Below are positions 1 to 64,000 of a stretch of 64,000 nt of DNA, piece after piece (the stretch's first letter is position 1; each line of letters begins with the position of its first letter). Position numbers and translations under genes: made by a program. This stretch comes from Acidobacteriota bacterium. GTDB taxonomy: Bacteria > Acidobacteriota > Terriglobia > Terriglobales > Acidobacteriaceae. Location: contig QIAP01000056.1 of the NCBI GenBank assembly GCA_003225075.1, forward strand, positions 1 to 64,000, in the 5' to 3' direction. The notes under the pieces were generated by a model that searched no databases, was not told the origin of the DNA, and saw nothing but the letters and a program-made list of their open reading frames with translations.

Positions 1-2
1 AA

Positions 3-3000
3 CCAATCCCTGAGTATGACCCGATCGTAGGCAAGTCTTACGCGTTGCACTACCTAGTTGCGACGGTCATCCTCGTTGCCACGCTCTTCTGGGCTTTGTG
101 GGACGAATCTTTCGGCCAGCGTCCGTGGAAGGCTTTCCAGGATCAATGGAAAGACCGTTACACGTCGTTCCTCAAAACGGCAAAGTCGAAGTCCGCTGCG
201 TCACAAAAAGAGGTTGAGAGCAGTTCTGAATTCCAGAGCCTGAAGCAGGCCTTCGATCAGGCCGACCAGCAGTCCCGTGCACGAAGAGAAGAAATTCAGA
301 AGCAACTCGGCGACCTGAACGCCAAGATCCTGGCCGTCCAGAGCGTTTTCACCGACCGGCGCGCGTATGTCAACGCAGTTAATTACGAGATGGAGACCAG
401 CACCAGTCCCTCCGCGAAGGAAAGCAAGAAAAAGGAGCTGCAAAAATACAAGTCAGAACTGGCAACGGTTGAATACCCGGATGGTACGAGAAAGAAATAC
501 AACTTCGATCAGCTCGAAGAGACCTACAACGAGCTCAAAGCCGGGCGCGGCAAGCTCGGGGCGGAATTAGCCGATCTTCTCAAGCCCATCACTGCGGCCA
601 AGACTAAGGTTGACGACTACGTTTCGGAGCACATGGTCGATCTCACTCCCGTACAGATCGCTGGCCTACAGAGAAAAACTGAGGATTGGGATCCCAAAAT
701 CCAGCAGATCAATGTGGCGGACGCCAACATCGTGGACCGCTGCGAATCGTGCCATATGGGCGTTCGCGAGCCGGTGAAGCTCACCGCCGCGTCGATGACA
801 CCTAAGGGGCAGAAAAAGCCCGACGACTATGCAATGGCCTTCGTCAGCCATCCCGAGCCTGAACTGCTCGACAAACACGATCCGGAAAAATTTGGCTGTT
901 CACCCTGCCACCAGGGCAATGGACGCGCCACCACGAGCGTTGAAAAGGCGCACGGCAACTACGAACACTGGCTGTGGCCGCTTTTCCCCAAGGAGAATGT
1001 TGAAGCCGGTTGTCAGACTTGCCACTCGGCCGACATGGTGCTGGCGAGCGGCGATGTGCAGTGGAAGACCATCAATGAAGGTAAAGATCTGTTCCGGCAG
1101 AGAGGCTGTGTCGGCTGCCATCGCTACGAGGGTTACGACAAAGAACCTGAAGATCTGAATTCAGCCAGCCAACAGATGAAGCAACTCGAGCAGCAGCGGG
1201 CACAAAATGTTAAGCAAGCTGCTTACCTCATGAAGCAGGCCGACGCTGCTCAAAGCAACGAAGAAGCTAATCAGCTGAACGATAAAGCCGTGGCACTAAA
1301 AGTTGAGGACAGCAAGATTGACGGCCACATTCAGCAGCTCGACTTTCAGACTCACAGTTTGATGCAGGACATGAAGAAGATCGGGCCGAATCTGAAAGAC
1401 GTCCGGCTCAAGCTCAACAAGAATTGGATTCCCGTCTGGCTCAAGAAGCCAACAGACTTCCGGCCTACCACAAAAATGCCGAACTTCCGCCTGACTGACG
1501 ATCAGATCAAGGCGATTTCCGCATATGTCTGGCAATCCGGATTTACCGATCCGCTGCCCAAGCAGAAGCCCGGCAATGCCGCCCACGGGAAGGAATTATT
1601 TGAGACTCGCGGCTGCCTGGGTTGCCACTCGATCGGTGAAGGCAGCGACATGCAGGGCGGCACCTTCGCCGCCAATCTGACCCGGGTAGGCGAAAAAGCT
1701 AATTACGATTACCTCGTACGATGGGTACACAACGCCCGTCAACGGACCCGCCCCTATTGTCCATACGAGAAAAAGGACATTGGCCCCGAAGACTACGCCA
1801 AAAAAGGTCTGCCCTACGTGTTCGACTTGCAGCACAGCCAATGCCCGAACGATGGCCACGAGCTGCAAGTTCAGAACATGACGGTGATGCCTAGCCTACG
1901 CCTCAGCGTCGAGGACGCCCAGGATGTTGCGACGTTCCTGATTTCACAGAAAAAGCAGGACCCCTCGTCCTACGCCGACGCCTCTTACATGGACGATCCC
2001 AAGCTAAAGGATGAAGGCAAGAAATGGATTCGCCAGTACGGTTGCGCCGGATGCCACGAAATTTCCGGCTTCGAAGATGAAGGCCGCATCGGCACCGAGC
2101 TCACTCAAGAAGGCAGCAAGCCCATCGAACGTCTCGACTTCGCGTTATTTACCGACGAAGCCCAGCGCGGCGGTAAAGACCCGATCACGAATCCAGAAGA
2201 CCTGGCGCGTTTGCCCAATGGTCCCGCCAAGGGCCCCTGGTACAACCACAAAGGCTTCTTCGAGCACAAGCTCGCCGAACCCGAGGTCTACGACAAAGGC
2301 ATGGTCAAGTCGGACATGGAACGCCTTCGCATGCCTAACGTACACCTGAATAAAGACCAGATCCGGTCCTTGACGACCTTCCTGCTCGGCAGTCAGGAGA
2401 CTTCCCTGCCCGCCAGCTATCAGTACAAGCCTGCCGATTCACGTCGCGATATCCAGGAAGGCTGGTGGGTCGTCAAGAAATACAACTGCATGGGATGCCA
2501 CCAGTTCATCCCCGGCCAACCCACCACGCTGATGGGAATGGAGCGCTATAAGGACGTGCAGGAACAACTGCCTCCCAAACTCCTGACCGAAGGCGCGCGT
2601 GTCGATCCGGAATGGCTGCGTCGTTTCCTGTCCAATCCCGCGCTCAGCACGAATGACACGAACCGCAACGGGGTGCGGTCCTACTTACAAGTGCGCATGC
2701 CCACCTTCTCGTTCTCCGATAACGAACTGCGCAAGCTGGTGCGATTCTTCCAGGCACTCTCGCAACAGCCGATGCCGTACATTCCGGAACAGGTTCCCAT
2801 GCTGACTGCCAAAGAAAGCGACATGGCGCGCAGCTTGTTCTCGAGCACGGCGGCGCCCTGCCTGAAGTGTCACGCGACCGGCGATCCCCAGCACGACAAG
2901 ATCGCCACCGCACCCAACTTTCTTTTGGCCAAGGAACGCCTGAAGCCGGATTGGGTCGAGCGCTGGATCACCGACCCGCAGGCCATCAGTCCAGGCACGT

Positions 3001-3281
3001 CCATGCCCTCAGGCCTATTCAAGCGGGAGAATGATCACTGGGTCTTCGCCGGCCCGACACCGCCTTCATTCCAGGGCTACGAGCGGGACCACACCAAGTT
3101 GCTGGTGGATTATATTTTCCAACTCACTCCGGAGGAACAGCGGCGGGTATCTGCTGCCATGGGCCATGCGCGGGCCTCCAATAGCGGGCCAACCACGAAG
3201 AATGCGCGCGCAGGTTCCGCTCGTAAACGCCCACAGCCGACTTCGCATCATACGACCGCAAGTAGTGGCGCTTCGCGGTAA
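3..3281 (+). CDS. Membrane-anchored octaheme cytochrome c (5' end outside window)
   Basis: The frame is already open at the window edge, so the true start lies upstream; the first start-like codon inside is TTG at 45. Numbering from that TTG, one hydrophobic helix (about residues 3-20) is followed by a charged, coiled-coil-like stretch (about 45-170). Eight CXXCH heme motifs follow at about 233, 285, 323, 355, 524, 667, 815 and 939; the first three are close together and the last five sit in separate cytochrome-c-like domains. Another coiled-coil-like insert lies near 370-440. The tail is basic and low in complexity. It is probably a periplasmic electron carrier of the respiratory chain, because the genes that follow make heme A and mature heme-copper oxidase. 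Linkage to an upstream bc-type complex is inference, since those genes are outside the window. Confidence 0.88.
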   Translation, partial: PIPEYDPIVGKSYALHYLVATVILVATLFWALWDESFGQRPWKAFQDQWKDRYTSFLKTAKSKSAASQKEVESSSEFQSLKQAFDQADQQSRARREEIQKQLGDLNAKILAVQSVFTDRRAYVNAVNYEMETSTSPSAKESKKKELQKYKSELATVEYPDGTRKKYNFDQLEETYNELKAGRGKLGAELADLLKPITAAKTKVDDYVSEHMVDLTPVQIAGLQRKTEDWDPKIQQINVADANIVDRCESCHMGVREPVKLTAASMTPKGQKKPDDYAMAFVSHPEPELLDKHDPEKFGCSPCHQGNGRATTSVEKAHGNYEHWLWPLFPKENVEAGCQTCHSADMVLASGDVQWKTINEGKDLFRQRGCVGCHRYEGYDKEPEDLNSASQQMKQLEQQRAQNVKQAAYLMKQADAAQSNEEANQLNDKAVALKVEDSKIDGHIQQLDFQTHSLMQDMKKIGPNLKDVRLKLNKNWIPVWLKKPTDFRPTTKMPNFRLTDDQIKAISAYVWQSGFTDPLPKQKPGNAAHGKELFETRGCLGCHSIGEGSDMQGGTFAANLTRVGEKANYDYLVRWVHNARQRTRPYCPYEKKDIGPEDYAKKGLPYVFDLQHSQCPNDGHELQVQNMTVMPSLRLSVEDAQDVATFLISQKKQDPSSYADASYMDDPKLKDEGKKWIRQYGCAGCHEISGFEDEGRIGTELTQEGSKPIERLDFALFTDEAQRGGKDPITNPEDLARLPNGPAKGPWYNHKGFFEHKLAEPEVYDKGMVKSDMERLRMPNVHLNKDQIRSLTTFLLGSQETSLPASYQYKPADSRRDIQEGWWVVKKYNCMGCHQFIPGQPTTLMGMERYKDVQEQLPPKLLTEGARVDPEWLRRFLSNPALSTNDTNRNGVRSYLQVRMPTFSFSDNELRKLVRFFQALSQQPMPYIPEQVPMLTAKESDMARSLFSSTAAPCLKCHATGDPQHDKIATAPNFLLAKERLKPDWVERWITDPQAISPGTSMPSGLFKRENDHWVFAGPTPPSFQGYERDHTKLLVDYIFQLTPEEQRRVSAAMGHARASNSGPTTKNARAGSARKRPQPTSHHTTASSGASR

Positions 3282-3334
3282 AATATAGGGTTTCGCAGAT
3301 GGCCACAAGACTACAAGAAAGGTGCAGCGACATC

Positions 3335-4123
3335 ATGAATAGAAAGACACTAGCAATGCTCGGGGTGCTTGCACTCCTCGGCCTGTTGCTCCTGGCCGCG
3401 TGCAGTAAGAAGAATACGAGCGAGGAGCAATCTTCCTCTCCCACGTCGGAATCGCAACCTCCAACGGCCTCCACCCCAATCGATCCCAGCACCGCCGCTA
3501 CGGTTAGCGGCACCGCGAAATTCGACGGTACGGCTCCCAAGCCGCCGAAAATTGATATGAGCCAGGACCCTGCCTGCAAGGGCGACAACACCGCCGAGAC
3601 GGTGGTTGTGAAAGATGGTGATCTGGCCAACGTGTTTGTTTACGTGAAGGATGGCCTCGGCAACCGCAGCTTCGATGTCCCCAAGGACTCCGTCGTACTC
3701 GATCAGAAAGGCTGCCGTTATCATCCCCACGTGCTGGCCGTTATGGCCGGACAGAATGTCGAGATCAAGAACGACGATCCCACCACCCACAACATTCACC
3801 CCACTCCCAAAGATAACCGCGAGTGGAATGAATCGCAGCCGCCGAGCGCAGCTCCGCTTCAGAAGACGTTCGCGCGTGAAGAGATTATGCTGCCCGTGAA
3901 GTGCAACCAGCACCCCTGGATGAAGATGTATGTCAACGTGGTAAAGAGCCCGTTCTACGCTGTAACCGGCCCCGATGGAAAATACGAAATCAAGGGCCTG
4001 CCACCGGGTGACTACACTCTCGCCTTTGTGCACGAGAAACTGGGCGAACAGGACCAGAAAGTTACGGTCGCTCCCAAAGACAGCAAGACCGTAGACACGA
4101 CTTTCAAAGCCGGCGGAATGTAG
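3335..4123 (+). CDS. Cupredoxin-like lipoprotein with carboxypeptidase-regulatory-like C-terminus
   Basis: Start chosen at ATG 3335 rather than an in-frame ATG at 3299, because it gives a clean lipoprotein signal (hydrophobic helix ending LLLLAAC, lipid-bearing Cys at about residue 23) and has AAGG upstream. A Ser/Thr/Pro-rich linker follows. The central domain resembles a cupredoxin: a His-rich segment (THNIHPTPK) and a C-x-x-H-x-x-M arrangement in KCNQHPWMKM that could bind type-1 copper. The last ~60 residues (from GPDGKYEIKGLPPGDYTL) form a carboxypeptidase-regulatory-like beta-sandwich. It sits 53 bp after the octaheme cytochrome and before the heme A genes, so a role in periplasmic electron transfer or copper handling is plausible. 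Copper binding is inferred from motifs only. Confidence 0.8.
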   Translation: MNRKTLAMLGVLALLGLLLLAACSKKNTSEEQSSSPTSESQPPTASTPIDPSTAATVSGTAKFDGTAPKPPKIDMSQDPACKGDNTAETVVVKDGDLANVFVYVKDGLGNRSFDVPKDSVVLDQKGCRYHPHVLAVMAGQNVEIKNDDPTTHNIHPTPKDNREWNESQPPSAAPLQKTFAREEIMLPVKCNQHPWMKMYVNVVKSPFYAVTGPDGKYEIKGLPPGDYTLAFVHEKLGEQDQKVTVAPKDSKTVDTTFKAGGM

Positions 4124-4153
4124 TTCGACCGTCTGCTAGAATGATCCGCACTT

Positions 4154-4190
4154 CTGGAGTGGGCCTGCGACACGGCCCACTCCAGTCCTT
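4154..4190 (+). terminator. Hairpin after the cupredoxin gene
   Basis: A perfect 12-bp stem (CTGGAGTGGGCC, 4154-4165, with its complement at 4174-4185) encloses an 8-nt loop and is followed by TCCTTT. It lies 30 bp after the stop at 4123. The long open frame over it begins at 4141, but the hairpin position and the strong Shine-Dalgarno at 4243 argue that ctaA translation starts later. The T-run is weak, so termination may be partial. Confidence 0.6.
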
Positions 4191-4254
4191 TCGGAAAATC
4201 CGTGAATCGGACTCTCAACTCAGTCACGCTGGACGCCGGACCAAGGAGTTATTT

Positions 4255-5193
4255 CTGAAGGCCCTTGCCACGCCCTATAACCGCGCCCATCATGTCTTTG
4301 CTGTTTTCACCGCCGGCGCGACTTTCCTGCTCATCATTGCCGGCGCCCTGGTAACCAGCAATGATGCCGGGCTCTCCGTGCCGGACTGGCCGACAACCTT
4401 TGGCTCATTAACCAAGATGCCGCACATGGTCGGTGGCGTGAAATTCGAGCATGGCCACCGCATGGTTGCGGAGTTTGTTGGAGTTCTGACTATCATCCTC
4501 GCCATCTGGACTTGGCGGGTTGAACGCCGCCGCTGGTTGCGACTTCTCGCTGTCGCCGGCGTGGGAACGGTGATCGCTCAGGGGATTCTCGGCGGCATTA
4601 CTGTGTTGCATATGCTGCCACCGGCGATCTCTACCGCGCATGCTGCATTGGCCCAGACGTTCTTTTGTATCGCCGTTCTGATTGCGCTGTTCACCGGGCG
4701 CAGGTGGATTGAAGAACAACCCAGAATTGAATTCGATACTCGTAGTCCCAGCTTAATCACCTTGACCTGGCTCTCGGTCTTCGTGCTGTACGTGCAGCTC
4801 ATACTGGGTGCGATGTTTCGGCACCATGGAATCGGGTGGGTGCCGCATGTCTTGCACGCAGCCGTGGTTGCTTTCGTGCTGTCCTGGACTGCCGTGCGGG
4901 CACTCTCCCAGTTCTCGCACGTGGACGAAGTTCGCACTCCGGCAGTCACCATGCTCTCGCTGATGATTGTCCAACTCTGTCTTGGTTTCACTGCATTCCT
5001 GACGCGGGTTGCCTGGGGCCATGGTGCTGTGCAACCCGAATTACCCATGGTGATTTCGACCGTAGCCCACGTTGCCGTCGGTGCGTTGCTACTGGCCACG
5101 GCAATAGTATTGGCGGTTCAGGTCTGGAGACACGTGCCCGTAGCTTTCGAAGAAGAAGTTCCAACCGTGGAGAGGAAAGCCGTAGCCGCATGA
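4255..5193 (+). CDS. ctaA: Heme A synthase (COX15/CtaA)
   Basis: Converts heme O to heme A for cytochrome oxidase, in the membrane. About eight hydrophobic helices are visible. The family signature is present: NDAGLSVPDWP followed by the E-x-x-H-R motif (FEHGHRM), and further conserved His in the second half (FRHHGIGW, HVLHAA, VAHVAVG). The frame is open from 4141, but that part covers a hairpin and looks non-coding. An AAGGAG at 4243-4248 is followed six bases later by CTG at 4255, which would give a protein starting just before ATPYNRAHH, as in other family members. A CTG start is unusual and not certain. The gene ends in an ATGA overlap with ctaB. Confidence 0.88.
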   Translation: MKALATPYNRAHHVFAVFTAGATFLLIIAGALVTSNDAGLSVPDWPTTFGSLTKMPHMVGGVKFEHGHRMVAEFVGVLTIILAIWTWRVERRRWLRLLAVAGVGTVIAQGILGGITVLHMLPPAISTAHAALAQTFFCIAVLIALFTGRRWIEEQPRIEFDTRSPSLITLTWLSVFVLYVQLILGAMFRHHGIGWVPHVLHAAVVAFVLSWTAVRALSQFSHVDEVRTPAVTMLSLMIVQLCLGFTAFLTRVAWGHGAVQPELPMVISTVAHVAVGALLLATAIVLAVQVWRHVPVAFEEEVPTVERKAVAA

Positions 5194-6125
5194 GCACCGC
5201 AACCCAACCCTTAGTCGTCCCGCGCCACGGTTTTATTGCGGTCGCCCGCGACTACAGCGAACTCACCAAACTTCGGGTGACGACACTGATCGTCATGACC
5301 GCCTGGTGCGGCTACTATTTCGGTGCATTGAAATCGGGCGTGTCATCCCTGTCATGGGGTCTCTTCCACACTCTGCTGGGCATCGCCTTAATCTCAGGCG
5401 GCACCGCCGCATTGAACGAGGTCGTGGAGCGCGACACCGACGGCGATATGCGCCGCACCGCGCAACGCCCCCTTCCCGCCGGCCGCATGACTCTGCTGCA
5501 CGCCATTCTAGTGGGCTCCGTCATGACAATTGGCGGCGCGCTTTATCTGGGACTGGCCTTGAATCCACTAACCGGATTTCTGTCCCTGGCGACATCCGCT
5601 GTCTATCTCGCAGCCTACACGCCGTTGAAGAAGATTCATCCGATTTGCACTTTCGTCGGAGCTTTTCCCGGTGCTATGCCCGGAGTCCTGGGCTGGACCG
5701 CCGCTCGCGGCCGCCTCGACTGGGGAGCCCTGGTGATGTTTGCTGTCGTCTTCTTCTGGCAGTTCCCTCACTTCTTTTCGATCGCGTGGCTTTACCGCGA
5801 GGACTATCAGGCAGGCAGGATTCGCATGTTGCCGGTTGTCGAGTCTAACGGGAAATCTACCGCGCTGCGCATCACCCTCTATTCGATCGCACTGATTCCC
5901 ATCAGTCTCGCGCCCAGCTTTCTTGGGATGTCAGGAAAGATTTATTTGGTAGGCGCTCTCCTCATGGGACTGGCGCTGCTCTATTTCGGTGTGCGCCTGG
6001 CGACGCTTCAACTTCCACTCAGCGCTGCTCGTTCCAAGCAACGGGCGCGCCATCTGCTGCGAGCGACCGTGTTCTACCTTCCACTTCTGTTTGCGCTGAT
6101 GATGATTAACACGGTGTCGTCGTAG
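5190..6125 (+). CDS. ctaB: Protoheme IX farnesyltransferase (heme O synthase)
   Basis: UbiA-family membrane prenyltransferase that adds a farnesyl group to heme B to make heme O, the substrate of CtaA. The start ATG at 5190 overlaps the ctaA stop (ATGA), indicating translational coupling; the frame is open further upstream but that part is a shadow of ctaA. The first prenyl-diphosphate motif is seen as NEVVERDTDGDMRRT, followed by QRPLPAGR, typical of CtaB. A second Asp/Glu-rich motif lies in the YREDY region. About eight or nine membrane segments; 311 residues, close to family length. Confidence 0.94.
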   Translation: MSTATQPLVVPRHGFIAVARDYSELTKLRVTTLIVMTAWCGYYFGALKSGVSSLSWGLFHTLLGIALISGGTAALNEVVERDTDGDMRRTAQRPLPAGRMTLLHAILVGSVMTIGGALYLGLALNPLTGFLSLATSAVYLAAYTPLKKIHPICTFVGAFPGAMPGVLGWTAARGRLDWGALVMFAVVFFWQFPHFFSIAWLYREDYQAGRIRMLPVVESNGKSTALRITLYSIALIPISLAPSFLGMSGKIYLVGALLMGLALLYFGVRLATLQLPLSAARSKQRARHLLRATVFYLPLLFALMMINTVSS

Positions 6126-6133
6126 AATAGCCT

Positions 6134-7049
6134 GTGGCTTCCAAGGTACCCGCATACGAAGAGCTGAACTCCGAGCCGGATGTCGCTTCTGCTCCCTTCG
6201 TGATTTCCGTTCGGGATATTGTCCATCGCTATGACGGACGTACGGCGCTCGACGGCGTATCATTCGCCGTCCACCGCGCCGAACTCTTCGGCCTCCTGGG
6301 ACCAAATGGCAGCGGCAAGACGACCCTGTTCCGCATTCTTTCCACCTTGATGGTCCCCACCGGGGGAGAAGCCGTCGTCATGGGGTTCGACGCAGCCAAA
6401 GATCCAGACGCTTGGTCTGCATGGGCGGCCACTGAAGTCCCGAATCATGGAGATCCTGGCGCGCGTCGGGCTAGCTGATCGCGCCAAAGAACGTGTTGAA
6501 ACCTTCTCCGGCGGTATGCAGCGACGAATCGAATTGGCGAAGGGATTGTTGCACCACCCATCAGTCCTGCTGCTCGATGAGCCCACCACCGGCCTTGATC
6601 CCGGGGCTCGCCGTGATCTCTGGCAGTATCTAAGAATCTTGCGCGATCAGGAACAGGTCTCTGTGATCGTCACAACTCATTTGATGGAAGAGGCGGAGCG
6701 CTGCGACCGGCTGGCAATTCTCCATGAAGGAAAACTGGTCGCGCTGGGCACACCTGCGGAACTCAAACACGAAATCGGCGGGGACGTGATCCTTATAGAA
6801 GCCTACAATCCAGAGTCTCTCGCGGACCGCATCCGCATTCGCTTCAAGGTTCAGGTAACAGTTATGGACAATAAAATTCGGCTGGAGCGCGAGAATGGAC
6901 ATCACTTCATAACCGACGTGGTCGAAGCATTCCCCGGAGAAATACAAGCCATTTCAGTGAGTAAACCGACGCTTGAAGATGTCTTCATCCACCGCACCGG
7001 CCACCGCTTCTGGAGCGAAGCGCAGAAGGCTGAACCGAGAACCAGTTAA
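6134..7049 (+). pseudogene. ABC transporter ATPase, disrupted by an internal deletion and frameshift
   Basis: The first part (GTG 6134 to about 6410) carries Walker A (GPNGSGKTT). Reading then continues into a stop at 6476-6478. A second frame, usable from about 6411 (GLHGRPLKSRIMEILARVG), carries the signature FSGGMQRR, Walker B (VLLLDEPTTGLDPG) and the H-loop (TTHLMEEAERC). Between Walker A and the signature, the usual segment with the Q-loop is missing: about 30 residues compared with normal family spacing. This is therefore a deletion of roughly 90 bp plus a frame change, not a single-base slip. The partner permease starts at the next base (7050). As read, no functional ATPase can be made. 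A misassembly could also explain it. Confidence 0.82.
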
Positions 7050-7877
7050 ATGGCGACGCAAACGACTACCATGCCGGGCCAGATTACCCCGGCAACAAAC
7101 GGGCTCTTGCTGCCGGCTTTCACTTTATGGTGGCGCGAAATCGTTCGCTTCTACCGTCAGCGTAGCCGCGTTATTGGCGTGATCGCGTCGCCGGTGCTCT
7201 TCTGGCTGGTAATCGGCTCAGGTTTTGGAACGTCTTTCCGCTCGGGTGGCGCCGCCGGTCAGGAGCACTACCTGGATTACTTTTATCCCGGCGCGCTGAT
7301 CATGATTGTCCTGTTCACCAGCATCTTCACCATGATGTCGGTGATCGAAGATCGTAAAGAAGGATTCCTGCTGTCTGTTTTGGTCGCTCCCGTCCCGCGC
7401 TCTTCGATCGTGCTGGGAAAAGTGCTGGGCGGCACCACGCTTTCCACCGTCCAGGGCCTCATCTTCCTTGTGTTTGCGCCGCTTGTTGGCGTGCACTTGA
7501 GCGCATCGGATTTTCTGCTGGTGGCCCTGACCGTTTTCCTGGTTTCTTTTTCGCTCACCGCACTGGGATTTGCTATCGCGTGGCCCATGGATTCCACTCA
7601 GGCCTTCCACGCCATCATCAACCTGTTCCTAATACCGCTATGGCTGCTCTCGGGAGCATTATTTCCGTTGGCCGGCGCATCCGGTTGGATTCGCCTGCTG
7701 ATGCGCATCAACCCGTTAACCTACGGAGTAGAGGCATTGCGAAATTTGCTCCATCCCGCCAGCCCTGCCGTATTTCCACTGCCCGCTTCCATGGCTACGC
7801 TGGTTTTGTTCTCGCTCTTTATGTTCAGCTTGGCATTTGTGATGGTAAATCGTCGCACCACCAAACCAGCCGCATGA
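7050..7877 (+). CDS. ABC-2 type transporter permease
   Basis: 275 residues with a soluble N-terminus and about six hydrophobic helices; the arrangement and the central EDRKEGFLLSVLVAPVPR segment are typical of ABC-2 (daunorubicin/NodJ-type) permeases. It begins directly after the stop of the broken ATPase and ends in an ATGA overlap with the CtaM gene. The operon position suggests a role in oxidase biogenesis or heme/quinone-related export, but the substrate cannot be read from sequence. It is intact although its ATPase is not, so it is either newly orphaned or served by another ATPase. Confidence 0.88.
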   Translation: MATQTTTMPGQITPATNGLLLPAFTLWWREIVRFYRQRSRVIGVIASPVLFWLVIGSGFGTSFRSGGAAGQEHYLDYFYPGALIMIVLFTSIFTMMSVIEDRKEGFLLSVLVAPVPRSSIVLGKVLGGTTLSTVQGLIFLVFAPLVGVHLSASDFLLVALTVFLVSFSLTALGFAIAWPMDSTQAFHAIINLFLIPLWLLSGALFPLAGASGWIRLLMRINPLTYGVEALRNLLHPASPAVFPLPASMATLVLFSLFMFSLAFVMVNRRTTKPAA

Positions 7878-8311
7878 TGCAGAGTCCGGCAAATTACGCC
7901 ATCTTCCCTGTCATCAATGCCACGCTCAACGGCACCAGTGCCGTGCTGCTGGTCGTGGGACATCGCTTCATCCAGCGCGGCCGTATGGCTGCCCATCGCG
8001 CCGTCATGCTCACGGCATTCGTCACTTCGAGCTTGTTTCTGATGTCGTATCTTTACTACCATTTCCACGTCGGATCGGTTCGGTTTCCTGGGCACGGCTG
8101 GTGGCGGCCTGTCTACTTCACCATCCTGATCTCTCACACTATTCTCGCGGTGGCAATCGTGCCGCTGGTCATCATTACTTTGACGCGCGCACTGCGCGAG
8201 CGTTACGACCGCCATCGCGCCATCGCCCGTTGGACGTACCCACTGTGGCTATATGTCTCGGTAACGGGCGTAGTGATTTATTTCATGCTCTATCACTTAT
8301 TCACAGCGTAG
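7874..8311 (+). CDS. ctaM: DUF420 membrane protein, CtaM-like oxidase assembly factor
   Basis: 145 residues, four hydrophobic helices, with conserved His residues (YYHFHVGS, ISHTILA, YHLF). This matches DUF420/YozB, known as CtaM in Firmicutes, where it is needed to mature heme-A-containing oxidases. Two tandem ATG codons (7874, 7877) are in frame; the first overlaps the permease stop as ATGA. The frame is open back to 7580, but that part shadows the permease. It closes the ctaA-ctaB-ABC-ctaM cluster, and this context supports the oxidase-assembly call. Confidence 0.85.
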   Translation: MMQSPANYAIFPVINATLNGTSAVLLVVGHRFIQRGRMAAHRAVMLTAFVTSSLFLMSYLYYHFHVGSVRFPGHGWWRPVYFTILISHTILAVAIVPLVIITLTRALRERYDRHRAIARWTYPLWLYVSVTGVVIYFMLYHLFTA

Positions 8312-8317
8312 ATTTCC

Positions 8318-8458
8318 TTTGGCCACAAAGGCACAGAGCCACTGAGTGAATAAACTGCTATCACTTGCTGCAACAGCTCAGCGAATCTGGAAATGAAATA
8401 GCCCCATAAGAAGTTAATCAAAATTATTCTCTGTGTCTCAGTGCCTCCGTGGCTAAAA
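8318..8458. repeat. Inverted-repeat intergenic element
   Basis: The left end (8320-8346, core GGCCACAAAGGCACAGAG) and the right end (8429-8457; on the opposite strand AGCCACGGAGGCACTGAG, then ACACAGAG) are imperfect inverted copies of each other. They enclose about 80 bp of AT-richer DNA with no reading frame. The size and ends resemble small non-coding palindromic repeats (MITE- or REP-like) found in many bacterial intergenic regions. Mobility is inference; no other copy is in the window. Confidence 0.55.
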
Positions 8459-8467
8459 TGTCTGAAC

Positions 8468-8737
8468 ATGCCGACGGTACGATTGAAGATCGACATCTCG
8501 GGTACCTTAAACGACGACGCCTGGCGGCAGATTCGCCAGTTCGATCAAATCCAGAGCGCGGATTTCGGCCCTCAATTCGGCAGCGGCGGGCGTTGCAACC
8601 ATCCACTGAACGCGCCGCATGCCAAAGGCGAATGGATCGGCGCGGAGATTAAGCTCCAAACTCCCTTGCTTGCACAGTACGCCGTCTCGCACTACCTGGA
8701 GCAGGAGCGGGTCCTCGACGCGGACGTGGTTGATTAG
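8468..8737 (+). CDS. Small hypothetical protein
   Basis: 89-residue frame beginning MPTVRLKIDISGTL just after the inverted-repeat element. No Shine-Dalgarno is visible. The protein has a plausible mixed composition (QFGSGGRCNHPL, AEIKLQTPLL) but no recognised motif. The opposite strand also carries an 80-residue frame over the same bases, so coding status is uncertain. The orientation and the gap before the next gene fit a real small gene only weakly. Confidence 0.3.
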   Translation: MPTVRLKIDISGTLNDDAWRQIRQFDQIQSADFGPQFGSGGRCNHPLNAPHAKGEWIGAEIKLQTPLLAQYAVSHYLEQERVLDADVVD

Positions 8738-8806
8738 CAGTCTGCGCAATCTGCTACCTGGCTTCTCCAGCCAGCAAATCTGCTACTATTTTTAGTGGAC
8801 TCAAGC

Positions 8807-9724
8807 ATGTCGATTCAATCAGAGCCTGCTTCCCCCAACGTTTCTCCATTTCCGAACATACCCGCTGAATCAGCCAGCGCTGACCCCAAGCCTCGCCACC
8901 GCATGTCGACACGCAATCGCATTCTTTTTTTCATTACTGCGTGGCTGATCGTCCTCATGCCATTCCTGTTTTGGTGGAACACCTGGTTTGGACGTCAGCT
9001 TTCCGACAAACAATTAGTCGAATACTTGCGCGATGACAAGAAGCCCCGCCACATCCAGCACGCTCTGGTGCAGATTGGCGAGCGCATGACCAGACACGAC
9101 AACAGCATTACCCGCTGGTATCCCGAGGTGACCCATCTGGCTTCGTATCCGGTAGATGAGGTGCGCAACACCGATGCCTGGGTCATGGGACAGGACACAT
9201 CCGTTCCCGGCTTCCATGAGGCGCTTCTCAAAATGCTGAGTGACCCCTCACCCATGGTCAGGGGAAATGCTGCTCTTTCGCTGGTGCGCTTCGGCGATGC
9301 CAGCGGCCGTTTGCAAATCGACGCGCTGCTGCAGCCCGCTACAATTACCGCCCCGCAATCTGGAAAAGTGATCGATGCCGACAGGGCAAGTACCGCTATC
9401 CGTCAGGGCGGCTTGATCGCCAAGCTTCAAGTTGGAGATGGCGATGCTTCGCAGACCGTCGAGGTACGCTCGCCAATTCCGGGACGGATTCGGTCGCTTT
9501 CCTTGCAGGATGGGCAAAATGTGAAGTCCGGTGCAGAAGTCGCAGTCGTCGATCCTGGGACGGAGCAAGTATGGGAGGCACTGCGTGCGCTTTATCTGAT
9601 TGGCCAGCCAGAGGATCTGCCATCCGTTCTTCCTTACGAGCGCGAACTTCCTGAGATCCCCGACCGCATCCGGCAGCAAGCAGTGCTCACGGACAAAGCC
9701 ATTCGCCAACGCGGGCAGCACTAA
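8807..9724 (+). CDS. Membrane-anchored HEAT-repeat protein with a biotinyl/lipoyl-like insert
   Basis: Start at ATG 8807 (GTG at 8795 is also in frame; neither has a clear ribosome site). A disordered N-terminus of about 45 residues leads to one membrane helix (about residues 46-64). Then come HEAT-like helices, with MVRGNAALSLVRFGD as the clearest repeat. Next is a beta-rich segment (ITAPQSGKVID ... EVRSPIPGRIRSL ... GQNVKSGAEVAVV) that reads like the flattened barrel of biotinyl/lipoyl or HlyD domains, followed by another helical pair. No MKM-type modification lysine is seen, so it is not a biotin acceptor. The combination suggests a scaffold or membrane-fusion-like role; the function is unknown. 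Confidence 0.75.
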   Translation: MSIQSEPASPNVSPFPNIPAESASADPKPRHRMSTRNRILFFITAWLIVLMPFLFWWNTWFGRQLSDKQLVEYLRDDKKPRHIQHALVQIGERMTRHDNSITRWYPEVTHLASYPVDEVRNTDAWVMGQDTSVPGFHEALLKMLSDPSPMVRGNAALSLVRFGDASGRLQIDALLQPATITAPQSGKVIDADRASTAIRQGGLIAKLQVGDGDASQTVEVRSPIPGRIRSLSLQDGQNVKSGAEVAVVDPGTEQVWEALRALYLIGQPEDLPSVLPYERELPEIPDRIRQQAVLTDKAIRQRGQH

Positions 9725-10069
9725 AAAGTTACCCTTAACCAAGAAATAGCTATAAGATAATTTTCGTCCACGATTCGATTTGACGGCTTTCAAGACGTCT
9801 GGCAGGGAAAGCGTCGCCTTGTTAGCCTCTCGGCTCGCCGGTGGGTCCTAAACGCGATTAAACGGCATTCTACGCGATGCTCCGATTTCGTTTTGTCACT
9901 ATTCGTGACGCCCCAACCAAGAATCAACAACTTAGCTTTTAGAGAATCACTTTGAGACTGAGAGATGATTACTTGCTGAGTTTCAAGCTCTAGACAACTC
10001 GGAATGCTGAACCTATCTATGTTGAAGTTAGCTAACGAGGAATGGAAAGCGAGATGGTGACGATTCGCT
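9725..10069. other. Intergenic region, no gene seen
   Basis: About 345 bp between the HEAT protein and the ferredoxin gene end. It is somewhat AT-rich after 9725. The only frame is an antisense extension over the ferredoxin with no motif. No tRNA fold, terminator or repeat was recognised. Confidence 0.5.
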
Positions 10070-10450
10070 TCAGATCGGCATGACGCCGATTTCCTTCTCC
10101 ACTTCGACGGTGTCAACCATGGCGATAGCATCCCAAGGGCAGCCATCGAGGAAGGAGCCGTCCGGTCCCTTGCTGGTGCATTTCTTGCAACCGATACAAA
10201 GGATGGGGTCTACCTGGATGCGGCCGAACGGCGGATTATCTTCGTCGGGCACCCAGAACATGCAGTCCTCCACCGGACAGTACTCCACACACGCGGGCGA
10301 GCCTGCGCAGCCCGTGCAGCACTCGGTAAGTACGGCTAACTCCTTCGGTTTCTTCTTTCGAGGAGTAGTCAAGCCTTTGGATTTTGGTTCGAACTTCTGC
10401 TCGTCGGGGACCATTCCGGCGGGTGGCGTAGGAACCGAAGATGCTGGCAT
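10070..10450 (-). CDS. Ferredoxin-type 4Fe-4S protein
   Basis: 126 residues. A basic, Pro-rich N-terminus of about 40 residues precedes a bacterial-type ferredoxin domain. Cysteines are grouped as CCTGCAGSPACVEYCPVEDC, then CIGCKKC and a final Cys in DGCPWDAI, enough for one or two [4Fe-4S] clusters. It is a soluble electron carrier; the partner is unknown and no redox gene is adjacent. A perfect TATAAT (10463 to 10458, minus strand) ends only seven bases before the ATG, so the mRNA may be nearly leaderless. Divergent from ssb. Confidence 0.88.
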   Translation of the reverse strand: MPASSVPTPPAGMVPDEQKFEPKSKGLTTPRKKKPKELAVLTECCTGCAGSPACVEYCPVEDCMFWVPDEDNPPFGRIQVDPILCIGCKKCTSKGPDGSFLDGCPWDAIAMVDTVEVEKEIGVMPI

Positions 10451-10457
10451 ATCGCAG

Positions 10458-10463
10458 ATTATA
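10458..10463 (-). promoter_or_regulatory. Probable -10 element of the ferredoxin gene
   Basis: TATAAT read on the minus strand, seven bases before the ATG at 10450. No good -35 is seen 16-18 bp upstream. If used, transcription would begin at or next to the start codon. Confidence 0.4.
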
Positions 10464-10582
10464 CCTTAGGTTTCTGATATATTGAGCATCCAGCCCCTGG
10501 CGAAAATTCTGTTGTCGTTTTAGCGCCTCAGCAATTTTTCCGGCCCATGACACGAGGTTTGGGGCATTCAAAGGAGCATCTT

Positions 10583-11053
10583 ATGGCAGGTAAAAGCGTC
10601 AACAAAGTCATCCTAATTGGAAATCTGGGTAAAGATCCGGAAGTTAAATACACTCCCGCCGGAACCGCGGTTGCAAAAATTACTCTCGCCACCAACGAAC
10701 GCTTCAAAGACAAGAGTGGTGAATGGCAGGAGCGCACCGAGTGGCATAACGTCGTCCTATGGCAGCGGCTCGCTGAAATTGCGGGCGAGTACTTGAAGAA
10801 AGGCAGCAAACTTTACGTCGAGGGACGGCTGCAAACCCACTCCTGGGAAGACAAGCAAACCAGCCAGAAGAAATACATGACCGAGGTCGTGGCCAGTGAC
10901 ATAGTGCTGCTGGGTGGACGGGGTGAAGGCGCCGAGTCCGGCGGACACGCCCGCGGAGCTTCGGCCAGCGGCGGCGGCTTCGACCAACGCGTGCCGGAAC
11001 CGGAAACCGCGCCCGCGTCGTCGCCGATCACGGATGAAGATATCCCGTTCTAA
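10583..11053 (+). CDS. ssb: Single-stranded DNA-binding protein
   Basis: 156 residues. The OB-fold opens with [20 protein letters not shown] and contains the [13 protein letters not shown] and LYVEGRLQT segments typical of bacterial SSB. A Gly/Ser-rich linker follows, then the acidic tip DEDIPF that recruits repair and replication partners. Start ATG 10583 is set by AAGGAG at 10571-10576, six bases away; an upstream in-frame ATG at 10547 lacks such a site. It stands alone and converges with the glycosyltransferase operon. Confidence 0.96.
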
Positions 11054-11077
11054 TTTGGTGGCCGCGCTGATGCGTGG

Positions 11078-12420
11078 TTAACTGACCGGCAGAGCGGATC
11101 TTAACTTCGTACGTTCGAGATCGCCATACGCGTTCCGCAACTCGGTTGATTGGGGAAACATTTTCAGCCCGGCCGACAGCAAGTCTTCCGTGTGCTGCCA
11201 CTGTTCAAGTTGGGCGCGGATACTGGCAGCACGCAGAAACGTCTCAGGACTGGCAAAGAGGCTGGTAAGCTTGTCTGCCGCCTCCGCTGCTTCCGCCAAC
11301 ATACCCGCGACAATGTAGGCCTTAATGAGACGTTCGTGAATTTCGGACACATCCGGCATGGCGGCCGCGGCGCGCACCAGCTTCGCGATGCCGGGCTGCT
11401 TTATGTCCCAGGCGAACCTCGGTGTACCCCAGTTTGCTTTCCAGCGAGGGATCACTCCCCGTCAACTTGATTGCCTTGCGGTACGCTAGCCGCGCTTCTT
11501 TTAAAAGTCCCAGGTTATGCAGCGCATCTCCGCGGAGATGCTCGCGGAGAGCGGCGCTCTCGCCGTCGGGATTGGCGAGTTCCAGCGCGACGAATGCTTC
11601 TCTATCCCTTCTCGCTGTGAGATTGACCATGCCGGTAAAGACCCAGGCTTTGGTGGCGTGAGGATCGAGGACCAGTGCACGCTCGAAACAACGCAAGGCT
11701 TCTTCCGGATTATTAAACTTTTCGTACTCTTGAAGACCAAACCCTATCCAATTGTTGGGATCGTTGGGCTGCTCTTCCACTTTCAGACGCAGCAGGTCGC
11801 GATAGAAGAGGTCCTTTTTTCTTCTCTCTTCGAGAGCATCCAGGTATCCGAAATGATGGACGCAGAAGTTCGCGCGCAGCAGGTTCAGGCCTAGCGCCAC
11901 AATCTGCGGCTCGACCAGTTCGTGTATGCGTCCGGTAAAGTAGATTTCCGGGTGACGGCGGAAGAGGCGACAGTTTTCGTGGGCAAAGTATGCCGGCGCG
12001 CCGCGGGCACGGGGATGGCGGCCGTCATTGGCTACGGCAACGCGTTCTCCGGCGCGGCCTACGCGGGTGGGGATGTAATTGCGGATCGGAACCAGATATC
12101 CGCCAGCTTTAGATAGTTGTAGCAGTTCAGGGAGAAATTCTCTGGCCTGCTGCCGGTCAAGTTCTTCGTCGGCGTCCAGCACCAGGACCCACTCCGTGTC
12201 GATGAGTTCGAGAGCGGAATTGCGGGCCTTGGCAAAGTGATTTTCCCATGGCACGGAAATAACGGTGGCTCCCATTTCACGCGCTATCTCTCGCCGACTT
12301 ATCAGTCGAGCCGGTATCGGCAATGACGATCTGATCCACAATCCCACGCACGCTTTCGAGGCAGGCGCGAATGGTCGCTTCCCCTTCCTTAACGATCATG
12401 GAGAGGCCGATGGTACTCAT
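11078..12420 (-). pseudogene. GT2-family glycosyltransferase with TPR tail, two frameshifts
   Basis: The gene starts at ATG 12420 in an ATGA overlap with the upstream epimerase. The N-terminus is a clear GT2 fold (LSMIVKEGEATIRACLESV, then IVIADTGSTD and LDADEE as the DXD-like metal site). The frame breaks near 12,290 just after GSTDKSA; the remaining protein continues in another frame at EIAREMGATV. A second break near 11,415 separates TEVRLG from DIKQPGIAKLV. TPR-like helices fill the C-terminal half (LHNLGLLKEARLAYRKAIKL and others). Together the pieces make a normal 445-residue SPBc2-like glycosyltransferase; as read the product is destroyed. Confidence 0.85.
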
Positions 12421-13220
12421 CGCATTCTCATCTGAGGGACGAGGTGGACTCGCGAATCGTGATCGCAGCGGTCCTGCAACGCTCTACGAATTCCCTCCTC
12501 AAGCGTAATCGTAGTGCGCCAGCCGAATTCGTGAGCGAGCGCCGGATTGGCCACTCGGCGGGGCGAATATCCTATGGCTTGTGCAATTCGTTTTGCGAGA
12601 GTAAAGAAATCCGTGCCGATCCCGGTACCGATGGGGACAGGAACGCCCATGGGAAAGTGCCCAATTGCATGCACGATTGCGCCGGCGAGGTCTTCAATGT
12701 GGATCCAATCGCGCACCTGACTGCCACCCCACACCACCAGCGGGTCTTCGTGGCGCAGGGCGCTTTCGAGAATCGCGCGGAACGGATACTCTGTAGACTG
12801 ATCGCCACCGTATCCGCTAAAAGGCCGTAGGATAACTACCGGCATGCGGTGCTGATGAAGACAGGCGGCGAACGCCTCCACCGTTCGTTTGACGATGCAG
12901 TATGGGTCTTCCGGAAAGTCCAATGCGCAACTGGACATCACCACCAAGGCTCTACGCGGCGGGTTGCGTTCGACCCAGTTGAACACCTTCATATCCAGTG
13001 CGAGATCGTCGAAAGCGCACATCCCGATCTGACCGCGGTCGTGAACGTTCACGATGTTGGCCGCCAGGTGGATCACGACATCCCAGGAGCTGGAGGCCAG
13101 TGAAGAATGCAGAAAGTGTTCCAGGTTTTCGGTTCCGTGTACCTCATATCCAGCTTCGATCAGCTTGGGGAAAACATGTCGGCCGACGAATCCTTTGTGT
13201 CCGGTGATCAGGGCACGCAT
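12417..13220 (-). CDS. NAD-dependent epimerase/dehydratase (extended SDR)
   Basis: 267 residues. The nucleotide-binding GHKGFVG motif is at the N-terminus, a Ser/Ser pair (VVMSSCAL) precedes YCIVK, which is the catalytic Y-x-x-x-K, and RPFSGYGG marks the substrate side. It is the middle gene of a three-gene operon flanked by two glycosyltransferases. The start overlaps the upstream stop (TAATG at 13220) and the end overlaps the next start (ATGA). It probably modifies a nucleotide sugar for cell-surface glycan synthesis. It is intact while both neighbours are broken. Confidence 0.88.
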   Translation of the reverse strand: MRALITGHKGFVGRHVFPKLIEAGYEVHGTENLEHFLHSSLASSSWDVVIHLAANIVNVHDRGQIGMCAFDDLALDMKVFNWVERNPPRRALVVMSSCALDFPEDPYCIVKRTVEAFAACLHQHRMPVVILRPFSGYGGDQSTEYPFRAILESALRHEDPLVVWGGSQVRDWIHIEDLAGAIVHAIGHFPMGVPVPIGTGIGTDFFTLAKRIAQAIGYSPRRVANPALAHEFGWRTTITLEEGIRRALQDRCDHDSRVHLVPQMRMR

Positions 13221-14137
13221 TATCCCGCTCCCAGCGCGGACAGAAGTACCTGGCAGCGGTTTTCCAACCGGTCCAGGCGATGGACTTGCTCACAGCATTG
13301 GTGGGTGGCTGCAATCCGATCGGACTCGTGTTCGAGGCAAAAGCGAATGCTTTCAGCCAAGTGCTCGGGCCGGCTGCTGTCGTAGAAGTGAGCTTTCAAG
13401 TTCTCGAAGTTCTGGTGTTCAGCGATGGCCGGGGTGATCAAAAACGTGCCGCAGGCCAGAACTTCATAAACCTTGGTCACGGCTAACTGGGACAGGTGCG
13501 TAAGGTTCACGAATATCTTGATTTTGCGCAGCTCGCCGGCATATCGGGCGGCGGTCTCGCGCACGCAAAGCCCACTAAGGTCTTGCACTTGAACACTGCC
13601 CAATACCAGCGTGATGCCCTTCAGATGCGGGATTAAACGCTTCAAGAATTCGTCCCGCTTGGAGTAGATCAGGCCGATAAAAGCTGTCTCATACTGTTTG
13701 GGCTGATCCCAATCGGGTTTGAAAACTTCTGTATCGACGCCGAAGGGAAGCCAGCGAAGGCCAAACTTTTCGTCCTACCAGGCGGGACAAAAGGCCGTAT
13801 CCGCCAACTGCCGTATCTCATCCACCGGCAGGGTGCCATAGTCTTCGCGAGTAATGGTTTCGTGCAGCCAGCCAACTTTTGGGATTGCGATCTTTCGCCA
13901 GCCGGGGTAGAGCGCCAAGATCTGAGTGCGAATGTGTTCCGGACCGGAGATCACGATTCCGTCAAGGCTGCGAAGTTTTTCAGCGCTGGGATAACACTCG
14001 TGATTGATGGAAACTGACGTCGCATCTATGGGAAGGGCGAGGGTCTCGTGGCCCATACGCGTAAGCGTATCCACCAATCCGGTGGAGACGCTCCAGGCAC
14101 AGAAAACGGAACGAGGATAGAAGCAGGCGAGCTTCAA
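13220..14137 (-). pseudogene. Glycosyltransferase (CgeB/group-1-like) with in-frame TAG
   Basis: One reading frame runs from ATG 14137 to 13220 (305 codons) but contains TAG at 13777-13775, right after FCPAW. The residues after it (DEKFGLRWLPFGVDTEVFKP) continue the fold without a shift, so a single CAG-to-TAG change (Gln to stop) explains it. The C-terminal half carries YSKRDEFLKRLIPH and the KVYEVLACGTFLITPA donor-site segment of family-1-like transferases. It is the first gene of the glycosyltransferase-epimerase operon. As read, only a 120-residue N-terminal fragment is made. A readthrough system is not indicated. Confidence 0.82.
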
Positions 14138-14492
14138 GGGTGTTTATAGTTCTCCACGGATTTGGCGTGCAATCTGATTACCTCAAGATTTTCTAATTTC
14201 TTAGAATTTCCTAATGATCAGTGACGCCTTGTGACACATCTGGCTCGTGGGAAGTAACCGTCGCAGCGATTGTCGGGGCAACGTCCGTGGCACCGCACAA
14301 CACAGCAGATTCCCTTCGACTTCCCCTTCGACTCCGCTCAGGGCTTCGGCAAGAACAGGGCAGATTCCTCACCGGCTGACGCCGATTCGGAATGACAAGG
14401 GCGAGGGGGTGTGTCGGTTCGGAATGACAAGCATGCGACGTGAGATTGCGTCGCCGGGTGTATTAGCTGCAAAATGAAGGTTGGAGAAAATC
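14138..14492. other. Intergenic region with direct repeats
   Basis: About 355 bp between divergent genes. The 14-mer TTCGGAATGACAAG occurs twice, at 14386-14399 and 14418-14431. The nearby CTTCGACTCCGCTCAGGG stretch resembles common REP-like intergenic repeats. The region must also hold promoters for the glycosyltransferase operon (minus) and the pterin dehydratase (plus), but no clear elements were found. No gene is supported. Confidence 0.45.
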
Positions 14493-14837
14493 ATGCCAGC
14501 CGAGCTAGCCAGCAAGACTTGCGTTCCCTGCCGTGGCGGGGTGCCTCCCCTCAAAGGCAAAGAGCTTGCGGACCTTCACCGGCAACTGCCGGAGTGGGCG
14601 CACTGGAAGGTCGTGAACGAACACCATATTACCCGCGCTTTCTCTTTCCCTGACTTCCGCAAGGCGCTGGACTTTGTGAATCGTGTGGGAGAAGTGGCGG
14701 AGGAACAAGGCCATCATCCCGACATTCTGCTGACCTGGGGTAAGGCCGAAATTACGCTCTGGACGCACAAAGTGGACGGCCTGACGGAGAGCGACTTCAT
14801 CATGGCGGCTAAGATTGACAAGCTCTATGGCGCTTAG
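14493..14837 (+). CDS. phhB: Pterin-4a-carbinolamine dehydratase
   Basis: 114 residues. Recycles the carbinolamine formed by aromatic amino-acid hydroxylases, or acts as a DCoH-like protein. The family core EEQGHHPDILLTWGKAEI with the HHPD catalytic histidines, and the C-terminal HKVDGLTESDFIMAAKID, are plain. The N-terminal CVPCRGG motif is common in bacterial members. Start ATG 14493 has GGAG at 14483-14486, six bases away; a TTG at 14481 is less likely. It is monocistronic. No aromatic hydroxylase is nearby, so its partner is unknown. Confidence 0.92.
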   Translation: MPAELASKTCVPCRGGVPPLKGKELADLHRQLPEWAHWKVVNEHHITRAFSFPDFRKALDFVNRVGEVAEEQGHHPDILLTWGKAEITLWTHKVDGLTESDFIMAAKIDKLYGA

Positions 14838-14921
14838 GACCTGGTTCTTTGAATTTCGCCGCCATCCATTTTCCGGTGTGCACGGCGGGGTTTAGTTAAG
14901 AGCAAGCGCTTGCGACCTGCC

Positions 14922-16224
14922 TTACGCTGCCGCAAGGCACGGTCTCGGTTTCAAGAATTTCATCGCACATCCCCAAGCGACAGTCGGAATCAACATCAGC
15001 AGACCAGTAGCGCCGGCTACAGCATGCGCCGAGACGCCCCGGTCGAGAAACAGACCTGCCAAATAGGTTCCCAGGGCAATCGTAATGCTTGAAAATCCCA
15101 GGTCCGTGGCAAAGACCCGTCCGCGCATCTCGACTTCGGTATTCAGTTGCAGCAGAGTGGTGGAAAATACCCAGGCGGTGGAGTCCCCGGAATGGGCCAG
15201 CGCGATGCATAGGCATGCCAGCCATAAGACGTCGGAGTTTCCCAGGGCGGCGTAACCTACGGCTTGTGCTGCAAATGCGACGAGGATACCCAATCGCAGG
15301 CGACTGTCGGTATGGCCTGCCCATCTAGCAGAGAAGAGAGGCCCAGGAGCGCCCCCAGTCCGCGGGCGCCAAGTAATAAGCTCATTCCGACCATGCCGCC
15401 GCGTTGTGGATCTAAGCCATGCCAAGGCACGGCGAAATGCCGATTTGCCATGACTGTGAACAATACCCAACTCGGTCCCATGACCAATAATCCGGCTTTG
15501 ACGAAGACACAGTGCCCATCAGACGGAAATCGCGGCGTACGTAGCTGACTCCCTCTACCATCGGTGAATAATCCAACAGATCACGCAGTCGAAGGGGTGG
15601 AGCAGATTTCGCGTGCCGTTCCTCAAATCTCATCCCGCCTATCAAGAGAGCCGAAGCAAGAAAAGAGAATGCATTCAGCACGAACACGGCATTGCGTCCG
15701 AGAACGGCCGCTATCAGGCCCCCGAGCATTGCTCCCAGCACTACATTGACCGACCAGGTAGTCGTAGAGAGGGTGTTGGCGAGAACCAGATCTTCCGGAG
15801 GAGTGATGTTCGGAATGACCGAGCTGCGCGCCGGTTCAAAAAAAGCAGCCATTGTCGTTTCTGTTAGAAGCAAGGGACAGACCAGCCAAATCATGGAACG
15901 AAATTGCGCCAGCAGCATTACCAGGACGACCAGCATGCGTCCCAGATCAGCGGCCATCATGACGTGCTTACGCCGGACGCGGTCATTGACCATACCCGCC
16001 GTGGGACCAATGAAGGTCTGCGGCAACACTTGTAACACGAGCGCGAATGCGACCGACCCCGCCTGACCTGTTGACTCCAGGAACAGGCTGTAAACCGCCA
16101 AAGAATAAAAACAGTCGCCAATCTCGCTGACAATCTGGGCGGCCCACAGGCGGCGGAAGTTAGAGTTTTGCTGAATAAGCCGGAGGTATGAAGAAAAATG
16201 GATCGCCTTGAGGGCAGGGTCCAT
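14922..16224 (-). pseudogene. MFS transporter (DHA3-like), decayed tandem paralogue
   Basis: This copy is highly similar to the intact transporter at 16350-17675 over its whole length (shared LWAAQIVSEIGD, VLQVLPQTFIGP, AAFFEPARSSVIPNIT). The frame breaks near 15,510, where GTV should run into FVKAGLLVMGP, and again near 15,345, where GALLG should run into PLFSARWAGH. Both sites are placed by comparison with the sister gene. The start ATG 16224 (MDPAL) aligns with MEPAP of the sister. It is the downstream copy of a tandem duplication and has probably lost function. Confidence 0.88.
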
Positions 16225-16349
16225 GGCGCAAGACCAATCGCCCCCTCTGCGAACGTCGTCTCAAAATCTGAGTGGTTGTTGTTCTTGATACTTTACCCGA
16301 TTTGGCTGGTTTTTACAGCCATCCGGTTACGGCTGTTTTATCGCCTACG

Positions 16350-17675
16350 TTAGCGCTGAACCTGCGCGGAGATTGGGCTGTCCCTCGGTTTCCACAGCCT
16401 CATCGCCCATGCCCACAGCGAGGCGGGTAGCAGCATCATCAAACCGGCGGTGCTGGCGACGGCTCGAGTGGAAAAGCCGCGATCCAGGAAGCAACCAGCG
16501 AGAAAGGCGCCGCTGGCGATGGTAAGCATGGAAAATCCCAGGTCGGCGGCGAAAACACGGCCCCGAAAACGATCTTCGGTGTTAAGGTGCAGCAGAGTTG
16601 TGGAAAACACCCAGACAGTCGAGCCTCCGCAATGAGCAAGGGCTACGCAGAGACAGGCGAGCCACAAGGTGTGGGCGATGCCGAGAGCCGCGTAACCACA
16701 TGCTTGCGTCAGAAATCCAAACAGGATGCCCAAACGGAGGCGCTTATCCGCATTACCCGCCCAAGGCGCAGACACCAGAGGACCAACCAAGGCGCCGAAA
16801 CCGCGGGCTCCGAGTAGCAAACTCATTCCCAGCATGGCGCCGCGTTGCGGATCCAGGCCATGCCAATGGACGGGAAAATCACGGTGCCCCATGACGGTAA
16901 AGACTATCCACCCCGGGCCAATCACCAGTAGTCCGGCTTTCACGAAAACGGTCGCCAGCAGCCGGACATCGCGCCGCACGTAACGGATGCCTTCGATCAC
17001 TGGCGAATAGTCCACTAAGTCGCGCACCCGCAATGGCCTGGATGAATCCGCGTGCGGCTCTTCGAAACCCATTCCGCGGATCAGCCAAGCCGAGGCCAGG
17101 AAAGAAAGCGCATTTAGCACGAAAACTGCGTCACGGCCCAGCAGGGCCGCGACCAGGCCACCCAAAGTGGCTCCCAGCAACAGGTTCATGGACCAGGTGG
17201 TCGAGGAGAGCGTGTTGGCGAGTATGAGATCTTCACGCGTGGTTATGTTAGGAATGACGGAGTTGCGCGCCGGCTCGAAGAAGGCGGCCATCACAGTTTC
17301 CAGCAAGAGCAGCGGATACACGACCCAGACCATTGAAGAGGAACGCACCAAGAGCATGGCCAGTACGATCAGCATTCGTGCCAGGTCGGCGGCGATCATC
17401 ACGGGCTTGCGGCGAATGCGATCGTTGACCACACCGGAGAGAGGGCCGACGAATGTCTGCGGCAGCACCTGTAACACAAGCGCCAAGGCGACCGACCCTG
17501 CGCGACCGGTCAATTGCAGTAGCAGGCTGTAAATGGCGAGGGTGTAGAACCAGTCGCCAATCTCGCTGACGATTTGCGCAGCCCATAAACGGCGGAAGTT
17601 CCGATTCTGCCGAAGCAGCCTCAGATACGAGGATACGGAGATCGAACTGATTTCCAGTTCCGGCGCGGGTTCCAT
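16350..17675 (-). CDS. MFS transporter, DHA3-like drug/siderophore exporter family
   Basis: 441 residues, about 12 hydrophobic helices. The loop NDRIRRKPVMIAADLARML between helices 2 and 3 and the FFEPARNSVIPNI segment are typical of the DHA3 branch (EntS and macrolide exporters). Start chosen at ATG 17675 because the paralogue begins at the equivalent residue; an upstream TTG at 17714 would add 13 residues. The paralogue downstream is broken, so this is the working copy. The substrate cannot be told from sequence. Confidence 0.88.
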   Translation of the reverse strand: MEPAPELEISSISVSSYLRLLRQNRNFRRLWAAQIVSEIGDWFYTLAIYSLLLQLTGRAGSVALALVLQVLPQTFVGPLSGVVNDRIRRKPVMIAADLARMLIVLAMLLVRSSSMVWVVYPLLLLETVMAAFFEPARNSVIPNITTREDLILANTLSSTTWSMNLLLGATLGGLVAALLGRDAVFVLNALSFLASAWLIRGMGFEEPHADSSRPLRVRDLVDYSPVIEGIRYVRRDVRLLATVFVKAGLLVIGPGWIVFTVMGHRDFPVHWHGLDPQRGAMLGMSLLLGARGFGALVGPLVSAPWAGNADKRLRLGILFGFLTQACGYAALGIAHTLWLACLCVALAHCGGSTVWVFSTTLLHLNTEDRFRGRVFAADLGFSMLTIASGAFLAGCFLDRGFSTRAVASTAGLMMLLPASLWAWAMRLWKPRDSPISAQVQR

Positions 17676-18014
17676 GGTGAGCTGGGAGTGCGCTTTCGCG
17701 CGATCCCGATCCAAGATACCTGATTGGTTCTTCCTGGCGCGACACTGGTCCTGGCAAAATCCTGCTCGCAGAATCCTGTAAAGTACCAGGCTGGTTCGGC
17801 CCCAGACTTGGGGGCGTCGGGCCGAGATTTACGCAATCCGAAGGTGCAAGTGTGAAAGAAAGTGCACCTGCTCCCAGGGCGCGGTGGAAATCCACTAGGA
17901 CGAATACGCCAAATAGCTGATCCAGCAAGGCTTTCCAAGGAATGCCACGTTTTTGCGAATTAGACACATGGAAGTACAGTTGCACTAGTGCATGGCAGGA
18001 GGAAAGACCCTCAG
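17676..18014. other. Intergenic region between MFS and PEP-CTERM genes
   Basis: About 340 bp of divergent intergenic DNA. A long minus-strand frame here is an out-of-frame extension of the MFS gene and is not supported. A short inverted repeat, GGTGCA and TGCACC, lies around 17843-17868. It could be part of a 5' leader of the PEP-CTERM gene, but no known riboswitch was recognised. Confidence 0.4.
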
Positions 18015-18197
18015 ATGCCGTACCGCAGTATTAAGCAGGTTGGATTTCTTCTTATTATCAGTGCTCTGATGTCGGGATCTGCCTTGGCGACGACCGCAGC
18101 CCGGGCGTCGGTTAAACCGGAATCCGGAACCTTGGCCTTGCTTGGCACGGGACTAATTGGACTTGCTACACTCGTCCGGCGCCATTTCAGCAACTGA
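18015..18197 (+). CDS. Minimal PEP-CTERM sorting-signal peptide
   Basis: 60 residues with almost nothing between two signals. An N-terminal signal peptide (about residues 1-30, hydrophobic FLLIISALMSG, cleavage near ALA) is followed within a few residues by a PEP-CTERM tail: PESGTLALLGTGLIGLATLV then RRHFSN. The motif reads PES instead of PEP; the rest (GTLALLGTGL, hydrophobic helix, basic end) is canonical. Start ATG 18015 has a strong GGAGGAAAG at 17999-18007; a longer frame from 17988 lacks one. The tail should be processed by an exosortase, which is not in this window. It may be a decoy, a peptide, or the remnant of a larger surface protein. Confidence 0.75.
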   Translation: MPYRSIKQVGFLLIISALMSGSALATTAARASVKPESGTLALLGTGLIGLATLVRRHFSN

Positions 18198-18274
18198 AGT
18201 ATCTTCTATCCTGAACTTCGTCTCCTACTTCACCTCCGGCCCAGGGTTTTTCTTCTGCCTAGGAGCGTCCACGA

Positions 18275-19330
18275 TCAATTTATCTTCCGTTCCCGTCCCA
18301 GCTTTTGCTGCAGGTCGGCGGCGATCTGCTTGCCGTGAAATCGTCCGTTTTCGATGAAGATTTCGTTGGTCCTCGAGCCTGCCACGATGACTCCGCCCAC
18401 GTAAACACCGGGAACGTTACTTTCCAAAGTTTCGGGGTCGCAAACCGGACGGCAATATTCCTCCACCACTTCGATGCCGATGCTGCTTAAGAAATCGAAG
18501 TCGGGATGGTATCCGGTCAGAGCGAAAACGAAGTCATTGTCCAGCCTGACAGGGCCTTGGGGAGTGTTGATCAGCACAAAATCCACTCCAATTTCCTTCA
18601 CAGTGCTTTTGAAATAGGCGGGGATCTCGCCGTTGCTGATGCGGTTCTCAATGTCAGGCTTCACCCAATACTTGAGGTGATTATGCATTCCTTCACGACG
18701 GTGCACCAGGGTTACTCGCGCACCGTGGCGCCATAGGTCGAGCGCTGCTTCCGCCGCGGAATTCTTCCCGCCAATCACCAGCACATCGTGATCATAGAAA
18801 GAGTGTGGTTCGCGATAGTAATGAAATACTTTGGGAAGCGCTTCGCCCGGAATCCCCAGCATGTTCGGCATATCGTAGTAACCGGTGGCGACGACGATCT
18901 TTCGCGAGCGGTAGTCGTAAATTTTCCCGGAGCGATCGGTGGCGGTTATGTGGAAATCTCCGTCTTTCCCGGTGATGGTTTTGACCCATTGGTACTGGCA
19001 GACTTGCAATCGGTAATGCTCGGCAACTTTACGGTAGTACTCGAGCGCTTCCTGGCGGGTGGGTTTCTGATGCGCAGTGCTGAAAGGAATATCGCCGACC
19101 TCCAGTAATTCCGGCGTCGTGAAAAACACCATATTCGCCGGGTAGTTGTAAATCGAGTTGACCAGGCAGCCCTTGTCCAGGATCAGAGCTTTGAGGCCGA
19201 GTTTCTGGCTTTCGATGGCGCAAGCCATACCCGTGGGACCGGCGCCCACGATGAGCACGTCCGTCCAGGCATCTGGGCGGGAACGTGCCTGGGTCCGGGG
19301 GAGAGTGGCGGGAATCTGTTCAGTTGCCAA
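18275..19330 (-). CDS. ypdA: YpdA-family bacillithiol disulfide reductase
   Basis: 351 residues; FAD/NADPH-dependent reductase. The FAD-binding GAGPTGMACAIE lies near residue 30 and the NADPH-binding VIGGKNSAAEAAL near residue 190. The family-typical VATGYYDMPN and GYHPDFDFL are present, and there is no CXXC active site, which separates YpdA from thioredoxin reductase. It reduces oxidised bacillithiol in bacteria that make this thiol. Start is TTG 19330 with AGGA five bases upstream; no ATG fits better. The presence of YpdA suggests the organism uses bacillithiol; no biosynthesis gene (bshA/B/C) is in the window. Confidence 0.88.
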   Translation of the reverse strand: MATEQIPATLPRTQARSRPDAWTDVLIVGAGPTGMACAIESQKLGLKALILDKGCLVNSIYNYPANMVFFTTPELLEVGDIPFSTAHQKPTRQEALEYYRKVAEHYRLQVCQYQWVKTITGKDGDFHITATDRSGKIYDYRSRKIVVATGYYDMPNMLGIPGEALPKVFHYYREPHSFYDHDVLVIGGKNSAAEAALDLWRHGARVTLVHRREGMHNHLKYWVKPDIENRISNGEIPAYFKSTVKEIGVDFVLINTPQGPVRLDNDFVFALTGYHPDFDFLSSIGIEVVEEYCRPVCDPETLESNVPGVYVGGVIVAGSRTNEIFIENGRFHGKQIAADLQQKLGRERKIN

Positions 19331-19477
19331 TGTGGTCCTGCCGGTATCAGCTTAGTTTACTTGAGTGATCATCCACGGATCACACAACACACGCCGCATG
19401 AAAAGTTTTGATTGTAGCATGCAGCTTTGTTGTGCCTCTGAGACGGCGAGGAAACGGTTACTAACCATCATGCTTGT

Positions 19478-19483
19478 TATAAT
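19478..19483 (+). promoter_or_regulatory. Candidate -10 element of aspA
   Basis: A perfect TATAAT 83 bp before the aspA start. The expected -35 region (about 19455-19460) shows no good match to TTGACA, so the call is tentative. Confidence 0.3.
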
Positions 19484-19565
19484 TTCCAGTTCCTCTCGCG
19501 GTGAGCGGGCTCCAGTGCGCCTACCCCCGCAAGTCATCTGAAACAGCACTGGTGAGGAGCACGTC

Positions 19566-21017
19566 ATGGCGACCGCGACCGAGCAGCTAACGCGCACCGA
19601 AAAGGATTCACTGGGAACCAAAGAAATTCCAGCGAATGTCTACTACGGCATACAGACGGCGCGGGCGGTTGACAACTTCCCGATCTCAGGAATGCGGGCG
19701 CATCCGACACTGATCCGCGCTTTCGGCATGGTCAAGCAGGCGGCCGCTGAGGCCAACAAAGAACTCGGTTTACTAGATGAAAAACTCGCAAACGCGATCA
19801 TCCAGGCGGCGAAAGAGGTTTATCAGGGCAAGTGGGACAAGGAATTTGTGGTTGACGTCTTCCAGGCTGGGGCCGGCGTCAGCTTCCATATGAACAGCAA
19901 CGAAGTGATCGCCAATCGTGCCATTGAGATTCTTGGCGGCACTTTGGGCGACTATTCCATGGTTCATCCCAATGATCATGTGAACTACGGCCAGTCCACC
20001 AACGACGTCTTCCCTACCGGGATGCGGCTTGCCACCCTGCTCGAACTCGAGAAGCTGTACCCCGTCCTGGATTCGTTAATCGCTGCGCTGGAGAAAAAAG
20101 GCAAAGAGTTCCATGAGGTTTTGAAATCCGGCCGTACCCATATGCAGGATGCGGTACCGATGCGGCTGGGTCAGGAGTTTGCCGCTTATGCGGGGGCCAT
20201 TCGCCGTGCCGAGGACGCGATTCGCACCGCGTCCGATTCTCTGCGTGAGCTGGGACTAGGCGGCTCGGCGGTCGGCACTGGCATTAATACTCACCCGGAT
20301 TATCGCGAGAAGGCGATCAAGAACCTTGCCCGCATTTCGGGACAGAAGCTCGTCGCAGTTGATGACATGCGTTACGCCATGCAATCCAATTTCCCCATGG
20401 CGAACGTATCATCCGCGCTGCGCAACCTGGCCCTGGAAGTTATCCGCATCTCAAATGATCTGCGCTTGCTCGCCTCGGGGCCCAATACCGGGTTGGCGGA
20501 GATTAATTTGCCTGCGTTGCAGCCGGGCTCGTCCATCATGCCGGGCAAGATCAATCCCGTCATTCCCGAACTGGCTGCCATGGTTTCGTTTCAAGTGATC
20601 GGCAATGACGTTGCGGTTGCTATGGCGGTGCAAGCCGGGCAGCTCGAATTGAACGTGATGATGCCGACCATGTCCTACAGCGTGTTGCAGTCGATCACCA
20701 TTCTGACCAACATGCTGCGCCAGTTCACTACGAAATGTATAGACGGCATCACCGTCAACAAGAGCCGTTGCGAGTTTTACGTGCAGGCTACAGTTTCCTT
20801 GGCGACCGCTTTGAACCCCTATATCGGCTACGCCAAAGCTGCGGAGATTGCGAAAGAAGCGGTGGCCAGCGGGCGCTCAATCATTGACATCGCGCGCGAG
20901 AAGAAGTTGCTCAGCGAGAAGGAGATTAACGAGATCCTTGATCCAGTCCGGATGACCGAGCCGGTGCGGCCGCTGGAATCGGCAAAGAAGAGAGAAGAGA
21001 TCAAGGGGAAAAGCTAG
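19566..21017 (+). CDS. aspA: Aspartate ammonia-lyase (aspartase)
   Basis: 483 residues of the fumarase/aspartase superfamily; deaminates L-aspartate to fumarate. Visible motifs: LGTKEIPANVYYGIQT near the N-terminus, the NYGQSTNDVFPTG substrate loop, SGRTHMQDAVP, and the superfamily signature GSSIMPGKINPVIPE carrying the catalytic serine. YGIQT and NFPIS are aspartase-like, favouring AspA over class II fumarase. Start ATG 19566 has GAGGAG six bases upstream. It converges with fabH, and no obvious terminator lies in the 35-bp gap. Confidence 0.92.
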   Translation: MATATEQLTRTEKDSLGTKEIPANVYYGIQTARAVDNFPISGMRAHPTLIRAFGMVKQAAAEANKELGLLDEKLANAIIQAAKEVYQGKWDKEFVVDVFQAGAGVSFHMNSNEVIANRAIEILGGTLGDYSMVHPNDHVNYGQSTNDVFPTGMRLATLLELEKLYPVLDSLIAALEKKGKEFHEVLKSGRTHMQDAVPMRLGQEFAAYAGAIRRAEDAIRTASDSLRELGLGGSAVGTGINTHPDYREKAIKNLARISGQKLVAVDDMRYAMQSNFPMANVSSALRNLALEVIRISNDLRLLASGPNTGLAEINLPALQPGSSIMPGKINPVIPELAAMVSFQVIGNDVAVAMAVQAGQLELNVMMPTMSYSVLQSITILTNMLRQFTTKCIDGITVNKSRCEFYVQATVSLATALNPYIGYAKAAEIAKEAVASGRSIIDIAREKKLLSEKEINEILDPVRMTEPVRPLESAKKREEIKGKS

Positions 21018-21052
21018 CAGTACGATTCGCGCACTTGCCTGGCACGAACTCT

Positions 21053-22051
21053 CTAGTAAGCCCACCGCAATAAAGTTGCACCGATAGTGAATCCTGCGCC
21101 TACCGATGCCAGCAGCACCAGGTCACCTTTCTTCAACTTGCCTTGCTGGCGGGCGGTTTCCATGGCTAAGGGAATCGTCCCCGCGGTCGTGTTGCCGAAA
21201 CAATCGATGTTGATGACGATGCTCTCCGGCGGCATTCCGAGGCGGTCTGCCGTGGCTGTGATAATGCGCTTATTTGCCTGGTGGGGGATGAAAGTCTTAA
21301 TGTCGCTGCCTTTCAAGTTATTCCGCGCCAGCAGCTTTTGGCAGATTTCGGCCTGCTTGCGTACCGCAAATTTGAATACAGCCTGACCATCCTGGTGAAC
21401 GAAGTGCATTTTTTTATCGACCGTCTCGTGGGTCGCGGGATGCAAACTTCCTCCGCCCGGCATGTAGAGGGAACATCCACCAGCGCCATCGATTTCGTGC
21501 ATGAAGTCAATCATGCCGACTGAATCGTCCTCTGCCGGCTCAAGAATGACCGCGCCCGCGCCGTCGCCGAAGATCACGCAAGTGGCGCGATCGGTGTAGT
21601 CGATGATGGAGGACATCACGTCGGCGCCAATCACCATTACTTTCTTGTGGGCTCCGGTAGCAATGAACTGAGCTCCGACCTGCAATGCGTAGACGAAAGC
21701 AGAACACGCTGCCGAAAGGTCGAACCCCCAAACGCCTTTTGCGCCGAGTTTGTGCTGGACAACGCAAGCCGTAGAGGGAAACAACATGTCGGGAGTGACA
21801 GTGGCCACGATAATGGCGTCGAGATCGGATGCGCCAATCCCCCGTTCCGCAAGAGCCCGTTTGGCCGCTTCTACCGAAAGATCGCTGGTGGCTACGCCCT
21901 TGTCGACGATGTGGCGCTGGCGGATGCCGGTGCGGTCAACAATCCAGTCATTCAAGGTTTCGACCATTTTTTCGAGGTCGGCGTTCGTCAACAGGCGAGG
22001 CGGGACATAGGTACCGAGGGCGCTGATCTTGGCGCGCACGAGTTGGCTCAC
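21053..22051 (-). CDS. fabH: Beta-ketoacyl-ACP synthase III
   Basis: 332 residues. Starts fatty-acid synthesis by condensing acetyl-CoA with malonyl-ACP. The Cys-His-Asn triad is visible: Cys in LSAACSAF, His in [10 protein letters not shown] and Asn in [13 protein letters not shown]. The N-terminal [12 protein letters not shown] and C-terminal [13 protein letters not shown] are also conserved. The start is GTG 22051, with GGAG about ten bases upstream. It lies alone, away from other fab genes, downstream of the SRP RNA gene on the same strand. Confidence 0.94.
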
Positions 22052-22180
22052 TAGTGGATTTCTCCGGTAAAGAATGAAGACTGATTATTTTGAGGCACAG
22101 CACCTTTAATGTCCAACTCGAAGCAGTGAGAAGGGGGATTCCGGCAGCCTTGATATGCCGTGTGCCGGCCGCTGAAAAGC

Positions 22181-22281
22181 CAGGCACCGGAGACCCACTG
22201 CACACGCGAGAGCCCGTTACCGTTGCTTCCTTCCGGACCTGGCGGGGTTGGCGGGAACGCGTCGCGCGGGACCGATGCCTG
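22181..22281 (-). ncRNA. ffs: Signal recognition particle RNA, small bacterial type
   Basis: On the minus strand the universally conserved SRP core CAGGTCCGGAAGGAAGCA is present, followed by AACGGTAA and, on the 3' side, CGTGTGCAGTGGG as expected for the helix 8 internal loops. The ends close the rod: CAGGCATCGG at 22281-22272 pairs along all ten bases (one G-U) with CCGGTGCCTG at 22190-22181. The 101-nt size fits the 4.5S type without an Alu domain. It works with Ffh to target membrane proteins. It has no reading frame. Exact ends may differ by a few bases. Confidence 0.93.
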
Positions 22282-22454
22282 ACGAGTTGATTTTAACATC
22301 CACGCAAACTGCCTTCCGCAGTTTGGCACTCAGCATTCAGCACTTGCAGTTCAGGTTAGAATTGTCTTGCATCTCGCAATCCCGGCGTCAACTCGGGCAG
22401 TATCCCCGGTGATCTTCCCTTCCGCAGAAATTTAGCTAACAATGGACCAACGCC

Positions 22455-24550
22455 ATGCACCCCGCCGACACAGCCAAGCCGGATACCATTCCTCTGCCCG
22501 TAGCTATCCAGCGCTACTTTGAAGTATCCCTGTATCTGCTGGTGCTGACGGGTTTCGGGACACTTGCCAGCACGGGTGGCCTGGATCTTCCTACGGTTGT
22601 GCTCGTCGGAATGGCGCTGTTGTTCCGTGGCTATCTTTTGGCCACTCGCCGCGAGTTCAATATTCCTGAACGCTGGACCAACTACCTCACGCTGGCCTAC
22701 GTCGCTTTCTACCTGGTGGATTATTTTCTACTTTCCGGCAGCTTTCTCACGTCAGCCGTCCATCTGGTGCTGTTCGGGATGGTGGTGAGGCTATTCTCGG
22801 CGCAACGCGAGCGAGACCACTACTTGCTGGCAATCCTCTCGTTCGTGATGGTATTGGCGGCTGCCGTACTGACGGTGGACAGCATTTTCCTGTTCTCGCT
22901 GGCAGCCTTCATGGTGATTGCGGTCGTCACTTTCGTATTGATGGAGATGCGGCATGCATCATGGCGGGCCTCCATCATCGCGAAAGAATCTGGCGATCAA
23001 AGAGCTTACCGCCGGATGGCTCTTTCTCTGGCTGGGGCTTCCCCCCTGCTGGTCACGTTGATCATGGCGGGGGCGTTCGTTATCTTCTTCATCCTGCCAC
23101 GTGTTTCCTCTCGTTATCTGAGCGCTTATTCCCCCACCAATGACCTCAGTGTCGGTTTTAGCGACAGAGTGCAACTCGGCCAGATAGGACAAATCCAGCA
23201 GTCCACTTATGTGGTCATGCATATCAAAATTGACGGCGACACGAGCGGCGGTTATGACCTGAAATGGCGCGGAGTCGCGCTCGGTCTATTTGACGGCCGG
23301 AATTGGTCCAATCCTCTCGAGCAGGCACTGGCAGTGCGTTTGCCCGACGGACGCTATTCAGTACTGCCGGCGAGGGCGCGCCGGCAACTCGAGAGCGAGG
23401 AGCCAACTCCGGCAGCTATGCGCTCCATTCATTATCGCGTGGTAATGGAACCGGTGGGGACGAACGTCTTCTTTCTTGCTCCCAAGCCCGCCACACTGGA
23501 GGGCGACTATCGCCTGGTCGCGGTTGATCGAGCCGGGGCGGTTTACGATCTCGATCTTGGACATCCGGTAGGCCGTTACGAAGCGAACTCCAACATCGCC
23601 AGCCCGACGGTCGAGGAGCTTCGCAATGCATCGGGAAGTCCTCCCGCGAGCGTGTCGCTCAATTATCTGCAGTTGCCAGCACTGGATGCGCGCATTCCGC
23701 GAGTGGCTGAACAAATTACCGGGTCCGCCACCAGCGATTACGAAAAAGCAGTCCAGATCGAGCACTATCTGATGTTGAAGTACGGCTACACGCTTGAACT
23801 GCCTCGCGTCCGCCCTGCCGATCCACTGGCAAATTTTCTCTTCCAGCGCAAGCAAGGACACTGCGAATATTTCGCGTCCGCAATGGCGGTGATGCTGCGT
23901 ACGCTGCACATCCCATCACGCGTTGTAAACGGCTTCCGCACCGGTGAGTTTAATGATCTGACGTCTCAGTACGTGGTGCGCGCCAGCAACGCGCATTCCT
24001 GGGTGGAAGCGTATTTTCCTGGCTATGGCTGGGTAAGCTTCGATCCCACCCCACCGGGTCCACCGCAGGCTCATGGCGGATGGAATCGCGTAATGCTGTA
24101 CGCGGACGCAATGGCGTCGTTCTGGCGGGAGTGGGTGATTGATTATGACGCGGCGCACCAGAACACGCTGGCTCAGGAGACTGCGCGCGGGAGCCGGCGG
24201 CTGCTGGAGAGCCTCCGTGAAAAGGCGCGACAACAGTACGCGGCGATGCTGAATGCCGCCAGCCAGGCGCAGCGTCGCGTTATGCAATCACCCACCCGGT
24301 GGAGCGTGGCTGGCGTCCTGTTTACCGTGATGCTGGTGGTGCTGGTCAATTTGCGGCGGCTGACAACGCTAATCCGAAGCCGAGGATTGCGCAAGCATCC
24401 GGAACGCTCACCCCGATTCGCCGCCAGCATCTGCGCGAGAAGGTATCGATGTTTACCCGCCATTACGAATCGGCCCGTTTTGGTGGCTCTGCCGCAGACG
24501 CATGCCGGCTGCCGGATCTCTATGAAGAGATCAGGACGCGGCACGGATAA
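22455..24550 (+). pseudogene. DUF3488/transglutaminase-like membrane protein (TgpA-like), C-terminal frameshift
   Basis: About six N-terminal membrane helices (residues 20-225), then a periplasmic transglutaminase-like domain. The thiol-protease-like triad is visible: Cys in QGHCEYFASAM, His in SNAHSWVEAYFPGYGW and Asp in SFDPTPP. A seventh helix lies near 615-635. After RSPRFAASI (about 24,430) the frame is wrong: the true tail (LREKVSMFTRHYESARFGG, DLYEEI) continues in another frame to a stop at 24550. The uncorrected frame runs on to 24698 with meaningless sequence. The DUF4129-like tail also seems shorter than usual. The catalytic domain is intact, so partial function is possible. Confidence 0.8.
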
Positions 24551-24737
24551 AGAGAAACTAACCTGGCTCCTGCGTCCTAGGATCGGTGGAGACCACCTTG
24601 GGGATTACGTTCGCGGCCTCTTCGGCCACTATCCCAATCCTATGTTGCCCGGTCTTTTTGCGATCGTAGGATTGCAGATGGGCTCGGGGTCAAACTGACT
24701 TCCTTGAGGTCATCCCATTTAAATTCTGCATTTTTTG

Positions 24738-27182
24738 TCATGGGTTGACGGTTTGCTGGAGCGGCGGTGAGGCTTTGGGCAAAAATACGTTGTTGCCCGA
24801 GTAATTTGCTTTGATTGTGTGCTTGCCGACGCCCAAACTCGACGTCGTCAGACTAGCCACCCCATTGCCCAGTGTGACTGTTCCCAGCGTGCTGCTACCG
24901 TCCTTGAATGTTACCGTCCCGCCAGCTAGACCCGAACCTGGTACCGATGCCTTGACGGTTGCGGTAAACGTCACTGGCTGGCCGGAGGTGGAGGGGTTGG
25001 CAGAACTGGTCAGCTTGACAGTAGTTCCACTCGTGTTCAGGAGCACGGAAAAGGCGTTGGCAGAACCCGGAACAGCGAGGTCGGGCGCTCCATCACCATT
25101 GAAGTCGCCCACCGCTAAAGAAATTCCGCCCCGTGATCCCGCAAGGAAGTTTGCCGTACGACTAAACGTCCCATCTCCATTGCCCTGAAATAATGCGACG
25201 ACCCCCGCTACACGAACAGTTATGTCGAGCTTGCCGTCACCATTGAAGTCGGCCACAGCGAGCCAAGGTGATTCTGATTCCGAAGTAACGTGGAATGCGA
25301 GCGGGTTTTGCATAGTGCCATCCCCGTTTCCCAGCCACACCTGAAGGGTTGGGAACCCCCCGGTGCTGGGGAAACCTACTCCGGCGAGGTCGAGCTTACC
25401 ATCGCCGTTGAAATCTGCGCTGACTAGATCTCCGTTGAGCGGGTTGGAATAAAATATGGGGGCTTGGAATGTGCCATCTCCATTGCCCAGGAGCACCGCA
25501 GCGCTCGTTGCCAGATCCATTCTGCCATCCCCGTTGAAGTCTCCGGCAACAACAAAACTGCTACCGCCCGGGTAATTAGGAGGTGTTTTGAATGTACCAT
25601 CACCATTTCCGAGCATGACCAGGAGGGGCGTGGGCGAACTTGACCCGCCCGTCAGGGCCAAGTCTGGTTTACCATCGCCGTTAAAGTCAGCAACCGCGAC
25701 TGACGCTAAACTCACCGTCGTCGAGAAAGTCATTGCCGGCTGAAACGTGCCATCACCTTTGCCCAGAAACACACTGATCCCATTTGGGTTTAGGTTAACT
25801 GTGACGATGTCAGGGATGCCGTCCTGGTTGAAATCTGCCACCGCGATGTTCCGTCCGAAAGCGGGGCCGCCTCCAGTCCTGTAATTCACAGGATTTTTGA
25901 AGGTATCAGTACCAGCGCCAACAAAGACTGACACTGCAGGCGACACCGCGGAACTGGGTACCCCATCGAAGGTCACGACGTCCGGCTTCCCATCACCATT
26001 CAGATCCGCTACTGCGATACGGCCGGTAATTTATTCAGTCCCGTGGTAAAGTGTCGCGCCGCCAGAAAGGTGGCATTGATTGTCTGTTGCAGCAGAACCA
26101 GTGAGGAGTTGCCGGCGTCCAATACCGCGATGTCCGGTTTGCCGTCGCGGTTGAAATCACCCACCGGCAGATTTCCACCCACTTTGCCCACAACGTAATT
26201 GAAAGCGGGCGGACGAAACGTGCCATCCCCGTTGCCGAAGAACACACACCTACGTCCGCGCCGTTATCGTAGGAGACCGCCACGTCTGGTTTGCCATCAC
26301 CGTTGATATCACCCACGGCCACATAAAACGGAAACTCGGCGTTGGTCGGAAACTTTATCGGCGTTTTGAACGTGCCATCTCCATTACCCAGGAAAACGAA
26401 TCCGCCGCTGGTGTTGACCTCAACCAGATCCAGATTGCCGTCGGCATTGAAATCTCCGGTTGCGACGGAAAAACCTCCGGTGGAGGAGATCACTGTGCTG
26501 GTGAAGGATCCGTCTCCATTGCCCAGGAACAACGTGTGTTACCCAGTGTCGCTACAATGTCCAGTTTGCCATCGTGATTAAAGTCGCCAACCGCCAGTGC
26601 ACGCGCCCGCGCCGTCAACGTGTAACTTTTTCCCTGCGTGAACGTGCCGTCTCCGTGGCCGAGCAGGATAGTCAGGTTAGGCAGGGCACTCACATCGATG
26701 GTCGCGATGTCCAGTTTGCCATCTCCGTTGAAATCTCCAACTACCAGGAAAAGCCCACCCCCGGCAGTATTCTTCGCTGCCTGAAAGGTGCCATCGCCGT
26801 TGTTCAGCAGAACACTTACAGTGGAGTCGCCGCTGTTCGCTACCGCGATATCAGGCTTACCGTCTCCGTTAAAATCCCCCACCGCGACGGACTCCGGCTG
26901 GCTGCCCACCGTGTAGTTGACCGCCGCTTGAAACGTGCCCTTCCCGTCGCCGAGGAGGACGCTGACGGTCGTCCCTAGGGCGAAGGGGAAACCTGCATTG
27001 ACGACAACCGCGTCCAGATTACCGTCACCATTGAAGTCGGCCAGCGCTACAGAGGCAGGATTGGCCTTGTTGGGAAACCTCGGTGCGGTCAGGAATCGTC
27101 CCGCCGAGGCCGATGGCCCAAAGCCCGAGAGCAAAAATACCACCAGAAACGCCGATAGTTCGCCAGGAAATCTGGATCTCAT
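24738..27182 (-). pseudogene. Secreted FG-GAP/VCBS repeat protein with Ig-like domain, three frameshifts
   Basis: ATG 27182 opens a signal peptide (FLVVFLLSGFGPSASA), then about a dozen repeats of the form VAVGDFNGDGKPDIAV...LGNGDGTF, which are calcium-binding FG-GAP beta-propeller blades. A C-terminal bacterial Ig-like domain (GQPVTFTATVKA to KHTIKANYSGNN) ends the protein. The frame breaks near 26,530 (TLGNT to LFLGNGDG), near 26,248 (GADVGV to FFGNGDG) and near 26,025 (GLNKLPG to RIAVADLNGDG). Each join restores the repeat period. It would be an extracellular adhesin- or sensor-like protein if repaired. The repeats make both real slippage and assembly error possible. Confidence 0.85.
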
Positions 27183-27329
27183 GATGAGCCCCTAGCGAGT
27201 GGGTTTGAGGGGAGTTTCCTTCTTGACCTTCGAAGACAGTAAACATCTTACACCCGTTCAGCCTTCGTGGCTTGAAAAGCCGCCAGGGGAACGTAACTCG
27301 AGAACTTAGATGTCAGTGCTGGAGGTGAC

Positions 27330-27959
27330 CTAGAAATGCACGACAATACCGCCCGCGACAAATATATTGTGCTGCCGAGTTTTTCCTGTATCCACGTTAA
27401 GTTGGGGTTCGCCCGACCAGAAATCGCGGGCTTCTACACGCAAGCTGAATCGGCTGCGGATCCTCACGTCTAATCCGAGACCCGCCTGAAATACGCCGGT
27501 GCTACTTCCATTCTTCCCGGGATTGGGTCCACCAAACACTAATGTGGAGCTCTCGCTGAAATGGCCGTACCCACCGCCAATGCTGACCCACGGGGAAAGC
27601 CCCGTATGCGGAAATAGATTCAATCGAGCTGCGGGAGTCACGAAGAAAGATCTGAAACTTTCGGGGATGAGATTCGCCCCCGTGTTGAGGTCTTCATCCC
27701 AATTGACGACGACGGGTACTTCAAGAGAGACACCGAAAACATCCCCGTCGAGGATGTGGCGGGCATAGTTGCCCTCGAAGGTCAGGCCGTTGCCAAACCG
27801 AACATCATGATTGAAGAAGGTGGCGCCCTTTATAGATTGATTGCTAATGAAAGTACGTCCGACCATTCCGGCCAGCTCATTCTTCTCCTGAGCGGCAGCA
27901 TGTGTTATCGAGATGGTAACCGCCACTAAAACCGCGATGATGAGCCGTTTCAGCGACAT
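27330..27959 (-). CDS. Outer-membrane beta-barrel protein
   Basis: 209 residues: a cleavable signal peptide (LIIAVLVAVTISITHAAAQ), alternating hydrophobic/polar strands with Gly-rich turns (SIGGGYGHFSES, GLGLDVRIRSRFSLRVEAR), and a C-terminal strand ending VVHF with a terminal aromatic residue, as needed for BAM insertion. It looks like a small OmpA-type or OMP_b-brl barrel of eight or so strands. A strong GAGGAGGAGAG lies just before ATG 27959. The downstream FG-GAP gene is on the same strand 147 bp away. The cargo or role is unknown. Confidence 0.82.
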   Translation of the reverse strand: MSLKRLIIAVLVAVTISITHAAAQEKNELAGMVGRTFISNQSIKGATFFNHDVRFGNGLTFEGNYARHILDGDVFGVSLEVPVVVNWDEDLNTGANLIPESFRSFFVTPAARLNLFPHTGLSPWVSIGGGYGHFSESSTLVFGGPNPGKNGSSTGVFQAGLGLDVRIRSRFSLRVEARDFWSGEPQLNVDTGKTRQHNIFVAGGIVVHF

Positions 27960-28124
27960 CTCTCCTCCTCAGGAGTGGCTTTGGTTCTGTGGATGTAAGT
28001 TCGGTCTAGGTTAGCATGGCCTAATCCCGTTTCTCTGCGCGGGGTGCTGCCTTTCGTGGTGCATCCTGTGCGCGCGGCGAAGATGATGCTGATCTGCTGC
28101 TGAATGCTAAAATAGAGAGATTGC

Positions 28125-29621
28125 ATGCCAGTTAACAAGACATCTGTGGCTGTGCTCGACCATGAAGAGGTTCGTTCCAGCGCCGTTCCTGGGCGACTGA
28201 AGGTCGGGTTTGTGAGCCTCGGATGCCCGAAGAATCTCGTGGACAGCGAAGTCATGATGGGTCTGCTCACGCAAGCGGGGGCAGAGTTGACCCCGCAGGA
28301 GGAAGATGCCGATATCATTGTGGTTAACACCTGCTCTTTCATCGGCAGCGCGCAGCAGGAATCGGTGGATACGATTCTGGAAATGGCGCGGCATAAGACG
28401 CATGGTCGCGCGCAAAAACTAGTGGTTGCGGGATGTCTAGTGGAGCGCTTTCGCGATGAGATCCGGAAAAACATTCCAGAAGTAGACGCCGTGGTTGGAA
28501 CGGGCGAACTGGAAAAGATTCTGGGGGCAGCCGGTATCGCCGGCGAAACCGCGGCGGCTTCGGATTCCCCGTTCGTGATTTTGTCATCGCGCGCCGAAGG
28601 AGATGCCCGCGCAGCGAAAGGCCGCTTTTCACGCGAAACCTGGGACGGCGCTATCGCCGACCTCCCTAACTATCTCTACGATGACAAGACTCCACGTGTT
28701 CTCGCCACACCACGCCACACTGCCTACATCAAAATCGCTGAAGGCTGCGATCATCCATGCAGCTTTTGTATTATTCCGCAACTACGGGGCAAGTTCCGCT
28801 CCCGCCGTTTTGAATCGGTGATTGCCGAAGCTGAGCGCCTCGCCCGGAACGGGGTGCGCGAGATCACCCTCATCGGTCAGGACACGACTTGCTATGGCGA
28901 AGACCTGGGCCTCACGGACGGACTAGCGCTGCTGCTGGAAAGACTGGCTCAGATCGAGGATTTGCGCTGGATTCGGTTCCTCTACGCTTATCCGAACAAG
29001 ATCACAGGGCGCTTGCTGGAGACCATAGCGGCGCACGCCAAGATTTGTTCCTACATTGACGTTCCGCTGCAACATGCATCCCCGAGCGTGCTCAAGCGCA
29101 TGAAGCGCGGCAGCAGCGCAGGCCTGTTCTTGCGCTGCATAGAAAAAATGAGGCACACAATTCCAGGAGTTACGTTGCGCACGTCGTTTATTGTTGGATT
29201 TCCTGGCGAAACTGAGAAGGAATTTGAAGAGCTGTGCGACTTCGTCAGCGAGGCACAGTTTGACTGGATGGGAGCCTTCGGGTATTCCGACCAGGAAGGT
29301 GCAGGCGCATTTAACCTTGGGGAAAAAGTCTCCGCGCGCGAGATCCAGCGACGCCAGAAGCGTTTGATGCAAATCCAGCGCGGCATCAGCAAGCGGAAGA
29401 AGAAGGCCTTGGTAGGCGAGGAGTTCGACCTGTTGCTGGAAGGTACTTCAGAAGAAACTGAACTCCTGCTCGAAGGACGCACCGCCATGCACGCTCCCGA
29501 AATCGATGGAAAGGTGTTGGTCAACGATTTCCCCCAAGAGTTGGAGCCTCAGCCTGGCGAATTTTACCGCTGCCAGATCACTGCTGCGCACGATTACGAT
29601 CTGGTGGCGAAGATTCTTTAA
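28125..29621 (+). CDS. rimO: Ribosomal protein S12 methylthiotransferase
   Basis: 498 residues; radical-SAM enzyme that methylthiolates an Asp of ribosomal protein S12. The N-terminal MTTase domain has cluster cysteines in [17 protein letters not shown] and VAGCLVERF. The radical-SAM C-x3-C-x2-C is [19 protein letters not shown]-terminal TRAM-like domain ends the protein. It is longer than usual (~440), with an N-terminal extension of about 25 residues and an insert of about 30 residues before the radical-SAM domain. TAAAAT near 28108 may be its -10. First gene of a plus-strand run to gpsA. Confidence 0.95.
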
Positions 29622-29638
29622 CGGATGCGATTGGTCCT

Positions 29639-29851
29639 ATGCCCCGTAAGCGCTCCATCCGACTTCGTTGTCCCATCTGCAAGAAGACGGTGAAGAGTTC
29701 GGACCCGGAGTTCCCTTTCTGCAGCGAGCGTTGCCGGGTCATCGATCTCGGAAAGTGGGCCAGCGGCGCGTATGTGATCTCGTCGCCGCTGCGCGATACT
29801 AGCGACACCGATGGCGAGGGCGGGTCAGGAAAACCGAGCGAGGATGAATAG
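29639..29851 (+). CDS. yacG: DNA gyrase inhibitor YacG-like zinc protein
   Basis: 70 residues. The zinc ligands are C-P-I-C near residue 11 and C-S-E-R-C near residue 28, followed by the conserved [13 protein letters not shown]. This is the YacG family, small zinc proteins that bind GyrB in E. coli. The C-terminus is acidic and disordered. It starts 17 bp after rimO and is followed closely by pgpA, so co-transcription is likely. Confidence 0.88.
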
Positions 29852-29874
29852 CCAGGGACTCGCCCCAGGGATTC

Positions 29875-30423
29875 ATGCGCACTGGAGACGACATCGCGAG
29901 TATCCGTGAGGTGACGAAAGCTCCTGCCAGTGCCGGCGACCCGTCGCTCGCACCGCTGTGGGCGACGCTCGTGGCTACGTTATTCGGGGTGGGACGGCTG
30001 CGTCCGGGACCAGGAACGTGGGGCTCCGCGGTGACTGTACTGATATGGGCGCTGCTGGCGCATTTTACTTTTGCGGCCTCTCAGCCGGCCATAGCGGCTG
30101 TTCTTGCCATCATCGCCGTGTTGATCGGGATTCCGGCGGCGACGCGAGTCTCTCGCGCCTCCGGATTAAAAGATCCGCAATTTGTGGTGGTAGATGAAGT
30201 TGCCGGTCAGTTGATCACATTTGTTGGCGTGGCAGTATCCTGGAAAACGCTTTTGGCGGGCTTTATACTTTTCCGTGTTTTTGACATTTTGAAGCCGCCG
30301 CCGGTACGCCAACTGGAGATGCTTCCTGAGGGTACCGGAATTGTGCTGGACGACGTGGGCGCTGGACTGTATGCGCTGGCCCTTATGCATGTTGCTTTGC
30401 ATTTTCGACTTCTAACTGGATAG
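29875..30423 (+). CDS. pgpA: Phosphatidylglycerophosphatase A
   Basis: 182 residues with about four hydrophobic segments. Removes phosphate from phosphatidylglycerol phosphate in the inner membrane. Conserved PgpA motifs are seen: RPGPGTWGS, VVDEVAGQLI (acidic active site), FRVFDILKPPP and GIVLDDVGAGLYA. It lies 23 bp after yacG. With plsY and gpsA further down the same run, it adds to a phospholipid-synthesis theme. Confidence 0.93.
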   Translation: MRTGDDIASIREVTKAPASAGDPSLAPLWATLVATLFGVGRLRPGPGTWGSAVTVLIWALLAHFTFAASQPAIAAVLAIIAVLIGIPAATRVSRASGLKDPQFVVVDEVAGQLITFVGVAVSWKTLLAGFILFRVFDILKPPPVRQLEMLPEGTGIVLDDVGAGLYALALMHVALHFRLLTG

Positions 30424-30466
30424 CGTCTCTGCGAGTGACCGCGGAGGCGGGGAAATTAGAAACTTC

Positions 30467-31525
30467 ATGGGTATCTCTGACCGTCTGATGGGCAAGAAGA
30501 ACGTGAATGGCAGGCCGCACATTGACGGTGTGTCACCGAATGCAGCGCTACCGGGGGCGGAGATCCGCATCAGTGGAAGCGGTCTTCGGCCAGTTGAGCT
30601 GCGCCGCCCTCGAGTGCAATTCGGTGAAGTTGAGGGATCGGTTGTGATCAGTTCGGATGATTTCCTGGTGGCTCGCGTACCCGAAGGCGCAGCCAGCGGA
30701 CCGGTGGTGGTGGCAGCCGATGGTCACGTCAGCAATCCGCAAGAAGTCAGAGTAGCGGTGCCCATTGCGGAAAATTTGCACCCCGTCACCAATCCAGCCC
30801 TTGATGTTGAGGGAAACATCTACGTCACGTTTTCCGGTTCCCGGGGGCAAAAGGTTCCTGTTGCCATTTTCAAGATTGATACCAATTACACGGTAAAACC
30901 GTTTCTCACCGAGATGATGAACGCAACCTCGATCGCCTTCGATCGAGAGGGCCAGATGTACGTTTCTTCTCGATATGACGGCACGGTGTATCGTGTCGCG
31001 CCTAATGGAACGATGTCCGCCTATGCGGAAGGCATGGGAATCGCGACGGGTATCGCTTTTGACCGCGAGCAAAATCTTTACGTGGGTGACCGTAGCGGCA
31101 CAGTTTTTAAGATCGCGCGTGATCGCCAGACGTTTGTATTTGCTACGCTCGAGCCAAGTGTTTCTGCCTACCACCTGGCATTTGGACCCAAGGGAGACCT
31201 CTTCATTACAGGGCCCACGACCTCGAGCTTTGATGGGGTATATAAGATTGATCCGCACGGCAGAGTTTCCATGTTCTATCGCGGCATCGGACGTCCGCAA
31301 GGCTTGGCCTTCGACGCCGATGGCAATCTCTACGTTGCGGGTTCGCTCGCGGGCAAGCGAGGTATCGTGAGAATTACTCCCGAAGGAAAAGCTAATCTGG
31401 AGATCGCCGGACATGGATTGGTCGGATTAGCTTTCGCACCCGGGCGTTCCGCGGTGCTGGCCACAACGAATGCCTTACATCATCTCTCGTGGAACATCCA
31501 GGGTCAGCCACTGTTGCCGGAATAG
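30467..31525 (+). CDS. IPT/TIG domain plus NHL-type beta-propeller protein
   Basis: 352 residues, no signal peptide. An N-terminal immunoglobulin-like TIG domain (about 18-100; VSPNAALPGAEIRISGSGL) is followed by a six-bladed NHL/SMP30-like propeller with repeats such as SIAFDREGQMYVSSRYDGTVYR and GIAFDREQNLYVGDRSGTV. No enzyme residues stand out; a binding or scaffold role is likely. It is sandwiched in a housekeeping run between pgpA and cinA, 43 bp after pgpA. Confidence 0.82.
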   Translation: MGISDRLMGKKNVNGRPHIDGVSPNAALPGAEIRISGSGLRPVELRRPRVQFGEVEGSVVISSDDFLVARVPEGAASGPVVVAADGHVSNPQEVRVAVPIAENLHPVTNPALDVEGNIYVTFSGSRGQKVPVAIFKIDTNYTVKPFLTEMMNATSIAFDREGQMYVSSRYDGTVYRVAPNGTMSAYAEGMGIATGIAFDREQNLYVGDRSGTVFKIARDRQTFVFATLEPSVSAYHLAFGPKGDLFITGPTTSSFDGVYKIDPHGRVSMFYRGIGRPQGLAFDADGNLYVAGSLAGKRGIVRITPEGKANLEIAGHGLVGLAFAPGRSAVLATTNALHHLSWNIQGQPLLPE

Positions 31526-31648
31526 CGCGTGGCCGCCACGCCGATAGTTTTCCAGCTTCAATCGTCGATGTCTCTCTACTCCAGCTTCCGACACACGTTC
31601 AACGTAGTGGCGTCTTAATGCTTAGCGTATATCATTTACACTCTAGCC

Positions 31649-32893
31649 GTGAATGCGGAGATCATAGCCATTGGCTCTGAACTGCTGACCCCTTACCGTC
31701 AGGACACCAATTCGCTCTACCTCACTGAAAAGCTGAATGAATTGGGCGTCGAAGTGGCGTTTAAGACGATCGTTGGCGACAACCAGAGGGATCTGGTGTC
31801 CGCCGCCCGCATCGCAATCTCACGCGCCGACATAGTCATCTTCATGGGTGGACTCGGGCCCACTGAGGATGATCTCACTCGCGAAGCGGTTGCCGAAGCT
31901 CTGGAGCTTGAACTCCACCGTGATCCCGAGATCATCAGCCAGCTGGAGCGGCGCTTCGCTGGGCGGAAGATGAAGATGTCGCCCAACAATAATAAACAGG
32001 CTGACATTCTGGCGGGCGCGACCGTCCTGCCGAATGCAAACGGCACTGCGCCTGGTCAGTGGCTCAGCGGCAAATATGATGATGATGAGAAAGTAATAAT
32101 GCTCCTGCCGGGGCCACCACACGAACTCAAGGCACTCTTCGAAGAGCAGTGCTTCGATCGTTTGCGCGCGAAGGTGCCAGCGCAATTCATCGCAACTCGC
32201 GTGCTCAAAGTGGCCATGATGGGCGAGTCGCAGTGCGATGCCCGAATTGCGCCGATCTACAAGGAATATCCAGACGTTCAGACAACCATACTGGCGGGCT
32301 CCGGCGAGATTCAAATACACCTGCGCAGCCGGCATATTTCGCTGGAACTTGCCGAGCTACGAGTGGAAAAGCTGGCTGAAGAAATCGAAAACGAACTGGA
32401 AGATTTTATTTTTGCTCACAAAGGCGAATCCCTGGAGCAAATCGTCAGCTATTACCTTCAGATGCGTAACTTGACATTGGCAGTAGCTGAATCGTGCACC
32501 GGAGGACTGCTGGGCGAGAGGATTACATCTGTCAGCGGCAGTTCCCGTTATTTTCTCGGGGGAGCCATTGTCTACTCTAATGAACTCAAGACAGACTTCG
32601 CGGGCGTTCCTCCTGAATTGATCGCGAAGCACGGAGCGGTCAGCCGAGAAGTTGCTGCAGCTTTAGCTGAGGGCATCCGCCAGCGTTGCGGCGCCGACCT
32701 CGGCCTTGCGATTACCGGAGTGGCCGGTCCCACCGGCGGCACTGAACAGAAACCTGTGGGGTTGGTGTTCCATGCTTTGGCAAGTGAGGGCGGCACAGAA
32801 GTGATCGAGCGCAGCTTTCCCGGAGATCGAAAACGCATCCGCTGGTTCGCCACGCAACAGGGGTTGGAAATGGTGCGGCGGAAGTTGATGTAG
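31649..32893 (+). CDS. cinA: CinA: competence/damage-inducible protein, NMN deamidase type
   Basis: 414 residues. The N-terminal MoaB/MogA-like domain has AIGSELL, QDTNSLYL and MGGLGPTEDDLT. The C-terminal CinA domain carries AESCTGGLLGERITSV and ITGVAGPTGGT, the pyridine-nucleotide amidohydrolase part that recycles NMN. Full length for the two-domain family. The start is GTG 31649; no nearby ATG fits. Lies 49 bp before thpR. Confidence 0.94.
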   Translation: MNAEIIAIGSELLTPYRQDTNSLYLTEKLNELGVEVAFKTIVGDNQRDLVSAARIAISRADIVIFMGGLGPTEDDLTREAVAEALELELHRDPEIISQLERRFAGRKMKMSPNNNKQADILAGATVLPNANGTAPGQWLSGKYDDDEKVIMLLPGPPHELKALFEEQCFDRLRAKVPAQFIATRVLKVAMMGESQCDARIAPIYKEYPDVQTTILAGSGEIQIHLRSRHISLELAELRVEKLAEEIENELEDFIFAHKGESLEQIVSYYLQMRNLTLAVAESCTGGLLGERITSVSGSSRYFLGGAIVYSNELKTDFAGVPPELIAKHGAVSREVAAALAEGIRQRCGADLGLAITGVAGPTGGTEQKPVGLVFHALASEGGTEVIERSFPGDRKRIRWFATQQGLEMVRRKLM

Positions 32894-32942
32894 GCAAGTT
32901 TCAAGTTTCTAGCTAGCTAGCGGTCCGCTCGCTGCGTTTCAC

Positions 32943-33530
32943 ATGCGCATTTTCATTGCTCTCGATGTCGAAGACTCCATCCGCCAGCGCATCGCGCGTT
33001 TTATGGAAGGGGTTCGGGGCTTCGCGCCTGATGTGCGTTGGGTCCGCTCAGAGTCGCTGCATATTACGTTGAAGTTCATTGGTGAGAAGCCGCCCGAAGC
33101 AGTTGAAGAGATCAAACGCGCCCTGTCTGCGATCCAAATGGGGCCCGTGGAAATTGCCTTTCGCGGCTACGGATTTTTCCCCAGTGCCAAGGCCCCACGC
33201 GTGTTTTGGGTAGGGATCGAATCGGGGCCGCAACTGGCTGAAGTTGCCGGTGCGGTGGACAAGACGTTAGCCAGTTTCGGCATTCCGAAGGAACAGCATG
33301 CCTTCAGCCCCCATCTCACGCTTGCGCGGGGCGGCCGAGGCTCCGGCGCGCCCACGCCGAGAAGAGGGGATCAGCCGAACACAGCTTTCCGGCGGCTGCA
33401 GGAAAAACTAGCCCTGATGTCGGAACCTGAGTTTGGAAGGATGACGGCTCGCGATTTTTTTTTGTACCAGAGTCAACTGTCGCCGGGCGGAGCGCGCTAT
33501 ACCAAGCTGGAACGTTTTCCGGCACACTGA
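32943..33530 (+). CDS. thpR: RNA 2',3'-cyclic phosphodiesterase (2H family)
   Basis: 195 residues. The two catalytic HxTx motifs of the 2H phosphoesterase family are HITLKF near residue 40 and HLTLAR near residue 123. RIFIALDV at the N-terminus is typical of LigT/ThpR proteins. It opens 2',3'-cyclic phosphate at RNA ends. A small insert rich in Gly/Arg/Pro follows the second motif. It belongs to the plus-strand housekeeping run after cinA. Confidence 0.92.
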   Translation: MRIFIALDVEDSIRQRIARFMEGVRGFAPDVRWVRSESLHITLKFIGEKPPEAVEEIKRALSAIQMGPVEIAFRGYGFFPSAKAPRVFWVGIESGPQLAEVAGAVDKTLASFGIPKEQHAFSPHLTLARGGRGSGAPTPRRGDQPNTAFRRLQEKLALMSEPEFGRMTARDFFLYQSQLSPGGARYTKLERFPAH

Positions 33531-33631
33531 GCGGTCGCCTAACGACTCTGGACCCACGTTGGACCTCTATCGATAAATTCTGGGCTGCGCGACGCCGACG
33601 GATCTGGCGCTACAATTGACCAAGACAACCT

Positions 33632-34264
33632 TTGTCACAGTTGCTGCTCATTGCCGCGATCGGCTACCTGCTGGGTTCAATACCCTTCGGATATATTTTA
33701 GTTCGCATGTTCCAGGGTCAGGACATTCGCAGCCGCGGGAGTGGCAATATCGGCGCCACCAACGTGGCTCGCTCCTCACCTGCATTGGGGATCCTCACCC
33801 TTGCTCTGGATGCGGGTAAAGGGGCACTGGCGGTGTGTGTTGCAGGCCCCATATTCTCTCGAACTAACTCGGATTACCATGACGCAAGTGCTTATCTCGT
33901 GTTTTCTCTAGTGACTCTATCCGCAATCGTGGGTCATATGTTTCCGGTGGGGCTGAAGTTTCGCGGGGGCAAAGGGGTGGCCACGGCTTTCGGGGCTTTC
34001 ACGTTATTCCTGCCACATGCCATATTGGGCGCGCTCACTGTCTTCTTGCTGGTGGCTTTCATAACCCGGTATGTGTCGCTCGCCTCGGTAATCGCCGCTG
34101 CAAGCTTTCCGCCGGTAGCATGGTGGACCTATCAGGAATACCTTGGTCCTTGGGAGATTCTCCTTTTGTCTGTTGCATCACTGCTCGTGATTTTGCGGCA
34201 CCGCCAGAACATTCTCCGTCTGCTGGCCGGTACCGAGCCGCGTTTTCAATTGAGGCGCGGATGA
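33632..34264 (+). CDS. plsY: Glycerol-3-phosphate acyltransferase PlsY
   Basis: 210 residues with about five membrane helices. Transfers an acyl group from acyl-phosphate to glycerol-3-phosphate. The three cytoplasmic motifs are visible: GSGNIGATNVARS, GHMFPVGLKFRGGKGVAT and, weakly, the third near RHRQNILRLLAGTEP. The start is TTG 33632 (SQLLLIAAIGYLLGSIPFGY); no ATG fits. It ends in an ATGA overlap with gpsA, which makes its substrate, so the two are translationally coupled. Confidence 0.94.
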   Translation: MSQLLLIAAIGYLLGSIPFGYILVRMFQGQDIRSRGSGNIGATNVARSSPALGILTLALDAGKGALAVCVAGPIFSRTNSDYHDASAYLVFSLVTLSAIVGHMFPVGLKFRGGKGVATAFGAFTLFLPHAILGALTVFLLVAFITRYVSLASVIAAASFPPVAWWTYQEYLGPWEILLLSVASLLVILRHRQNILRLLAGTEPRFQLRRG

Positions 34265-35289
34265 GCCAGATCACGGTAATCGGCGCGGGAGCATGGGGCA
34301 CAGGGCTTTCGATCGTGCTGGGACGCAAGCGTAACCACAATGTTTGTTTGTGGGCTCACGAGGAAGAGGTCTGCGAATCCATAGCGACTCACCATATGAA
34401 TTTGCTTTTCCTTCCCGGGCAGAAGATTCCCGAGAGTGTCGCAGCGACGAACAGTCTGGAAAAAGCGGTGCGGGGGGCGGAAATCGTGGTCAGCGTTATG
34501 CCCTCGCACCACTGCCGCCGTCTTTTCCAGAGCATGCGACCGCATTTGAAACCCGAGATGCTGTTCGTAAGCGCGACAAAAGGCATCGAGGAAGGTAGCC
34601 TGTTGCGTATGACTGAAGTGATAACCGAAGTCGCAAATGCGAACGGCGGATTTAAAGCCCGGATCGGCGCACTGAGTGGACCGTCTTTCGCGAAGGAAGT
34701 CGCGCGAGGTGACCCAACGGCAATTACGTTTGCGTCCCAAGATGAAGAACTAGCTAGAAGAGTGCAGTCGGAATTCAGCGATCCAAGTTTTCGTGTCTAC
34801 ACTAACAAAGACGTAATCGGCGTAGAGCTAGGCGGAGCGTTGAAAAATATCATTGCCATTGCCGCGGGCGTCTGCGATGGACTCGGACTCGGACATAATT
34901 CGGTCGCCGCACTTATCACACGTGGTCTCGCTGAAGTTACCCGACTAGTGACGGCGTGCGGCGGCAGCAGCGAAACTATGTCGGGGCTGGCTGGTCTGGG
35001 CGACCTCGTCCTCACCTGCACCGGCGGGCTCTCGCGAAATCGTAGCGTTGGCGTGGAATTGGGACGCGGTCGGACGTTGCCTGAAATTATTGCCGGCATG
35101 CACGGCATGGTCGCGGAAGGAGTTCTCACGACCAATGCTGCTGTGGGGCTGGCCCGCACTCACGGAGTTGAGATGCCCATCACGGAACAGATGCATGCCA
35201 TTTTGCACGATGGCAAGTCGCCTCGGGATGCGATTCACGATTTAATGACGCGCAGCGCCAAGAGCGAGACCGGGCTGTACAGAAACTGA
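34261..35289 (+). CDS. gpsA: NAD(P)-dependent glycerol-3-phosphate dehydrogenase
   Basis: 342 residues. Makes sn-glycerol-3-phosphate from DHAP for phospholipids. The Rossmann motif GAGAWGTGLS begins at residue 7; the catalytic Lys is in LGGALKNIIAIAAG; GLAGLGDLVLTC and SRNRSVG are family signatures. Start ATG 34261 overlaps the plsY stop (ATGA). The frame is open back to 34120, but that is a shadow of plsY. Last gene of the rimO-gpsA run; it converges with gpmI. Confidence 0.96.
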   Translation: MSQITVIGAGAWGTGLSIVLGRKRNHNVCLWAHEEEVCESIATHHMNLLFLPGQKIPESVAATNSLEKAVRGAEIVVSVMPSHHCRRLFQSMRPHLKPEMLFVSATKGIEEGSLLRMTEVITEVANANGGFKARIGALSGPSFAKEVARGDPTAITFASQDEELARRVQSEFSDPSFRVYTNKDVIGVELGGALKNIIAIAAGVCDGLGLGHNSVAALITRGLAEVTRLVTACGGSSETMSGLAGLGDLVLTCTGGLSRNRSVGVELGRGRTLPEIIAGMHGMVAEGVLTTNAAVGLARTHGVEMPITEQMHAILHDGKSPRDAIHDLMTRSAKSETGLYRN

Positions 35290-35317
35290 GCAGACTTGGC
35301 GACACCCGCGCGCGTGG

Positions 35318-36931
35318 TTATTTGCTGGGCGTTGAGATTCGCAAATCCTGGCCGGTCATCTCCTTTGGCTGAGGGATCTTCAGCATTCCCAAGATGGTGG
35401 GAGAAATATCTCGCAGGGAGCCATTCGGCTTAAGAGTGAACTGCTTGCTGTTCTCGGCGATGACGATGAATGGCACAGGGTTCGTGGTGTGAGCGGTGTG
35501 TGGACCGCCAGTCGCTAGATCGATCATCATTTCGGCGTTGCCGTGATCCGCAGTAATCAGCATGGCACCACCTTTCGCGCGCACTGCCTTCTCGATTTCA
35601 GCAAGGCAACCGTCCACGGTTTCGACTGCTTTCACGGTCGGTTCGATCTTGCCGGAGTGTCCAACCATATCGGCATTCGCAAAGTTGACGACTATCACAT
35701 CGAAGCTGCCCTGCTCGACGGCTTTGACCACTGCATCAGCGATTCCAGCGGCGCTCATCTCCGGCTTTAAATCATAAGTCGCTACTTTCGGCGAAGGGAC
35801 CAGCAAGCGTTCCTCGCCAGGGAAAGGCTGTTCGACACCACCGTTAAAAAAATACGTGACGTGCGCGTATTTCTCGGTTTCCGCGACCCGAAGATTGCGC
35901 AGATTCAGATTGCCCATCACATTGGCGAGAATATTGGTGAGCGACTCGGGCGGGATGACGACTGGCAGAGTAAATTTCTTGTCATACTGTGTCATGCAGA
36001 CGTAATGCAGATTCTTAGGCACGCGTTCACGCGGAATTGCGGCGTCAAGGTCATCTGCTCCGGGCAGGTCACTCCCTCCCTGAGGATTGAGTCCGCTGTT
36101 GCGGGCGAGTGCGCGTGTAATCTGGCGCACCCGGTCGGCGCGGAAGTTGAAGCAGATGCAGGAGTCATTGTCACGGATGGTCGCTACTGGTTCGCCGCGA
36201 TTGTCCGCACAAACGAAAGGCACGATGAACTCGTCGGTTACGTCCCGGTTATAGAAATCCTTCACGCCCTGCACGGGGTCAACGTACGTCCCACCTTCTC
36301 CCTGGCCGTGCACCATCGCGTTAAACGCCTTCGCAATGCGCTCCCAGCGGCGGTCGCGATCCATGGCGTAGTAGCGCCCGCTCACGGTGGCAATCTTGCC
36401 AGTGTTGTATTCACGCATTTTTTGCTGGAGCTGTTCGAGGTATCCGGCGCCATTGGTCGGCAAGGTGTCACGCCCGTCCATGAAGGCGTGAACGAAGACG
36501 CGCGCGACGCCATTCTGCTTCGCCATTTTCAGCAGCGCGTACAGATGAGTCTGGTGAGAGTGAACGCCTCCGTCAGAGAGCAGACCAAAGAGGTGCAAGC
36601 GGCGTCCGCCGCTGCGCGCATTCTTCATGGCTCCGAGCAGCACCGGGTTGGAAAAGAATTCGCCGTTCTGGATCATCAGCTCGATCCGCGTGCTGTCCAT
36701 ATGGACGATGCGTCCAGCGCCGATGTTGAGATGGCCGACCTCGCTATTTCCCATCTGGCCATCGGGAAGTCCTACATAGTGGCCGCTAGTGTGGATCAGC
36801 GTATTGGGGTACTCGTGCAGCAGGCGATCGTAGGTCGGCTTGCGCGCCATCGCGATGGCGTTGGCCTTGGTTTCGGCACGGTAGCCCCAACCGTCGAGAA
36901 TGATGAGAAGGAGAGGTTTGGGTCGATTCAT
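35318..36931 (-). CDS. gpmI: 2,3-bisphosphoglycerate-independent phosphoglycerate mutase
   Basis: 537 residues. Interconverts 3- and 2-phosphoglycerate using two Mn ions. ILDGWG at the N-terminus binds metal; the catalytic Ser is in [43 protein letters not shown] and ITADHGNAE are all present. Start ATG 36931 overlaps the stop of the HicA-like gene (ATGA), an unusual coupling. Enolase, the next glycolytic step, lies about 1.2 kb upstream on the same strand. Confidence 0.95.
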
Positions 36932-37176
36932 TTTCCGAAGATTTCCCGATGGAGTTTTTCGCGATCGATCTTCAGATACGTAGAGACTTCCAACAAGATG
37001 CTCGTGAGAGTACCCAGTTTCAGAGCCTTGTGAGCAGGGATGGTCACGTGGGGTTCCAGGCCGCGCAGATTCGAGGTTAGGCGCAAATGACTGCCCGTCT
37101 GGCGAGTGACCTGATAACCGTAAGCGCGAAGGAGTTTGGCCAAATCGTGACCGCTAAGATCACGCGGCAGTCTCAA
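36928..37176 (-). CDS. hicA: HicA-like mRNA-interferase toxin
   Basis: 82 residues. The HicA (YcfA) double-stranded-RNA-binding-like fold is suggested by [22 protein letters not shown] and [15 protein letters not shown]; the catalytic His is the one in GSHLRL. HicA toxins cleave mRNA and are held inactive by HicB. The start is TTG 37176, overlapping the stop of the upstream gene (TTGA), and its own stop overlaps the gpmI ATG. No better start is available. It is slightly longer than typical HicA (~60-80). Confidence 0.8.
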
Positions 37177-37385
37177 GCAGGAATGACCTCGTCCCTGACG
37201 ATACGAAGGCGGATCGCAGCGGGAACGGAATCGGCATCAAAATGGCAGCGTACAGCGTCGCGAACCATCGCGCGCAATTCATCCAGGGTATCCGCCTGGG
37301 TGTAGATCGGATGACCCAAGGCCTGGGCTTCGTAGCCACCCTCTGCCGCTTCCTGCACCGAAAAGACGATCTCGGTTTCTTTCAT
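37173..37385 (-). CDS. hicB: HicB-like antitoxin
   Basis: 70 residues from ATG 37385 (the frame opens at 37409). VFSVQEAAEGGYEAQALGHP followed by TLDELRAMVRDAVRCHF matches the short HicB fold that often accompanies HicA and is sometimes misnamed as a 2-oxoisovalerate dehydrogenase fragment. There is no C-terminal DNA-binding extension, so autoregulation may need another factor. It directly precedes and overlaps hicA; antitoxin-before-toxin is a common order. Confidence 0.78.
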   Translation of the reverse strand: MKETEIVFSVQEAAEGGYEAQALGHPIYTQADTLDELRAMVRDAVRCHFDADSVPAAIRLRIVRDEVIPA

Positions 37386-37530
37386 GCTTGCTGGATTATA
37401 ACTGAGCACGCGGATGCATTAAGCAGGTTGCGCGAAGTCGTGGGGTGGTCAACGCACAAGAGCTCTTAGTTTGTAGCTAACCAACTTATTGAGAGTGGCT
37501 GCGTTTTCGAGAGTGAGACCACTAAGCAGA

Positions 37531-38097
37531 CTATGTTTTCGGTGGAGACTTTGATTTCGATGGCGGAGGCCCCGTCTTCTTTGGTTTGGGTTGCTCTTCC
37601 TTCACCATCCGCTCAATGCGCTGCATGGTCGCATCCATTTGCTTTTGCATGCGCCCATAGGCAGCCTGCATTCCCTCCTGCGTCATGGCCGGCATTTCGC
37701 GCAGCAATTTCTGGCCGGTAGGGGAGGAATAGAAGACAATCATTGCATCCACATCAGGCTTAGACAGATGCTTCTGGTAAACCGGAATCATGTCATCGAG
37801 CATTGCGTCCACGGGAAAATCCTTCATGCTTTCTTCGGCTATTGAGTCGAAGCGCACAAGCTGTTCGTCGGTGATGGTGGCGTCCCGTTTCTTAAGCGTC
37901 TCGCGAGTCATGTCCTTCATTTGTTGGGCTACAGACTCCATCACCAAACGCATCTGCTGCCGAATCTGCATGGTGTCAAAAAGCCTCAGAATGTCATCCC
38001 TGGTGGAAGGACTGTCAGGTGCGGCGGGCTGCTGCGCCACCCCTGCGGAGACTGCGAGCAGAACCAAAGCATTCATTAATAAAAAGTACTTCTTCAT
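37531..38097 (-). CDS. Secreted DUF2059 protein
   Basis: 188 residues: signal peptide (LLMNALVLLAVSAGVAQ), then a helical DUF2059 domain with the typical VYQKHLSKPDVDAMIVFYSSPTGQKLL segment, and a Lys/Pro/Ser-rich C-terminus. Probably periplasmic; molecular function not known for the family. It begins 31 bp after the enolase stop on the same strand, so it is likely co-transcribed with eno. Confidence 0.85.
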   Translation of the reverse strand: MKKYFLLMNALVLLAVSAGVAQQPAAPDSPSTRDDILRLFDTMQIRQQMRLVMESVAQQMKDMTRETLKKRDATITDEQLVRFDSIAEESMKDFPVDAMLDDMIPVYQKHLSKPDVDAMIVFYSSPTGQKLLREMPAMTQEGMQAAYGRMQKQMDATMQRIERMVKEEQPKPKKTGPPPSKSKSPPKT

Positions 38098-38128
38098 AGA
38101 TCACTCCATTATCGTCGGGCAGCCTGAT

Positions 38129-39565
<1,437 letters not shown>

Positions 39566-39735
39566 TTATATCGGAAGGTGACGGGATGGGTCTTTGACCG
39601 GACGGTCCTGTTCTGATGATGGGGCAGCATCCTGCATCGTGCCTCCGCTGGTTCACTTGTCGCTTCGGACATTGTCCGCAGTTCCTGCCTGTTTTACAGT
39701 CGAAATTAGAAAGCAGGACGTAAACAGGAGGCGGA

Positions 39736-40368
39736 ATGAGGAAGAGTTTGGCTGGTCTATTTTGCTTATTGTTGATGGCAGGCATGGCTTTGGCGCAAAC
39801 CAATCTGGCACTGCCGGCTGGCACGGCGCTCAAAGTAAAGCTGGAAAACACACTGGCGACCTTCAGCAATAAGTCTGGGGATCCGTTTTCGGGGCGTGTA
39901 ACAGACGCCGTAGTGATCGACGGTAAAACCGTGATTCCCATTGGCACAACTGTTCAGGGACGTATCACCAAGATCACGGAGCCCCGGCGCATCGCAGGCA
40001 AGCCGACTATTGGAATCTTTCCAGAAACCGTGGTACTGCCCAATGGTGAACGTTACATGCTGAATGCTACCTTGGTTGACACCAGCCTGCGCGCTGGAAC
40101 TGACGTAAACGAGGAAGGTCAATTCAAGGGTGCGGGGCACGATGGCAAGGACATAACCGAGATCGGCATGGGTACGGGCGGTGCCATGCTGGTGGGCGGA
40201 CTCATTGGCGGTGGCAAGGGCATGCTGATTGGGGGCGCCGTCGGCGCCACGGCAACCGTCGCACACTGGCTATCAAAGCATCGTTCCGCCATGCTGCCAG
40301 CGGGTACGGAGCTAGTAATGGAACTCAGCCGTCCAATGGCGCTGACCGCGGCGAGTGCGGGACAGTAA
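39736..40368 (+). CDS. Secreted glycine-rich protein, unknown function
   Basis: 210 residues: signal peptide (LFCLLLMAGMALAQ), a beta-rich domain (LPAGTALKVKLENTL ... GDPFSGRVTDAV ... IPIGTTVQGRI) like those in conjugal-transfer TrbI/VirB10-like periplasmic proteins, then a glycine-zipper stretch (GGAMLVGGLIGGGKGMLIGGAVGA) that could insert in a membrane, and a repeat of the LPAGTEL motif. AGGAGG lies just upstream of ATG 39736. Monocistronic, ending at a strong terminator. Confidence 0.75.
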   Translation: MRKSLAGLFCLLLMAGMALAQTNLALPAGTALKVKLENTLATFSNKSGDPFSGRVTDAVVIDGKTVIPIGTTVQGRITKITEPRRIAGKPTIGIFPETVVLPNGERYMLNATLVDTSLRAGTDVNEEGQFKGAGHDGKDITEIGMGTGGAMLVGGLIGGGKGMLIGGAVGATATVAHWLSKHRSAMLPAGTELVMELSRPMALTAASAGQ

Positions 40369-40429
40369 GGAATCAGCTCTCAGTTGTCGGTAGCCAATCG
40401 GGCGTTATAGACGATAGTCACCTCATAGT

Positions 40430-40460
40430 CATCGGGAGCACGCGCTCCCGATGTTTTTTT
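40430..40460 (+). terminator. Rho-independent terminator
   Basis: A perfect 10-bp stem, CATCGGGAGC (40430-40439) with GCTCCCGATG (40444-40453), a four-base loop and seven T residues. It lies 61 bp after the glycine-rich protein stop, and 40 bp from the end of the convergent GH57 gene. Confidence 0.93.
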
Positions 40461-40501
40461 GTAGTTCTGCCGACCGGCTTCTGACCACTAGCTTCCTGGA
40501 T

Positions 40502-42766
40502 TCAGTATTCCATCGCCATCAAATCCGCTTCGCTTAGCAACTCCAATTCAATCCATCCTTCAAGCGGCAGCGCGTCAACCGGCAGACCCTTTTGCCAGAG
40601 ACTGAAGCGCAGCCGCAACTTGGACGTAGCTGGCACGGAGGCGGCTGCGGCCGAGTTATTACCGGACGAAACTGGTGTCGCAAGAAGCCAGCTCAGGGGC
40701 AACCGGAACTCAAAATTCCGTCCCAGCGCTACTTTCACGCCGTCGTGGGCGCGAGCCTCGCAGGAATCTAGCGGTAGCTCGTCTCCCGCCTGGCTGACTT
40801 TCCATTCTTGTAGCTGTCTTTCCTGGACGATCGCGTCCAGCCGAAGAGCCCGGCGTGGCCGCAGTTCGGCGGCGGCCCACGACTCCAAATTGACTACCAG
40901 AGCGAACTCAGTCTCCGGTACATCACCGGCAAAGTCGAGGCGTCCGTAAACGTAGTTTTCGTCGATCCCCGCATAAACTGCGTCCAACAGAAAGCGCTTT
41001 CCGTGCATAGCACCGGCGCGGTGGTCAGCCGTATACCGAGCTGCTCCCATCCATTCGAAGTAGCGAACCACGTCTCCCGTGATTCGAGGATGGATGTATG
41101 CCGTTTGTGGCGCGAACGATGGCCGGCCAAGCCCTCCGGCGATCGGCTGCGCCAAATAGTCGGGCGGAGTGGCTCCCAGCGCCTGATAAACGTTGGAGAG
41201 ATGCTTGCGATAAAGTTCGTCAAAATCGCGATCATTCGCCGAATGGTGCTCCGGTCCATACCACCAGTTCCAGTCGCTGCCTTCAGCAATCAGCAATTCC
41301 TCGAAGGCCAACTTGCGCTGTGCTTCGCTGGCACGTGGCGCTGTTTGTGTAAAGAAATTTCGCGCGTGATAGAGATAGTCCCAGGAACGGTTATCTTCCG
41401 ATGCGCTAATCCAAACGTTGAAATTGGCATTTATCCAGGAGCCTGGTACGAACGACGCGAGATGTCCAAAATCGCGATGGCGTTCGATAGCTTCAGAGGC
41501 CGTTACCGCTTCGACGCCTGGATCCCTCTGTAGAGCGTCGTAAAGACGGCGGAGAAATTCACGTCCAGAGCGGGGGTAGTACTCCCAGGCATTCTCACCG
41601 TCGAGGATGATCGAGATCACCGCGTCACGCCCCATATCTAACAATGCTTGCGCGGCATTCTTAATGTTTTGCATTAGATGTTGAGCAGCTTCTTCCGCCG
41701 GCATTCCGGAGTATACGAAGCCAATCAGATCGGAAAGCGTGTGATCCCGGAACAACAGATTCATTACGCTCTGACCGTTGTCATAACGATGAATGGTATA
41801 CAACCTCGCAGCTGCATCCGGCGGGAGGCGACCGCTTCCATCGCGAGAAAAGTGGATGCCTTGACTTCTTCCGAGCACGCCCTCATCCGTAGCCATCCAC
41901 TGAACTCCAAGGCTGTGCCCTATGGCAAGGACTTCGTCGGAAACACTACCTTCCGATGGCCACACCCCTCGCGGTCTCATTCCGAAAACTTCCTGGTGCA
42001 GGTCGAGTCCGCGGAGGAGTTGCTCGCGAGCATCCTCGGGATGGCGGAACCGGTTTGGCGGTAATGGCAATCCCGGCGAGGATACCGCCCCAACATTCGT
42101 GTCACATAACAAAGGCAAAATGGGATGGTAGAGAGGGGAAGTAGAAATTTCGATTAACCCTCGTCGTGCAGCATCCCCGTGTGCCGGTAATACCTTGCTC
42201 AGCAACTCTCTTTGCCGGGCTATTACGAGGTGCTGATCTTCAAGGGAGTAGCCATGCCCCTTCTGGATCAGGCCTGCGATTTCCGGCTCTTCGAGGAAGA
42301 ATTCGTCGAACCAGGCGATTTGGGAGAGGACCTGCAGGTCCGTAAAATCCTGAGGCTGGAAGAATTTCTCAGCGCGTTCTGGCGAATCTCCTGAACTGCG
42401 ATAGCGATTCCAGAGTTCTCGATAACGAGGATATCGCCCAATCATATTTGTCGGATTCGCCTGAAATAAATACTGCAAGGCGAATCGGCGATCGTCAGCG
42501 GTCAGATCTTTGGCTGGCTTTGCCGCAACGTGCAGAAATGGATCATGGGCGGTCCCGCTCACATAGTCCTGGATCTGAGTAATTAGCGAGGGGACCAGAT
42601 TGAACGTTTGATGAACGTCGGGAAACTCGTCGAGCAACTTGACCATGCCGTAGTAGTCTTTGAGGGCGTGCAACCGCACCCAGGGTAGACGGTATTCGCC
42701 GGTAACTAGGTCTTTGTAGAACGGCTGATGCTGGTGCCAAAGGATGACTACACGCACGACGGGCAT
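40502..42766 (-). CDS. Glycoside hydrolase family 57 protein (alpha-glucan active)
   Basis: 754 residues. The GH57 barrel begins with [14 protein letters not shown] (conserved HxHQPxY-type motif) and contains WASDEGVL-like ([12 protein letters not shown]) and [14 protein letters not shown], which holds the catalytic aspartate region. Family members act as alpha-amylases, amylopullulanases or branching enzymes. There is no signal peptide, so it is cytoplasmic. The C-terminal third is beta-rich. It is divergent from glgB, 128 bp apart, supporting a role in glycogen-type alpha-glucan metabolism. Confidence 0.9.
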
Positions 42767-42894
42767 CAGCGCGAGGACCTTTCAGCGAGGCGTGTCATGG
42801 AAGTGAAAGCATTCTAGTATGGCATAACGGCAGCAAACTCCAGTGCAGTTGGGTACACTTAGGACGCCGCCACAGCAGGCGGCCCACGAATTCG

Positions 42895-44829
42895 ATGAGC
42901 CCCGACCAGCTAACACGCACTGTAACTGCTCCTCGCTACGACGTGACCCTGCTCACTGCTCAAGATTTCTATCTGTTCAACGAGGGCAGTCACTATCGTA
43001 TTTACGAAAAACTTGGCGCACATGAGATGGAAACTGGCGGCGAACGAGGCACCTGCTTTGGTGTCTGGGCTCCCAATGCGCGCGAAGTTTATGTGATAGG
43101 CAGCTTCAACGGTTGGGACCATCGCGCGCATCCTTTGCGTCCGCGCGGGGCGTCGGGAATCTGGGAAGCGTTTGTACCCGGCGTGAGCAAAGGTACGCTC
43201 TACAAATTCCATATCCTCTCCCATCACCATGGGCATCGAGTTGATAAGGCCGACCCGATTGGATTCTTGCATGAGAAGCCTCCGCGAACCGGCTCGGTTG
43301 TGTGGGATCTCGCCTATAAATGGAGCGACCAGGAGTGGTTGCGTAAGCGCGGGAAACTAAATTCGTTACGTGCGCCTATTTCGATTTACGAAGTGCACTG
43401 TGGCTCCTGGATGCGAGTACCGGAGGAGCACAACCGTCCTCTGACCTATCGTGAACTGGCGCCGCGACTGGCGGAGTACGTCGAGCGTATGCAGTTCACG
43501 CATGTCGAATTTCTTCCCATCATGGAGCATCCGTTCTATGGCTCATGGGGGTACCAGACAACCGGCTACTTTGCGCCGACGGCGCGATACGGCACCCCCC
43601 AGGATTTCCGGTTCCTGGTGGATTACCTACACCAGCATGGTATTGGAGTAATTCTTGATTGGGTGCCGTCGCACTTCCCTTCTGACGAGCACGGTCTGGC
43701 TTACTTCGACGGTACACATTTGTTCGAGCATTCTGACAGCCGGCAGGGTTTTCACCCTGATTGGAAAACCTTCATTTTCAACTACGGACGCAATGAAGTT
43801 CGCAGCTTCCTGTTGAGCAGTGCCATGTTTTGGCTTGACCAGTATCACATTGACGGCCTGCGGGTGGACGCTGTTGCATCCATGCTCTATTTGGATTATT
43901 CGCGCCAACCGGGAGAGTGGATTCCCAACAAGTATGGTGGCCGCGAAAATCTCGACGCAATCGAATTTCTGCGGCGTTTCAACGAAGAAGCCTACAAAGA
44001 GCATCCTGATATTCAGACGATAGCGGAAGAGTCCACATCCTGGCCGATGGTTTCGAAGCCCACTTACCTGGGCGGCCTGGGCTTTGGCATGAAATGGGAT
44101 ATGGGTTGGATGCACGATACGCTCGCCTATTTCTCGAACGATCCTATTCACCGCAAGTACCATCACAACCAACTCACGTTCCGGAGTCTCTATTCGTTTC
44201 ATGAAAATTTCGTCCTGCCACTCTCCCATGATGAAGTAGTGCATGGCAAAGGATCGTTGGTCGGAAAAATGCCGGGTGACGAGTGGCAGAGATTTGCCAA
44301 CCTGCGGCTGCTATTCGGCTACATGTTCGCTCAGTCCGGGAAAAAACTACTTTTCATGGGAGATGAGTTTGGCCAGGTGCGAGAATGGGCGCACGATACC
44401 AGCCTGGAATGGCATGTCTTGCAATATCCCCTGCATCGCGGAGTCCGGAACTGGACGGAACAACTGAACCGGCTTTACCGCAGCGAACCGGCGTTACACG
44501 AGCTGGATAACGATCCCGCCGGCTTTGAGTGGGTAGACTGCAACGATCATGCCACGAGCGTCCTCTCCATGCTGAGAAAAGGGTCGTCGTCGCAGGATGT
44601 TGTGCTCGCAGTGTGCAATTTCACACCAGTACCAAGGATAGGCTATAAGGTGGGCGTACCCTCAGGAGGCTTTTGGCGGGAATTGCTGAATAGCGACGCC
44701 AAAGAGTACGGCGGGAGCGGTATGGGAAACATGGGTGGTTGCGAAGCGAAAGCGGAGCCTGCTCATGGGCGACCCTACTCTCTGACTCTCACACTGCCGC
44801 CACTCGGCGCGCTCTTTCTGAAGATTTAG
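42895..44829 (+). CDS. glgB: 1,4-alpha-glucan branching enzyme
   Basis: 644 residues. Order: an N-terminal CBM48 domain ([22 protein letters not shown]), then a GH13 barrel. The nucleophile Asp is in [11 protein letters not shown] (about residue 325) and the acid/base Glu in IAEESTSWP (about 378); [12 protein letters not shown] carries the transition-state Asp. Forms alpha-1,6 branches in glycogen. It is close in length to short bacterial GlgB. ATG 42895 starts the frame. Paired divergently with the GH57 gene. Confidence 0.95.
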
Positions 44830-44833
44830 TCCG

Positions 44834-45285
44834 CTACTTCCACAGCTTGGGAATCAGGAAGGCTCCCAGAGCCACGCTCGCCAGAACAGAACCCAAGGGT
44901 ATGAACCTGGAAAATCCCTGCGAGACAGACCTCCTCGATGCCAGCAGCACTCTAATCCGATTCACTAGCTCTGCCACTGGCGTCCCTTTTGGAAATGCCG
45001 CATCCACCATGTGAGGGATGGTGTCGATAACAGACTGGCATCCAGAGACAAGAATCACAGGTATCTTCCGGCTGCGCCGTTTGATGCTGGCAGCCAGTTC
45101 TCCGCCGCTCATCCCGGGCATTTCGTAATCGCAGACGACAGCATCAATTTGTTTGGGATGAAACAAGTTCAGCGCCTGACGACCATCTCACGCGAGCACC
45201 ACATCGTAGCCATAGCCGCTTAGCAAGAGCTTGTAGAGATCGCGGATGGCCGGATAATCGTCTACCAAAGTAATTTAGGTTTTGC
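44834..45285 (-). pseudogene. Response regulator receiver domain with C-terminal membrane helix, decayed
   Basis: Reading the minus strand from about 45,280: LVDDYPAIRDLYKLLLSGYGYDVVLA, then TGA (about 45,191-45,189), then DGRQALNLFHPKQIDAVVCDYEMPGMSG with the phospho-acceptor Asp. The TGA interrupts one continuous receiver fold (an Arg CGA would fit), and there is no good start codon, since a TAA lies directly before the first strand. The intact remainder has the Lys-containing AAFPKGTPVAEL segment and ends with one hydrophobic helix. It has no output domain. Probably a dead single-domain regulator. Confidence 0.7.
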
Positions 45286-45765
45286 AGTGGAGGAGTGACG
45301 TGCCCTGGGGGATACCTCCGAACTCAGCACTACCGGATACGCTCCTCGGAACTTCGACGCGGTTCAAGCCAACCAACTCAGCGCGTCTATGTGATTTTAC
45401 CTCTTCCGTCGACTATTGGATGCAAGTGTGCATTCGCGGCGCAATGTGACCGGAAATTTTAGAGGATGTAACAAAACTTCGGAGCAAAACTCGAGCAGCA
45501 GGTCGCTGGGCGAAGCTCTGCTCAAGATCTTCCAGTCTTGCGCCTGCAATTTTATGACCGACGGTCATTTCTTTGTGATGAATGTCACAGACACTATGGC
45601 AATTTCTTTGCTATTCAAGGTTCACTTCAAAACCACGGGGGTGCGGACGATCAAGAATGAGTCCTCCCCAAGGACGGATGGTCTGCGCCCCCACCTATTT
45701 CCATCATTGAGCCTGTGAAACGGTTCCAGCTTCCGAGACGGAACCTGCAAAATCAGAGTAATGAC
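45286..45765. other. Intergenic region, no gene seen
   Basis: About 480 bp between the decayed response regulator and the duplicated-half membrane protein. Short frames here show no motif or ribosome site. One hairpin (GGTTCC 45722-45727 with GGAACC 45740-45745) lies 20 bp after the end of the minus-strand membrane-protein gene and is followed by GTTTC on that strand; it may be a weak terminator. Confidence 0.4.
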
Positions 45766-46215
45766 TCACCTGTGGCTTTCTTGCGAATGCCGTTCGATGA
45801 AGCGTTTGGTCATCAGTACGAGACCCAAAATCTGCGTCCACTCGGACACAATATTGCCAACCACCTGGCCCCATTTTGCTTCGGAGTTCATCCTCGCGTA
45901 AAGCACTGCCCAGCCAATTCCAGTCAGCAAAAGAAAAATACTAAGAGAATGGTCACGCAACCGCTCGAACAGGGGACTCAGCAGCAGGTTCTTGGGCAGA
46001 GGCCGGCTTTCAGCCGAGCCCCTCTCATAAAAATATTTTGTTGCAAGCACCATTACCACCACACCCGTCCAATCCGCTATTGCGTTGCCAAAAAACGATC
46101 CTATGTGTGTGCCAGGGTCCGAGACACTGTATAGGACGATCCACAGCGCGAGGATTCCCGCGGCGACGATACTAAGCGAATGATGGCGAAAGAAACTCTT
46201 GCGCGCTCTGGCCAT
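45766..46215 (-). CDS. Four-helix membrane protein with duplicated halves
   Basis: 149 residues made of two similar 2-helix units. Unit 1 (about 11-68) reads HHSLSIVAAGILALWIVLY ... GSFFGNAIADWTG ... KYFYERGS. Unit 2 (about 87-146) reads DHSLSIFLLLTGIGWAVLY ... GQVVGNIVSEWTQ ... KRFIERHS. The repeated pattern is HSLSI, helix, LY, GN-I--W, helix, F-ER-S. No known family was recognised. It is transcribed away from the adjacent TonB-C gene. Intact, with its start at 46215. Confidence 0.7.
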   Translation of the reverse strand: MARARKSFFRHHSLSIVAAGILALWIVLYSVSDPGTHIGSFFGNAIADWTGVVVMVLATKYFYERGSAESRPLPKNLLLSPLFERLRDHSLSIFLLLTGIGWAVLYARMNSEAKWGQVVGNIVSEWTQILGLVLMTKRFIERHSQESHR

Positions 46216-46371
46216 TCCGTAACCTCCCTGCCTATCAAAGCACAGTTACGATCACCAGTGCTCTTTGTATGCACAAATCGAATTTTGTTGCGCTTCTTGC
46301 TGGTTTCCGCAGCGGTTTCGAGGCATACTAGCGAAAGTCCGTTTGTGCCCCTATTCGCAAGGCTCCGACCT

Positions 46372-47184
46372 ATGAGTGATGAGAACCCCGGGATTTCGGA
46401 AGACGCCAAACCTGTAGAACGTGCGGAAAATGAAGCGCGTCAGCGCCGCAGAATGCGTCTCGCCCTGGCATTGCTGCTGGTTGCGTTTACCATGGTGCTC
46501 ATCAAAGAATGGGATTTTTGGTTTCCCCCGTCCCCCGCCGCCGAAGCCGATGCCGGAGATCAAGAAGCGCCCGTAACCCAGCCGTCAGCTACACCTACTC
46601 AAAAGCCAAATTCAACCGTCTCTCGAGCGAAGAAACATAAGGTCACTGCTACCACGGGGCCTGCTGCCGAAACTAAGCTGGCGCCGGTGATCACTAACCG
46701 GGCGGTTCTTCCTCCCCTGGAAGTGGAGGTCGTAGCTGGCGACGAGCATCGCACCCTGCCCCCAGGTAACAGTTCAGTGAAGTTGGATCTCGAACCCAAG
46801 AGACCGCCGTCGTCGACAGCGGCGGCACAGAGCGCATCAACAGAGAGTCCGGCCACAACTACTGATGATGCTGGCCCTGCTACCAACGCGACCGAACGAG
46901 TCCGGCTCTCCGCCGACACGGCGCAAGCGGTGTCTCGTCCGGTAAATCCCGATTACCCGTTGCTGGCGCGCCAGATGAAGGTGCAGGGAGCAGTGATGCT
47001 GCAAGCCTTAATCGGCAATGACGGAATAATTCAAGACCTGCGGGTGGTGAGTGGTCCGGCCATTTTGGCTGAGGCCGCCCGCCAGGCCGTCAAACAATGG
47101 CGTTTTAAGCCCTACTTGCAGGCTGGCCAGCCGGTAGAAACCCAGGCTCGCATCACCGTGAATTTCACGATTTCAACTAACTGA
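46372..47184 (+). CDS. TonB-family energy transducer-like protein
   Basis: 270 residues from ATG 46372; the frame is open from 46180 but the inner start gives a typical TonB layout. A short cytoplasmic N-terminus, one membrane helix (LALALLLVAFTMVLI, about 31-45), a Pro/Ser/Thr-rich periplasmic spacer, and a C-terminal TonB domain (PDYPLLARQMKVQGAVMLQALIG ... AVKQWRFKPYLQAGQPVETQARITVNF). It could energise TonB-dependent receptors such as the one at 58-61 kb, but ExbB/ExbD are not nearby. Confidence 0.82.
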   Translation: MSDENPGISEDAKPVERAENEARQRRRMRLALALLLVAFTMVLIKEWDFWFPPSPAAEADAGDQEAPVTQPSATPTQKPNSTVSRAKKHKVTATTGPAAETKLAPVITNRAVLPPLEVEVVAGDEHRTLPPGNSSVKLDLEPKRPPSSTAAAQSASTESPATTTDDAGPATNATERVRLSADTAQAVSRPVNPDYPLLARQMKVQGAVMLQALIGNDGIIQDLRVVSGPAILAEAARQAVKQWRFKPYLQAGQPVETQARITVNFTISTN

Positions 47185-47356
47185 TCAAATCCAACTTCGG
47201 AAGTTCAACCCGCACGACGTGGAACGTCTCCGCTCAAAACTCATCCACAAAATTCATCAGACCAATTTATCTCCTAAATTGTCTGCTCAGACTTTTGACC
47301 CGATTGATGATGAACCTACCCCCAAAAATTAACAGGCGTCCCGACTCTTTCGAGTC

Positions 47357-47599
47357 ATGGACGCCCGGGCAGCCCTCCCCCAGAACTGCTCGAAAAGAAG
47401 ATTAAGCTTCGCCTCGAACTCTGAAAATGGCACGTCTGTGCTACCAGTGACACACCAACGTGCTATGTCCGCCTTAGCCTTAAAACGCTGTGATGAGAAC
47501 TGGGTGAGCAGTCGTCAACCTTCGGACATTCCCGCCTTCAATCGTGAACTGATTGGGTTGTTCAGCGAACTCAAACAGAAAACCAGAGAAGCAGCGTAA
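47357..47599 (+). CDS. Possible small hypothetical protein
   Basis: An 80-residue frame from ATG 47357, with a plausible helical end (FNRELIGLFSELKQKTREA). No clear ribosome site or motif. It lies in a 420-bp gap after the TonB-C gene that otherwise holds nothing recognised, and just before a hairpin. Coding status is doubtful. Confidence 0.25.
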   Translation: MDARAALPQNCSKRRLSFASNSENGTSVLPVTHQRAMSALALKRCDENWVSSRQPSDIPAFNRELIGLFSELKQKTREAA

Positions 47600-47628
47600 A
47601 ACAAAACGGCGGGCCTTCACGGCCCGCC
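47597..47628 (-). terminator. Rho-independent terminator of the low-complexity secreted protein
   Basis: A perfect 8-bp GC stem (GGCGGGCC 47608-47615 with GGCCCGCC 47621-47628) and a five-base loop. On the minus strand it is followed by GTTTTGTTTT, and it lies about 50 bp after the end of the gene at 47679. The plus side has no T-run, so it acts on the minus strand. Confidence 0.85.
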
Positions 47629-47678
47629 AAAAATCTTAATCCCAAACATTGAAGCTCTAATCCTGTAATCGAAGTCAC

Positions 47679-49091
47679 CTAGACCAGCGCGGCTCCGGAT
47701 AAGCTTGCCAAACCACCCTTGCTTGGAGGTTGTGGAGAAGTCGTGCTCGGAGGCGTTGTTGGTGTTGCCGTGGGATTGTTCGAGCACGGCGCTTGACCCG
47801 GCGAAGTCCCTGGCTGTGCGCTGGGAGACGTCGAACCTGGCTGGGTTGAACCCGGCTGTCCACTACCCGCAGTGCCGGTCGTCGGTGCCGTACCCGGTAA
47901 CGGAGTGCACGGAGCGCTGGGCGACGTGCTGGGCGTGACTGTCGTTCCCGGCGACGTTGTGTTTGGCGTCGTTGTACTTGGTGAAGTGTTCGGAGTAGCC
48001 GCGCCTGCCGGGGGCGTCGCAGTACTCGCCGGAGGCGTTGCAGTACTGGCCGGGGGCGTTGCAGTACTGGCCGGAGGCGTTGCAGTGCTGGCCGGAGGAG
48101 TTGCAGTGCTGGGTGCGGGCGTCGCCGTGCTAGGCATTTCACCCGGTGTACCCGCTGTACCAGGCGTCTGCGCCGCAGGAGGCGTCGTTCCCGTAGTTGT
48201 CTGCGGTGACGTGCTGGAGGGCGATGTTCCGGTCTGACCACTCGTGCTTGATCCAGCGTTGCTGGAACCGGTGGCAGCCTGGCCACCCGCCATACGCGCT
48301 TCAGCAATTTCCATGTACTCGCCGCGATTCCTCATCGAAGGCATCTGCACCGCAGCAGATGGTTTTCGACTCTGACTCGCTGTGCAATGATCCGCAACCT
48401 TGTTTACGTCGCTCACCTGAAACCTGTTGACGCTTGCCGATCCATTGCCGTTAACCGTTCCGTTCGCAGCGCTGGCACTCGCGTTACCCGACTGATCAGT
48501 TGGATTAGTTTTAGCCGAGGAGATGGGAGACGAGCTGCCCATGGGAGCTCCCGCATCCGGCTGCGCCGAGCTTGTGCTCGAAGCACTCGCGGAGGAATTG
48601 CTTCCACCCATCGGCTGACCGGTAACTTCGATCTCTTCCCCTACGTGAGTTCTCAGCTTGTCGACATTCCCTGCGAGCGTGTAATTAGCTCCTGTCTGGC
48701 TGTCCGTCAGTACGAAAATGCCACTTGCCGCGGAGCCGCTCAGGCAGCCTTTTATTCTGTTCTTTCCAGCCTGATTCGACATCGCACCGTTCTGAGATTC
48801 CATCGAACCACTGTGCGGCGTTCCTGAGGGTGCGCCTGCGTTCGGCTGCCCCGGAGTGGGACTATTTTGGGTAGCGGGTGAAGTCCCTTGCATGGAAGAG
48901 CCGGTTTGGGCGTCAGGAGCATTGTTCGGGTTTGGAGTGGTGGCTTGTGGTGTGGTGGTCGATGATGTTCCGGAAGATGATGTTCCCGAAGAAGGACTGC
49001 TTTGGCCTGTGCTGCTTGGAGATGCCGTCTGCGCGACCAACCAGCTCGCGCACAGCAGCAGTCCAGACAACAGTGCTGTCTTTGCTTTCAT
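47679..49091 (-). CDS. Secreted Ser/Thr/Pro-rich low-complexity protein
   Basis: 470 residues: signal peptide (ALLSGLLLCASWLVAQ), a disordered Ser/Thr/Pro/Gly-rich stretch, one small folded segment (about 110-160: IKGCLSGSAASGIFVLTDSQ ... THVGEEIEVTGQP) resembling the OB-like domain in many acidobacterial secreted proteins, then a long Pro/Thr-rich tail with STATPPA repeats. A few Cys are present (CLSG, DHC, APC). Overlapping long frames on both strands are by-products of its repetitive, GC-rich DNA. Probably cell-surface or extracellular; function unknown. Confidence 0.78.
   Translation of the reverse strand: MKAKTALLSGLLLCASWLVAQTASPSSTGQSSPSSGTSSSGTSSTTTPQATTPNPNNAPDAQTGSSMQGTSPATQNSPTPGQPNAGAPSGTPHSGSMESQNGAMSNQAGKNRIKGCLSGSAASGIFVLTDSQTGANYTLAGNVDKLRTHVGEEIEVTGQPMGGSNSSASASSTSSAQPDAGAPMGSSSPISSAKTNPTDQSGNASASAANGTVNGNGSASVNRFQVSDVNKVADHCTASQSRKPSAAVQMPSMRNRGEYMEIAEARMAGGQAATGSSNAGSSTSGQTGTSPSSTSPQTTTGTTPPAAQTPGTAGTPGEMPSTATPAPSTATPPASTATPPASTATPPASTATPPASTATPPAGAATPNTSPSTTTPNTTSPGTTVTPSTSPSAPCTPLPGTAPTTGTAGSGQPGSTQPGSTSPSAQPGTSPGQAPCSNNPTATPTTPPSTTSPQPPSKGGLASLSGAALV
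47998..48123. repeat. 21-bp tandem repeat array within the secreted protein gene
   Basis: Six 21-bp units in a row; the four from 48019 to 48102 are nearly identical (unit GCAGTACTGGCCGGAGGCGT plus T), the outer two diverged. Each unit encodes seven residues (STATPPA on the minus strand), so copy changes keep the frame. Such arrays change length by slippage. Confidence 0.85.
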
Positions 49092-49304
49092 GAAGAACCT
49101 CCACTTAGGGTCATAGTGTTCTCACCCTTAGTTTGGCGGCTGACCTAAGCCAGAGGTATCCGGTAGAACCCTTAAATTTTCAGCGGTTTTCGGGTACGGA
49201 CCGAATTCGCTTGGCCTCATCCCTCGGTAACCTGCGGTAATGCCACGTCAGAGCTATTGTGACTCAGGAGCAATCCCTGCACACTTATATGGCGAGGAGT
49301 TAGC

Positions 49305-49412
49305 ATGCGGTCAAGCAGAATGCGACGAGCGGCCGAAGGCAGCGACTGGTTCACGTTGTTGGTCTTGGGTTTCTGCATAATCGTGCTTGCTGGGGTGCTG
49401 ATGGCACGCTAA
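49305..49412 (+). CDS. Small single-helix membrane protein (35 residues)
   Basis: MRSSRMRRAAEGSDW, then a hydrophobic helix (FTLLVLGFCIIVLAGVLMA) and a final Arg. GAGGAG at 49294-49299 is five bases before the ATG, an optimal spacing. A basic N-terminus followed by one helix fits a small inner-membrane protein. No homologue is known to me. It lies 200 bp upstream of and divergent from the secreted low-complexity gene. Confidence 0.5.
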   Translation: MRSSRMRRAAEGSDWFTLLVLGFCIIVLAGVLMAR

Positions 49413-49987
49413 TTTCGTGCCGATGTGCTAGAAATCACCTTTACTCTTGCTCCACCGATTGGCCTTGGCTGAAGCCTGCTTGCCAAGTCCAGCGACGTAA
49501 ATTAAGACCTGCCATGCTTAGCATGCTTTGTTTTTGAAAATTCAGAAGCGCCCAGGGGAGGCATGTTTGCTAACCTCAGACCGATTCCTTACTGTAACCG
49601 TTCTCGTCATGTTCATGGCGGCACTCATCGTTAGCCTGTCAGCATTCCGTGACAGGCAAAGAGCCCAGAAGCGCCTCGAACGCTTACCGCGAGATTTCTC
49701 CAAGAACTCCGCTGCTTCCGTCCGAGAATCTTAATCTCAATGCAGAGCGGTTCCCACGTGATTTGACGGTCTGGAACCGCTCCCACTGTTATTCCTGGCG
49801 TGGATCGCAAGACAAAGAAAAAAATGGCTCCTCGGATAGGACTTGAATTCCGCGTGAAACCTTACATTCAACAACATCCAGGGCGACGGATGGCACCGAA
49901 GTTTGCAAGAATGCATTAATGGCATACTCTGTTGCCTGACAAGTGCAATGCTGGGGATTCGTGTTGAATCTCCAGGTGAAGATTGCT
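49413..49987. other. Intergenic region with a weak ORF
   Basis: About 575 bp. A 68-codon frame from TTG 49528 to 49734 has one hydrophobic stretch (TVTVLVMFMAALIVSLSAF) but no ribosome site, and coding is doubtful. A tRNA-like 3' fragment lies at 49825-49847 (listed separately). Nothing else was recognised. Confidence 0.4.
49825..49847 (-). other. tRNA-Asn 3'-end fragment (possible integration-site remnant)
   Basis: On the minus strand, 23 bases read TTCAAGT, then CCTAT, then CCGAGGA, then G and CCA. These match, in exact spacing, positions 54-76 of a tRNA-Asn with acceptor TCCTCGG (T-loop, 3' T-stem, 3' acceptor strand, discriminator, CCA). The bases just before do not pair to make a T-stem, and no anticodon arm is found, so it is not a whole tRNA. 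Confidence 0.45.
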
Positions 49988-50855
49988 ATGAGCGGGCGAT
50001 CGACGGTCAAACAATTCGTTTTGGGCCTTCTTTGTTGCCTCGCCGTCATTTTCTCCCCTGACGTCCGAGGGCAAGATCAGAAGAATCTTGAGAACGATCT
50101 TCGAAACGTCTATGAGCACAAGCTGCTTTCCCTGAGAAATCCTTACTTCGGGTCTAAGCTGAAGTTCGATTCGGCCGGGAAACTGATCAGCAGAGCAGTC
50201 GCAGGGCCATGGTCGACGTGTGGGATGTTACAAGTAGAAAAGCTTGCCTTAGATGCAGGCCACTTGGAAATTGATGGCAAGCGAGTCATTCTTGCTCTTC
50301 GATCTGTAGAGATCGGATAAACATCACCCACTTCCTTTGAACTCACAAGTTGTGCCACTCGTCACAGAGGACCAAGTGCGGATCTTCATTGAGATGTCGG
50401 CATCCGACGTTTCGCAGGCGAACAAGACTTTGTCGCAAATATTTCAAGGCGGGCAATTGCTGGAAAGGGTTGTTGCATATTGGAAACCAAAGACTGCAGA
50501 CTTGAAAGCTTTTCGGATCAGTACCCCGAACGCCGTCGTGGCCGAACTAGAGGGAAATCGACCTGTGTATCTAGTAAATCCCGGCGTGGTGAAGCCACCG
50601 CAAGCGAGCCATGCACCAGATCCGACGTACACGGACACCGCACGGCGAGACAAAGTGGAAGGCACAACAGTCCTGTTGGTTGTTGTGAATGAAAACGGCT
50701 CTCCGGAAGTACTCGAGATAGTGAGAGGCCTTGGCGAAGGATTGGATACCCAGGCACTTGCGACCGTCGCGGGATGGAGGTTTAAGCCGGCAATGAAGAA
50801 CGGTCAACCTGTTGCAGTGCTGATTAACGTAGAGGTGAATTTCCATCTGCAATGA
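49988..50855 (+). pseudogene. TonB-C-domain secreted protein with a one-base frameshift
   Basis: ATG 49988 starts a signal peptide (VKQFVLGLLCCLAVIFS), then a domain common in acidobacterial secreted proteins (LENDLRNVYEHKLLSLRNPY ... GKLISRAVAGPW). After LRSVEI (about 50,318) an extra G changes the frame and gives a stop at 50320. The correct frame continues DKHHPLPLNSQVVPL and ends with a TonB C-terminal domain (PDPTYTDTARRDKVEGTTVLLV ... WRFKPAMKNGQPVAVLINVEVNF). Removing one base restores a 288-residue protein. There is no membrane anchor, so it is not a classical TonB. Confidence 0.82.
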
Positions 50856-50979
50856 TGCTCGTTTATCGATTCCCCTCCTCGTTTGGGTAAGTGGCGTAAG
50901 CAGGCATTTTCACTCAGAAATCCACAAGGGCTCTTCGACCAGTTGTGAAAAGAGTTTTACGGCGAATCTTCAACCGTGT

Positions 50980-53475
50980 TCATCTGGGACTGTCCCGAAC
51001 CGGATCCTCTCCCTGATGCGCGACCGGCCCGCCAGACAAATTCACGTGCATCTCGGTGTCGTCGGGCCGGGTCATTTCCATCGCCCAAATCGCGGCTGGG
51101 CGCATATACATTGAAGCACGGTAATTCCCGGTGATGTCCCAAGCCTCAGGCGTGCGGAACCAATAGCCCTTAGTTTCATAAGTCACGTGGAAAATACCTC
51201 GGGCCGTGTGGTAGGCCTGGTCTTTCATTCCTTCACTGAGGAGCAGCGCGGCCAAGCCAAATGTCGTCCCTGTCCACACCTCTTGAATCTGTTCGTTGGT
51301 TTTGATGATGGAGCCATTGTCGGCAATGCCGTTCACCGCCCCCATCTCTCCGCCGGCAAACTTCATGACATTAAACGCGAAAATCTTTCCGAGAGCCTTC
51401 AGCCGCATTTCGCGCGGGATTAGATCACCAAGGCCGGTCATGTTGGCATACCACTGTCCAGCAAGCTGATCCGCCTGGATACTGTTCCGGTAATCGCTTT
51501 CCGTGTCGTAAGAGAAACACTCGCCATTCCACAGCTTGCCGATGTAGGTGTTTTGGCCCTTCAAAAACATTCCGTGGTATTGCGCCGCGGAATCAACCTC
51601 GCCTAGAACTTTTGCCATCTCTTCGGACGCGCGCAGGGCGGCCAACCACAAACCGCCGGAGTAGGCGCTCGGACCGCGTACAACCCATGTATCGTAGGTT
51701 TGGTCCGGATATCCCTCATTTTCCGGTAGACCTCCACCATGGTCGTACTGCTGAAGGTAGCGCATCGCCTCTTTCACCGCAGGCCAGGTATAGCGGAGGA
51801 AAGCGAGATCCTTTCTTTGGGTCAAAACGAAGTCGCGGTAAATCATGAGCACGAACTTCGAGTTCAAATCCTTCCACCCGTTCGTGTCCTGCCAGGCAAA
51901 TTGATTTACGTCGAAGAATGGATCCTCTTCAGGCACGCCCAGATCATGGGGAACCGCTCCCTTTCTCTTGCGAACGCGTAACGTGAGATCGCCTGCCTGT
52001 TGCGACTTCCAGACCCACAATCCTTTTTCCGGCAACTCGTGGGGCACAGTATCCGCAAACTGACGCAACACCTGTTTGTCTATGTCCGGCCAGAATTTAG
52101 CGAGGGGCATGGAACCGTAGAAACGCACATCCAAGGTTGCATAGTAGGGATAATCGAAGCATTCCATGAATGCAAACGTAGCCGGCTCCTTCTTGTCGGA
52201 TCCAATCGGGCGTCCCCAGAAGGAACCTCCATCCGCTATCGTATAGAGTTCGTTGAAGAGCATGCCGCGGTACCAGAGCGGCTTACTCTCATCGTTGACG
52301 TAAGGAGCTTGCCAGGCATCAATTTTGTCGCTCCACACAGCCGACTGGAGCAGACCGTCGCGGGCTATGCCCCAGGTATTTGTTCCGGTGGTTCCGTAGA
52401 AATCGGTGTAACGGCGATACCACTGACGTCCCGAGCCGAACGCGACGATGGGCAGGTCCCACGAAATGACCATGGGAATGACGCGTTTCTCACCGGGCTT
52501 TAGCGTGAAGCGTACAGCGATTGCGCCGGCGAGTTTCTCGCCACTGCTGACCCAGGCTTCATCGCTGTTGGCGAGTCTTCCGTCCTTAGCGAAGGGCTTC
52601 CATATGGATTTTCCGTCGCCTTCTGCCTCAAAGGTTGTCTGATAGCTGACTTCCACGCCAGGCGACTCCAAGGCTGCGATGGCGAACTGCCCATCCCATT
52701 CATTGGGAACAGTGCCGGCGCGATTGTGTTCGAACACAATCCCTTTCATGGCCTCAGCCGGGCCCAGAGATTCATTGGCGAAGCGGTTGTGGTTTCCTTG
52801 ATTCAAAGCTCCCGTGAAGTCCCGAGAAAAAGTGCGGAACCACCCCAACATGTTCGTCCATGAACACAAGACGGATACGGTGACAGTTTTGCTGGTCGGG
52901 TTTGCCGCATGCCAGCGATAGACCGCAACCGGATAGCTTGACTCCCGGTAATTGTCGGGAAGGATAGGAGAAAACTGCTCCAGGACAACATGCGCCGGAA
53001 ATTTCTCCCACCGGTAGTCAAACCAAGACTTAGGATAGAGCGCGTAATAGTCGCCCGCGCCCACGGGATAATCCCACTCCCAACTGCTCAGTTGGCCTCC
53101 CGAAGGATGGTCGGTGAAAAGAACGCGTGCGGTTCCTGTGGCCGCGCCCTCGGTCTGCTGAAACATCGCGAATTGATTGGCGTTCACCGTGTGATATTTG
53201 TGTACGCCGGCTTTGATGTGCCATCGCGCAAAATCGCCTCGGAAGGTTCGGGAAAACGTGCCTGCCCCGAATCCGCCCACCGGCGCACCTTGCCAGAAAC
53301 CGTCATCGATGTGACCCGCGTCCAAAGAAGGTTTTTTTGTGCCGGCATTTTCCAAAGGTTGCCCGATGGCACGCTTCCAAGCTGCTTTGGGGATGTTTTC
53401 GCCGCTCCATGCCGTAAGGGTGAGGGTGCAGAGGATGAACAAAAGGGTAGATCGTCGACGCACGTACGTGTTCAT
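50980..53475 (-). CDS. GH116-family beta-glucosidase / glucosylceramidase-like enzyme
   Basis: 831 residues from ATG 53475, which has GGAGG just upstream and gives a signal peptide (LLFILCTLTLTAWS); the frame is open to 53643. An N-terminal beta-sandwich (GAGTFSRTFRGDFARWHI) precedes the (alpha/alpha)6 barrel of non-lysosomal glucosylceramidases. The nucleophile Glu is in FNELYTIADGGSFW (about 52,213-52,258) and the acid/base Asp in PDQTYDTWVV (about 51,680-51,715), with GPSAYSGGLWLAAL after it. Probably a periplasmic or secreted beta-glucosidase, or one acting on glycolipids or xylosides. It has its own promoter with a LacI-type operator. Confidence 0.9.
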   Translation of the reverse strand: MNTYVRRRSTLLFILCTLTLTAWSGENIPKAAWKRAIGQPLENAGTKKPSLDAGHIDDGFWQGAPVGGFGAGTFSRTFRGDFARWHIKAGVHKYHTVNANQFAMFQQTEGAATGTARVLFTDHPSGGQLSSWEWDYPVGAGDYYALYPKSWFDYRWEKFPAHVVLEQFSPILPDNYRESSYPVAVYRWHAANPTSKTVTVSVLCSWTNMLGWFRTFSRDFTGALNQGNHNRFANESLGPAEAMKGIVFEHNRAGTVPNEWDGQFAIAALESPGVEVSYQTTFEAEGDGKSIWKPFAKDGRLANSDEAWVSSGEKLAGAIAVRFTLKPGEKRVIPMVISWDLPIVAFGSGRQWYRRYTDFYGTTGTNTWGIARDGLLQSAVWSDKIDAWQAPYVNDESKPLWYRGMLFNELYTIADGGSFWGRPIGSDKKEPATFAFMECFDYPYYATLDVRFYGSMPLAKFWPDIDKQVLRQFADTVPHELPEKGLWVWKSQQAGDLTLRVRKRKGAVPHDLGVPEEDPFFDVNQFAWQDTNGWKDLNSKFVLMIYRDFVLTQRKDLAFLRYTWPAVKEAMRYLQQYDHGGGLPENEGYPDQTYDTWVVRGPSAYSGGLWLAALRASEEMAKVLGEVDSAAQYHGMFLKGQNTYIGKLWNGECFSYDTESDYRNSIQADQLAGQWYANMTGLGDLIPREMRLKALGKIFAFNVMKFAGGEMGAVNGIADNGSIIKTNEQIQEVWTGTTFGLAALLLSEGMKDQAYHTARGIFHVTYETKGYWFRTPEAWDITGNYRASMYMRPAAIWAMEMTRPDDTEMHVNLSGGPVAHQGEDPVRDSPR

Positions 53476-53545
53476 TGAACCTCCGGGATTCGCCCGCACA
53501 CTCAAGGCTCGCAACAGCGCCATCAGCTTGTACGAAATCAGGCAA

Positions 53546-53574
53546 ATGATAGGAGAAAACCGGTATTCTAGCAA
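53546..53574 (-). promoter_or_regulatory. GH116 promoter with LacI-type operator in the spacer
   Basis: Minus strand: TTGCTA (-35, 53574-53569), 17 bases, TATCAT (-10, 53551-53546). The spacer contains GAATACCGGTTTTC; on the plus strand this is AACCGGTATTCTAGC, identical over 15 bases to the site at 61898-61912. A repressor bound here would block RNA polymerase. It lies about 70 bp before the GH116 start codon. Confidence 0.7.
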
Positions 53575-53645
53575 TCTAATTAGGTAGCGTAGAACAACGG
53601 AAGCGGAAGAAAATTCACTTCGAATGGTTGCCCGCGTTGCCAAAA

Positions 53646-56009
53646 TTAGGGCTTGTCCATCTCCAGGCTTTCGCGCTTCTTTAGCCTGTTGGCCTCTATC
53701 AGTTTCTGGTAAGCCGCCACCGCCTGTCCGGCTTCCTGCACGCGACCCGCGCGACGATAAGCCTGGCTCAATTGAAAGTATACGGCGTCGTGTTCGGGGG
53801 CAAGCTTTTTGGCCCTTTCCAGGCTCTCAATGGCGCCGGCGGCGTCTCCCTGCTGCAGCAGGGCGCGCCCCAGTTCGAAGTGAGCCAGTTCATAGTCGGG
53901 CATGGCCTTGACAGCCTCGCGCAACAGACTAATAGACTCTGGCAGCTGGCCTTGCAAGAGCAGCGTGTAGCCAAGATGGTACAGCGTGTGGAGATCGCCT
54001 GGGCGAAGGTCGAGTTCGGCGCGAAATTCCCGCGCGGCGGATTCGAACTCCTTCTGCCGGAGATAGACTAGACCGGCGTAGTAGTGAGCTTCTGGAAGCC
54101 GGGGATCGAGCCGCGAAGCGTTGCTAAGCTCGTTGACGGCGCTCGCGTAATCCTCCTGTTGCGCGTAGGCCTTGCCAAGCAAAAGGTGGACCGAGGGGTT
54201 GTCAGCATTTTGCTCCAGCAGCCGGCGAAAAATACCAGCAGCAGCTCCCGGTTGGCGGGTGCGGACCAGAGCGGTGCCCCACGCCAGCAGCAGACCAGCA
54301 TCGTCGGGTGGATGTTCGAGAAAGGGGTGGAGAACTTCAACGACTTTCTCATCTTTCTCCAACATGGAATAGCTGAGGCCCAGAAGTTGGCGGATGAAAG
54401 AGTCGTCAGGATGGGCTTTGAGTTGGCGCTCGAGGGGTGGAACAGCTTCCAGGTAGAGCTCGGCGCGGAAACTGGCGAATCCCCAGTTGAGATCCAACCC
54501 GGGGAGATCGGGCTTCCATGCGGCAGCCTGCCTGAAAAACTCGGCAGCTTCTGGAAATTTCGAGTCTTTGGCCCGCATCACGCCCAGGTCATTATAGGAA
54601 CTGCCCAGGATTTCTCCGACAAATGAACGGTATTGCTTGGCTGCTGCTGTTTCTTTTGCTGTGGCCGGCTGCTTGCCCACTGGGCCCACGGGCAAGCCCT
54701 GCCGGATCATATTCTGCGTGCCTTGTTTTTCCTCAGCGGAACCTGCCCCTAGCAGGTCAGCAACGCGGTCCGAAACGCGACTCTCGCCGGCATCTTCCGA
54801 ACTTTTCTTCTCGTCGAAAATGTGCTTCACATCGTACTTGAACTTCGCTTCTCGTATCTGCTGGGAGCGTGCCAGCGCTTTCCTGGCCTCCTCCTCGCGA
54901 CCGAGCCGCCGCAGATTCTGCCCGAGCAAGTAGTATGCGCGGCTGGCCTCGCGTAGCTTGTCTTCTTCCGGGTTGCCCACCATGCTGACGTACTTTTCGA
55001 GAACTTCGACCGCGGCCTTGATGCGATTCGTTGCCGCGTAGGTTTCGCCCAGATAGAGGTAGACGGAAGCCTCCTTAGGCCGCAGCCGCGCTGCGTGGAG
55101 AAGAGCAACTTCCGCGGCCGGAAAGTCGCGCAAGTTCACGTTCGCAATCCCCAGAAGTTCCTGTACTTGATATTCATCGGGATGCAGCTTGACTTCTTTT
55201 TCGAATTCCTGGCGCGCCTGTGGGTAACCTTCTTCCTGATAGTGCTCGAGATAGGCGTACCCGAGAAAGCCGTGAGCGCGGGGATACTTCGGATCAAGCC
55301 TGATCGCCTGGCGAAATTCAGGGATAGCCTGCTGCGGGATCTTGGCCACCAGGTAGGCCCGGCCAAACAGCATATGCAGCGCCGCCGATTCTCCCATCGT
55401 GGAGTGAAGTTGATGGAACCACGCCGAGGCTTCGGCCAACTTCCTTGCCTTCAAATAGGCAATCCCAAGAAAATAGCCGGTTTCGAAATCATCCTCGAGA
55501 TCTACCGAAGCCTTCAACTCCTGGATCGCATTATCGGAATCCCCCTCGAACACGTAGATTCGACCGAGGAGTCCACGTGCCCGGGCATGGCTCGGCTGTG
55601 TGGCCACAAGAGATTTCAGCAACGTCTTCGCTTTGGCGACTTGTCCGTTGCGGAACCAAACGCCAGCTGCATCCAGCTGAGTTTCGACGTCATCCGGCTT
55701 GAGCCTCAGCGCGGATTCTAGATAAGTAGCAGCCTTATCGGTCTGTCCCAGGGAAAGAGAGATTTTTGCGAGCTGGCGCAAACCGAGCACGATCGCGTCA
55801 ATGTAATGGCTTTCCGCCGAGGCAAGATCGCCCGCCGCCAAGGAGGCCTTGGCCGCCTCAAACTGCGCCTGGAGTTCCTTGGCAGGATTATCGGCTGCTC
55901 GAGCGGTGGGAATAAACGACAACGCCAGCGCAGCGACCACCATGAGGCTTGCCGGGACGCGCCTCCAGAAGCCGTTCAATGGGATAGCTCGATTACGAAC
56001 CGAAGGCAT
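53646..56009 (-). CDS. Secreted TPR-repeat protein
   Basis: 787 residues from ATG 56009, which has GGGGA seven bases upstream; a TTG at 56069 overlapping the previous stop (TTGA) is the alternative and would give 807. A signal peptide (SLMVVAALALSFIPTARA) is followed by about 17 TPR units in two blocks (about 60-400 and 500-770), separated by a charged linker with EEKQGTQNMIRQG. TPR motifs such as AHYYAGLVYLRQKEFESAAREF are clear. It is probably a periplasmic scaffold. It is always beside CRTAC1-like proteins in such acidobacterial loci as far as I know, and forms an operon with that gene here. Confidence 0.88.
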   Translation of the reverse strand: MPSVRNRAIPLNGFWRRVPASLMVVAALALSFIPTARAADNPAKELQAQFEAAKASLAAGDLASAESHYIDAIVLGLRQLAKISLSLGQTDKAATYLESALRLKPDDVETQLDAAGVWFRNGQVAKAKTLLKSLVATQPSHARARGLLGRIYVFEGDSDNAIQELKASVDLEDDFETGYFLGIAYLKARKLAEASAWFHQLHSTMGESAALHMLFGRAYLVAKIPQQAIPEFRQAIRLDPKYPRAHGFLGYAYLEHYQEEGYPQARQEFEKEVKLHPDEYQVQELLGIANVNLRDFPAAEVALLHAARLRPKEASVYLYLGETYAATNRIKAAVEVLEKYVSMVGNPEEDKLREASRAYYLLGQNLRRLGREEEARKALARSQQIREAKFKYDVKHIFDEKKSSEDAGESRVSDRVADLLGAGSAEEKQGTQNMIRQGLPVGPVGKQPATAKETAAAKQYRSFVGEILGSSYNDLGVMRAKDSKFPEAAEFFRQAAAWKPDLPGLDLNWGFASFRAELYLEAVPPLERQLKAHPDDSFIRQLLGLSYSMLEKDEKVVEVLHPFLEHPPDDAGLLLAWGTALVRTRQPGAAAGIFRRLLEQNADNPSVHLLLGKAYAQQEDYASAVNELSNASRLDPRLPEAHYYAGLVYLRQKEFESAAREFRAELDLRPGDLHTLYHLGYTLLLQGQLPESISLLREAVKAMPDYELAHFELGRALLQQGDAAGAIESLERAKKLAPEHDAVYFQLSQAYRRAGRVQEAGQAVAAYQKLIEANRLKKRESLEMDKP

Positions 56010-56065
56010 GGGATCGTCCCCGGAATTTCTGAGCCGCCGCCCACCATCGAAGAAGTCGGGCGCGT

Positions 56066-57916
56066 TCAACGAGCGCCGGTCGGCGCGTGGTCTCCCGAAG
56101 ACAGGGACGGCAGCGGCTTTCTGTCCTGAATTCCTTTCCCTTCCACCACTGTATAAATATAGTCGCCAGCAACATCACGAAGCGGCTCAACATTCCCATT
56201 CGGCCAGCGAATCTGGACCGATTCCATCTTATCGGTGGTGCCCAGTCCGAAGTGCAAGCGCAAGTCGTTCTGCGATAGATAGCTTCCTCCGCCACGCACT
56301 TCACTGAATTGCTGGGCGCCGGCGGCGCGGATGGTCACCCGGGCGCCAATCGCGGCGCGGTTGCTTTTTGTGCCGATGAGCTTGAACAGGACGCGGTGAT
56401 AGCCGTCGGCATTCATATTCTTGAGGAGCGAAGGTGGTTCGCCGACATTTAAGAGAAGAACGGCGATATTTCCGGTGTTGAAGACGTCGCCGAAAGCGGC
56501 GCCGCGGCGGGAATGCAGAGGGAGAGCGGCGAGGCCGGATTCCTTGGATACTTCGTCGAAAGTACCATCACGATTATTGCGATGGAGGAGGAGCGGCTCA
56601 CGATAGCGGGGACCGGTCTCCAAAGTGTCGATCTGCGGATACACGTGGCCGTTGGCTACAAACAGGTCGAGCCAAGTATCGTTATCCATGTCAAAGAAAG
56701 CCGTACCCCAGCCAACGTAAGGATAGCCAGGCTGGCCTACTCCGGAAGTCCAACTCACATCATCGAATCCCTTGGCGCTCATGTTGCGATACAGCGAATT
56801 GGGCTGCTCTTCAAAGTGGGTAACAAAAAAGCTCAAGCGCCCGCTGTGGTCGTAGTCGCCAAAATCCACGCCCATGTTCCCAAGTTCCAGCCCTTCCCCG
56901 CTCAGCGCGACACCGGTCAGTAAGCCGACATCGGTGAATGTTCCGTTGTGATTGTTGTGATAGAGATAGTTGGGCACGGAGTCGTTGGCGACCAGGAGAT
57001 CGGGCCAGCCATCGTCGTCGTAATCGGCCCACATCACGCCCAGGCCATAATAGCCGATGTCATCGTGGACGCCGGCTTTGACTGAAACCTCTTCAAAAGT
57101 CCCGTCACCGCGATTGTGGTAGAGAAAGTCGGATTCACCTTCGAGCCCCCAGGGGCCACACTGCACCAGGATGCCTTTGAATCGGCAGAATTTGTTGCTG
57201 CCGAATTGGGGAAGGTTGTTGATGTCCAAATGCGAATAGCGGGCGACGAACAAGTCCACGTTGCCGTCGCGATCGTAATCCCCCCACGCTGCGCCGGTGC
57301 TGAACCCTCCACCGCGGACTCCGGCCTTCTCGGTGACATCCTCGAATTTGCAATTGCCCAGATTGTGGTAGAGCACGTTGCCGTTGTAGCCGGTCACAAA
57401 CAGGTCGAGCTTGCCGTCGTTGTCGTAGTCAGCGACGGCAACGCCCATACCCCATCCCAGCCTGGTCAATCCGGCCTCCTTAGTGATGTCTTTGAAGGTG
57501 CCATTGGGCTCTTGGTGATAAAGAGTCACCATGGGATCGCCGCCCTGGCGCAATCTCTCCACGGTCGAGCCATTCACCAGCACAACATCCAGGCGTTCAT
57601 CGTTGTCGCAATCAAATAGACCGACGCCGCCACTCGTCGAATCAATCACGTAATGCGCTTCGGGGGCGGCTGTGTGCGAAACCGTAAGGCCAACTTCTTT
57701 GGCAATATCTTTGAAAGTCGGGACAGGGGGCAATGCGCTCCGATCTTTCTTGCCTGTGGGAGCGCGCTTTGCGGAGGGCGGCACCGGCACCGGTACACGC
57801 TGAGGCCCTTGTGCCTGCGCCGCCAGAACCTGCGGTACCGCGAGAGTGAAAATCAGAAAACGGATCAGGAGGACAGGTGGTCTTGAAGGATACCCAAACA
57901 TGTATGGTTTAAACAT
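56066..57916 (-). CDS. CRTAC1-like FG-GAP / ASPIC-UnbV protein
   Basis: 616 residues from ATG 57916 (signal peptide LLIRFLIFTLAVPQVLAAQ). Seven or so FG-GAP/VCBS blades follow (VAVADYDNDGKLDLFVTGYNG, WADYDDDGWPDLLVANDS, FFDMDNDTWLDLFVANG), with Asp-rich calcium loops. The C-terminus is an ASPIC/UnbV domain (AIGARVTIRAAGAQQFSEV ... LHFGLGTTDKMESVQIRWPNG). Extracellular or outer-membrane propeller protein; function not established. Its stop overlaps the possible TTG start of the TPR gene, and it follows the receptor gene across a terminator-like hairpin. Confidence 0.9.
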   Translation of the reverse strand: MFKPYMFGYPSRPPVLLIRFLIFTLAVPQVLAAQAQGPQRVPVPVPPSAKRAPTGKKDRSALPPVPTFKDIAKEVGLTVSHTAAPEAHYVIDSTSGGVGLFDCDNDERLDVVLVNGSTVERLRQGGDPMVTLYHQEPNGTFKDITKEAGLTRLGWGMGVAVADYDNDGKLDLFVTGYNGNVLYHNLGNCKFEDVTEKAGVRGGGFSTGAAWGDYDRDGNVDLFVARYSHLDINNLPQFGSNKFCRFKGILVQCGPWGLEGESDFLYHNRGDGTFEEVSVKAGVHDDIGYYGLGVMWADYDDDGWPDLLVANDSVPNYLYHNNHNGTFTDVGLLTGVALSGEGLELGNMGVDFGDYDHSGRLSFFVTHFEEQPNSLYRNMSAKGFDDVSWTSGVGQPGYPYVGWGTAFFDMDNDTWLDLFVANGHVYPQIDTLETGPRYREPLLLHRNNRDGTFDEVSKESGLAALPLHSRRGAAFGDVFNTGNIAVLLLNVGEPPSLLKNMNADGYHRVLFKLIGTKSNRAAIGARVTIRAAGAQQFSEVRGGGSYLSQNDLRLHFGLGTTDKMESVQIRWPNGNVEPLRDVAGDYIYTVVEGKGIQDRKPLPSLSSGDHAPTGAR

Positions 57917-58072
57917 AGACAACTTTTTTCCCCGAGGCAAACCCCAACCCCGGTATCTTCCCGCGCCGCAGCCCATGACGCTCCGCCTTTACAAGGCGAT
58001 TGCTGCACTTCGGCGGGGCCGCAACTTGTCACAGAGGCAAGACGTGACGCGGGAATTTTTCAAAGAAGCCGA

Positions 58073-58116
58073 CAAAAGAGAAACGTCCCGCCAGCGTGGT
58101 TGCCGGCGGGACGTTT
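58073..58116 (-). terminator. Terminator after the TonB-dependent receptor
   Basis: A perfect 12-bp stem, AAACGTCCCGCC (58081-58092) with GGCGGGACGTTT (58105-58116), and a 12-base loop, 22 bp after the receptor stop. On the minus strand it is followed by CTCTTTTG. It would separate the receptor from the CRTAC1/TPR genes or allow reduced read-through. Confidence 0.85.
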
Positions 58117-58137
58117 CGGCATCGGATTGTCCCAGCG

Positions 58138-61100
58138 CTAGAAGGTGATCCTCAGTGAGTACTGAAATTCTCGACTTCGGTCCGATTGCGTGGTTACGGT
58201 ACCTACTTGGGCATTCGGCGTACTGTTCTGGATCGAAACTGCATTCAACAGAGAGGTCGTTGGGTTTCCACTCGCGTCCAGGAACTCGGGACTCGCAGCG
58301 GTGTTCGGAGCGTTGAAGCCTATGTTGTAGTTCACGCCATTTGTAGGGCCGACGGGGTCGCCATACTGCGGATGGTTAAAGAGATTGAAAGAATCAATCC
58401 GGAACTCCGCGTCAATCCGTTCGGTTATATGGAAGTGCTTCGCCAACGACAAATCCACTGTGCGAGTAGGTGGCCCCAGGCAGTCGCCTACCGGTGCGTT
58501 CCCGATGGTGCCCAACTTGAACCCGTCCATGGTGTAACGGTTCGGGTTGATCCATTGGAAGTTCTTAAAGCTGGGGTTTCGGCACGGCTGTCCCGGCACC
58601 AAGTTGGGCCGCTGAGCGTTTCCACCATTGCCGATGCCGGAGGGGTCATTGACATTCGAAATGCCTCCAATAACTGGCGTAAGGGAGTGTCCACTCGAGA
58701 GGGAGACGATCGACGTAATTCCCCAAGAGCCCAGGCTATTCCGGACCAACCTATTCATGTTCTGCAAAGTGGGCAGGTTATAGACCACGTTGGCCGAGAA
58801 AATGTGCGGCCGGTTGAGGGGATTCAGCCCGTAGCCATTTCTCAGATTGAAGGGATCAATAACCAGATTTCCTCCTCCATTGCTGACTTTCAGGAGTGTA
58901 TCCGCGTAGGTTTTGGAGTATGTGTAGGCTAGCTGGAAGGTGGAATTGTGATGGAAACGCGAGGTGAACGCCGTTTGCAGGGAGTCGTACTTGGCGCTGC
59001 CGTGATGCGCAAAAAACGGGATGCTGCCACTTTCTAATGCGTCAAAAGGCTTGAGTGTATTGTCGTTTGCATTCGATTGCGCAAAGGCCAGCCGGTTAGG
59101 CGGAGCAATGGCATTCGCATCAAATTTGCTTGTCCAATTGTGCGTCCGGCTGCCGACGTACCCCACTTCCAACTTCGAATCCTTCCAAACTTCGCGCTGC
59201 ACGGTTCCGTTGAATTGCAAGACGTAAGGGGCACGATCGCTGAGGTCTTGGCCGATGCCGGCGACTCCGAAGCCGCCTTGGCCGAAGCAGTTTGGAGTGC
59301 AGGCGGGAAGCTGGTTGGTGTTGTCCAGGAACCGCCCATTATTGTTAATTGACTGAAAGCTGCGAACGAATGGAGGGTTTGTGCCCGCAGTACCGTCAGT
59401 CACAAAGATGTCATCACGGTTGTAAAACTGACCAAAACCTGCGCGGATAGCCCACTTGTGCGATCCAGTGGGATCCCATGCCACACCCAGCCGAGGGGCG
59501 AAGCCCCAATGAAAATTGTTCTGTATCGCACGGTTGGGTCCGGGGCTGCCACCACCAAGCCCTGTCACGGCACAGGGATTCGACTTGAGGCCCGCTGAGT
59601 ACAACAAACCGTTGCAGGGCGCGTTCCCAAGCGCGGCGTCGAATGCCGTGGGGTTAAATACCGTGAATTGGTCATTCGCCTGGTAGGGATTCGGCAAATA
59701 GGAATAGCGAACACCCATGTTGACCGTCAGGCGATCGTTTACTTTCAGGTCGTCATTGAAATAAAGCTCGAAGTTTTCCCAGCGGCCTTGCTTTTTAAAA
59801 ATGATGTTCTGTTCGCCCCAATTCACTGCCATGTTCTGCAGAATAAAATCGGCAGGACCATAGTGGGTAGTGAAGTCCGTCAGGTTCGTGCACCCTGGAT
59901 CCGTGATGTTCTTGCAGCCGTTGTAACCGTTTGGGCCGAAGGTCACGCCCTGCTTCTGGGAGAAGTTATCCTGGTCTTTGGCATTCCGGCTGTAAATGAC
60001 TCCCATCTTTAACGTATGGCGCCGAACGACCTTTGAGTAGTCATCTTGCCAGGCAAAGAGATCTTCGCGGTTGCTCCAGGGCGCAAAGCTCCAAATGGTC
60101 GGAAGACCGCCGCCATTGATCCACACCGGAGGATTGTTGGCCGGATTCCCCGAAGGCGGGAAAAATGTTGGAATCACCTTATTGAGCGCCTGTGCCGCGG
60201 CTGGCGTCGCTTGGGAGATATTGATGCGATTCCCCGAGTAGGAGAACTGGAAATCGTTCACGGCTGAGGCGCCGAAAACCTTGCTCAAGCGGGCCACGGC
60301 GATGCGCCCTGGCTGGCTCCACGATTCCTGGATCTGGGAAGCTCCGGCATCAGCCCCCCAACCGGTATTGCCCACCGCGGAAGGTCCAAACGACCAGGAG
60401 TCATTGGTGTATTTCAGCATCAACGTGGTCGTCTTGGTGAGATTGATGTCCCCCTTGAAGCTATCTTCGCGATAGAAGGTCGGCTGCTTAAGCGATTTCG
60501 CCCAATTGGTGCCGCAGCCATAGTTAGGAGCCCCCGCAGGAAGCGTCGGCAAAAAATACGTGTTGAGAATCGTCGGCCCGGCTACGCTCAGGCGCCCCGC
60601 AGGAATGACGTCTATTACGCCCGGCGTAGAAGGGGATGCCGTAAACGCGCCGCCAGGATTGGTCGGATCAGGATCCACGAGTCCCCCTTTCAGAAGACAA
60701 CCGCTAGTATTGGCGCTGGCAGCTGAGGGATCCAGAGCAGCGTCAGAGAAGTCCCCGGTGCGCTGCAAGGGCGTGGGTACGTGAGCGCTCTGCACCTTTT
60801 CCGCGATCAGACGGTTCCATTCCTCCGACACAAAGAAAAAGATTTTGTCCTTCTTAATTGGCCCACCGATGGAAAATCCAAAGTCATTTCGGCGAATCGT
60901 ATTCTTCTTGGATGTCGGGTTGAAAGCATTAAGAACGGGGTCCTTGGCATCCAGAACGTCGTTGCGGCCGAAGTAATAGGCGCTGCCGTGAAAATCGTTC
61001 GTCCCCGACTTGGTGACCAGGGAGATGACGCCTCCGCCGGCTCCGCCGAATTGGGCGCCATAGCTGTTCCGCTCGATCTTGAACTCCTGGATGGAGTCGA

Positions 61101-61752
61101 GGGAGGGGTAAATAAGGATGGTGCGATTCGATCCTACGTCGACGTTGTTGGCGCCATCGACCAGAAACAAATTCGCATTCGACGCGCCGCCGCTGACGGA
61201 AATGTCCGCGCCGCCGTTGAGGCCTTTCTTGTCGTAAGAAAAGCCATTATCGACCTCCACGCCGGGAACCGCCAGGAGTAACTGCGCGAAGCTCCGGCCG
61301 TTCAGTGGTAATTCGGTGATCTGGGCACCCCCGACCGTACCGCTCAATTCTCCATTGGCGAGCTCGACCTGGGTCGTCGAGGCGGTTACTTCGACGGTTT
61401 CGGTCCTGGTGCCGACTTTCAACTGGGCGTCCAGCGTCAGGCTATCGTGGACGTGAAGGACAATGTCCTTTTCTTGGAAGTTACTGAAGCCTTCCTTGGT
61501 CACGCTCAGATTGTAGCGACCGATCGGAAGGCTCTGGAACCCGTAGTTGCCGTTCGCATCAGTATTCTCAGTTCGCGAATAACCGGTCTCCACGTTAGTT
61601 ATCGTGACCTGGGCTTGCGCGATGGTTCCGCCCTGCGCGTCCGTCACGGTGCCACGCGCGGAACCCACACCAGCCTGTGCGAATACTGTCGCCGAAAAGC
61701 TCAGCGCCACCACCAACCCAGTTACCAACGCCGCTAATCCCATTCTTTTCAC
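58138..61752 (-). CDS. TonB-dependent receptor, Oar-like, with carboxypeptidase-regulatory domain
   Basis: 1204 residues from GTG 61752, which has GGAGG five bases upstream; ATG 61743 is the next choice. Signal peptide (LVTGLVVALSFSATVFAQ), then a CarboxypepD_reg domain (about 28-115: ARGTVTDAQGGTIAQAQVTI ... SVTKEGFSNF), a plug domain (ITELPLNGRSFAQLLLAVPG, NLFLVDGANNVDVGS) and a large 22-strand barrel ending in a terminal Phe (SLRITF). Takes up large or complex substrates with TonB energy. Divergent from the LacI-type regulator, with two operator-like sites between them. Confidence 0.92.
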   Translation of the reverse strand: MKRMGLAALVTGLVVALSFSATVFAQAGVGSARGTVTDAQGGTIAQAQVTITNVETGYSRTENTDANGNYGFQSLPIGRYNLSVTKEGFSNFQEKDIVLHVHDSLTLDAQLKVGTRTETVEVTASTTQVELANGELSGTVGGAQITELPLNGRSFAQLLLAVPGVEVDNGFSYDKKGLNGGADISVSGGASNANLFLVDGANNVDVGSNRTILIYPSLDSIQEFKIERNSYGAQFGGAGGGVISLVTKSGTNDFHGSAYYFGRNDVLDAKDPVLNAFNPTSKKNTIRRNDFGFSIGGPIKKDKIFFFVSEEWNRLIAEKVQSAHVPTPLQRTGDFSDAALDPSAASANTSGCLLKGGLVDPDPTNPGGAFTASPSTPGVIDVIPAGRLSVAGPTILNTYFLPTLPAGAPNYGCGTNWAKSLKQPTFYREDSFKGDINLTKTTTLMLKYTNDSWSFGPSAVGNTGWGADAGASQIQESWSQPGRIAVARLSKVFGASAVNDFQFSYSGNRINISQATPAAAQALNKVIPTFFPPSGNPANNPPVWINGGGLPTIWSFAPWSNREDLFAWQDDYSKVVRRHTLKMGVIYSRNAKDQDNFSQKQGVTFGPNGYNGCKNITDPGCTNLTDFTTHYGPADFILQNMAVNWGEQNIIFKKQGRWENFELYFNDDLKVNDRLTVNMGVRYSYLPNPYQANDQFTVFNPTAFDAALGNAPCNGLLYSAGLKSNPCAVTGLGGGSPGPNRAIQNNFHWGFAPRLGVAWDPTGSHKWAIRAGFGQFYNRDDIFVTDGTAGTNPPFVRSFQSINNNGRFLDNTNQLPACTPNCFGQGGFGVAGIGQDLSDRAPYVLQFNGTVQREVWKDSKLEVGYVGSRTHNWTSKFDANAIAPPNRLAFAQSNANDNTLKPFDALESGSIPFFAHHGSAKYDSLQTAFTSRFHHNSTFQLAYTYSKTYADTLLKVSNGGGNLVIDPFNLRNGYGLNPLNRPHIFSANVVYNLPTLQNMNRLVRNSLGSWGITSIVSLSSGHSLTPVIGGISNVNDPSGIGNGGNAQRPNLVPGQPCRNPSFKNFQWINPNRYTMDGFKLGTIGNAPVGDCLGPPTRTVDLSLAKHFHITERIDAEFRIDSFNLFNHPQYGDPVGPTNGVNYNIGFNAPNTAASPEFLDASGNPTTSLLNAVSIQNSTPNAQVGTVTTQSDRSREFQYSLRITF

Positions 61753-61827
61753 AGGAACCTCCAGGCAGGTCACTCCAAAAATTTGGCCTTTCGCGATAGT
61801 ACTTTTGCACTACTCCCACGTGCCCGA

Positions 61828-61858
61828 CATTTAGCTCCACATGCCCTTACGTTGTCAA
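61828..61858 (-). promoter_or_regulatory. Candidate promoter of the TonB-dependent receptor
   Basis: Minus strand TTGACA (61858-61853), a 19-base spacer, and TAAATG (61833-61828). The -35 is perfect, the -10 weak and the spacer long. The first operator-like palindrome is just upstream (61876-61865). Confidence 0.35.
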
Positions 61859-61864
61859 GCGAAA

Positions 61865-61880
61865 AATACCGGTATTCTAA
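61865..61880. promoter_or_regulatory. LacI-type operator site 1
   Basis: AATACCGGTATT (61865-61876) is a perfect 12-bp palindrome with a central CCGG, typical of LacI-family operators, and extends to CCGGTATTCTA on the plus strand. Just after it, TAAAAT at 61878-61883 may be the lacI -10, with TTGTCA at 61852-61857 as a -35 at a long 20-bp spacing; the operator would then lie in that spacer. Confidence 0.65.
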
Positions 61881-61895
61881 AATCTTGTGAAATAG

Positions 61896-61912
61896 ATAAC
61901 CGGTATTCTAGC
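61896..61912. promoter_or_regulatory. LacI-type operator site 2
   Basis: ATAACCGGTATTCTAGC. It shares CCGGTATTCTA with site 1 and AACCGGTATTCTAGC with the GH116 promoter. Its centre is 31 bp from that of site 1, about three helical turns, so both face the same side of the DNA. Confidence 0.65.
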
Positions 61913-62034
61913 TATTTTTGGCTGCACCACTGTGTGTGCAGCATTTCGATAGGGTAGAATGCTCCCACTGAGTCCGACCGGTGTGGCGCCGTTCCAAACG
62001 CCATTTCTAAATGAGAGTCAGGAGCGATGGCCGC

Positions 62035-63123
62035 ATGAAAGCGCAGAAGAATGGGAACCGTAAGAAGCCCCGTTCCGTCACCCTGCAAATGGTAGCTGAG
62101 CGCGTGGGACTCACTAAAGGGACCTGTTCCGCGGTGCTGAACAAATCTGCTGCATCGCGGTCAGTTCCGCTGCACACACAAGAGCGAATCCTCACCGCCG
62201 CGCGCGAACTGAACTACAAGCCCAGCTTCTATGCTCTCAACTTGCGGGTAAAGCGCACCTACATGATCGGCGTGGTCGCCGAGGAGATTGGTGATCCCTA
62301 CGGTTCGTTGGTCATCAGCGGCATTGAACGATACCTGCGACAGAAAAACTTCTTTTACTTGACCGTTGCTCACCGTCATGACCCAAAACTCCTTGAAACC
62401 TATTCACACATTCTCATGGAGCGCGGCGTCGAAGGCCTCATTACGGTGGACACATCCATCAACCACCCGTTGCCACTGCCGACAGTTGCCATCGCCGGAC
62501 ACCGCCGCGTGGAAGGCGTCACCAATGTCGTCCTGAATCATCGCCGCGCGGCACGACTGGCGCTAAAACATCTGCGGGAGCTGGGCCACAAGGAAATTGC
62601 CTTCATGAAAGGCTCTCGCTTCAGTTCAGATTCTGAGGACCGTTGGAAGGCGATCCGCGAAGTTGCCCAGGAACTTGGCATTCCCACCCGGATGGAACTC
62701 ATCATTCAACTGGAAGGCGACGATCCCACACCTTATCTGGGTTATCCCTTCGCGAAAAAGCTGCTCGCTCGTAACCGGCCATTCACAGCGCTCTTCGCTT
62801 ATAACGATATTTCGGCGATCGGCTCCATCCGCGCATTCCAGGAAGCCGGACTACGAGTCCCTGAAGATATTTCTGTGGTGGGATTCGACGATATCCAGAT
62901 TGCCGTACATAACAGCCCGAGTCTCACGACCGTGCGTCAACCGCTTCAGAAGATGGGAGAGACCGCGGCCCGCACTTTGCTAAACCGAATCGACGATCCC
63001 GAAACCTACGTGGCGGAGATCCAGATTGAGCCCGAACTTGTCGTCCGCAATTCGACGGCCCGGGCGCCCGACTCAACCTCTTCTCACATTCCGGGATGGC
63101 AATCTGTTCCGCGCTTTCGCTGA
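62035..63123 (+). CDS. LacI-family transcriptional regulator
   Basis: 362 residues from ATG 62035 with AGGAG upstream; ATG 62011 is also in frame. The N-terminal helix-turn-helix reads [22 protein letters not shown], followed by the hinge [12 protein letters not shown]. The periplasmic-binding-protein-like sensor domain runs from [15 protein letters not shown] to [17 protein letters not shown], with [19 protein letters not shown] and [11 protein letters not shown] as family landmarks. It probably senses a sugar and controls the receptor, itself and GH116 through the CCGGTATTCTA sites. It converges with the MFS gene. Confidence 0.93.
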
Positions 63124-63141
63124 GCTAGCGCGCCCGCGTCC

Positions 63142-64000
63142 TCAGGAGTCCGGTTGGGAAAGCCGCACATTCAGAATCAACATGACGATACAGCCAAACA
63201 GGGGGACCAATAATCCGTATTTCAAGCCACCGAGCCTGGTGGAGGTGTACCCGACCAGCCACGGAAGGGTTGCGCCACCCAAGCCGGCCAACGCGAACAT
63301 CAAGCCAGCAATCTGGGGCGCCATCGGGCCGAACTTGCGAGAGAGGGTGGCAATTGCGATGGGAAAAACCGAGGAAAACCCCAGTCCAGCCAGGCTGACA
63401 CCGATCGCGATAGCCGAAAGATTCCTGGCTCCTAACAGGACGACAACGCCCACCGTGCTCAGAACCAGGCCGAATTCTGCCAGCTTTAATTCCGGCAGAT
63501 CCCGCAACAGCACGGGCGCGGTGGCTCGCCCCAAGAGCAACGCAGTCCAGAAGAGCGAAGGCATGAGGACCCACACCGTGCCGGCCCCTGCCACTATTCG
63601 CTGTGCGTAGGTTGCGGTCCAGCCACCCACTCCCGCTTCACTGCCCACATAGAAAAAGAATAACGCACCGATGACCGGCACCCAAGGACTCCGCCACAGG
63701 CCGGTCTCCACCCGAGAGACGTTATCCGGCGCCGGACATAAAGCGGGGAACGCAACTCTGGTCATGCCTACTGCCACAAGAATCAGCGCTGCAGCGACAC
63801 CATACAGCAGATGAGAGGTGCGGTCCATGCGGAGCAGCGCAGCTACGAAGAACGGGCAGCTCGCCGCTCCCACTCCCCACGAGAAGTTGATCAGGTTCAA
63901 CGCCGCGGCGCGCTTCTCAGGATTCAGTTCGGAAACCAACAGGTTCGTAGTTGGTATGGCAAACCCGAGTCCGATTCCTAAGCAGAGCGTCGATAACATG
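63142..64000 (-). CDS. MFS sugar transporter, FHS/FucP-like (N-terminus outside window)
   Basis: The frame runs through the right edge, so the N-terminal part is missing. About nine hydrophobic helices remain. The loop ELNPEKRAAALNLINFSWGVGA and the following GAASCPFF fit the FHS family (fucose/glucose/galactose:H+ symporters). Twelve helices would be expected in the whole protein. Its position beside the LacI regulator and GH116 locus suggests it imports the released sugar. An operator upstream would lie beyond the window. Confidence 0.8.
   Translation of the reverse strand, partial: MLSTLCLGIGLGFAIPTTNLLVSELNPEKRAAALNLINFSWGVGAASCPFFVAALLRMDRTSHLLYGVAAALILVAVGMTRVAFPALCPAPDNVSRVETGLWRSPWVPVIGALFFFYVGSEAGVGGWTATYAQRIVAGAGTVWVLMPSLFWTALLLGRATAPVLLRDLPELKLAEFGLVLSTVGVVVLLGARNLSAIAIGVSLAGLGFSSVFPIAIATLSRKFGPMAPQIAGLMFALAGLGGATLPWLVGYTSTRLGGLKYGLLVPLFGCIVMLILNVRLSQPDS

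Follow-up and report, generated by a model that had tools for sequence, protein, structure and literature searches.

The near-palindrome in the promoter of the GH116 gene is very probably bound by the LacI-family protein encoded 8 kb away in the same window, the window being the whole 64,000-nucleotide stretch of Acidobacteriaceae DNA that was analysed. The palindrome, its rarity in the genome, its conservation at orthologous places, its co-variation with the repressor and the homology of the GH116 promoter to GH3 promoters of relatives were all established computationally. From these results we infer that a dimer of the LacI protein would sit on the 18-bp palindrome, between the -35-like and -10-like hexamers of GH116, and would keep RNA polymerase off that promoter. 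A sugar signal, probably a beta-glucan oligosaccharide, would release the protein, and GH116 would then be turned on together with the genes for a TonB-dependent outer-membrane transporter (TBDT), an FG-GAP protein and a TPR protein. A pair of operators upstream of the TBDT gene would be spaced for co-operative binding, and GH116 would have come under this LacI because in this lineage it stands in the slot that GH3 holds in relatives. Taken as a whole, we regard this explanation as highly likely.

The palindrome and the GH116 promoter

A 15-mer in the GH116 promoter had been noticed in a sequence-only reading of this DNA to recur 8.3 kb away beside the LacI gene, and so it does: exact copies of AACCGGTATTCTAGC lie at 53558-53572 and 61898-61912, 8,340 bp apart. 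The motif is real, but its true unit is an 18-bp LacI-type palindrome with the consensus TAGAATACCGGTATTCTA, of which the shared 15-mer is a part and whose near-palindromic halves are TAGAATACC and GGTATTCTA. Likewise, the two exact 15-mers had been counted correctly but a third copy had been missed. The 4.79-Mb genome has three copies of the palindrome, all on the minus strand of the window and all with two mismatches to TAGAATACCGGTATTCTA, namely, one at the GH116 promoter (TAGAATACCGGTTTTCTC, 53553-53570) and a pair between the LacI and TBDT genes. In this pair the TBDT-proximal operator, TAGAATACCGGTATTTTT, is at 61862-61879 and the TBDT-distal one, TAGAATACCGGTTATCTA, at 61893-61910, 31 bp from the proximal. 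The GH116 site was found by palindrome search and with a matrix made without the window, and the pair by these and by alignment of relatives.

The genome searched has 4,789,841 bases in 259 contigs and is 97.6% complete. Within it CCGGTATTCTA occurs three times, always intergenic and always in the GH116-promoter and LacI-TBDT gaps; thus the motif is not common in coding DNA, whereas it was commonness there that, by the earlier reading, would have counted against an operator. The matrix was built from 13 sites of five other genomes; with it, in a test that is not fully blind because these sites were first found by their likeness to the window consensus, though their places (LacI-TBDT gap and GH promoters) were no input to the search, the three window sites rank first with 29.2, 25.1 and 24.5 bits, against 8.4 bits for the runner-up in the window and 20.7 for the best of 300 shuffled windows. 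These scores bear out the earlier judgement that a chance occurrence is very improbable. Two exact copies of a short word are weak evidence alone, and they could have been a chance repeat or the trace of a small mobile repeat. We give this reading a negligible probability, since five other genomes have operators at corresponding places and the next best window site is 16 bits lower; these results already contradict it.

The whole-genome palindrome search gave only one further match, with three mismatches. It lies at 7991 on contig C61, upstream of a GFO/IDH/MocA oxidoreductase gene, and was rejected as a fourth genomic site, being a lone three-mismatch match at about background level. None of the ORFs around a similar match on contig C209 of genome G059 is evidently connected with sugar use. 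As a separate observation, the C61 site (G000, 7991-8008; L007 1501-1518) is a strong palindrome, AAGAATACTGGTATTCTT; another LacI gene, for whose product it may be the operator, is about 6 kb away, and two TBDT genes are nearby. One-mismatch matches to the half-site elsewhere in the genome were no more frequent than those of reversed-pattern controls, and neither of the two half-site matches inspected was palindromic.

The GH116 gene (50980-53475, minus strand; 831 aa) starts at the ATG at 53475 with GGAGG a few bases upstream and codes for a beta-glucosidase-type protein. It has the N-terminal PF12215 and the catalytic PF04685 domains and matches 5npf and 5bvu, which we take to be structures of TxGH116 from Thermoanaerobacterium xylanolyticum, over nearly its full length with an E-value of about 1e-250. 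Kept in it are the Glu of ECFDY and the Asp of QTYDTW, presumably the nucleophile and the acid/base of GH116, respectively. Upstream of it, TTGCTA (53569-53574, minus strand), 17 bp and TATCAT (53546-53551, minus strand) are present as had been described, and they are the only sigma-70-like match in 53400-53700, with nine of 12 consensus positions matched. The 15-mer had been placed in the spacer of this putative promoter; it lies mostly there, but it overlaps the -35 by four bases and is not wholly inside. The 18-bp operator fills 16 of the 17 spacer bases and takes in the last two bases of the -35, part of which is therefore conserved as operator. In relatives TTGCTA is also found at the GH3 genes of G006 and G150, and CTACTA in G151, where the gap is one base longer than at GH116. 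The -10, TA(T/A/G)CAT, is kept at all three GH3 genes (TAACAT, TAGCAT and TAACAT). Since TTG and the -10 are outside the operator, their conservation is independent support for a promoter. A protein on an operator that fills the spacer would have to compete with RNA polymerase, and hence repression of GH116 is the best reading of this arrangement.

The LacI regulator and its probable operator specificity

The LacI-family gene (62035-63123, plus strand) adjoins the operator pair; its ORF was listed from 62011, and in the alignment of orthologues they begin at a Met equal to 62035. The protein has a LacI helix-turn-helix (PF00356, 32.9 bits with a cut-off of 27) and a periplasmic-binding-like effector domain (PF13377, 125 bits). 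Its best full-length matches among solved structures are E. coli PurR (E about 1e-36) and Bacillus CcpA, the glucose-resistance amylase regulator (about 6e-30), which are alike in the helix-turn-helix, the hinge and the sugar-binding domain over the full length. It differs from these two in being a local cluster regulator and not a global one, and in its recognition helix and the hinge PSFYALN. Homology to PurR is enough to fix the fold of this protein, as homology to the solved GH116 enzymes is for GH116. In the hinge, PSFYALNL, Leu78 is invariant in four orthologues. It is this hinge-helix leucine that enters the central CpG step in the LacI and PurR structures. The operator is an even palindrome, and a central CG was found in 17 of 18 sites.

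The recognition helix of this LacI and the hinge PSF(Y/H)A(R/L)N are shared by six genomes, namely, that of the window, G006, G150, G151, G059 and G091. All six have operators of the CCGG type in the LacI-TBDT gap, and in all of them except G091 these form a pair 31-32 bp apart. The operator centres are mostly CCGG, with TCGG at the proximal copy in G006 and G151 and GCGG at one copy in G059. The sites found for somewhat more distant LacI proteins, which have the helix TPGTV, TPSTV or TASTV and a PNF.ARS-like hinge, are centred on TCGA or ACGA/ACGT. These comparisons show repressor and operator changing together, and this co-variation may be a single event, the six CCGG repressors being one orthologue group.

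It could be argued that the operator is real but is used by a different LacI protein. Besides the window LacI, two proteins with LacI-type DNA-binding domains are encoded in the genome, making three in all; they are on contigs C45 and C61 and are 37-38% identical to the window LacI, and the near-palindrome AAGAATACTGGTATTCTT is about 6 kb from the C61 gene. We consider this very unlikely because in five other genomes the operators adjoin the orthologues of the window LacI and follow its helix type, and because the C61 site is the single match at about background described above. Thus, the count of LacI proteins in the genome, phylogenetic footprinting in five other genomes and the co-variation of operator with repressor all favour the assignment of operator, promoter and LacI that the sequence-only reading had made.

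A probable take-over of the GH3 slot by GH116

In relatives, the operator has other targets. It precedes GH3 and sits between divergent GH16 and GH30 genes in G006 and G150, in addition to the LacI-TBDT gap, and with weaker matches it precedes GH3 and GH16 in G151. Judged by their enzyme families, these targets point to a beta-glucan utilisation cluster. Multihaem cytochrome-like proteins are also encoded near LacI in the clusters of G006, G150 and G151 (L038 5018-6904 and 12970-14184; L064 11200-12402; L065 11174-12370). No GH3, GH16, GH30 or cytochrome counterparts of the G006 cluster were found in the window, and no GH3 orthologue was found in the window's genome, where the best matches have 27-36% identity.

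Local alignment of the window GH116 promoter with the GH3 promoters of G006, G150 and G151 gave scores of 29.8, 35.1 and 21.5, while shuffles reached 15 to 16.5; the scores for two GH116 promoters, those of G151 and G059, were at shuffle level (13.5 and 10.1). When the operator was left out, the flanks of the GH116 site scored 13.8, 17.5 and 10.0 against the GH3 promoters of the three relatives, whereas no score against the eight GH116 promoters compared or against any other site was above 5.0; the null for these scores (252 values) has a mean of 1.7 and a maximum of 10.0. By these computed comparisons the GH116 promoter-operator appears homologous to the GH3 promoters of relatives, a relation that had been missed in the earlier reading, which was otherwise largely right.

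A CCGG operator within three mismatches is absent from all 26 GH116 upstream regions taken from relatives; in at least eight of them a TACAATAACGATTTTGTA-like site is close to the gene. A LacI paralogue with 59-64% identity is encoded divergently from GH116 in G059, G151 and G032; these loci are on contig C228 of G059, in G151 (L065 17727-21065) and on contig C1 of G032. The TACAATAACGATTTTGTA-like operator with GH116 seems to be a second type of regulon. Both arrangements are in one cluster in G151, where GH3 has the operator type of the window LacI and GH116 has the other type. No close LacI paralogue was found in the window's genome.

We think it likely that in this lineage GH116 has come under the promoter-operator which serves GH3 in relatives, the GH3 gene and the paralogue being missing, and that the enzyme has acquired another regulator through its new position. 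Drawn from one fragmented genome of 259 contigs, the simplest account has GH116 coming to follow the GH3 promoter, with loss, in whatever order, of GH3 and of the paralogue. The similarity to TxGH116 would then not extend to regulation, as the window GH116 would be under the LacI of a TBDT cluster and in the GH3 slot of relatives. If GH116 had not taken over the GH3 promoter, the resemblance would be due to convergence around the operator, where promoter elements may look alike, or to a chimeric contig in an assembly as fragmented as this one. Neither is probable, since in the alignment with the GH3 promoter of G150 the similarity extends from well upstream of the operator to about 17 bp beyond it, and two of the operator-free scores, 13.8 and 17.5, are higher than any of the 252 null scores. 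A long repeat of a kind to provoke misassembly is probably absent from the junction. In the literature searched, no directly relevant case of such regulon rewiring came up.

The LacI-TBDT gap and the mode of regulation

The TBDT gene (58138-61752, minus strand) codes for a transporter of the OMP_b-brl_4 type by Pfam, and the GTG at 61752 behind GGAGG is likelier to be its start than the ORF opening at 61773. It is followed by genes for an FG-GAP/ASPIC-UnbV protein (56066-57976, minus strand), whose copies in relatives' clusters are 63-69% identical, and for a TPR-repeat protein (53646-56069, minus strand), which overlaps the FG-GAP gene and is directly upstream of the GH116 promoter; both were assigned by Pfam. 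This combination (53646-61752) recurs in several relatives' clusters. No SusD family was found by Pfam scans of the TBDT, FG-GAP and TPR genes and the other proteins scanned. Unlike a Bacteroidetes-type PUL with its SusC/SusD pair, the cluster showed no SusD-like lipoprotein in these scans and is not classed as Sus-type. It may nevertheless work like an uptake-and-hydrolysis cluster, and the TPR or the FG-GAP protein might play a SusD-like part.

Three bp downstream of the proximal operator is TTGACA (61853-61858, minus strand), which is identical in five aligned genomes and is probably the -35 of the TBDT gene. A promoter scan had given TTCACA-17-TATTTT, overlapping the operator, as the TBDT promoter, and this was rejected because it is not conserved in relatives. 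Downstream of TTGACAA there is also an element, TAGTGCAAAAGTACTA, with the inverted repeat TAGTAC-N4-GTACTA (61797-61812, minus strand); five relatives have similar elements upstream of TBDT, but within two mismatches there are only two copies genome-wide. The element TAGTACAAAAGTACTA upstream of TBDT was rejected as a genome-wide TBDT element, having two matches.

The operators of the TBDT gene are upstream of the conserved TTGACA, a place that activators also use, and therefore pure repression is not assured there. The LacI protein could be an activator or a dual regulator that represses GH116 and activates or otherwise modulates TBDT from sites whose centres are about 50 and 80 bp upstream of the TBDT start. 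This would fit the TTGACAA and TAAATG downstream of both operators, which are invariant in five genomes, and the lack of conservation of the promoter that overlaps the operator. We hold it to be possible but the less probable reading. The lacI promoter must also be in this gap, where TTGTCA-19-TAAAAT, read in the lacI direction, spans the proximal operator, and the operator pair may therefore be there for auto-repression; besides, most characterised LacI-family proteins are repressors. Repression remains our preferred reading for GH116, and the operator pair may mainly auto-repress lacI or may act on both lacI and TBDT.

The local sugar regulons of the LacI family compiled by Ravcheev et al. 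2014 (PMC4052901), where the operator is defined as an even palindrome with a central CG, resemble this one in the CG-centred even palindrome, the operators beside the regulator gene, the tandem sites and the carbohydrate utilisation targets. In the present case the operator is conserved at orthologous targets in related genomes. The spacing of 31-32 bp is at the peak for tandem sites in that compilation (32 bp), and its authors took the peak as a sign that two dimers bind co-operatively. The target is different, being an OMP_b-brl_4 TBDT with FG-GAP and TPR proteins, and Acidobacteria are not mentioned in the main text of PMC4052901. In the literature searched, nothing directly relevant on LacI with TonB receptors in Acidobacteria came up.

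The mechanism would be that of an ordinary LacI-family operator, and what makes it interesting is a slot that is conserved although its enzyme has apparently been exchanged, together with the change of specificity between paralogues. With a regulator, an operator and targets, a soil Acidobacteriaceae lineage gains a sugar regulon that is supported by sequence. The CCGG and TCGA centres, set against the helix and hinge residues, would be a natural experiment on LacI specificity, and the GH116 promoter would be a case of a promoter-operator that stays put while the enzyme behind it is swapped for one of another family.
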